From: a virus
IMG/VR virus record: IMGVR_UViG_3300037852_000017
Location: 1-30,972 of that record
Length of the DNA stretch: 30,972 nucleotides
Strand: one strand, 5' to 3'
In this document: positions 1-30,972 of the stretch, in pieces
Numbering within the stretch: position 1 is the stretch's first letter
Layout of the letters: each line of letters starts with the position of its first letter
The notes under the pieces: generated by a model
What the model was told of the DNA's origin: nothing
Databases searched by the model: none
What the model saw: the letters and a program-made list of their open reading frames with translations, nothing else
Translations under genes and position numbers: made by a program

Positions 1-16
1 AAGGGCCTATAAGTAA

Positions 17-43
17 GGGGGTGGGGGGGAAAAGGGGAATGGG
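17..43 (+). other. G-rich tract, potential G-quadruplex
   Basis: Four runs of guanines (5, 7, 4 and 3 long) are separated by loops of 1, 4 and 3 bases, which fits the usual G-quadruplex pattern. It stands out in an AT-rich leader upstream of the packaging operon. The sequence shows only the potential to fold; any role in packaging, replication or transcription is inference. Confidence 0.55.
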
Positions 44-141
44 AGAAAAATGACATAAGACCTTTTCTCAAAATTTATAGTATTTTTCAATCCTGGGCCT
101 ATCCTTTATAAATACTTTGCTTTATTCTCTATTTTACTTGT

Positions 142-163
142 ATTCTAAAATATATTTTAGAAT
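142..163. repeat. Perfect 22-bp AT-rich palindrome
   Basis: An uninterrupted inverted repeat with TTCTAAAA and TTTTAGAA arms around TATA, about 30 bp upstream of the -35 element. It could be an operator for a dimeric regulator or part of a terminator for whatever lies further left. Neither role is proven by sequence. Confidence 0.6.
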
Positions 164-168
164 TATTC

Positions 169-189
169 GTACTTTTTACTAAAAAGTAC
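169..189. repeat. Perfect 9-bp inverted repeat abutting the -35 box
   Basis: GTACTTTTT and AAAAAGTAC arms flank a 3-base ACT spacer. The right arm ends at the base immediately before the -35 hexamer, so a bound protein would cover the polymerase site. As RNA it would form an AT-rich hairpin. It is an operator or weak-terminator candidate. Confidence 0.6.
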
Positions 190-218
190 TTGACTTATTT
201 ATCTAGATATGATATAAT
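190..218 (+). promoter_or_regulatory. Sigma70-type promoter of the structural operon
   Basis: A -35 element TTGACT (190-195) and a perfect -10 element TATAAT (213-218) are separated by exactly 17 bp. Transcription would start near 225, about 30 bases before the small terminase gene. This is the best promoter in the window and suggests that host RNA polymerase transcribes the rightward late genes. Confidence 0.8.
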
Positions 219-233
219 AACAATTACAGATAA

Positions 234-248
234 TCCTTTTTTAAAGGA
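234..248 (+). promoter_or_regulatory. Leader hairpin covering the terS ribosome binding site
   Basis: TCCTTT pairs with AAAGGA across a 3-base T loop. The right arm contains most of the Shine-Dalgarno sequence AAAGGAG (243-249) of the gene starting at 256. In the mRNA the stem would partly hide the site. It is only 6 bp and AT-rich, so its strength is uncertain. Confidence 0.4.
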
Positions 249-255
249 GACTTAA

Positions 256-1023
256 ATGAATGATCTTACAGACAGAATTCGAACATACAAACTTAAATTG
301 GAACTTCCGGTACAAAATGTTCCTAAAAAGCCAGTCGGAAGAACAAACTTCACTGACAAGCAAAAGATGGAAGCTGTAAAATTATGGTTAGCTTGTGGTA
401 GTCCTACCCATGTAGGGGCAGCTTTAGGGATAAATAGACGTACTATACATATTTGGATGAATTCTGACTGGTGGAAAAGGGTTGTTGAGGAGATTAGGAC
501 CGAAGGTAGGTTCGTACTCAATAAAAAACTAAGAAACATTGTCGATAAATCCCTAGATGTCCTTTATGATCGTATGGAAAACGGGGATTTTGCCTTTAAT
601 CGGGATACTGGTGAGGTTATTAGGAAACCAATCTCAGCTAGAGATGCCCATAAGATAGCTTCTGACTTTATTGACAAATCAGAAAAGCTGGAAGAACCCC
701 TAAAACAGAATAATACCCAGGTTGAGGATCGTTTAACCCAACTTGCAGATGCTTTCTCTAAGTTTGCATCAAAAACTACTAAAATTGAGGTGATTGATGC
801 CGTATATGAAGAACGGAAAGAGGGATTACTCCAAGGAGAAGTCCTGGGAGGAAAGACACCCAGAACGGAAGAAGCAACGAGCCGAGAGAATGGTAGCCCG
901 GAGAGCAGAGGAAAAGAAGGGGCTAGTACACAAGGGGGACAATCTCCAAGTGGATCACGTGAAACCCCTGAGTCATGGAGGATTGAACTCACCGAGGAAT
1001 TGGAGAGTAGTTCCAGCCCATGA
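256..1023 (+). CDS. Terminase small subunit (putative)
   Basis: Probable DNA-recognition subunit of the packaging motor. Residues about 36-75 form a helix-turn-helix of the kind seen in phage small terminases (GAALGINRRTIHIW), followed by a helical region. The ATG follows AAAGGAG at a 6-base spacing and lies just after the promoter at 190-218. The last 75 residues are low-complexity (rich in Ser, Gly, Glu and Pro), and this stretch is overlapped in another frame by the HNH gene at 797-1066, so its composition may be dictated by that gene. Being first in the packaging operon, two genes of nuclease type before terL, supports the call. It is assigned by motif and position, not by an alignment. 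Confidence 0.75.
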   Translation: MNDLTDRIRTYKLKLELPVQNVPKKPVGRTNFTDKQKMEAVKLWLACGSPTHVGAALGINRRTIHIWMNSDWWKRVVEEIRTEGRFVLNKKLRNIVDKSLDVLYDRMENGDFAFNRDTGEVIRKPISARDAHKIASDFIDKSEKLEEPLKQNNTQVEDRLTQLADAFSKFASKTTKIEVIDAVYEERKEGLLQGEVLGGKTPRTEEATSRENGSPESRGKEGASTQGGQSPSGSRETPESWRIELTEELESSSSP

Positions 1024-1066
1024 AAATGAGTCTTTTGCTAGAAATCCTGATGGAAGCCACAAATAA
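797..1066 (+). CDS. HNH endonuclease, small phage type
   Basis: An 89-residue protein with a basic N-terminal half and an HNH-like core: Asp53-His54 in VDHVKPLSHGG, then Asn68 and a His75/Asn77 region. This resembles the short HNH proteins found beside phage terminases, which in some phages assist genome packaging or cleavage. The ATG is preceded by GAGGTGAT (787-794), closely complementary to the 16S rRNA end; a TTG at 794 is less likely. The first 227 bases lie out of frame inside the small-terminase gene. The stop overlaps the next start as TAATG. The HNH identity is fairly clear; the role in packaging is inference. Confidence 0.75.
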   Translation: MPYMKNGKRDYSKEKSWEERHPERKKQRAERMVARRAEEKKGLVHKGDNLQVDHVKPLSHGGLNSPRNWRVVPAHENESFARNPDGSHK

Positions 1067-1455
1067 TGCCTTGTATAATCTGGCCAGGATTTAAAAGTAA
1101 AAATGGTTATCCATTATCTAATCGAGGATGGATAAAAATACATAGACAAGTACTTAAAGATAAAGTACAAGGTCCTATTAGAAATGCTCTTCATACCTGT
1201 GATAATCCTTCTTGTGTAAATCCAGATCATTTATTTGATGGTTCTCAAATGGATAATGTTAAGGATATGTTGGCTAAGGGACGTGGATCTAAAGGAAAAC
1301 CTAGGTTACTAAAACAAATATGTAAACGTGGTCATAAACTCACTTCCGAAAATAGGCTCGGAAGTTTAAAGAAAGAATGTAAAATTTGTCATAAACTACG
1401 TCAAAGTGCCTATCGAAGGAGAGGACAAAATCCCGTTTACCTTAAAACAACATAA
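1066..1455 (+). CDS. HNH homing endonuclease (HNH_3 type)
   Basis: A 129-residue protein carrying the classic signature HTCDNPSCVNPDHLFDGS at residues 43-60, with zinc ligands (Cys45, Cys50) and catalytic His43 and Asn52/His55, followed by the MDNVKDM and KGRG segment. A second putative zinc ribbon is at Cys86, His90, Cys105 and Cys108. These proteins are free-standing selfish nucleases that spread into phage genomes. It starts by TAATG overlap with the previous HNH gene. Its 3' end overlaps the next small gene and may have altered that gene's start (see 1406-1594). Its sequence is more AT-rich than the preceding gene, which fits recent insertion. Confidence 0.85.
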   Translation: MPCIIWPGFKSKNGYPLSNRGWIKIHRQVLKDKVQGPIRNALHTCDNPSCVNPDHLFDGSQMDNVKDMLAKGRGSKGKPRLLKQICKRGHKLTSENRLGSLKKECKICHKLRQSAYRRRGQNPVYLKTT

Positions 1456-1594
1456 ACTCTTTGAATACGTAAAACATAACCCTACACAAGCCTACGCTAA
1501 GGGTATTAAAATTAAACCAGCTGATGCCTCTAAAATGGCTTCTGAAGGAGTTAAAAGTGAAACAGGAACTAAAAAGAAATCCAAGAGAACCTAA
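1406..1594 (+). CDS. Small conserved-looking phage protein with unusual start
   Basis: The reading frame encodes a short basic protein whose core (PFTLKQHKLFEYVKHNP) resembles small phage proteins that begin MPFT-KQH. That resemblance is from memory and unverified. The only standard start is GTG at 1406, which has no Shine-Dalgarno sequence. A strong site AAGGAG (1416-1421) lies 8 bases before an ATC codon at 1430, exactly where a Met-Pro-Phe start would be expected. Either ATC is used, GTG is used through coupling to the HNH gene it overlaps by 50 bases, or a base differs from the functional form. Function is unknown; the C-terminus is Lys/Ser/Thr-rich. Confidence 0.55.
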   Translation: MPIEGEDKIPFTLKQHKLFEYVKHNPTQAYAKGIKIKPADASKMASEGVKSETGTKKKSKRT

Positions 1595-1799
1595 GGGAAT
1601 GACAGGAATCCCAAAGCAACATGAACACCTTCATCCTTTGCATAAAGAAGGTACTGATCATAGGGATATGAGCATGAAGGACAAGTATCTAGGGAATGGA
1701 CCTCATATTGATATGCCAAAACACCAACATTCGTTACATCATCCCCATACTGATGTATCTGAGAAACATGCAGAACAAATGAAAAAAGGTTCCTATTAA
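1557..1799 (+). CDS. Small histidine-rich protein, unknown function
   Basis: An 80-residue protein with about fourteen histidines, clustered as HEHLHPLH and PKHQHSLHHPH. The start is taken as GTG at 1557 because AAGGAG (1545-1550) lies 6 bases upstream; an ATG at 1524 would have no such site, and an ATG at 1599 has only a poorly spaced one. It overlaps the preceding gene by 38 bases and the next by TAATG. No known fold is recognised. The histidine clusters suggest metal binding, but the sequence does not prove it. Confidence 0.6.
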   Translation: MKQELKRNPREPKGMTGIPKQHEHLHPLHKEGTDHRDMSMKDKYLGNGPHIDMPKHQHSLHHPHTDVSEKHAEQMKKGSY

Positions 1800-2194
1800 T
1801 GAATTACCTTCAATACTGGCCAGTTGCTGTTGTACTATTGGGAGTCGTAGCCTATGTATTCTGGCCTAAAAGTACTCCTGCTGCGACTCCTGCTCCTCAA
1901 CCTCAAAAGCCGTGTCCAGTTCCTACTCCTAAAGATACTTTTGAACAAGAAGTTGCAAAGCTTCCTAAAGAAGTAAAACCAGAAGTAAAGCCAGATTCAA
2001 GTGTTGTAGTTCTAGATAAACCTGAAGTAATGGATGTTAAGGTAGATCTTCCTGTGGATAAAACCCAGGTTGCTAGTACTTTATCTCATGAAGCTGATCT
2101 ACATAAAAAGGCTGCTATCCAAAAACAAGTTGAAGTAGATAATCATAAAATGGTTGCTGATCATTTAACCAAGGCAGTAAAAGAACTAAACTAA
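1799..2194 (+). CDS. Membrane-anchored small protein, unknown function
   Basis: A 131-residue protein with one N-terminal transmembrane segment (residues about 6-23, WPVAVVLLGVVAYVFW), then a Pro/Ala linker and a Lys/Glu/Val-rich, mostly polar tail that would be helical. The single segment with a long tail suggests an inner-membrane protein with the tail on one side. It lies between the small and large terminase genes, joined by TAATG overlaps on both sides. No homology is recognised. Holin or spanin roles were considered, but the shape fits neither well. Confidence 0.6.
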   Translation: MNYLQYWPVAVVLLGVVAYVFWPKSTPAATPAPQPQKPCPVPTPKDTFEQEVAKLPKEVKPEVKPDSSVVVLDKPEVMDVKVDLPVDKTQVASTLSHEADLHKKAAIQKQVEVDNHKMVADHLTKAVKELN

Positions 2195-3702
2195 TGCTTA
2201 CCGCAGGCGTCGTCGAGGGCTTCTGCGGATCATTGCTTGCCCCGGGCTTTGACCAAGCCACAAAAAGCCCGGATTTCCACAAAGAAATGTGGCAAATGTA
2301 TTGTAGTTCGTTTCCTAGAGTCGCTGTTGCAGCTCCTAGAGGACACGCTAAAAGTACGGCTGGAACTGTTGCTTATGGCCTTGCTTGCCTTCTTTTTAGA
2401 GAGTCTAGGTTTCTCGTTATAGTTTCAGATACTGAAGCTCAGGCCGTAATGTTCCTAAAAGCTATGGTTCAAGAGCTTCAGAACAACGAACAATTAATAA
2501 AGGTCTTTGGTGTAGTACCTCAGTTCCTAAAAGACACTGAATCTGACATTATCATAGCCTTTGAGGATGGACATACCATCCGAGTAATGGCTAAAGGTGC
2601 AGAACAGAAGCTTCGGGGTCTAAATTGGAACGGAACCAGACCTGACCTAATTATTGTAGACGACTTGGAGAATGACGAATTAGTAATGAACAAAGATCGC
2701 CGGGAGAAGTTGATGCGCTGGTTTTTTGGCGCATTGATGCCTGCGCTATCCCCCAATGGGAAGATAAGAGTACATGGTACTGTAGTACATCAAGACTCTC
2801 TTCTAAACTCCCTAATGCCTCAGGACTCATCCAGGATCCGAAAGGAACAGGATCTAAAGACCTGGGATGACTGGCCTGACGGAAGACCTAGAGGATGGTT
2901 GTCAGTAAAATATAAAGCTCATAATAAGGATTTAACCAAGTTTCTATGGCCGGAGAGGTTTGGAAAGGATTATTTCCAGGATAAAAGAGCAGATTATTTA
3001 TCGAGAGGTTTAAGTGATTTATACTCACAAGAATACCTTAACGAGCCTATCGATGAATCAGTTGCCTACTTCAAAAAGAGTGACTTCCTTACAATTAGGG
3101 AAGAAGACTGGAAAACAAGAAAAAGACGATACCTGGCTTTTGATCCTGCCGTTTCGGAATCAGAACGGGCCGATTTCAGCGTATTTGTGCTCGCGGGAGT
3201 TGACGAGGACCGGGTACTTCATATCGAGAATGTTGTAAGGGAAAGACTAGATGGTAAAGATATAGTTGACTATATTCTTGCTATGCACCGTCATTATGAC
3301 CTAGACGCTGTGGGTGTACCTAAGGATCTTATAACGAAGACTTTAGGACCTTTCCTTAGAGAGGAGATGATACGATCAAACTCCTTCCCAACCATCGTAG
3401 AACTGCCTACAACAGGCAAAAACAAAGTCCAGTGTGCTAGATCCATCCAAGCTAGAATGCGTGCTAAAACGGTCAAATTCGCTAAGGAAGCTGACTGGTA
3501 TCCACAGCTAGAAGATGAAATGACTAAGTTTCCAAGAGGTACTAAAGATGACGTAGTTGATGCTATGTCCTATATGGGAATGTTACTAGACAAGATTGTT
3601 GAAGCACCTACTGAACAGGAAGCCGAGGACGAAGAACAGGATGAATTACGACGCGAATACCGCAGCCAGTTCTCCGGAAGATCCCACATCTCCGGCTACT
3701 GA
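2194..3702 (+). CDS. terL: Terminase large subunit
   Basis: The ATPase/nuclease motor that packages DNA through the portal. The ATPase half has Walker A-like APRGHAKST (residues 47-55), Walker B LIIVDD (152-157) and a coupling-type motif near HGTVVHQDS (194-202). The RNase H-like nuclease half has FDPAVSESERADFS (316-329, metal-binding Asp317) and KDDVVDAMSY (451-460, Asp456). At 502 residues it is of normal length. It starts by TAATG overlap with the preceding gene and its end overlaps the portal gene by 62 bases. The first 90 bases are clearly more GC-rich than the surroundings and contain a strong hairpin (2242-2272). The gp17-type, P22/T4-like fold is well supported; the packaging mechanism (cos, pac or repeats) cannot be read here. 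Confidence 0.93.
   Translation: MLTAGVVEGFCGSLLAPGFDQATKSPDFHKEMWQMYCSSFPRVAVAAPRGHAKSTAGTVAYGLACLLFRESRFLVIVSDTEAQAVMFLKAMVQELQNNEQLIKVFGVVPQFLKDTESDIIIAFEDGHTIRVMAKGAEQKLRGLNWNGTRPDLIIVDDLENDELVMNKDRREKLMRWFFGALMPALSPNGKIRVHGTVVHQDSLLNSLMPQDSSRIRKEQDLKTWDDWPDGRPRGWLSVKYKAHNKDLTKFLWPERFGKDYFQDKRADYLSRGLSDLYSQEYLNEPIDESVAYFKKSDFLTIREEDWKTRKRRYLAFDPAVSESERADFSVFVLAGVDEDRVLHIENVVRERLDGKDIVDYILAMHRHYDLDAVGVPKDLITKTLGPFLREEMIRSNSFPTIVELPTTGKNKVQCARSIQARMRAKTVKFAKEADWYPQLEDEMTKFPRGTKDDVVDAMSYMGMLLDKIVEAPTEQEAEDEEQDELRREYRSQFSGRSHISGY
2242..2272 (+). repeat. Strong hairpin in the 5' end of terL
   Basis: CCGGGCTTT (2242-2250) and AAAGCCCGG (2264-2272) form a perfect 9-bp stem around a 13-base loop. 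No T run follows, so it is not a standard terminator. The same two 9-mers, in the opposite order, form the stem of the terminator at 25865-25889. It could affect terL translation or be a DNA site for packaging. Confidence 0.55.
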
Positions 3703-5776
3703 GAAGCAAGAACTAGCTGATATTAATATAGCTAAAGCCATCATGCGTAAGTATGATGGTGAGGATTGTCTTAAAAAGATTGGTAGAGACTGTAAGGCAG
3801 GGTTTGATGCTGATAATAAAAGTAGAACAGACTGGATCTCAGACATCGAAGAGTGGGTCAAGATTGCCAAACAGTATCGGGAAACCAAATCTTGGCCCTG
3901 GGACCAAGCATCAAACATTAAATATCCTCTTATTTCTACTGCTGCTATGCAGTTTAGCGCCAGAGCTTATCCTTCTCTTGTACCTGCTGATGGTAATATT
4001 GTTAGGACCAGGGTCATAGGAGAAGACCCAGACGGATCTAAATCAGACAAAGCTACTAGAGCTTCAAAGTATATGTCCTGGCAGTTAATGTACCAAATGC
4101 CAAGATGGGAAGAGGATATGGATAGGCTTCTCATGATGGTTTCTGTCATGGGAATGATGTTTAAGAAGACCTTCTATTCTAAAGAGGAAGAAAGAGCTGT
4201 AAGTTGTCTTGTTTACCCAGAGAACTTTGTAGTTGATTATTGGGCAGAATCATTGGAAGAAGCTGAGCGTTATTCTGAGATTATCTACATCTCAAAAAGA
4301 CGTTTAAAGAATAAGCAAAATGCGGGTATTTATTTGGATTGTAATTTAGGTGAACCTACTACTCCAAAGAAGGAACTGGATGCTGGGATGCCAGCTTATC
4401 CTACGAATGATTCCGTAACCCCGTATCGTCTTATTTCCCAGGCATGTTGGCTTGACCTGAACGATGACGGTTTAGACGAGCCATATACCGTGGTGTTCCA
4501 TTATGATACTGCGCGTGTTCTTGGGATTTATCCTCGATTTAATCAGAAGAATGTTAAACTTGATGATAAAGGTAATATCTGTCATATTAAAGCTGATTGT
4601 TATTACACTAAGTTTGGTTTCATTCCTAATCCTGATGGTTCTTTTTATGATATCGGTTTTGGCCACCTACTTGGTCCTTTAAATGATTCAGTCAACACCC
4701 TCGTCAATCAACTTGTTGATGCTGGAACGCTTGCTAACCTTCAGGCAGGATTTATCGGAAAGGGGTTACGACTGCGACTTGGAGATACTCCTCTCCAACC
4801 AGGAGAGTGGAGAGCAGTTAACGCTGTCGGGGACGATCTCAGGAAACAAATTGTCCCCCTACCAATTAAAGATCCAAGTAAAACTCTCTTCGATCTCCTC
4901 CAGTTCTTGATTACAGCAGGTAAAGAACTAGCCTCAGTAGCTGAGATCTTTGTAGGTAAAATGCCCGGACAAAATACTCCAGCCACTACGACTATGGCTA
5001 GTATTGACCAGGGAATGAAGGTCTTTACTTCTATTTATAAACGGGTTTACAGAGCTCTTGAACACGAATTTAAGAAGCTTTTTGATATCAATTCGTGTTA
5101 TCTTGACTATGATACGTATGTAGAACTTCTCGGGGACCAAAAGGTTAACCCAGGTGATTTCGATAATAAGCTTTTTGATATTATTCCTGCTGCTGACCCA
5201 GCTTCAGCATCAAGTACCGAGAAACTCCAGAAAGCACAGGCTCTCTTAGAACTAATGCAGTTGGGTACCCTTGATCCTGCTGAGGTTACAATGAGAATCC
5301 TCCAGGCTCAGGAACAACCAGATTGGCAGAAACTGATCCCAGGTTTGGCCCAGACAGGCAAACCACAAATCCAACCTAAGGTAGATCCTAAGGTTCAAGC
5401 TATCCAAGAAAAGGCTAAGGCAGAGGCTGCTCAAAGTCAACAAGAGCAACAACAAGACCAACAAAGATTCCAGTTAGAACAACAAGGTCAACAAGCTGAT
5501 CTTGCAGCTAAACAACAAGAGAATCAGATGAATCTTCAGGGTAAACAAGCAGAACTACAATTGAAAGCTGTTGAAGGACAGCAGACTCTTCAAGCAAAAA
5601 TGGCATCCAATGCCGTAGATCAACAACATCAACAGACGATGAATCAGCAAGCCCAACAACATGGACATGCTACTAATAAGGTCAAAGAGGAGGCACTACG
5701 GACAAAGGCGACTTCGCAGACTGGAAACAGCACCCAATCACAAAAGCATTCTTCAAACTCATCCAAGAAGAAATAG
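3641..5776 (+). CDS. Portal protein
   Basis: Forms the dodecameric ring at the capsid vertex through which DNA enters and leaves. The long acidic and aromatic N-terminal half contains SWPWDQASNIKYPLIS, typical of large podovirus portals; a helical stem region follows (residues about 390-520), then a long Gln-rich coiled-coil barrel (about 570-680) and a basic Ser/Lys tail. The ATG at 3641 is chosen over one at 3596 because the longer form adds a basic stretch that lies entirely in terL. It overlaps terL by 62 bases. The last 79 bases overlap the small gene at 5698-5904. At 711 residues it is in the range of P22-like portals. Confidence 0.9.
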   Translation: MNYDANTAASSPEDPTSPATEKQELADINIAKAIMRKYDGEDCLKKIGRDCKAGFDADNKSRTDWISDIEEWVKIAKQYRETKSWPWDQASNIKYPLISTAAMQFSARAYPSLVPADGNIVRTRVIGEDPDGSKSDKATRASKYMSWQLMYQMPRWEEDMDRLLMMVSVMGMMFKKTFYSKEEERAVSCLVYPENFVVDYWAESLEEAERYSEIIYISKRRLKNKQNAGIYLDCNLGEPTTPKKELDAGMPAYPTNDSVTPYRLISQACWLDLNDDGLDEPYTVVFHYDTARVLGIYPRFNQKNVKLDDKGNICHIKADCYYTKFGFIPNPDGSFYDIGFGHLLGPLNDSVNTLVNQLVDAGTLANLQAGFIGKGLRLRLGDTPLQPGEWRAVNAVGDDLRKQIVPLPIKDPSKTLFDLLQFLITAGKELASVAEIFVGKMPGQNTPATTTMASIDQGMKVFTSIYKRVYRALEHEFKKLFDINSCYLDYDTYVELLGDQKVNPGDFDNKLFDIIPAADPASASSTEKLQKAQALLELMQLGTLDPAEVTMRILQAQEQPDWQKLIPGLAQTGKPQIQPKVDPKVQAIQEKAKAEAAQSQQEQQQDQQRFQLEQQGQQADLAAKQQENQMNLQGKQAELQLKAVEGQQTLQAKMASNAVDQQHQQTMNQQAQQHGHATNKVKEEALRTKATSQTGNSTQSQKHSSNSSKKK

Positions 5777-5904
5777 AGGATGGAAGAGACGAATTAGAGA
5801 ACCACGCTAAGTTTCCACAAGATCAGAATCTATATCGTATAGCAACAATTGGTGGTAAAGTAGCCGCCTACAGAGCAGTATTTAACATGGAGATTGTTGA
5901 ATGA
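5698..5904 (+). CDS. Small protein between portal and co-chaperonin, apparent ACG start
   Basis: An unbroken 68-codon frame (GDFADWKQHPITKAFF near the start, IGGKVAAYRAVF near the end) continues 124 bases past the portal stop and ends by ATGA overlap with the next start. It fills what would otherwise be the only sizeable gap here. The frame opens after a TAA at about 5677 and holds no ATG, GTG, TTG or CTG before the well-formed protein. It does hold ACG at 5698, with AGGAGG (5688-5693) 4 bases upstream. It may use ACG, arise by -1 frameshifting from the portal gene, or carry a T-to-C change from ATG. It resembles small proteins found beside phage portals (unverified). The function is unknown. 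Confidence 0.6.
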   Translation, partial: TDKGDFADWKQHPITKAFFKLIQEEIEDGRDELENHAKFPQDQNLYRIATIGGKVAAYRAVFNMEIVE

Positions 5905-6215
5905 TTGAACCGATTGGTTATAGGGTTTTACTTACATTTGAAAGTGTAGCAGATCTAGATCCAGATTTTAAACGTGCCAAGAAGGCTGGAATTGTCCTAG
6001 CTGAAGACCATGAAGATATGCAACGGCGCAATGCTGGTGTAGACAAGGGTACTGTAGTAGCTCTTGGACCTTCTTGTGATTTTGGTACAAAGGTTAGAGT
6101 TGGTGATCGAGTTGGTTTTGCTAAACACTCTGGTAAACTCATCGAAGATGAGATTACTAAAGACAAATATGTTATGGTTAATGATGAAGATGTTCTTTAC
6201 GTGCAGAGGTCATAA
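5901..6215 (+). CDS. GroES-like co-chaperonin
   Basis: A 104-residue protein matching the Cpn10/GroES beta-barrel pattern: IGYRVLLTFE at the start, a mobile-loop-like segment (residues about 24-46, rich in charged residues), GTVVALGP (50-57), VGDRVGFAKHSGK (67-79) and a final YVMVNDEDVLYV strand. Such proteins cap the host GroEL; T4 gp31 does this to fold the capsid protein. Its place between portal and scaffold, upstream of the major capsid gene, suggests the same role here. It has GGAG 8 bases before the ATG and ATGA overlap with the upstream small gene. No GroEL partner is seen, so it would rely on the host's. Confidence 0.8.
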   Translation: MIEPIGYRVLLTFESVADLDPDFKRAKKAGIVLAEDHEDMQRRNAGVDKGTVVALGPSCDFGTKVRVGDRVGFAKHSGKLIEDEITKDKYVMVNDEDVLYVQRS

Positions 6216-6943
6216 TGGAGACAGAACAAGAAGCTCGGGATAATGGTTGGGTTCCTGAAGAGGATTTTAGGTCTAACCCGAACAATGAAGGTAAGAAGTG
6301 GCGTACCGCAGAAGAGTTTATGGATCGGAAATCTTTATTTGATAAGATTGATGATCAACATCGAGAACTACGTAAGCTCCGTGATGGTATGAGTGCACTT
6401 CAGCAACACAATCAACAAATTGAAACAGTTACCAGGGAACGTCTTCTAAAAGAACTTAAGGCCCAAAAGGCCGAAGCAGTCAAAGAAGGTGACGTTGTTA
6501 AGATCGAAGAACTTCGCGACAAAATCGATGAAGTTAAGGCCATTCCAGTGGAAGTACCTATGCAACAAAGTACTCCACCAGAATTCAAACAATGGCTAGA
6601 TGATAACTCCTGGTATGGTTCAGATAAAGAAATGCGAGCTTTTGCAGATGCCTATGGTGTTGCACAACATCAAGCGGGGAAGTCCCCCCAGGAAGTTTTA
6701 AGTGCGGTCTCCAAGAAGGTAAAACAAGCCTACCCAGACAAGTTCAAGAATCCGGCTAAAGAATCTGCTCCTCCAATCGAGGGCAGTACTGGACGGAAAG
6801 CGGACCTCAAATCTAATCCCGGCCTAACAGAAATGCAGGAAAAGATTTGGAGAGATCTGGAAAGAGCTGGAGTTCCTTCAAGTAAGGATCCCAAAAAGAA
6901 GATGACTAGAGAAGAGTATGTTGATCGTTTAAAGTCGATTTAA
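6215..6943 (+). CDS. Scaffolding protein (putative)
   Basis: A 242-residue, highly charged and mainly helical protein with a predicted coiled coil (residues about 45-115, heptad-like Leu/Glu/Lys), a short Pro-rich break, a globular-looking middle with Trp and Tyr, and a basic C-terminal end. Composition, size and place between portal and capsid genes fit an internal scaffold that guides procapsid assembly. It starts by TAATG overlap with the co-chaperonin, with AGAGG upstream. The assignment is by context, since scaffolds share little sequence. Confidence 0.7.
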   Translation: METEQEARDNGWVPEEDFRSNPNNEGKKWRTAEEFMDRKSLFDKIDDQHRELRKLRDGMSALQQHNQQIETVTRERLLKELKAQKAEAVKEGDVVKIEELRDKIDEVKAIPVEVPMQQSTPPEFKQWLDDNSWYGSDKEMRAFADAYGVAQHQAGKSPQEVLSAVSKKVKQAYPDKFKNPAKESAPPIEGSTGRKADLKSNPGLTEMQEKIWRDLERAGVPSSKDPKKKMTREEYVDRLKSI

Positions 6944-6955
6944 TCGGAGAGAATG

Positions 6956-7348
6956 ATGGAAGATAAAACCCAAACACCTGCTAAGAAGCGTCGTCCAGTT
7001 GGATTACAAAATCGACTGGAAATTTTGAATCAAGATCCAAACCGTGTATATCGCCTCATCAATGAAGATCCTGCCCGTGTAGCTCAATTCGAAGCTGCTG
7101 GGTATAGAATCGAGGATGTACAGGAGTACATGGCTGGAGCTAAAAAGGGCGGTAAAGGTAGTTCTACTGATAATATGTTTCATGCTGGTGGTGGGCAAAA
7201 ACAACTCCTGGTCTCTATTGAAAAGGAGTTCTATGATGAGGATCAAGCTCTAAAGCAAGCTAAAGTAGACGCCATTGAAGCCCAAATTAAAAACAAAACT
7301 GCCGATGGCTTACAAGGTTTCTATGGGGATATTAAAATCTCTCGATAA
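6956..7348 (+). CDS. Small protein preceding the head genes, unknown function
   Basis: A 130-residue charged protein with an Arg/Asn-rich beginning (QNRLEILNQDPNRVYRL), a Gly/Ser/Lys linker around residues 60-75, and a helical end with EFYDEDQALKQAK. Two adjacent ATGs occur at 6953 and 6956; the second is better spaced (4 bases) from GGAGAG (6946-6951). It resembles hypothetical proteins that often sit upstream of podovirus capsid genes, a resemblance recalled and not tested. It might be a head-assembly or virion component. Confidence 0.65.
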   Translation: MEDKTQTPAKKRRPVGLQNRLEILNQDPNRVYRLINEDPARVAQFEAAGYRIEDVQEYMAGAKKGGKGSSTDNMFHAGGGQKQLLVSIEKEFYDEDQALKQAKVDAIEAQIKNKTADGLQGFYGDIKISR

Positions 7349-7379
7349 ACTTGACAGCCATCTCTCATAGGAGAAATAG

Positions 7380-8015
7380 ATGGCAAACGTTGTACGTGCT
7401 GGTCAAGGGTTCCGAGCTCTCTGGGGTTCAGATAGCGGTTCCTATTCCGGCAAAGTTAATGTGTATTTCCAGCCAGCGAGTGATGCAACTGCACTTGCTC
7501 AAGGAGATATTGTCAAGTTAGTGGCTACTTCTGTAGCCCCTACTGTTCAAACTACTAATCTTTACTATCCTGTAGCATATCTGCCTACAGTTACCCGTAT
7601 TACTGCTGTGACTGATGTTGCAGTTGGAGTTGTGGTTGGATTCCTTGCGGACCCAGCAAACCTTCAATATGCTAATTATCGTTTAGCATCAACTGATCGT
7701 TACATTCTTGTAGCAGACAGTCCCGTTGCTGAATTCGAAACTGAGTTCAACGGTGCTTACACCTACAACACAGCAGTTGGACTTAATGCATCACCAAAGA
7801 TTGGAGCTATTACTACTGTTACTAATGTAGCTCTTTCTAACATGGAACTGGATGGCACGACTCTTGCGACGACTGCAACTCTAATGTTCCGTGTCAAGCG
7901 TTATGTTCAACGTATCGATAACCAAGTTGATACGACTTCACCAGCATCCGCTAAGGTTGTTGTACAGTTTAACACTCATCAATACCTACCTGGTGGCAAC
8001 ACCACTGGTATTTAA
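7380..8015 (+). CDS. Probable head decoration or minor structural protein
   Basis: A 211-residue protein rich in Val, Thr and Ala with alternating hydrophobic residues, implying an almost all-beta fold, and little charge. It ends with QYLPGGNTTGI and lies 12 bases before the major capsid gene, where decoration or head proteins are commonly found. AGGAGA (7369-7374) precedes the ATG by 5 bases. No known domain is recognised; the structural role is inferred from position and composition. Confidence 0.65.
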   Translation: MANVVRAGQGFRALWGSDSGSYSGKVNVYFQPASDATALAQGDIVKLVATSVAPTVQTTNLYYPVAYLPTVTRITAVTDVAVGVVVGFLADPANLQYANYRLASTDRYILVADSPVAEFETEFNGAYTYNTAVGLNASPKIGAITTVTNVALSNMELDGTTLATTATLMFRVKRYVQRIDNQVDTTSPASAKVVVQFNTHQYLPGGNTTGI

Positions 8016-8027
8016 TAGGAGCTTATT

Positions 8028-8942
8028 ATGGCAATGCCGATCACTACTGGCTCGTTTGCTAAGGCTCTTTGGCCCGGTGTAGAAGCCTGGTATGGTAAAG
8101 AGTATAACGAGTATCCAGTTGAATTTATTCATCTGTTCGAAGAGCGTAGTTCACATAAAAACTTCGAAGAAATTATTGGTATTACTTCATTTGGTCTAGC
8201 CCAAGTTAAACCCGAGGGTGGAACCATTGCTTACGATACTGAGCGTCAAGGTTTCTTGACACGTGCTACACACGTTGTATTTGGTCTTGGATTCATTATC
8301 ACTCGTGAAATGTATGAAGATGACCAGTATGATGTAGTTGGAGAACGTAAGTCAAAGGGTCTTGCCTTCTCAATGCGTCAAACCCAAGAAGTCAACGGTG
8401 CCAACGTATATAACCGTGCTTTCAATTCAGCCTTTGCTTATGGTGATGGACAGCAAGCTATTTCAGCAGCCCACCCAAATGTGGCTGGTGGAACATGGTC
8501 AAATGCACTTTCAGTTAACTCAGACCTTTCTGAAGCTAGCCTTGAACAAGCTTGTAACCAGATTGCTTTATTTACTAACGATCGTGGTCTGATTATTGCT
8601 GCTATTCCTGAGTCCCTTATTATTCCTTGGGCTCTGGAGTTTGAAGCTGTTCGTATTCTAAAGTCAGCTGGACGTGTTGGTACAGACTTTAATGACCTAA
8701 ATGCTCTTAAAGAACTAGGGAAGTTCCGTAAGGGTCTGGTCATTAACCACTTCTTGACTGATCTAGATGCATGGTATATTCGGACTAATGTTCCAGATGG
8801 TATGCTCTACTTTAATCGTAGAGCAGCCGAGTTTGGCACTGAGAACGACTTTGATACTGAAAATGCGAAGTTTAAGGCAACTCAGCGTTATTCATTCACT
8901 GTTGGAGATCCTCGCGCCATCTTTGGTTCACCGGGCGCATAA
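8028..8942 (+). CDS. Major capsid protein
   Basis: The 304-residue shell protein, probably HK97 fold. It has an N-terminal arm (WPGVEAWYGKEYNEYPVEF), an E-loop-like region with FGLAQVKPEGGTIAYD (about residues 55-70), and a C-terminal A-domain-like part ending with YSFTVGDPRAIFGSPGA. The sequence has the look of phage T-like or Mu gpT-like major head subunits. AGGAGC lies 7 bases before the ATG. Its place after portal, scaffold and decoration genes, with a hairpin just after the stop, fits the highly expressed capsid gene. There is no sign of a frameshifted longer form. Confidence 0.88.
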   Translation: MAMPITTGSFAKALWPGVEAWYGKEYNEYPVEFIHLFEERSSHKNFEEIIGITSFGLAQVKPEGGTIAYDTERQGFLTRATHVVFGLGFIITREMYEDDQYDVVGERKSKGLAFSMRQTQEVNGANVYNRAFNSAFAYGDGQQAISAAHPNVAGGTWSNALSVNSDLSEASLEQACNQIALFTNDRGLIIAAIPESLIIPWALEFEAVRILKSAGRVGTDFNDLNALKELGKFRKGLVINHFLTDLDAWYIRTNVPDGMLYFNRRAAEFGTENDFDTENAKFKATQRYSFTVGDPRAIFGSPGA

Positions 8943-8947
8943 TGAAT

Positions 8948-8964
8948 AGGGGCTTAATGCCCCT
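8948..8964 (+). terminator. Short hairpin after the capsid gene
   Basis: AGGGGC and GCCCCT form a 6-bp stem around TTAAT, followed by only three T residues. It is a weak terminator or an mRNA 3'-end stabiliser. Reading through into the next gene, which has its own GGAGA site, appears likely. Confidence 0.5.
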
Positions 8965-8978
8965 TTCATGGAGAAACT

Positions 8979-9746
8979 ATGATCCAGTATCCAGATCTAA
9001 AACCAATCCCATCGAGTAATTGCCGAACTGTTAAGGTAAAGTCGTTTCCGATCTATCGCTCGGACACGGTTGCTACCTTAACATATGCTCCAGTTATTCC
9101 TATCACAAACATCCCAAATTGTGAGTGGAACTACTTAAGAGCTACTTTACCTGCGGCAGCTACTCCGATTTCACTAACTCTATGGTCACAGGCAGCTTCT
9201 AATGCTGTTACCACAGCTACTATTAATATTGGGACAATCATGCCCTATGTTAGTATTAGTGCTGCTGGTACCACAGCTACAGTAACTTTTGCTCTACCGC
9301 ATCAGTTGACTACTTCAGATTTTATCTTTGTTAAAGGATCTGGACAACCCAACTTCGATACAAGTGCAGCAACAGCAGTAGCTTCTGTGCCTAGTGCTAC
9401 GACTATTACATATACTATCTCTTCAACTACAGCAACATCAACCCAGGGTGAACTAGTTTGTTTATCCTACTATCTTTACGGGTTTGATGTCAAGACAGCA
9501 GCTACTGGTAAAGGACAGGTCTTTCCTAATCCAGTAACTAGGTTTGGTTATGCACCAAATGCAACTGGTGCTTATCAACCAGGTCAATACCACGTAGGGT
9601 TCCCAAACACTAATCCAATCACTACGGACTTAGACTGGGGACAGCCTTTCCAAGGTGGTGATCAAGGTATTGTAGTTACCTATGCTGAAACCGGAGGTGC
9701 TTCCTCATCTGGAGGTCCTTGGGTAGTTTATTTCGAATACGTATAA
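8979..9746 (+). CDS. Virion structural protein, beta-rich
   Basis: A 255-residue protein made of Thr/Ala/Ser/Val-rich beta strands. Residues about 88-150 look like an inserted small beta domain of a type common in phage tail proteins, with the pattern ATVTFALPHQLTTSDFIFVKG and a closing TTITYTISS. The flanking parts (IPNCEWNYLRATLP and the C-terminal GGPWVVYFEYV) read as one second domain. The start has GGAGA upstream. It lies between two hairpins, the second a strong terminator, so it probably belongs with the capsid transcript. The exact role (head fibre, collar or tail) is unknown. Confidence 0.6.
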   Translation: MIQYPDLKPIPSSNCRTVKVKSFPIYRSDTVATLTYAPVIPITNIPNCEWNYLRATLPAAATPISLTLWSQAASNAVTTATINIGTIMPYVSISAAGTTATVTFALPHQLTTSDFIFVKGSGQPNFDTSAATAVASVPSATTITYTISSTTATSTQGELVCLSYYLYGFDVKTAATGKGQVFPNPVTRFGYAPNATGAYQPGQYHVGFPNTNPITTDLDWGQPFQGGDQGIVVTYAETGGASSSGGPWVVYFEYV

Positions 9747-9762
9747 TATTTTAAACTAGCCG

Positions 9763-9803
9763 AGGGGCGATTTCCTTTTTAAGGAGTCGCCCTTCTTTTA
9801 TTT
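9763..9803 (+). terminator. Rho-independent terminator
   Basis: A long imperfect stem (AGGGGCGA and TCGCCCTT, with one G-T pair) continues into TCCTT and AAGGA around a 3-base T loop, followed by a T-rich CTTCTTTTATTT tail. It would cut the transcript after the capsid block and lower expression of the tail genes downstream. Confidence 0.85.
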
Positions 9804-9814
9804 GGAGAAAACCG

Positions 9815-10231
9815 ATGAGTTCCGGTTTACAGTTACGGCCATTTAGGCCGCTGGCGCCAACCGTTTTGCTGTCTGTGACGACTTCGAGCGTGGCGAGCCA
9901 ATTGAATTATCCAGGGACTTCTACACAAGGTCCTACCCCTGAATACCTACAACCTCAGATTGGTGGTGGTGTTCAGATGATTCAATTCGTTAATGCAGGT
10001 ACTTCTACTGTTTATGTAACATTTGGTAAAACAACTTCACGTTCTGGTGGCCCTTTAAATCCAGCAGAACCCCCTACAGCCACAATTCCTCTTGTAGGTA
10101 CTCCAGGATCGATGCCGATTCTAGCAGGAACCGTGGTAGTATATACTATTGGATCCAGAATTGATTCTATTGCAGTAATTGCCTCCGTAGCTAATGCCCA
10201 ATTCTTCTATACTATTGGTGAGGGCACATAA
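9815..10231 (+). CDS. Small virion-associated protein, unknown
   Basis: A 138-residue protein rich in Thr, Ser, Gly, Pro and Val, nearly all beta by composition, with a low-complexity N-terminal third and a more ordered segment (VQMIQFVNAGTSTVYVTFG). The fold looks like a jelly-roll or Ig-like capsid or tail component. It is the first gene after the terminator at 9763-9803, with GGAG upstream, and is joined to the next gene by TAATG. No family is recognised. Confidence 0.55.
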   Translation: MSSGLQLRPFRPLAPTVLLSVTTSSVASQLNYPGTSTQGPTPEYLQPQIGGGVQMIQFVNAGTSTVYVTFGKTTSRSGGPLNPAEPPTATIPLVGTPGSMPILAGTVVVYTIGSRIDSIAVIASVANAQFFYTIGEGT

Positions 10232-10953
10232 TGTTAAAAGCTGCAATTAGAAATAATAGTGTTATTATAGGGGAAACAGCAGTTCCCTTTATTGTTGCTC
10301 CTACAGGAACCATGGCAAACAATGGAGCAATTACTTTAGGAACAGCTTTAGCAACTACCTATTCTAACGCTTTTATTATGCTTCCTGCTGGAGCAATTGC
10401 TGCTGGTGTTCCTGCTGCTGCTTCCTGGTTATTTGTTCAAATGTCCAGTACTACGGCAGGAACTGTATTTAATAATACTTATACTAGCGGTGTTCCTGTT
10501 ATTCCCACTGCCCCAACTCCCTTTGTTACTACAGGTCCTGGGGCATATACTGGTGTAACCACTGCCCAGAATGGTGTTACTTATGTAGTTCCTGGTAATT
10601 TGATGGGGCCTAATGGAACCCTTTATTACGAAGCAAGCTATCAGTATCCTAACACCGCAGGTGCAAAAACAGCCTCTGTTGCCTATGGCGGAGTTGCTAT
10701 TTTTACCAGAGGAGAGACAACCTCAGTTTCCGGTGCTATAGCAAAAAAGCTACAAAACCGTGGTGTTGCTAATTCCCAGATCTCTTCGGATCCAGGTGGT
10801 CAACCAGGTGTAGTTCTAGCTGCTGTGGCTAGTCCTACAGTTACTGCTATAGATACTACTGCTAATCAAAACTTTATCTTTGTCCTACAATTAGCCACAG
10901 CTACTGATTTCTTGGTAATGGAGAGATTGTTTGTTGCTGTGTTTCCTGGATAA
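10231..10953 (+). CDS. Virion protein, Ala/Thr/Gly-rich, unknown
   Basis: A 240-residue protein of low charge, rich in Ala, Thr, Gly and Val, with a beta-type pattern throughout and a closing hydrophobic segment (FLVMERLFVAVFPG). GAGGG precedes its ATG, which overlaps the upstream stop as TAATG; the next gene also starts by TAATG. Position between head genes and tailspikes suggests a tail or fibre component. No domain is recognised. Confidence 0.55.
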   Translation: MLKAAIRNNSVIIGETAVPFIVAPTGTMANNGAITLGTALATTYSNAFIMLPAGAIAAGVPAAASWLFVQMSSTTAGTVFNNTYTSGVPVIPTAPTPFVTTGPGAYTGVTTAQNGVTYVVPGNLMGPNGTLYYEASYQYPNTAGAKTASVAYGGVAIFTRGETTSVSGAIAKKLQNRGVANSQISSDPGGQPGVVLAAVASPTVTAIDTTANQNFIFVLQLATATDFLVMERLFVAVFPG

Positions 10954-12041
10954 TGCTCAAGGGATCTACATATGTAAATGTAGTTTCTATTGATCTTAAA
11001 CAACAAATGGGAGCCAAGGGAGATGGAGTTTCGGACGATAGTGCCTCTTTAGTTGCAGCAATTAATCAAGTTAATACAAACTACACAAACAAGATTTCCA
11101 GTATTATTACAGTTCCTCCGGGGTCATATTTAATTAAAAGTAATGCTATCCCCGCTTTTAGTCCTGGTGTACCCGGAGCTATATATGGGGCAGGTCCTCA
11201 CAGAACCTACTTTCAACTAGATTCTAGTTATGTTGGAGATCTCTTCTCCTGGTCAGAGTCCTGGATAAGTACAGCTTATGTATCTGGGATGACTGGAGCA
11301 CAGGACAAAGCCGGACCTCAAGCAAAAGGATTTACAGTACTTGGTAATACTAGTGCTGGAAGTCAACAAAATGTTTTTAGATTCTATGATAGAAATGACC
11401 ATGTATTAATGGAGGATGTTGAAGCCTACTTCATTAATGGACAGTTTCTTTCTTGTGGTAGAACATTAAATCAATCTATTGGGTTTATGAGGGAAAGTCA
11501 CTTTAGAAATCTAAAAGCATTTAATTGTGGTACAGTAAGTCAACCTGTTATAGAACTTTCCTCTACTACAACCGTAAGTTCCGACGCTACTAATGAACTT
11601 CAATTCCATGGTCTTAATCTCTTCGGAGCAAAAGGAAAGGGAATTGTTATTAACAACCCCAATTCTTTTAATTCTACCCGACTTATTAAGATGTTTGGGG
11701 TTAGGATAGAAGCTGGTGGAGATGATGGGATTAGTATCGGACTTGTTACTGATACTGGTCAAACCTCTAATATAGGTATTCATGGCTGGGAATTGTCCAG
11801 TGGATTAATTAATACCTACGGTTTAGCAGTAAATACTAATGGTAGTTTTGTTCCCTATGGTATATATGTGAATGATGGTGTTATCAATACTCTAGGAAGC
11901 GGTATTAATCTTCAAAGATGTAATGGATTGCAGATTATTTTAAGTTCTATGAATGTCGGACAAAACACAGTAACCACTACTGCCAATGCCCTGAACTATA
12001 TTGTAAGTGGACCCAATACAACCTATTCACACAATCCATAG
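10953..12041 (+). CDS. Tailspike/tail fibre with pectate-lyase-like beta-helix
   Basis: A 362-residue protein whose N-terminal part carries the typical start of a phage right-handed beta-helix, GAKGDGVSDDSASLVAAIN (about residues 21-39), followed by ITVPPGSYLIKS and many short Asn/Gly/Val-rich coils. In phages this fold binds or cuts host surface polysaccharide. It has no obvious long N-terminal virion-binding domain, unlike the second spike downstream. No chaperone or enzyme residues can be picked with certainty. It is coupled upstream by TAATG. Confidence 0.75.
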   Translation: MLKGSTYVNVVSIDLKQQMGAKGDGVSDDSASLVAAINQVNTNYTNKISSIITVPPGSYLIKSNAIPAFSPGVPGAIYGAGPHRTYFQLDSSYVGDLFSWSESWISTAYVSGMTGAQDKAGPQAKGFTVLGNTSAGSQQNVFRFYDRNDHVLMEDVEAYFINGQFLSCGRTLNQSIGFMRESHFRNLKAFNCGTVSQPVIELSSTTTVSSDATNELQFHGLNLFGAKGKGIVINNPNSFNSTRLIKMFGVRIEAGGDDGISIGLVTDTGQTSNIGIHGWELSSGLINTYGLAVNTNGSFVPYGIYVNDGVINTLGSGINLQRCNGLQIILSSMNVGQNTVTTTANALNYIVSGPNTTYSHNP

Positions 12042-12048
12042 AGAGATT

Positions 12049-12225
12049 ATGTCTAATACTGGAAATACTATTAAGCACACATTAGATTTAACTGCTGCCT
12101 TTGTGGCAGTAGCACCTTGGTTTGATCTTATGCCAAAGATCGCAGCTACTATGGCTGTTCTTTGGTATATGGTTAGATTTTATGAATGGGTTAAAGAGAA
12201 GCTAAATGCCAAATCCGGAAGGTAG
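12049..12225 (+). CDS. Small membrane protein, possible holin
   Basis: A 58-residue protein with a hydrophobic central stretch (residues about 15-43, AAFVAVAPWFDLMPKIAATM then AVLWYMVRFY) and a basic tail (EKLNAKSGR). This could make one long or two short membrane segments, as in small phage holins. The ATG at 12049 is chosen over the in-frame ATG at 12007, which lies inside the tailspike. AGAGAG precedes it. The distance from the endolysin and the presence of a better holin at 25635 make the lytic role uncertain. Confidence 0.5.
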   Translation: MSNTGNTIKHTLDLTAAFVAVAPWFDLMPKIAATMAVLWYMVRFYEWVKEKLNAKSGR

Positions 12226-12580
12226 TTGGTATAGAGGCCGCTGGCTATTCTATTGTGATGTCTGTGGAAAAAAGATGGTTTCCACAGATGCCAAAAGACG
12301 TTGGGATGGCCTCTATGTATGTAAAAATGATTGGGAGATGCGCCATCCCAGTGACTTTATTCGTGCTCGAAAAGAGACCTCAAATGAACTACCATGGTCC
12401 AGACCTGTCCTACCAGAAGGTAATGTAGCTCCTAACTATAAAGATGTGTATGTTGCCTTCACTGATGGATTATCAGGTACTGATACTGCATATATCGGAA
12501 CTGGTGCTTATTATTTCTATGACACTTCTAAAGATGTTTATCCATCTCCAGAAGCCTATGTAATCGGAGATTATTTCTAA
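12206..12580 (+). CDS. Small zinc-ribbon-like phage protein
   Basis: A 124-residue protein with CDVCG at residues 17-21 and VCKNDWEMRHPSDFIR at 38-53, giving Cys17, Cys20, Cys39 and perhaps His47 as zinc ligands. This pattern (a CxxC, RRWDGL, then a single Cys and HPSDFIR) recurs in small proteins of podovirus tail regions, as recalled and not tested. The C-terminal half is Tyr-rich (AYYFYDTSKDVYPSPEAY). It overlaps the preceding gene by 20 bases. The function is unknown. Confidence 0.65.
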   Translation: MPNPEGSWYRGRWLFYCDVCGKKMVSTDAKRRWDGLYVCKNDWEMRHPSDFIRARKETSNELPWSRPVLPEGNVAPNYKDVYVAFTDGLSGTDTAYIGTGAYYFYDTSKDVYPSPEAYVIGDYF

Positions 12581-13080
12581 TGTCTATTGTTACTAGATTA
12601 GGTAAAGGAGCTCCGCTAACATTTGCGGAAATGGATGGTAATTTTACCACAATTGCTGGTTTAATTAATGCTGGATTTAATTACTCTACTGATATTGGAA
12701 CCTTAAATGCATTAGCTATTACCTTAGCTACTCCACCAGCTCTTTATATAGATGGAATGAATTTTAGTGTAAAAGTAGCCAACACAACTACTTCTACTGC
12801 TACCCTTAATATTAATGGTTTAGGTGTTAAGAATATTTATGATGAAGCTGGTATACTTCTTACTGCTGGTACTTTACTTGCAGGACAGATCTATACCTTT
12901 GTGTACAATTCTAGTCTAGGTTCGGGTGCTGGTGGTTTCACAGCCTTTATCCCAAACCCAACAAACATCCCTTGGGTGGCGGGAGGTTCTGGAGCTACTG
13001 TATTAACTCTTACAAATAAACTAAATGAACAGGTTAATACAATTGATTATGGTAGTAGAGGTTCCGCGACAAACTACTAA
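12580..13080 (+). CDS. Tailspike N-terminal part, virion-attachment region
   Basis: A 166-residue protein whose start RLGKGAPLTFAEMDGNF is a common opening of phage tail fibres, followed by a beta-rich segment. The end (NKLNEQVNTIDYGSRGSAT) is what normally leads into a pectate-lyase beta-helix, but the frame stops after Asn-Tyr. The frame at 13025-14581 continues with beta-helix sequence. The two thus look like one gene split by a frame change near 13072-13080 (one extra base, or two missing, in AACTACTAAG). It may instead be a separate adaptor protein. GGAG is present upstream of the start. Confidence 0.75.
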   Translation: MSIVTRLGKGAPLTFAEMDGNFTTIAGLINAGFNYSTDIGTLNALAITLATPPALYIDGMNFSVKVANTTTSTATLNINGLGVKNIYDEAGILLTAGTLLAGQIYTFVYNSSLGSGAGGFTAFIPNPTNIPWVAGGSGATVLTLTNKLNEQVNTIDYGSRGSATNY

Positions 13081-14581
13081 GTTTAACGTAGGTCAGTATA
13101 GAATTGATACTTCAGGGCTTTCAGTTACTGGACCTATCAATCTAACTGGAGATGGTACAGGAGCAGGTCCTGGGGCAGTACTTAATGACCACTGTTCCCA
13201 AATTCTACCTAATTTTGCAACGGGAGATGTGATTTATGTTGGACCTACTTTGTATGGTTCAACCTTCCGTGATTTTCAGATCAATTCAAATGTAGGACAA
13301 CGTACTAGTGGTGCAGGTATTCACTTAGATGGAACTGGTCTTGGTAGTGCTGCTGCAAACTATAGAATTGAAAACGTTGCTTTTAACAATCAATTCCAAG
13401 GTATTAATCTATCAGTAGACCACTTAGGTGTTATTGAGAATACTTATCACCAAGCTTGGAAAGCAGATGCTATAGTAGCAACAGGAGATGGAACTCATGA
13501 GAGTGCCGGTCCTTTTGCAGTTCAGAACTATTTCTTTGGTGATACAACCACAGGTACTGCTCAAAACTCTGTTTTTCAACTTCATAACGGATATTTTAGA
13601 TTACTAAATAATTTGATCTTAGGTTCCCAAATTGGGGTTCGACTTTATTGTGATACGTTTCCAGTGGGAGCTCCCGAAGTTGTTGGTAACTGGATTGAAG
13701 AGCAGGATGTGTCTGGTATATACTGTTTCCAAAGCGGTGGTCAACTTGGAACAATGTATGCTTTTAACTGGAATGAGTTCTCGACAGCCACTTTAGGTGC
13801 TGCTGGTAGACCTAATTTCCAATCCCATATTACAATTGCTACTGGTTCTCCAACCAATTGGTTGACTGATTTCCAGATTATTGGTAATAGAATGCGCACT
13901 ACAGCAGCAGCTGCTGGGGGTGCGTTTATCAATGTGCTTAGTGGGCAATATGGACAGGTTCGGGATAATACTCTAGAAGGATTAACAGGAAATACTACTC
14001 AAGGAATTGAAGTAAGTAATTCGACTAATGTTAAGAATCTGGATGTTTTAGATAACCTAGTCCATGGTAATTTTAGTAATAAATACCTTATTACTAATAC
14101 GGAAGTAATGTTCCGTGATTTTTCATCCCGATTAACTGCCACTGAACTAGCTTCTATTACGGTTCGTGATGGTTCAACTGCATGGTGTGAAGATGGATTA
14201 GCTGGATCTAATCCACTTACAGGAGGTGGAACTGGTTGTATTGCTGTCAGAGAACGTGGTGCCTGGAAGGGTAAAACTCCACAAACTGCCCCTACAGTTA
14301 TCACAGGCAGCCCAGGAACTTATACAGTAATAGACACCGATACGTCCATTATCTTCAATACTGGTGCCAGTGTAGTAGTAACTCTTCCCACGGCGTCTAG
14401 CTTCGTAGGTAGAGAAATAGTTATGAAAACTATTGTTAATTTTGCTATTACTTCCAATCTCTCTAATGTTCAACCTCTTGCTGGAGGTGCTAATGGTACT
14501 GCTATTTTAGCTGCGACTGCTGGTAAGTTTGCTATGTTAAAAAGTGATGGTGTAACTTGGTTAACAATGATGGGTAATTAA
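13025..14581 (+). CDS. Tailspike C-terminal part, beta-helix and trimer tip
   Basis: An open frame with beta-helix sequence from YRIDTSGLSVTGPINLTGDG (about residue 27) through repeated Asn/Gly-rich coils (QINSNVGQRTSGAGIHLDG), ending in a C-terminal domain (ASVVVTLPTASSFVGREIVM, then AMLKSDGVTWLTMMGN) typical of trimeric spike tips. The nominal ATG at 13025 has no Shine-Dalgarno sequence and gives an implausible beginning (MNRLIQLIMVV). The gene is better read as the rest of the spike begun at 12580. The joint also lacks the usual stretch between TTKFN and GQYRID. Start is therefore uncertain. Confidence 0.7.
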   Translation: MNRLIQLIMVVEVPRQTTKFNVGQYRIDTSGLSVTGPINLTGDGTGAGPGAVLNDHCSQILPNFATGDVIYVGPTLYGSTFRDFQINSNVGQRTSGAGIHLDGTGLGSAAANYRIENVAFNNQFQGINLSVDHLGVIENTYHQAWKADAIVATGDGTHESAGPFAVQNYFFGDTTTGTAQNSVFQLHNGYFRLLNNLILGSQIGVRLYCDTFPVGAPEVVGNWIEEQDVSGIYCFQSGGQLGTMYAFNWNEFSTATLGAAGRPNFQSHITIATGSPTNWLTDFQIIGNRMRTTAAAAGGAFINVLSGQYGQVRDNTLEGLTGNTTQGIEVSNSTNVKNLDVLDNLVHGNFSNKYLITNTEVMFRDFSSRLTATELASITVRDGSTAWCEDGLAGSNPLTGGGTGCIAVRERGAWKGKTPQTAPTVITGSPGTYTVIDTDTSIIFNTGASVVVTLPTASSFVGREIVMKTIVNFAITSNLSNVQPLAGGANGTAILAATAGKFAMLKSDGVTWLTMMGN

Positions 14582-15333
14582 TGAGCACTTCTGGAACTTA
14601 TAGTTGGACTAGTAATCGTGATTTTGTAATCACAGAAGCCTTTCGTAAAATAGGAAGACTTGGTGATTATGAAGTACTTACAGGAACAACTGATCCAAGA
14701 CTTACTGTTGGGATTAATGCCCTTAATCCGCTTGTAAAATCACTCCATGCTGATGGAATGCCTTTATGGAAGATTGTTACTGAATCTATTTCCATGAGTA
14801 AATGGGTAGGATTAGCAGCAAATGTAGGTGTAACTATTGGCCCAGGAATGTCTATCCCACAGTTGGATAAACCATTAAAGATTATTCAAGGACTACGCAG
14901 GGATATCTCAGTAACTCCCACAGTTGATGTTCCTATGAATATCTATACTCATGAAGACTATGAACGGCTTTCATATAAGAACACCAATGGTGCTCCTATC
15001 CATATCTTCTATCAACCATTAAGAACTACTGGAACTATCTATCTATGGCCCCTTCCAGATGCTTTCTATTGGGGAGTTAATGGACAATTAATTATCAGAT
15101 ATCATCAGCCATTCCAGGATTTTAATAATCCTACAGATGAACCTGATTTTCCTGTGGAGTGGCATGAAGCTATTATTTATCTGTTAGCTATGAGACTAGC
15201 TCCAACCTATGGTGTTCCTATCCAAGAACGAGAAATGCTAGGGAAAGAAGCTATGGCTGCTAAAGAATTAGCCCTTTCCTTTGGTACTGAAGAGGGTTCT
15301 TTGTTCCTTCATCCTGCTCATTGGTGGTATTAA
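14581..15333 (+). CDS. P22 gp4-like tail accessory/adaptor protein
   Basis: A 250-residue protein with the pattern of the head-to-tail adaptor family: an N-terminal helical segment FVITEAFRKIGRLGDYE (about residues 15-31), LVKSLHADGMPLWKI, and later PIHIFYQPLRTTGTIYLWPLP and RYHQPF. In P22, gp4 binds below the portal and helps retain DNA. It lies directly before a gp10-like gene, as in P22-type modules. TAATG-like coupling to the tailspike precedes it. Assigned by pattern and order. Confidence 0.75.
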   Translation: MSTSGTYSWTSNRDFVITEAFRKIGRLGDYEVLTGTTDPRLTVGINALNPLVKSLHADGMPLWKIVTESISMSKWVGLAANVGVTIGPGMSIPQLDKPLKIIQGLRRDISVTPTVDVPMNIYTHEDYERLSYKNTNGAPIHIFYQPLRTTGTIYLWPLPDAFYWGVNGQLIIRYHQPFQDFNNPTDEPDFPVEWHEAIIYLLAMRLAPTYGVPIQEREMLGKEAMAAKELALSFGTEEGSLFLHPAHWWY

Positions 15334-15334
15334 T

Positions 15335-17059
15335 TTGTCAGCTAAGAAGATTGCACAGAACGACAATAGGAACAAGTTGAGGGTGCCCCTTCAAGGGAGC
15401 ACCACGATTACTTCTAGTCCACACTCCTTTACAAATAACTTTGTTCAGGGATGTAAGTATGTAAATTGTTTTCCTGTGGAAATCCCCCAGTTTGGTAGTG
15501 ATCCAATTCGTGTACTAAATAAAGCACCTGGACTAGATCCAAGTCCTACTACATATAATGTAGATCCTAGTGGAGTAGCTACTACTTGGACACAGATGGG
15601 GAGAATAGTTCAATACTTTGATCAGGACCAGATCTTTACTGCTAAAGGTGACCTCTCTAGTTCTAATGTTTACATGGGAGCTATCACCTCTCAATTAAAA
15701 GCTCAACTTAATCTAGGGACAGATGGAGCAGTAAGTCCTATTTGTAAGGTTTATGACCAAGCGGCTACTACAGCTAATCCTAAATATTTTTATGCTACAG
15801 TAACAGGGGGTGGAACTGGAGTTACGTTTAATCTTGTTGATGTCACCATTTGGAGTGTAGTAACCAATTCATATACTACTCCCCTAACCCTAGGTAGTAT
15901 AATTGCTGTTCCACCAGTTTATATGAATAATCGAGTTTTTATGCTCGATGTTGTCCAAGGTCTAATTTTCAATACTGATCCTATTAATGGAGCAGCTACT
16001 TATACAACAGGTAGCTTTGCAGCTCCACAAATTGTAGCAGATAAGTACTTTGGAATGGTAAAGTACAGAAACCACCTAGCTGTTATCGGTGAGTATTCTA
16101 TTGAATTCTTTTATGACGGTGGAGTATCTTTAGGTTCTCCTCTAACTCGACAGGAACAATATCTTATTAGGCATGGTTGTACACATATCTCTAATGTAGT
16201 TATGTACGGGGATATTATGTACTTTCTGGGATTTACTGATATTCAAGGTTGGGGGCTTTATGAGGTAGCTAACTTTAACCTTAGAAAAGTATCTCCTCCA
16301 GGTATTGATGCTATTCTAAATAACATTGATGACTTCACTGGTCAAGCTTCTTCCTTTGCTACTATTAATATAGTAGATATCTTTGGACACGCTGTTCTAT
16401 TATTCTTGTTTGAGAGTAATTCAGAGACTAATCCGGTACAGTTTGTATTTGAAATACCAAAAAGACCTTATGGGATTATGGCTCCTACTGATGGAATGTG
16501 GTGGGAATGGCCAATGATTAATTCAGTTCCACAAGGATCAGATCATTGGAAGGCTTCTACTGCTCCTTATTATGTACATCCTTTAATTTTTCATACTTTA
16601 CCACAAATTAGTGGTACAAGTTCTGTAACACCCATTGCTTTAACTGGACCTTATGTAAGTAATCCAGCTTCTTTCTATTTTACATATCCAACTAATACTA
16701 CTGTAAGTGCTACCTTTATTAGTAAAAATCGTGCTTCTTCCTCATCAGTCACAGGAACATATATTACAGATGTTATGGACTTTGATGAAAACAATGAAAA
16801 GCATGTTGATTACATTGATTGCATAGGCGACTTTGGAAATAATTCGGTTACTATTTCTTGGACTAATGACCCAACCTATCAAACCTCAAGTTGGCAACAA
16901 GCATCAACCCAAACCCAATCTACCAATGGACCTAAATATGCCCTTAGGTGGCATAATCCAGGACCATTCCGAACAATAGCTTTAAGATATGATTTCACAG
17001 GTACTTCTAATATTGTATATAAAGGAACCGAGATTTCCTTCAATATGGGTACTAAGTAA
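15335..17059 (+). CDS. P22 gp10-like tail/packaged-DNA stabilisation protein
   Basis: A 574-residue beta-rich protein. The N-terminal pattern KLRVPLQGSTTITSSPHS, VQGCKYVNCFPVEIP and a repeated beta-propeller-like body, plus a C-terminal NNSVTISWTNDPTYQ and NPGPFRTIALRYDF, match the gp10 class, which forms the tail hub below gp4. The start is taken as TTG at 15335, two bases after the preceding stop, because the ATG at 15281 adds an out-of-place hydrophobic segment encoded over the gp4-like gene. GGTGG upstream is a weak site. Coupled translation is likely. Confidence 0.72.
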   Translation: MSAKKIAQNDNRNKLRVPLQGSTTITSSPHSFTNNFVQGCKYVNCFPVEIPQFGSDPIRVLNKAPGLDPSPTTYNVDPSGVATTWTQMGRIVQYFDQDQIFTAKGDLSSSNVYMGAITSQLKAQLNLGTDGAVSPICKVYDQAATTANPKYFYATVTGGGTGVTFNLVDVTIWSVVTNSYTTPLTLGSIIAVPPVYMNNRVFMLDVVQGLIFNTDPINGAATYTTGSFAAPQIVADKYFGMVKYRNHLAVIGEYSIEFFYDGGVSLGSPLTRQEQYLIRHGCTHISNVVMYGDIMYFLGFTDIQGWGLYEVANFNLRKVSPPGIDAILNNIDDFTGQASSFATINIVDIFGHAVLLFLFESNSETNPVQFVFEIPKRPYGIMAPTDGMWWEWPMINSVPQGSDHWKASTAPYYVHPLIFHTLPQISGTSSVTPIALTGPYVSNPASFYFTYPTNTTVSATFISKNRASSSSVTGTYITDVMDFDENNEKHVDYIDCIGDFGNNSVTISWTNDPTYQTSSWQQASTQTQSTNGPKYALRWHNPGPFRTIALRYDFTGTSNIVYKGTEISFNMGTK

Positions 17060-17502
17060 TGTTTAGAATCTGGAACTTCCAGTCTCAGTTTGATCCTACA
17101 GATCCTAATAGTATTAATTGGAAATTATTAACTGATAATACTAAAAGTGGGACTTATGTTCCTATTTTAACTAATATAACTGGAACAGGAGTTTCAGTAA
17201 CAGGCCACTGGACCCATTATGGACCTTGGGTTCTTGTTAGGATCTATGTTAGTACAACTAGTGGTAATTTTACAACAACAGCTAGTAATGGATTTATAAC
17301 TCTTCCAACTCCTGTACTTGTAGGTACGACTTCTGCTATTCCACAATATTTACCTATCACTAGAACAGACAATACCTATATTAGTGGTATCTTAACTAAT
17401 ACAAACTCTACAAATACTGTAGGACAGGTTCAAGTAAACAATGCTTTTTTTTCTAATGTAACTAGTTTGTTATATATCTCTGGAACTTATCTAAGGAATT
17501 AA
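17059..17502 (+). CDS. Virion protein, unknown
   Basis: A 147-residue protein rich in Thr, Asn, Ser and Val with an all-beta composition (GYVPILTNITGTGVSVTGHW-like alternation, GHWTHYGPWVLVRIYVS at residues about 49-65). The aromatic strand followed by a Thr-rich half suggests a small carbohydrate-binding or fibre-like domain, as found in phage tail proteins. It is joined upstream by TAATG and lies two bases ahead of the next gene. No specific family is claimed. Confidence 0.6.
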   Translation: MFRIWNFQSQFDPTDPNSINWKLLTDNTKSGTYVPILTNITGTGVSVTGHWTHYGPWVLVRIYVSTTSGNFTTTASNGFITLPTPVLVGTTSAIPQYLPITRTDNTYISGILTNTNSTNTVGQVQVNNAFFSNVTSLLYISGTYLRN

Positions 17503-18837
17503 ATGGCCTTTAATTTACCACAAACTATTAATCCCTCTTCTATCACCCAGAATCAAGGGACGGCTGCTGGTGGTCTTTTAGGACCTCCAAGTTGGAATAC
17601 TCCGGGAGGTGGTTTTCTTTCCAGTTATACTCCCGGCCAACCCTTTAGTATTAGCCAGAATGTAGGGGATCCGAGTCTTACTCAGGGGTATGGAAACTAT
17701 TCCATGAATCCACAAGGCCAATATACTCTTGGAAGTACTGTCCAACCACAGGCTTCGGATGCAGGTAGTTTTCTGGATCACCTTATTCAAGGTGGATCTA
17801 TGGCTGGCCTAGCGGCTGCTGGGGGCCTTGCAGGCGCAAGTGCTTTAGGTGGTACTGGAGGAGCTACTTCTCTTTTTGGTGGCTCTAACCCTCTTTTTGG
17901 GGCTGGAGCAGCCACTTCTGGAACTGCTCCCCTTACCTATGGTTCTGTACCTGGATCCTTTGGTGGACCTGCTGGTGCTCCTTTAGCTGGAGGTGGTGAT
18001 CTTACAGGGATGGGAAGTGCTCTACCTGGAGCTGCTGGAGCAGCACCGGCTTCGACAACTCCTGGATTAACTGGATTAACAGACACTAGTGCTTTATTTG
18101 GTAATCCAGCCACAACAAGTGGTATGGGAGGTCCTTTATCAGGAATCGGTGGAGGTCCTTTAGATGCCCTTAATCTTGGTACTGGTGGTGCTAGTGGCCT
18201 TGGTGGTGGTGCTCTAAACGGACTTAATCTTGGAGCTTCTGGTACTTCAGCAGGTCTAGAAGGTTCCTCTCCGTTTAGCTTTAGTAGCCTCTTTACTCCC
18301 GGAGGTTCTAATAGTTTCCTAAATACTCAAAACCTAGGTAATATCTTTGGTAGTATTCTTGGTGGAAATAAGTCTAGTCAGTTAGGACAAAACCTTACTG
18401 GACCTTATAATACTGCTATGGGCAATGCCCAACCAGCTATTAGTAACCTTTTGTCCATGATGAACCCGAGTAACTTCTATAATTCACAGGTTGGACAAAA
18501 CCTAGCCTATTCGAAAACAAGAGATATTAATGCTACTCAATCCGCTGCTGGTAGGTTTGGGATAGGTCCAGGAGGAGTACCTGCTAACGGTCAAGGAGTA
18601 GATGCCCAGAACCTCTTAAACCAGTATATGGCACAACAGTATTCCTCGGCCCTACAAGCTAATTCTGGGGCCACTGGAAGCCTCCTAGGGGCTGTAAATG
18701 CCACTTATCCTGGTTATAATGCTGGGAACGTTATCGGGGCAAACAGTGCCAATCCTCTAATGAGCCTATTTAATAACCCAGCTATAAACAATGCTGGTAA
18801 CTCTGCTCTACAATATCTTTGGAATGGAATCGGCTAA
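17503..18837 (+). CDS. Gly/Ala-rich ejection or internal virion protein
   Basis: A 444-residue protein with a long low-complexity Gly/Ala/Ser/Leu region (residues about 85-250, many GG, GA and LGG repeats) and a more ordered C-terminal part with NPSNFYNSQVGQNLAYSKTR, then QNLLNQYMAQQYSSAL. This layout and its place ahead of two larger proteins that end the virion block fit a P22 gp7/gp20-type DNA ejection protein. AAGGA precedes the ATG. The assignment is by order and composition. Confidence 0.65.
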   Translation: MAFNLPQTINPSSITQNQGTAAGGLLGPPSWNTPGGGFLSSYTPGQPFSISQNVGDPSLTQGYGNYSMNPQGQYTLGSTVQPQASDAGSFLDHLIQGGSMAGLAAAGGLAGASALGGTGGATSLFGGSNPLFGAGAATSGTAPLTYGSVPGSFGGPAGAPLAGGGDLTGMGSALPGAAGAAPASTTPGLTGLTDTSALFGNPATTSGMGGPLSGIGGGPLDALNLGTGGASGLGGGALNGLNLGASGTSAGLEGSSPFSFSSLFTPGGSNSFLNTQNLGNIFGSILGGNKSSQLGQNLTGPYNTAMGNAQPAISNLLSMMNPSNFYNSQVGQNLAYSKTRDINATQSAAGRFGIGPGGVPANGQGVDAQNLLNQYMAQQYSSALQANSGATGSLLGAVNATYPGYNAGNVIGANSANPLMSLFNNPAINNAGNSALQYLWNGIG

Positions 18838-19985
18838 TGGCTGGCGAATTTGATCCTCTAAACGCAGGAGCAGGTGATCTTTATAGTATCGCTGGGGGAA
18901 TCCCCGGTGGTGGTCCTGTTGGGGCAGGAATGGCTGGACAGATGTTCCAGCAGCAACTACAAGAGAAGGCGGCCCAAGCTGAACTAATGCGTCAGCAAGC
19001 CTTTGCTCAACAGCAACAAGGACAAAGAACTCAAGCCTTAACCCAACCCGAAGTACAACAGATTCTAGGTTTAGCTGGTCTTTACGGGGGTCAAATACAG
19101 CATCTGGGTGCAGAAACACAGGGACTTCAACAAAGTAATTTAGCTCGTTTAGCTAACCTACCTGGAGAAATTGGAGCTGCTGGAGCCAAATTTGGTGCTG
19201 AAAGTGCACAGTCAAATCGATCTGCTTTCGAAGCTAAAGCATCCATGGCACTTCCCTTTGCCCCAGACTTTAGATCTTACCCTACGGAGTCAATGAAGGA
19301 AACTGCAATTGATGCCTTCGGTGCTCAGGCAGGTCTTTCTAAAGATCCTAACTGGAGAATAGTTAAAGATGCCTTTATGAAAGGACAAACTGGTCCTCAG
19401 GCCCTTGGTTCATACTATGCACTAAGTCCTAAGATTTCCGAAGAACAAACCAAAGGTCTATTTGAACTAGAAAAAGCAAAGATCATGGGTGGTGCAGAAG
19501 TTCAATCAGCTCAGGTTAGAGCTGGTGCCCTCCGTGATATCCAAACCTCTAGAGAACGTATTGCTAGAACTGTTATGAAAGGTTCTACCGGAGATCAGTT
19601 AGCTACTTTGCAGAATATGCAAAGAGAGATGATGACTAATCCTAATGCTAATCAATCTGATCTTATTGCTTTAGACCAACAGATTCAAATGACTAGTATG
19701 CGGTATAAACTAGAGCAATCTATCCAAAATAATAGAACTCTAGATGATGCTGCTAAGGCAGAAATGCAACGTGCTATCACACAGATGATTGCCCCTGGAG
19801 AAGCTACAGCTCCCCCACTAGATACAAAGATCCCACCTAATGTAGGGGCACTTCCTAACCAAAGTTTAACACCACAACCAAATCAACCCCCAGCAACACA
19901 GGCTCCTCAACCAGGAGAAATAAGAATGGGGTATAGATACAACGGTGGTAATCCAGCAGATCCCTCCTCATGGCAGAAGCAGTAG
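18837..19985 (+). CDS. Ejection/internal virion protein, Gln/Ala-rich helical
   Basis: A 382-residue mainly helical protein with strong Gln/Ala/Glu coiled-coil stretches (residues about 30-75, MFQQQLQEKAAQAELM) and a C-terminal Pro-rich tail ending YRYNGGNPADPSSWQKQ. That closing motif is often seen in phage DNA ejection proteins of this position. The ATG at 18837 overlaps the upstream stop as TAATG; an in-frame ATG at 18819 would lie inside the previous gene. It overlaps the giant ejection gene by 16 bases. It probably works with its neighbours to form the channel for genome entry. Confidence 0.7.
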   Translation: MAGEFDPLNAGAGDLYSIAGGIPGGGPVGAGMAGQMFQQQLQEKAAQAELMRQQAFAQQQQGQRTQALTQPEVQQILGLAGLYGGQIQHLGAETQGLQQSNLARLANLPGEIGAAGAKFGAESAQSNRSAFEAKASMALPFAPDFRSYPTESMKETAIDAFGAQAGLSKDPNWRIVKDAFMKGQTGPQALGSYYALSPKISEEQTKGLFELEKAKIMGGAEVQSAQVRAGALRDIQTSRERIARTVMKGSTGDQLATLQNMQREMMTNPNANQSDLIALDQQIQMTSMRYKLEQSIQNNRTLDDAAKAEMQRAITQMIAPGEATAPPLDTKIPPNVGALPNQSLTPQPNQPPATQAPQPGEIRMGYRYNGGNPADPSSWQKQ

Positions 19986-22900
19986 GTCCCTGGAATCAGT
20001 TCCAGGCTAGTCCTGGACCGTGGTCTCAATTTAAAGCGGAATCCCCAGCTACGGGACCATGGACTCAGTTTGCCCAAAAATCAGAGGTACCTACTGATCC
20101 CAATGAAGCTGCGATGCAAGCCAAGATGCAGCAAGGTATGTCTCAAGGACCAGGATCTCTTGTTCCCAAATCACCCGGACTTACAGAAAGTCTTATCAAT
20201 GCTGTAGGAACTCTTGGCGGGGTAGGTCCATTAACAAGTGGAAGTGCTGGTTCACCTGTCGGACTTGCTGAACAGATTCCTGCTGGTCTTCAAGCTGCTA
20301 TTGGCCTTGGTGAGAAAATCTATGGTGGTATTACTGGATTGTTTAATCCCCATAGTACTGCTGCTGCCGAAGCTAAAAAACAACAAGAAGAGTTTGCCCA
20401 AAGTGATGTCTCCAAGGCACTTACTCCTAGAACAGAGGCTGGTCAGAGTATGGCTGCCTTTGTTGGCAGTGCAATTGGTCAGGGACAACAAGCTTTACAA
20501 GATCCACAATTCCAAGAAAAGTATCTTGGTAAAGAGATAGCCCACGGTCCTGTGGGGGCTGGTATTGCAGCCTTTGCTGAGATGGCTCCTGATCTAGCTA
20601 TTGCCTATGGTATTAAAGCTGGAGTATCAGAACGTACTAAAACTTCTACTGTAGACACAATTCAACCTGGTAAGGATGTTCCAACAACTCCCACAGATAC
20701 TTGGAAAGAGGAAGTACAATCACAATTCCCTCCTGGATCAAGCGGTGAAATTACTGGTAGACAGTTTGGTGGACAAAATCCACCTGAGGTTACAGAACAG
20801 GGGATGGCTGGTGTCAGTAATGAATCTATCGGCCCTGGTTTTTATAAAGAGGTTCTTGACCATCCTGAACTTAAACACGCAGTTCAGTTTGCTTTGGATA
20901 CAGAAGAGATCCTAAATGAGAGAGCTAAAACAGCTAATGAGGAGGAGTTACCCCATCTTATAGCTGACCACGATAACCATGTGGATAGGTTAGCTTCTGA
21001 ACTTAGGGCTTATGGAATTACCTCTAAAGCTGATGCACAAGGTCTAGCTGTTCATGACATGATTTCCGATCGTGTCTGGGATGAATTAAATTTTAAATGG
21101 GCTGAACAAGATTCCAGAGCTTTTACCGAAAAATTAGCAACAGATGGAACAAGAACTGTTGATCCAGGTCTGGAAGTTCCTTCTAAGTTTGATGAAATTA
21201 ATGGTCAGTATCCAGACCAAGTTATTCCTATCTCTGCCCTCGGTAAAGCTGTTCCTGTGGCCGATACCGGGGGACTAGTTCGTATTAGACAAACCCTAGA
21301 TATCAATGCAACTCTAGATCATATTATTGCTAATACGCAGAATCCTCTTTTTAAAACATTAGCAACTGCTTTACGCAACTTTGATCTAATGGGTAGTAAG
21401 TTCGGTGTAACTATGAACATTGCCACAGACCAAAAAGGTAAGGTAATGTTCGGAGCAGATACTTCCGGTAGACAAGCAGCTAACTACGGAATCGGAACTA
21501 AACAAGTTACTATTGGTATGAGAGGACTTACGGAACGAGTCTTTCTTCATGAGATGGTACACTCTGTAACTCTTAGAGCAATGTTGGGTGCAATTAAAAA
21601 CCCTCTTTTAGCCTTACAAGGGAAAACTGATTGGGCTGTTAATGAAGGCCATCCTTTAGCTCCCCATATTAAAGCTATTGTGAATGCCTGGAAACAACTA
21701 TCAGATCTAGCCCAAGAACATCATCCAGAAGCTTTTGCTGATCGCCATAACGGTAGTTGGTTATACGGGTTAGTAAACCCAGGCGAACTCATGGCTGAAG
21801 TTGGAACTAACCAAAAGTTTATGAGTTGGTTAAATCATCAAGTTATCCTTGAAAATGGTAAACCAACCACAATTCTTGGTAAAGTTAGAAGTGCTTTCCT
21901 TGGTATTCTTGGTAAGGAAATAACTAACTCTGCTTTGGATCATGTGATGTTCCATACATCAGAGCTTGCTAATGCATATGCCCAAGCTCCTAAGCTATGG
22001 GATGAATTCTTTGAAAGACAAGTTAAATCTGAGTTCAGTCCTCTTAGACCAGATCCCACTGCTGCTGCTATTAGAGGACTTCCAGGACTAGAAAAAACAG
22101 ATTGGATTCCTGATCCAGAACCCTTTGAAATAGCTAAACCAAAGATCCTTAAGGAACAGGATGGTGGTGCCCAGATTACTGGAGAAGAGAGTAGACTAGG
22201 GCGTGGATTGAAAGAGACCCAGAATACTATGGGACCAAAGGTTGTCCCAGGATCAATCATGTCCTCTGCATTGCGCGGATCCACATTAGTAGACAATATC
22301 AGTCGGATCATGACCAGTGCGGTGAAACGGGCAGACGCTGCTGCTGAGAAATGGACTGATCCTATTAAGCACGCTATCAGCAAATTAAAAGAAGATGCTA
22401 GAAGCGAGCTACAATCGGTTCTTATGAAAGAACTTCAGCAAAAGGCTAGGTATACACCAGATCAGCTAAGACAACTAGGAATGAATGATGCGCAGATCCG
22501 GGCCTATACTGCCCTTCGTACATCATTTGATGATTCATTAAAACGACAGAATGAAGTTAGGGCTGAATATAAACTAAAACCTATAACTGAACTGGATGCA
22601 TATCACGCAGCTAGATTCCAAACCGGATCTTTCAGGGCTGATTTTGTTGATGGTACAGGAAAGAAGATTTGGGGTATTTCCGAGAAAACTCCGTATGATA
22701 GACAAAAAGCTATCAACTGGATTCAAAAGAATCACCCAGAATTAAAACTAGCTAATCTAAAAAAAGTAGATATTGGACAGCATTTTAATAGTCTCCAGGC
22801 TGGTTATCTAGAGATGTTGGATTTTCTAGATAAAGACGATCCTAGGACACAAGCTTTAAAGAGTACTTACGAGGAAATGCTTGGAACTAAAACAGAGAAT

Positions 22901-24856
22901 GTCGCAGGACAAGAACGTCACTTCCAAGTTAAGTCTGGAGTTCGTGGCTATCTTGGTGACCGTCCTTGGGTTCAAAAGAATGCTAGCGAGTTCTTTGAAG
23001 AACAACTTAAATATTTAGAAGGTGCTGCTAAATGGACTGAGATGCAGAAAGCCTTCTCTGATGCCACTAAGTATACTGGAGATAAAGAGATTAGGACTGC
23101 TCAACCAAATAACGTAGCTTATGCTGAAGAATATGTTAAGCATACCATGGGATTTGGTTCCAGTAAATTAATGGCTGAGTTGGAAAGAAAAGTAGCCGGA
23201 GCTTTTGGGCAATCTCCGCAGACATTTATGAATGGGATGTCCTTCGGTAAAAAATACTTCTATATCCTGGAACTATCCTGGAAGTTTCCTTTCATGATGA
23301 TTTCCCTAGCTCAACATGGGTTTGCTATGGCACAACATGCTATGCTAGATTCTGAGGGATTTACTTCAAAGAGTTCACAGTACTTGTTTGACGGGTTTAA
23401 GTATGGCACACAACATGCTTTGTTGGATGCTAAGGATGGTGCATTGTCTGCTAATCCTAATATCCCAGGTATGGATCTAATTGAGCCTATGAAGGGATTC
23501 TGGGCTAATGCTAGGGAATATGCCCATGCCAATAAGATCATGGATCAGAACCCTTTACTAGAAGCACAGGATATTAAATCCGGACCAATTCAGCACAAGA
23601 TTGAACAGATCGGAAACTTTCCCACGGCCTCTGTTGAAAAACTAGCCAGAGGATGGACCTTTTATGGCCTTGTCTCTCACCTAGCTGATTCTGGGAAGTT
23701 TGACCTAAAAGATCCAGCATCCCTAAAAGAAATGTTTTACAAAGCTGAAAAGGGGGTTTCAGTTACCATGGGTGACTATCGTCCCACAGAACGTTCCATG
23801 ATCTTTAATCAGATGGGAATGATGGGGAAGATGGCTGCTGCTCTTAAAACATATCCAACCAATTATATGGGCCAACTAATGTTGTATACTAAGGAAGCAA
23901 ACAAAGGAAATTATAAACCTTTAGCTTGGTTCCTAGCAATGCAATTCACAGTTGGTGGTGCTAGGGGAATGGTAGCTGTAGACGAGATTGAAGCTATTTG
24001 GGACTTCATGAAACGTCATATGCCCAGTGGTTTATATGAACATGTCAAGGACTATAGCCCCAAGAAGTGGATGGCCAATCCTGCCAACATGAGTGACTTT
24101 ATGTATCATGGACTTCTGTCTAAACTAACTGGATTAAACATTGATGTTCAGGGTAGTATGGGAAGATTGATTCCTGGTCTTCAAGAGGGGCTCAATGCCA
24201 TCGGAAGACATAATATTGAATATGGACAATTAGCTGATGCCGCTGCTCAATATTTTCCATCTATCCATGAAAACCTAGAAACAGCAAAAGCTGTCTACGG
24301 AACTGCTGTTGGTACAGCATTAAAGAACACCCCAGCTTGGGTTCCTAAAATGACCCCTAATGAAACTGCTGAACATCTATATGAAGCTACACCAACAGGT
24401 GCTAAGGGTCTTCTTAGAGAAAAGGATTCTGATTTCCATAAGGGAGATCTAATGATGAATCCGCATGAGTTGGAAAAAGGTCAGTATATTAGGAACCAGT
24501 CCGAACATACCAAAGGTGAATGGGGATTTAAATCACCACAGGAACAGAGAGCAATTGACGCATCTCATTCATATAGACAAATGTTAGCTATCATGAATGA
24601 GCATCGAAAGGAGGTGATCCGAGATCTAGAGGAGTATGCCCTAAGAAAGGATACTGCTCAAATACAACGACTCGCTCCACTATATTATCAACTAGGGGGG
24701 AACATTGCCGAATTAGATAAAGACTTGTCCAAAGCAGCTATTGAGAAAATGACTGATATGAGACAAAAAGCAGCCTTCGATTTACTACATGAAACTAATC
24801 TAACTAAACTACAACAATCAAGAGAATTCCTGCAATCTCTGGTACCACAAAAATGA
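19970..24856 (+). CDS. Giant ejection protein with zincin-like HExxH domain
   Basis: A 1628-residue protein, the largest in the window. Three GPWxQF motifs open it (residues 6-11, 16-21, 29-34). A helical Gly-rich segment follows (about 65-170). Residues about 480-640 form a metalloprotease-like domain: VFLHEMVHSVTLRAM gives HEMVH at 527-531, and GELMAEVG near 605-611 supplies a plausible third zinc ligand. The middle is long and helical; residues about 1085-1340 contain a hydrophobic part (FYILELSWKFPFMMISLAQH) and TYPTNYMGQLMLY resembling large polyvalent-protein domains of virion proteins. It would be ejected with DNA and may cross the host envelope. ATGA overlap joins it to the endolysin. 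Confidence 0.75.
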   Translation: MAEAVGPWNQFQASPGPWSQFKAESPATGPWTQFAQKSEVPTDPNEAAMQAKMQQGMSQGPGSLVPKSPGLTESLINAVGTLGGVGPLTSGSAGSPVGLAEQIPAGLQAAIGLGEKIYGGITGLFNPHSTAAAEAKKQQEEFAQSDVSKALTPRTEAGQSMAAFVGSAIGQGQQALQDPQFQEKYLGKEIAHGPVGAGIAAFAEMAPDLAIAYGIKAGVSERTKTSTVDTIQPGKDVPTTPTDTWKEEVQSQFPPGSSGEITGRQFGGQNPPEVTEQGMAGVSNESIGPGFYKEVLDHPELKHAVQFALDTEEILNERAKTANEEELPHLIADHDNHVDRLASELRAYGITSKADAQGLAVHDMISDRVWDELNFKWAEQDSRAFTEKLATDGTRTVDPGLEVPSKFDEINGQYPDQVIPISALGKAVPVADTGGLVRIRQTLDINATLDHIIANTQNPLFKTLATALRNFDLMGSKFGVTMNIATDQKGKVMFGADTSGRQAANYGIGTKQVTIGMRGLTERVFLHEMVHSVTLRAMLGAIKNPLLALQGKTDWAVNEGHPLAPHIKAIVNAWKQLSDLAQEHHPEAFADRHNGSWLYGLVNPGELMAEVGTNQKFMSWLNHQVILENGKPTTILGKVRSAFLGILGKEITNSALDHVMFHTSELANAYAQAPKLWDEFFERQVKSEFSPLRPDPTAAAIRGLPGLEKTDWIPDPEPFEIAKPKILKEQDGGAQITGEESRLGRGLKETQNTMGPKVVPGSIMSSALRGSTLVDNISRIMTSAVKRADAAAEKWTDPIKHAISKLKEDARSELQSVLMKELQQKARYTPDQLRQLGMNDAQIRAYTALRTSFDDSLKRQNEVRAEYKLKPITELDAYHAARFQTGSFRADFVDGTGKKIWGISEKTPYDRQKAINWIQKNHPELKLANLKKVDIGQHFNSLQAGYLEMLDFLDKDDPRTQALKSTYEEMLGTKTENVAGQERHFQVKSGVRGYLGDRPWVQKNASEFFEEQLKYLEGAAKWTEMQKAFSDATKYTGDKEIRTAQPNNVAYAEEYVKHTMGFGSSKLMAELERKVAGAFGQSPQTFMNGMSFGKKYFYILELSWKFPFMMISLAQHGFAMAQHAMLDSEGFTSKSSQYLFDGFKYGTQHALLDAKDGALSANPNIPGMDLIEPMKGFWANAREYAHANKIMDQNPLLEAQDIKSGPIQHKIEQIGNFPTASVEKLARGWTFYGLVSHLADSGKFDLKDPASLKEMFYKAEKGVSVTMGDYRPTERSMIFNQMGMMGKMAAALKTYPTNYMGQLMLYTKEANKGNYKPLAWFLAMQFTVGGARGMVAVDEIEAIWDFMKRHMPSGLYEHVKDYSPKKWMANPANMSDFMYHGLLSKLTGLNIDVQGSMGRLIPGLQEGLNAIGRHNIEYGQLADAAAQYFPSIHENLETAKAVYGTAVGTALKNTPAWVPKMTPNETAEHLYEATPTGAKGLLREKDSDFHKGDLMMNPHELEKGQYIRNQSEHTKGEWGFKSPQEQRAIDASHSYRQMLAIMNEHRKEVIRDLEEYALRKDTAQIQRLAPLYYQLGGNIAELDKDLSKAAIEKMTDMRQKAAFDLLHETNLTKLQQSREFLQSLVPQK
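19985..20071 (+). repeat. Three GPWxQF motifs at the protein N-terminus
   Basis: The codons for GPWNQF, GPWSQF and GPWTQF recur in the first 34 residues of the giant ejection protein, separated by variable linkers of 4 and 7 residues. The third motif position varies (Asn, Ser, Thr), so the spacing and Trp/Phe pair appear to be what is kept. It may bind a partner in the virion. Confidence 0.65.
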
Positions 24857-25395
24857 CTGAACAAGACCTTAAAACAATAATGCCTTATGCTAAGGGAGAC
24901 AATATTCTATTGTTCCTTACACCATTAACATTGGCATGTCATGAATACCAAATCAATACTAGTGCTAGGATCAGAATGTTCCTAGCAAATATCACCGTTG
25001 AATCAGGATCACTACAATATGTTAAAGAGCTTGCTTCAGGGACAGAATATGAGGGACGAAGAGACCTCGGTAATACACAACCGGGAGATGGAGTTAAATA
25101 TAAAGGACGTGGACTTATACAGATCACAGGTAGGGCAAACTATACTCAATGTGGTAAAGCCCTTGGAGTGGATTTGGTCAAGTCACCAGAATTACTTGAG
25201 CAGCCCATCTATGCAGCAGAAAGTGCTGCCTGGTTCTGGCAATCTAGAGGTTTAAACGAACTAGCAGACCAGGGTAATTTCTTTCTTGTTTGCTCAAGAA
25301 TCAACGGTATTAATAAAACAACCAAGGAACCCAATGGCTATCCTGAAAGAGTCCGGGCCTACAATCTTGCCCTTACAAGAGAAATGGCCATATGA
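24853..25395 (+). CDS. Endolysin, GH19 chitinase-like muramidase
   Basis: A 180-residue cell-wall hydrolase matching phage GH19 proteins: NITVESGSL (residues 47-55, likely catalytic Glu50), EYEGRRDLGN (65-74, probable second acid Glu67) and GRGLIQITGRANY (85-97). These enzymes cut peptidoglycan glycan strands. There is no N-terminal signal or SAR segment, so release would need a holin. The gene begins inside the preceding stop (ATGA) and its end overlaps the next gene by 62 bases. The holin candidate follows 240 bases later. Confidence 0.87.
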   Translation: MTEQDLKTIMPYAKGDNILLFLTPLTLACHEYQINTSARIRMFLANITVESGSLQYVKELASGTEYEGRRDLGNTQPGDGVKYKGRGLIQITGRANYTQCGKALGVDLVKSPELLEQPIYAAESAAWFWQSRGLNELADQGNFFLVCSRINGINKTTKEPNGYPERVRAYNLALTREMAI

Positions 25396-25696
25396 TCTTG
25401 TAGAGTGCATTTGGGATGATGCGGAATCTTTCACCGGATGGGAGATAGGTTCTCAAATAAACCCTAAAGACTCTCTATGCACTACTATAGGATTTTTACT
25501 TAAAAAGACAAAAAAACATCTTGTTATTGCATCTACTGTTTCCTGGGATGACAGTGTTGAAGAACATACTTCAAACAACAGAATTCAAATCCCTGTTGGA
25601 ATGGTAAAGAGACTAACGATATTGGTGAACAAATATGTGGACAAACCTAAAACCAAAGTTACAAAAACTACACAAGTCAGCGACGATCTGGTTTAA
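25334..25696 (+). CDS. Small phage protein between endolysin and holin
   Basis: A 120-residue protein. Residues about 16-90 read as a small beta fold (DLVECIWDDAESFTGWE, then IGFLLKKTKKHLVIASTVS, then IPVGMVKRLTILV), similar to small proteins found near phage lysis genes (recalled, untested). The ATG at 25334 is chosen because AAGGA (25324-25328) precedes it by 5 bases; a TTG at 25286 lacks a site. It overlaps the endolysin by 62 bases and the holin by 62 bases. The role is unknown. Confidence 0.65.
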   Translation: MAILKESGPTILPLQEKWPYDLVECIWDDAESFTGWEIGSQINPKDSLCTTIGFLLKKTKKHLVIASTVSWDDSVEEHTSNNRIQIPVGMVKRLTILVNKYVDKPKTKVTKTTQVSDDLV

Positions 25697-25862
25697 TGGT
25701 GTTGGGGCTGTTGTTCTTTCTGGACTTCCACAGGTTCAGGATCAATTCCCACAACTACAGGGATATATTCCCGAGAAATTCTACCATTATGGTATGGCTG
25801 TGTTGGTTATTGGGAACATTATCCTACGATTTAAAACTAACAGACCACTAGAACAGAAGTAA
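25635..25862 (+). CDS. Holin (putative), class II-like
   Basis: A 75-residue protein with two hydrophobic segments (about 17-33, TIWFNGVGAVVLSGLP, and 52-66, YGMAVLVIGNIILRF) and a charged tail, a shape typical of phage holins. The segment LHKSATIWFNGV is familiar from annotated holins of podoviruses. It follows the endolysin by one small gene. It would form the membrane lesion that releases the endolysin. A GGTGA stretch upstream is the only, weak, ribosome site, so its start is set by coupling. Confidence 0.7.
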   Translation: MWTNLKPKLQKLHKSATIWFNGVGAVVLSGLPQVQDQFPQLQGYIPEKFYHYGMAVLVIGNIILRFKTNRPLEQK

Positions 25863-25864
25863 AG

Positions 25865-25889
25865 AAAGCCCGGTTTATCCGGGCTTTTT
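25865..25889. terminator. Bidirectional terminator between converging operons
   Basis: AAAGCCCGG and CCGGGCTTT form a perfect 9-bp stem around TTTAT. T runs follow on the plus strand and A runs precede it, so it can end transcripts from both sides. It starts 3 bases after the holin stop. Confidence 0.92.
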
Positions 25890-25894
25890 ATTAC

Positions 25895-26344
25895 CTAGGA
25901 ACCATCCTTATTTTTGTACCATAAATCTATCATTTCCTTTAATTTATCTAATCCCCATTGATTCATCGCACAATTTAACCACCAGCATACAAATCTAACA
26001 TTATCTTTTGTATAGCCTTTTGTGTTATCAATTCTATCAATAGACATTGAATTTGGTTGGCTTGGTTCAAATGAAAACGGAATTTTTGTGATCTCACATT
26101 TAAAATCATTCTTAACCAATCTATCCCAACACCAATCAAAATCCAAAGCAGATCTATCAACGGTATTAGCTTTTAATAGAAACCGCAATCTATGGATTGC
26201 ACTACAATGGCGCTTATTCCTGGTGATGTTTTCTTGTGTTAAATTTCTAGTGTCTCGTCTACAGGATTGACACACATATCTATAATGTAGTTTATCTATT
26301 GGAAGCGGATTATTACATAACTTACAGTTTGTTGCTTTTGTCAT
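25895..26344 (-). CDS. HNH-type endonuclease with zinc ribbon
   Basis: A 149-residue protein with a four-cysteine zinc site (Cys7, Cys10, Cys25, Cys28) and an HNH-like core SIDRIDNTKGYTKDNVRFVC (residues 101-120), where Asp103-Arg-Ile-Asp replaces the usual first His region and Asn115 and Asn124 follow. Such proteins are free-standing phage endonucleases that often sit beside nucleotide-metabolism genes. The ATG at 26344 overlaps the reductase stop (TAATG); an upstream ATG at 26356 would overlap it more. It is AT-rich, unlike the reductase, which fits a later insertion at the operon end. Confidence 0.7.
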   Translation of the reverse strand: MTKATNCKLCNNPLPIDKLHYRYVCQSCRRDTRNLTQENITRNKRHCSAIHRLRFLLKANTVDRSALDFDWCWDRLVKNDFKCEITKIPFSFEPSQPNSMSIDRIDNTKGYTKDNVRFVCWWLNCAMNQWGLDKLKEMIDLWYKNKDGS

Positions 26345-28041
26345 TACATACCACAAAAACCACGACCACTAAGAGAGCAGACATCTCCGTTCTCTTCTAT
26401 CTCGACACCACGATGTTTTTTTGCGGTACTATAATCGACGGCTTCGAGGGGTTGGCCACCACGAGCTCCGCTTGGATAGGCTGTGAATCCCCGCAGTTTT
26501 GGAGCATATCGTGCAAGAGTTGAAGCAAACCTGCCAACTTCTGATTCTGAGTTTTGTCGGGATCCCCAAGGTGGGAGATTAATGGTTGATGAGATTCCCA
26601 TATCAACGTAAGCTTGCACATCGCTCTGTAGTTTAATTCTTCGTTCGAAGTCTCCTGCGAGGGACTCGGCTGTGTCGATTCTGTCTGGATCAATTCCGAA
26701 TTCATTAATTAGTCTTTCTGCTGTTGAGTCGATGACGTACTGATATTTCCATTGAGTTCCACCCGTGAGATAGCGTCTTTTATAAGCGACTGCATAAAGT
26801 GGTTCAATTCCTCCTGTAGTACTTGCAAGAATTGCAAGTGATCCCGTAGGGGCAATTGCTCTAACTGCCACTGGGCGTGAGATGCCAAGAGCCTCGCTAA
26901 ACTGTTTGCTCGTGTTGTCAGATACATCTCTATATACCTCTAACCACTTGTGGAGTTCTGGGACAACTTCGTAGGGATATCCTCTTTTAAGGAGCCATTC
27001 GTGAAGGCCCATAATTCCAAGCCCGAGGCGGCGGTTCTTGCTGCGGACATCATGTACCTTTTGATAAGGTAAGTCAGCCCGTAGAGTCCCACATATAAGA
27101 AACTTAGTTGCCAAATGGACAACGGATTTAAGATCCTCCAGAGAATCAATATTGCCAAGGTGAATTGAACCGAGATTACAAACGTCTGAATCATCTTCAG
27201 AACAGACCTCGGTGCAAGCATTTCTAAGAGTTTCATTACTTTTGTCTCCAAAATTAAAACTAAATCCTGGTTCTCCTGTCATCATAGCTTGACGACAGTT
27301 TTCTCTAAATACTGGATTAGTTTCCAGTACTTCTGGATGATATGTTTTTACAAAACTATAGCTTAAACATCCAAAAGCAGCATCATCATAGTTAAGACTA
27401 ATATTGGTCATATCCAGAGGAGCAGGATGATTATAGTTTTCTTTCTTTACATCAGCATTAGTTAAGCTGCTTCTTTCGGAAAGTCGTTGTTCGGACCAAT
27501 TCTTGGATGTAAGGAACTGAGGGATGTCTGGATGTTGCCAATTAAGCGAAGCATAAATTGCACTTCTTCGGCTTCCTCCTTGCATAACGTTCCGTCCGAT
27601 TTCGTTGATTGCATACATAAGTGGTATAGGTCCACTAGCGACTCCCCCAGTTCTGCGCAGCGGCGCTCCGCTATGCCTAAGACGTGAATAGTCGATGCCA
27701 ATTCCGCCCCCAGTCATTAAACACGACATTGCTCTCCAGGTTAAGTTTGCCCACTCTTCTCTTGTGTCTTCTTCTGCTCGAAGGAGGAAGCAATTATTGA
27801 CGTAATGGGTTGGCCGTCCACAGTAATAGAGATATCTTCCTCCGGGTATCCATTTCTGAGCACGCAGGCTGTGTTCAAGTGCCTCTCTATCTCCTTGAAG
27901 AAGTAATGGAGATTCTGTTCCCCAACGCGATCCACAAATATCTTCGATAACGCGATATGAAAGAAGGTCCCAGGTGTCATCTTTTCCTTGGGCATATTTA
28001 AGTTTGAAGATATCATTTGAAAATTTGGTCTTGAAGGTCAA
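26344..28041 (-). CDS. nrdJ: Adenosylcobalamin-dependent (class II) ribonucleotide reductase
   Basis: Reduces ribonucleotides to deoxyribonucleotides for phage DNA synthesis, using host-derived or imported vitamin B12. Seen motifs: Cys84 in NNCF and Cys288 in CNLGSI (redox pair), NACTEVC with Asn274, Cys276 and Glu278 (catalytic triad), PTGSLAILASTTGGIEP near residue 405-420, and a C-terminal cysteine pair Cys555/Cys563 for reactivation. At 565 residues it is at the short end for the class and has no intein. The start is TTG at 28041 with AAGGA 6 bases upstream. It overlaps the 36-codon gene upstream and an HNH gene downstream. No separate small subunit is present. Confidence 0.88.
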   Translation of the reverse strand: MTFKTKFSNDIFKLKYAQGKDDTWDLLSYRVIEDICGSRWGTESPLLLQGDREALEHSLRAQKWIPGGRYLYYCGRPTHYVNNCFLLRAEEDTREEWANLTWRAMSCLMTGGGIGIDYSRLRHSGAPLRRTGGVASGPIPLMYAINEIGRNVMQGGSRRSAIYASLNWQHPDIPQFLTSKNWSEQRLSERSSLTNADVKKENYNHPAPLDMTNISLNYDDAAFGCLSYSFVKTYHPEVLETNPVFRENCRQAMMTGEPGFSFNFGDKSNETLRNACTEVCSEDDSDVCNLGSIHLGNIDSLEDLKSVVHLATKFLICGTLRADLPYQKVHDVRSKNRRLGLGIMGLHEWLLKRGYPYEVVPELHKWLEVYRDVSDNTSKQFSEALGISRPVAVRAIAPTGSLAILASTTGGIEPLYAVAYKRRYLTGGTQWKYQYVIDSTAERLINEFGIDPDRIDTAESLAGDFERRIKLQSDVQAYVDMGISSTINLPPWGSRQNSESEVGRFASTLARYAPKLRGFTAYPSGARGGQPLEAVDYSTAKKHRGVEIEENGDVCSLSGRGFCGM

Positions 28042-28123
28042 TATATTTCCTTAGTTCATCCTTGGCTTCTTCCTCTCGTACAGCTTCTAGATAGTGTTTA
28101 CGTGTTCTGTGTTTACTCCTCAT
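28013..28123 (-). CDS. Micro-ORF upstream of the ribonucleotide reductase
   Basis: A 36-residue basic, helical peptide beginning MRSKHRTRKHYLEAVREEEA. Its ATG at 28123 has GGAGG (28136-28132) at an 8-base spacing, a stronger site than most neighbours. It lies inside the end of the preceding small acidic gene (28113-28337) and runs 29 bases into the reductase start, so the three are translationally linked. It fills a gap otherwise empty. It may be a short leader peptide or a small protein; no function is claimed. Confidence 0.55.
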   Translation of the reverse strand: MRSKHRTRKHYLEAVREEEAKDELRKYIDLQDQIFK

Positions 28124-28337
28124 CGGAGTATCCTCCCCAGGTAAGTTCTCCTGTGAGTTCTTTTTCGGTTTCTTCATAATCTGAATCATCGAACTCCAAA
28201 ACTAGCTCGTCATACTTGTCTTCGATCTTGTCCGTAAATCTTTCAACGAGTTCATCAGAATGGATATCAAGTAACTCCATTAGGAAGGTCTCTTCCTCCC
28301 TCTTTAACTTTTCAATTAATTCGCGAAGCGTAAGCAT
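28113..28337 (-). CDS. Small acidic protein, unknown function
   Basis: A 74-residue highly acidic protein (TLRELIEKLKREEETFLMEL start, then a Glu/Asp-rich second half with DSDYEETEKE). The pattern of an amphipathic helix followed by LLDIHSDELVERF is familiar from small proteins of podovirus replication regions (recalled). The ATG directly follows the Rz1 stop and lies 26 bases inside the end of Rz, with no clear ribosome site of its own, so it depends on coupling. DNA mimicry is possible given its charge but is speculative. Confidence 0.6.
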   Translation of the reverse strand: MLTLRELIEKLKREEETFLMELLDIHSDELVERFTDKIEDKYDELVLEFDDSDYEETEKELTGELTWGGYSDEE

Positions 28338-28791
28338 TTAGTGCGTTTGCTGTAGCAGCATTTGAGTCCGCTCGGCTTGATGTTTGTCTAAGAGCTTCTG
28401 CGAGTTCGTTGTATTGTCTGTAGGCAAGTTCGAGGGCAGCGTTACTGGAGGTGCAGTCTTGGCCGGACAGTCGCTCAATTTGGGCGACATAACTATTGGA
28501 GCTTGCGCGCAAGCCATTAATAGTAGACCGGAGCTTAGCATTAGCCACAGTTTGGGTTTTGATTTGTTGATTAAATTCATCCTTCTCTTTCGTTACTTCT
28601 TTCTGGTTGTTTTCTTCGATGGTTCTGACTTGTCTTTGGAAGGCTTCGGACGCACTTGCCATTTGCTCCGTAATTGAAGCAACTTTCGCATCTCCGGCAA
28701 GACTTCCTTCGTGGTGTCCGTAGAAGTAGATTCCGGCAACAATTGTGATTCCTGCGAGTCCCGAGATGGCCCAGGACGGGATTCCGAACAT
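28312..28791 (-). CDS. Rz-like inner-membrane spanin
   Basis: A 159-residue i-spanin candidate: one N-terminal transmembrane segment (residues about 5-24, PSWAISGLAGITIVAGIYFY) followed by a long periplasmic coiled coil (about 35-105) and a Ser/Asn-rich tail. It contains the out-of-frame lipoprotein gene Rz1 (28338-28580). AAAGGAG lies 4 bases upstream. Spanins fuse inner and outer membranes after endolysin action. It is in the leftward operon, away from the endolysin and holin. Confidence 0.82.
   Translation of the reverse strand: MFGIPSWAISGLAGITIVAGIYFYGHHEGSLAGDAKVASITEQMASASEAFQRQVRTIEENNQKEVTKEKDEFNQQIKTQTVANAKLRSTINGLRASSNSYVAQIERLSGQDCTSSNAALELAYRQYNELAEALRQTSSRADSNAATANALNAYASRIN
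28338..28580 (-). CDS. Rz1-like outer-membrane lipoprotein spanin
   Basis: An 80-residue lipoprotein embedded in the Rz gene in another frame. The signal peptide (residues about 1-23, basic start then LWLMLSSGLLLMAC) has a lipobox Leu21-Met22-Ala23-Cys24, so maturation would leave Cys24. The rest is short and Pro-rich (CPAKTAPPVTLPSNLP), usual for Rz1. It ends at the ATG of the next gene. It would partner the enclosing Rz across the periplasm, implying a Gram-negative host. Confidence 0.78.
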   Translation of the reverse strand: MNLINKSKPKLWLMLSSGLLLMACAQAPIVMSPKLSDCPAKTAPPVTLPSNLPTDNTTNSQKLLDKHQAERTQMLLQQTH

Positions 28792-28822
28792 GATGCTCCT
28801 TTCTTACTTAGAAACATATTCA

Positions 28823-29020
28823 TTAATAACCTCTTGGTACAATACTACCTGGATTCTTTTTGAGTAGGTCAAGAATCTCTTGTACCTGTTTTGATACAAC
28901 CCCAAGCATCTCCATTAGTTGTTGGTTAGTGGGACTAAATGGAGGATATGGATATACTTGTGGAGAACTTTGGTTTTGGTAATGAATTCCACCCATACAA
29001 TAAGGGCAAGCTTGCATCAT
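28823..29020 (-). CDS. Small CxxC protein, unknown function
   Basis: A 65-residue protein starting MMQACPYCMGGIHYQ, with one CxxC near the start that is too little for a classic zinc ribbon, then a Pro/Tyr stretch (VYPYPPFSPTNQQ) and a short helical coiled-coil end. AGGAG (29035-29031) precedes tandem ATGs, the first of which overlaps the exonuclease stop (ATGA). It is a genuine-looking small gene by its coupling and ribosome site. The CxxC and coil suggest a multimeric metal-binding or redox protein, which is inference only. Confidence 0.6.
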   Translation of the reverse strand: MMQACPYCMGGIHYQNQSSPQVYPYPPFSPTNQQLMEMLGVVSKQVQEILDLLKKNPGSIVPRGY

Positions 29021-29577
29021 AACGTAATTTCTCCTAAAAGGTGCCGGGTTTTACGGTACACGTCTTCCAACACAGCACAGTCAGACTCGCATCGTTCAAT
29101 CATAGTAGGCATATGTTCATCTGTCTTAAATGCGATCTCTGACCAAACATTCTGAGATACACTCATCTTCTGTTCTGGTGTTCCTAGGAATCCAGCCACA
29201 GCAGCCATCGATCTACGTGCCATTAGTGTTTTTGATTTAAGACTATAGTACATGTCGATATGGAATCGTTTAGCTACTGGTGTTAATCCCCACTTAAGTC
29301 TACGAGTATTTAGCATGGGTACATCAAATCCCTTGCCATAATAAGTACACCAAACAAAGTATTTTTCTAATTCATGTCCCAATTCTCTAACTACCCTCTG
29401 ATCATTACCGACCTGTTTAATGGAGAATGTATACGGCTTTTTTCCAAAGGGTTTTAGTGAACCACATAATACAGAATTATAGTCTCCCTTCAAACCATTG
29501 GCCTCTAAATCCCAAAATACTATACCATACGGATGGGTTTCAACCAAATCTAAGTACTGTTGGGTATCAACTTTCAA
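29017..29577 (-). CDS. DnaQ/RNase H-like 3'-5' exonuclease
   Basis: A 186-residue nuclease with DxE-type motif FWDLEANGL (residues 21-29, Asp23 and Glu25), YGKGFDVPML (80-89, Asp85), HIDMYY and a final CESDCAVLEDVY (163-174, Asp166), giving the metal-binding set of this superfamily. It resembles phage RNase H-like/YprB-type exonucleases. It may proofread or trim 3' ends in replication or recycle host DNA. The TTG at 29577 overlaps the upstream stop (TTGA) and has a GGGGGA site ahead. Confidence 0.8.
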   Translation of the reverse strand: MKVDTQQYLDLVETHPYGIVFWDLEANGLKGDYNSVLCGSLKPFGKKPYTFSIKQVGNDQRVVRELGHELEKYFVWCTYYGKGFDVPMLNTRRLKWGLTPVAKRFHIDMYYSLKSKTLMARRSMAAVAGFLGTPEQKMSVSQNVWSEIAFKTDEHMPTMIERCESDCAVLEDVYRKTRHLLGEITL

Positions 29578-29759
29578 GAATTTCCCCCAGGAGCAAATTT
29601 AGATGCGTCCATTGTTTGTAATAGTGAGAAGGGAATAGCCCCGACTCTCAACATTTCTGTCAGTCCGACTGTAAAAATAATGTCGGTTTCTTCTTCTGTA
29701 AAGTCACAATTTACTTCTGTGATTCCATCTGGTGTCTTGATTCTTTTATTAACTTGCAC
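29574..29759 (-). CDS. Small phage protein, unknown function
   Basis: A 61-residue protein (QVNKRIKTPDGITEVNCDFT then FTVGLTEMLRVGAIPFSLL) familiar as a small protein of podovirus replication modules (recalled). GTG at 29759 is chosen because GGAG (29768-29765) is 5 bases upstream; the TTG at 29762 is too close. It overlaps the preceding nuclease gene by 49 bases and the next by TTGA. The function is unknown. Confidence 0.6.
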   Translation of the reverse strand: MQVNKRIKTPDGITEVNCDFTEEETDIIFTVGLTEMLRVGAIPFSLLQTMDASKFAPGGNS

Positions 29760-30073
29760 CAATTCTCCAATGAAAGTATTACTAATGGTTGACTGTTATT
29801 TTGTTTTATGACCAAAATCGGATTGAGATTACCGGCCGCAGTCTCAGACTGCTCATAGTCTTTATATACAGCGTAGCGTGCGTGGGATTTGCACTCGTAT
29901 GAATACGGATGAACTACACGGGCCTTTTCTGATAGTTGTATATCGGCACCAGTAACACCCATCGGAGTGCTGCGAACATCATTAGATGTGAGTTCAGGAA
30001 ATAAGTTTAGTATTTCAGAAACTATCTTCTGCTGTAACAGGCGTGCTTTCTGCTTCTTCGACGAAACTTTCAT
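29711..30073 (-). CDS. PDDEXK-like nuclease (putative resolvase-type)
   Basis: A 120-residue protein with a Lys/Arg-rich start (KKQKARLLQQKIVSEIL), then GADIQLS (Asp44) and PYSYECKS (Glu60, Lys62), which match the spaced D...ExK of the PDDEXK fold, followed by a helix/strand end PLVILSLENWCKLI. Similar small proteins serve as phage Holliday-junction or packaging nucleases, so resolving branched DNA is likely. The ATG at 30073 lies 59 bases inside the exonuclease gene; AGGA is 10 bases upstream. Confidence 0.65.
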   Translation of the reverse strand: MKVSSKKQKARLLQQKIVSEILNLFPELTSNDVRSTPMGVTGADIQLSEKARVVHPYSYECKSHARYAVYKDYEQSETAAGNLNPILVIKQNNSQPLVILSLENWCKLIKESRHQMESQK

Positions 30074-30794
30074 TCAACCAATATCCTGAGCTGATTTGTT
30101 CAAGAACTTGGTAGTATTCGTCTTCAGATCGCAAGAGACGCAGCAAGCGACAGTTAACAAAATACTGTCGTTCGTCGTCGTAATATGACCGAACACGGCT
30201 TTCCATTTCTTCAGGAGATAAGCCCAGAAGCGCCCGTTTAGCCTTGACTGGGCCCATTCCTTTGACACCTGGTATATTATCAGATCTATCTCCTTGTATG
30301 ACGGAACTCCAAAATTCGAGTGCAGCCTCGTTATAGTCCAACGAATAATGGGCCTTAGTAATGAAATTATAATGTTGTCCGGTAAGTTGATTAAAATCTT
30401 TATCGATACTGATGACGACAGACTGTTCATTATGGGCGATAGCCATTCCGTCGTCGGCTTCGTACCCGACTGTGATTTCAGCTCCCCACTCTCTAACCAG
30501 AAACTCTCTACAGGCATCCAGCCAAGCTGGTCTCGGTGCTCCTCTACGATTAGCTTTGTAGTTTTTATAGATAGAGTATCTAAAATTTTCACTGCCTGAC
30601 AGAAAGATTCTTTGTTCTGTAGCCGCAGTCTCACTGAGGATACGATAAGTAATTTCGTCAAGTCTGAGGATTGCGAGTTCAACTGGTTCCCTATGCTCTT
30701 TCTCCTTGGTAGGTTCACAACTAGCGGCACACCGCCAACAGAGGATGTCTCCGTCAACTAGAGCTATCACTTTTTCTGGCATTTGAAGTATCAA
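30015..30794 (-). CDS. 5'-3' exonuclease, FEN/T7 gp6-like
   Basis: A 259-residue nuclease. ALVDGD (residues 11-16, Asp14 and Asp16), YKANRRG (79-85), YEADDGMA (111-118), SIDKDFNQL (129-137) and a helix-hairpin-helix region GDRSDNIPGVKGMGPVKAK (168-186) supply the acidic metal sites and DNA-binding part of the family. It would remove RNA primers or degrade host DNA. The TTG at 30794 is chosen since AGGA sits 5 bases upstream; an ATG at 30782 is possible. It lies after a possible structured leader. The end overlaps the PDDEXK gene. Confidence 0.87.
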   Translation of the reverse strand: MILQMPEKVIALVDGDILCWRCAASCEPTKEKEHREPVELAILRLDEITYRILSETAATEQRIFLSGSENFRYSIYKNYKANRRGAPRPAWLDACREFLVREWGAEITVGYEADDGMAIAHNEQSVVISIDKDFNQLTGQHYNFITKAHYSLDYNEAALEFWSSVIQGDRSDNIPGVKGMGPVKAKRALLGLSPEEMESRVRSYYDDERQYFVNCRLLRLLRSEDEYYQVLEQISSGYWLNESFVEEAESTPVTAEDSF

Positions 30795-30808
30795 GTTAGT
30801 CCTAAAAG

Positions 30809-30858
30809 AAAGGGGCCGGAAACCCGTTAATGTAGGCAGTAGTCCTACAATACCCCTT
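30809..30858 (-). promoter_or_regulatory. Possible structured leader upstream of the exonuclease
   Basis: On the minus strand AAGGGG and CCCCTT could pair as an outer stem, enclosing TGTAGG/CCTACA (30831-30849, 6 bp, 7-base loop) and a 3-bp CGG/CCG element. A T-rich run follows, then the Shine-Dalgarno. It could be a three-way junction, a weak terminator or RNA switch. The fold is drawn by eye only. Confidence 0.3.
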
Positions 30859-30864
30859 GAAACC

Positions 30865-30972
30865 CTATCCTACGTGCTGGATGTTAAATCCGTAATCCTT
30901 GATACTGTGTGGATTACTGGCACCATAGGAACGGTCAATTGGCCATAGTTCGTGCTTACGTGCTTGCTTACG
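30865..30972 (-). CDS. C-terminal end of a gene running off the window
   Basis: The last 35 codons of a leftward gene entering from the right edge, with a TAG stop at 30867-30865. The fragment is well formed (basic start, then WPIDRSYGASNPHSIKDYG) and has no internal stop. It lies 70 bases ahead of the exonuclease. No family is recognised in so short a piece; its position suggests another replication or recombination protein. Confidence 0.6.
   Translation of the reverse strand, partial: RKQARKHELWPIDRSYGASNPHSIKDYGFNIQHVG

Follow-up and report, generated by a model that had tools for sequence, protein, structure and literature searches.

The window, by which we mean the whole stretch of 30,972 nucleotides analysed here, is virus record IMGVR_UViG_3300037852_000017. 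It carries a head module in which a small open frame lies between the genes for a portal protein and a GroES-like co-chaperonin. The features of this region are as follows:

2194-3702: terminase large subunit gene (PHROG 38, E 2.9e-77)
3596-5776, plus strand: portal protein gene (PHROG 1216 portal, E 5.1e-22)
5677-5679, plus strand: in-frame TAA, the upstream end of the small frame (from the sequence)
5688-5693, plus strand: Shine-Dalgarno AGGAGG, 4 nt ahead of the ACG (from the sequence)
5698-5700, plus strand: ACG, proposed near-cognate start codon
5698-5776, plus strand: overlap of the portal 3′ end (frame 0) with the small gene (frame -1), from the computed frame relation
5698-5904, plus strand: small gene, 68 codons from the ACG plus TGA, with homologs in 234/240 loci
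5901-6215, plus strand: GroES-like co-chaperonin gene (Pfam Cpn10, E 4.9e-08; PHROG 3188, E 7.8e-11)
8028-8942: major head protein gene (PHROG 371, E 4.3e-10)

The portal frame has start candidates at TTG 3596/3599 and ATG 3641 and ends with TAG at 5774-5776; its start is uncertain, and at 3596-3702 it shares about 100 nt with the terminase gene. The small frame is open from 5680 to 5904. As the original prediction had noted, it extends past the portal stop for 124 nt (5777-5900), fills the gap up to the GroES gene and ends with its TGA overlapping the GroES ATG as ATGA (5901-5904). The largest gap among the listed genes (256-25395) lies at 12042-12205 and is covered by a GTG-started frame of 72 codons (12007-12225). 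A tRNA search of the window found none, so this fragment carries no phage initiator tRNA.

From the TAA onward the codons of the small frame read GGT CAA AGA GGA GGC ACT ACG GAC AAA GGC GAC TTC GCA GAC TGG. Reading these codons confirmed that ATG, GTG, TTG and CTG are all absent ahead of the conserved body, and from the upstream stop to the Trp codon no codon other than the ACG differs from ATG by a single base. It follows AGGAGG after the spacer CACT, again as predicted, and the duplex of this Shine-Dalgarno sequence with the anti-Shine-Dalgarno has an energy of -12.0 kcal/mol. The spacing of 4 nt is short; at 7 nt the frame has GAC, which is not near-cognate, and an overlapping GAGG (5687-5690) sits 7 nt before the ACG.

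The original prediction had proposed searching for homologs of the small gene and comparing their start codons. When the window protein was searched by tblastn against candidate stretches, two loci (L002 and L003) matched with E 1e-8 and the same gene order; in both, the small gene starts at an ATG overlapping the portal stop, and the window ACG aligns with their Met1. Scans by the small protein and by the portal, together with the GenBank sequence of Alcaligenes phage QDWS535, gave 240 loci including the window, with several per contig. A profile was seeded with ten small-gene sequences, the window among them (so that its E of 3.6e-18 is self-inclusive), and it picked up the small gene at 234 of the 240 loci. 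After removal of duplicates, defined as sequences identical over the stretch running from 75 nt upstream of the conserved Trp codon to the stop, 157 distinct genes were left. There was no small-gene match in six loci (L110, L136, L152, L173, L182 and L208), and in all of these except L173 the portal match stops no more than about 60 nt short of the locus end. Of the distinct small genes, 155/157 are followed by a GroES frame whose end is 150-700 nt further on, and among the 151 with a portal match, 144 have the portal stop no further than 100 nt from the conserved Trp. These comparisons establish that the gene is conserved, bearing out the suggestion that the frame is real. A GroES-based scan for further loci found none. 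In L005 an extra small open frame (2357-2512) lies between the portal and the small gene.

An AlphaFold model of the small protein (mean pLDDT 91.8) predicts three helices, at residues 3-11, 13-37 and 42-62. Searches of Pfam and PHROG assigned the window protein to 0 families, and scattered single-member family matches were seen at E 2e-4 to 7e-3. Against annotated phages, tblastn with the window frame returned two chance-level matches only (E 5-6). A PDB fold search with the predicted structure gave no match at E <= 0.001, and in a viral structure library the best matches were uncharacterised Caudovirales proteins (best E 1.6e-3). Among the relatives found, only phage QDWS535, an isolate with Alcaligenes faecalis 10106 as host, is annotated; it has its copy (L023, OK172329.1, 3325-3531) between a portal gene that ends at 3346 and a GroES gene that begins at 3531, with no CDS annotated there, in line with the expectation that gene finders would skip this gene. 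Its start candidate is an ATC 6 nt from AAGGAG (AAAGGAG in the sequence). No paper on phage QDWS535 was among the literature matches listed.

The distinct small genes fall into 92 with an ATG, GTG or TTG (hereafter NTG) before the conserved body and 65 without, counts that are not population frequencies because portals of the overlapping group served as queries. The two classes track the position of the portal stop. Where it lies beyond the conserved Trp codon, with the small gene in frame -1, all 57 members are without NTG, the window included; these are the overlap members referred to below. Where it lies before the Trp codon in the same frame, 64/69 have an NTG. Members in frame 0 without overlap comprise 11 with and 2 without, those in frame +1 without overlap comprise 8 and 1, the three that overlap in frame +1 all have an NTG, and six further NTG rows lack a portal match. 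Of the 57 small proteins of the overlap members, 56 show pairwise similarity below 0.9.

A prediction fixed beforehand was applied to a further set, in which 92 new loci gave 91 matches and, after removal of 66 duplicates, 25 distinct homologs. All 14 overlaps in frame -1 were without NTG and all 11 others had one, including one that overlaps in frame +1; this set was held out and is not fully independent, some rows being near earlier ones (L320 to L093, L324 to L092). With both sets pooled, 71/71 overlapping members lack an NTG, establishing that its absence is tied to the overlap. A tree of 147 portal rows built with FastTree requires a minimum of seven changes of start class, and well-supported branches force six of these; in it the window groups together with L092 and L142, neither of which has an NTG. 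The rows are therefore related, and with only seven start-class changes in the tree the p values and simulations given below overstate independence.

The overlapping members share a second feature, a near-cognate codon at Shine-Dalgarno distance. At the start position the 57 carry ATT in 33 cases, ATC in 23, ATA in 0 and ACG in one, the window. In the 56 with ATT or ATC this codon lies 4-7 nt after the Shine-Dalgarno sequence; the 4-nt spacing of the window is shared by seven of them. Considering all members without NTG, an AUH codon (ATC, ATT or ATA in the DNA) lies 4-8 nt after the best Shine-Dalgarno match in 62/65, and in 54 of the 63 rows that have a codon in that register it is in frame at 6 or 7 nt. 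The other three are the window (ACG at 4 nt), L016 (CTG at 7 nt) and L017 (CTG, no Shine-Dalgarno found). Among the 14 further overlapping homologs, 13 have ATC or ATT 6-7 nt after the Shine-Dalgarno sequence; L254 was missed by the automatic rule, and by eye an ATT follows GGGAG there. By the automatic rule, 69/71 overlapping members of both sets have AUU or AUC at the start position.

Controls placed this frequency well above background. At distinct Shine-Dalgarno-like sites in the same portals, an AUH in the -1 frame followed at 4-8 nt in 14/349 cases (match >=5) or 48/1226 (match >=4), and at neighbouring codons of the small frame AUH occurred in 0-9 of 56. Members with an NTG had an AUH at 6-7 nt in 10/83, and the GroES genes of the same 57 loci had an NTG before their conserved body in 57/57 by a loose rule. 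When codons were resampled with each portal's residues downstream of the Shine-Dalgarno sequence fixed, drawing from the same portal tails with the site itself left out and counting AUH 4-8 nt after the Shine-Dalgarno sequence, the mean was 10.0/57 and the maximum over 2000 runs was 21, against 56 observed, a comparison that is descriptive because the rows are related. The AUH spans two portal codons, and since the second specifies Leu in 33 members and Ser in 23, the residue at this point of the portal varies; the portal codons AAA/TTA/TCR found at the site are partly true by construction, the sites having been chosen as AUH. These results establish AUH at Shine-Dalgarno distance as a property of the overlapping members. 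The base after the start codon is A in 33/33 members with ATT, and A (9) or G (14) in those with ATC, which could reflect either the portal codons or initiation context.

With the two genes overlapping in frame -1, frameshifting was a possibility that called for a test. The original prediction had named a -1 shift from the portal gene as the main alternative; aided by the internal AGGAGG, it would yield a portal-small fusion with no need for a start codon. Such Shine-Dalgarno-stimulated ribosomal slipping is known from dnaX, the 57 overlap members are, as the group is defined, all in frame -1 and the three other overlaps, in frame +1, have an NTG. In the window the candidate slip site is ACA AAG (5702-5707), about 11 nt after the Shine-Dalgarno sequence. 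A scan of the zero frame for slippery heptamers of the X XXY YYZ type, however, found one in only 1/57 overlaps (L180) and none in the window. In eight members (L094, L102, L139, L170, L185, L189, L194 and L218) a stop in the small frame lies between the Shine-Dalgarno sequence and the AUH, so that their frame opens at the AUH and any shift would have to occur downstream of the stop. The distance from Shine-Dalgarno to AUH is 7 nt in 46/57, which suits initiation, while that from AUH to Trp ranges from 7 to 14 codons, and the AUH is kept far beyond what the portal residues explain. In the 64 members of frame -1 with an NTG, moreover, the portal stop precedes the Trp codon and the gene has its own start, the plain reading of which is a separate protein, and in L122 and L146 the portal stop lies ahead of any start candidate although an NTG is still lacking. 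Frameshifting is thus disfavoured and we consider it very improbable, if somewhat less so for the window taken by itself, and initiation at near-cognate codons within the small-gene family is, judging from these comparisons, highly likely.

A reason for the missing NTG is suggested by the portal protein. Its tail is rich in Lys, Gln and Ser, and the last 60 codons encode no Cys or Trp, with 0 counted among 3420 residues in the 57 overlapping portals and 0 among 3840 in 64 non-overlapping ones. Wherever an NTG stands in frame -1, the portal frame reads TGN and so receives Cys, Trp or a stop. From the start codons in use the portal receives Ser (ATC), Leu or Phe (ATT) or Arg (ACG), and ATA would place TAN, Tyr or a stop, in it. 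It is likely, then, that NTG is avoided since TGN would enter the portal tail. With NTG barred in this way, the lineage would have kept the overlap, dispensed with an NTG and come to have a strong Shine-Dalgarno sequence. Mean pairing energy with the anti-Shine-Dalgarno is -8.37 kcal/mol in the overlap group vs -7.00 in the NTG group (p 5e-8), as expected if the Shine-Dalgarno sequence compensates for the start codon, in a comparison biased by the choice of overlap-group starts by their Shine-Dalgarno distance.

The ACG itself occurs at the start position in the window and in none of the other members examined, and it is known from one metagenomic contig whose best portal match is 62%. Two explanations would apply to the window alone. 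The ACG could be a sequencing or assembly error for ATG, as a single contig and the ATG at the aligned place in L002 might suggest; an ATG here would, however, give the portal tail a Trp (TGG), a residue seen in 0/3420 tail positions, and none of the 71 overlapping members has an NTG, so that an error is improbable. Alternatively, the window copy may have lost its start and no longer be expressed, since no other member has ACG and the window is without a close relative for a selection test. Against such a loss, the frame is intact over 68 codons and carries the family-invariant W and T, the ATGA overlap with GroES is retained and the Shine-Dalgarno sequence is strong, making a dead copy distinctly improbable. 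The ACG is probably the start codon in this particular phage.

Taken together, the data are best explained by near-cognate initiation behind a strong Shine-Dalgarno sequence, the mechanism originally proposed for the window and now supported by the AUH pattern of its relatives. The small gene would begin within the portal gene, in frame -1, and be made as a separate protein, through initiation led by the Shine-Dalgarno sequence at ACG in the window phage and at AUU or AUC in the overlapping relatives. fMet would initiate at these codons, presumably with low yield. We give this explanation as a whole a probability of roughly three in four.

In four members an NTG is missing even without portal overlap at the start: L122 (start candidates ATA or ATC), L146 (ATT or ATC), L005 (ATT, which may instead reflect an indel) and L100 (ATC). 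In the portal tree L122 and L146 lie in a seven-row branch with L103 (ATC) and the ATG members L107, L112, L117 and L145. These members indicate that constraint from the overlap explains the missing NTG only in part; for them, inertia and a positive use of the codon are both possible. One such use would be control, in that an IF3-sensitive, low-yield AUH or ACG start could hold a head-module protein far below portal and GroES, or time its production. This would predict members such as these four, and we regard it as a tentative and rather doubtful addition.

Noncanonical starts characterised in bacteria are very few according to PMC5472188, which describes infC (IF3) with an ATT start in E. 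coli and ATC in Streptomyces, and Streptomyces sigR with a GTC start repressed by IF3. The small gene resembles infC, as described there, in a non-NTG start common to distant relatives; infC is cellular and autoregulated by its own product, whereas the small gene is an unrelated phage gene inside an overlap. Judged by the features of infC, the window and 64 other of the 157 distinct genes have no ATG, GTG or TTG before the body, and a near-cognate codon at Shine-Dalgarno distance is kept in relatives as AUH (62/65), the ACG itself not being shared. With sigR the likeness is a noncanonical start, which in that gene, on the same account, sets the ratio to a neighbouring gene's product; unlike the small gene, sigR starts with GTC and is a regulator gene.

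In the S. aureus work (PMC13009471), an extended Shine-Dalgarno sequence precedes the start of cvfC1 (AUU), ccpN and infC (both AUA), and AUU/AUA starts give about 10% of the AUG yield in poor medium. A strong Shine-Dalgarno sequence before an AUH is thus common to both systems, although the S. aureus cases, as presented there, are single chromosomal genes and here a divergent phage family is concerned. N-terminomics of E. coli (PMC13245402) lists one upstream ATC site and two ATT sites in ribE.

Among the 64 frame -1 members with an NTG, 32 are arranged at the portal stop as overlapping ATGA or GTGA pairs. The window differs from such an ATGA-coupled portal pair in that its portal stop (5774-5776) lies downstream of the small-gene start (5698). 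A survey of 64 codons is reportedly due to Hecht et al., as cited by others. Within open-licence papers, no such phage gene family was among the literature matches listed, which leaves its absence from print unproven.

Going beyond the original view of a single odd gene, sequence comparison indicates that the missing canonical start is a trait of many relatives, mostly with AUU or AUC, the ACG being seen in the window only. Gene finders restricted to ATG, GTG and TTG would miss this conserved gene. A divergent phage gene family with dozens of AUU and AUC members, kept inside an overlapping gene, would provide a ready-made natural series in which to test to what extent a strong Shine-Dalgarno sequence can stand in for AUG, and also how gene overlap shapes start codons.
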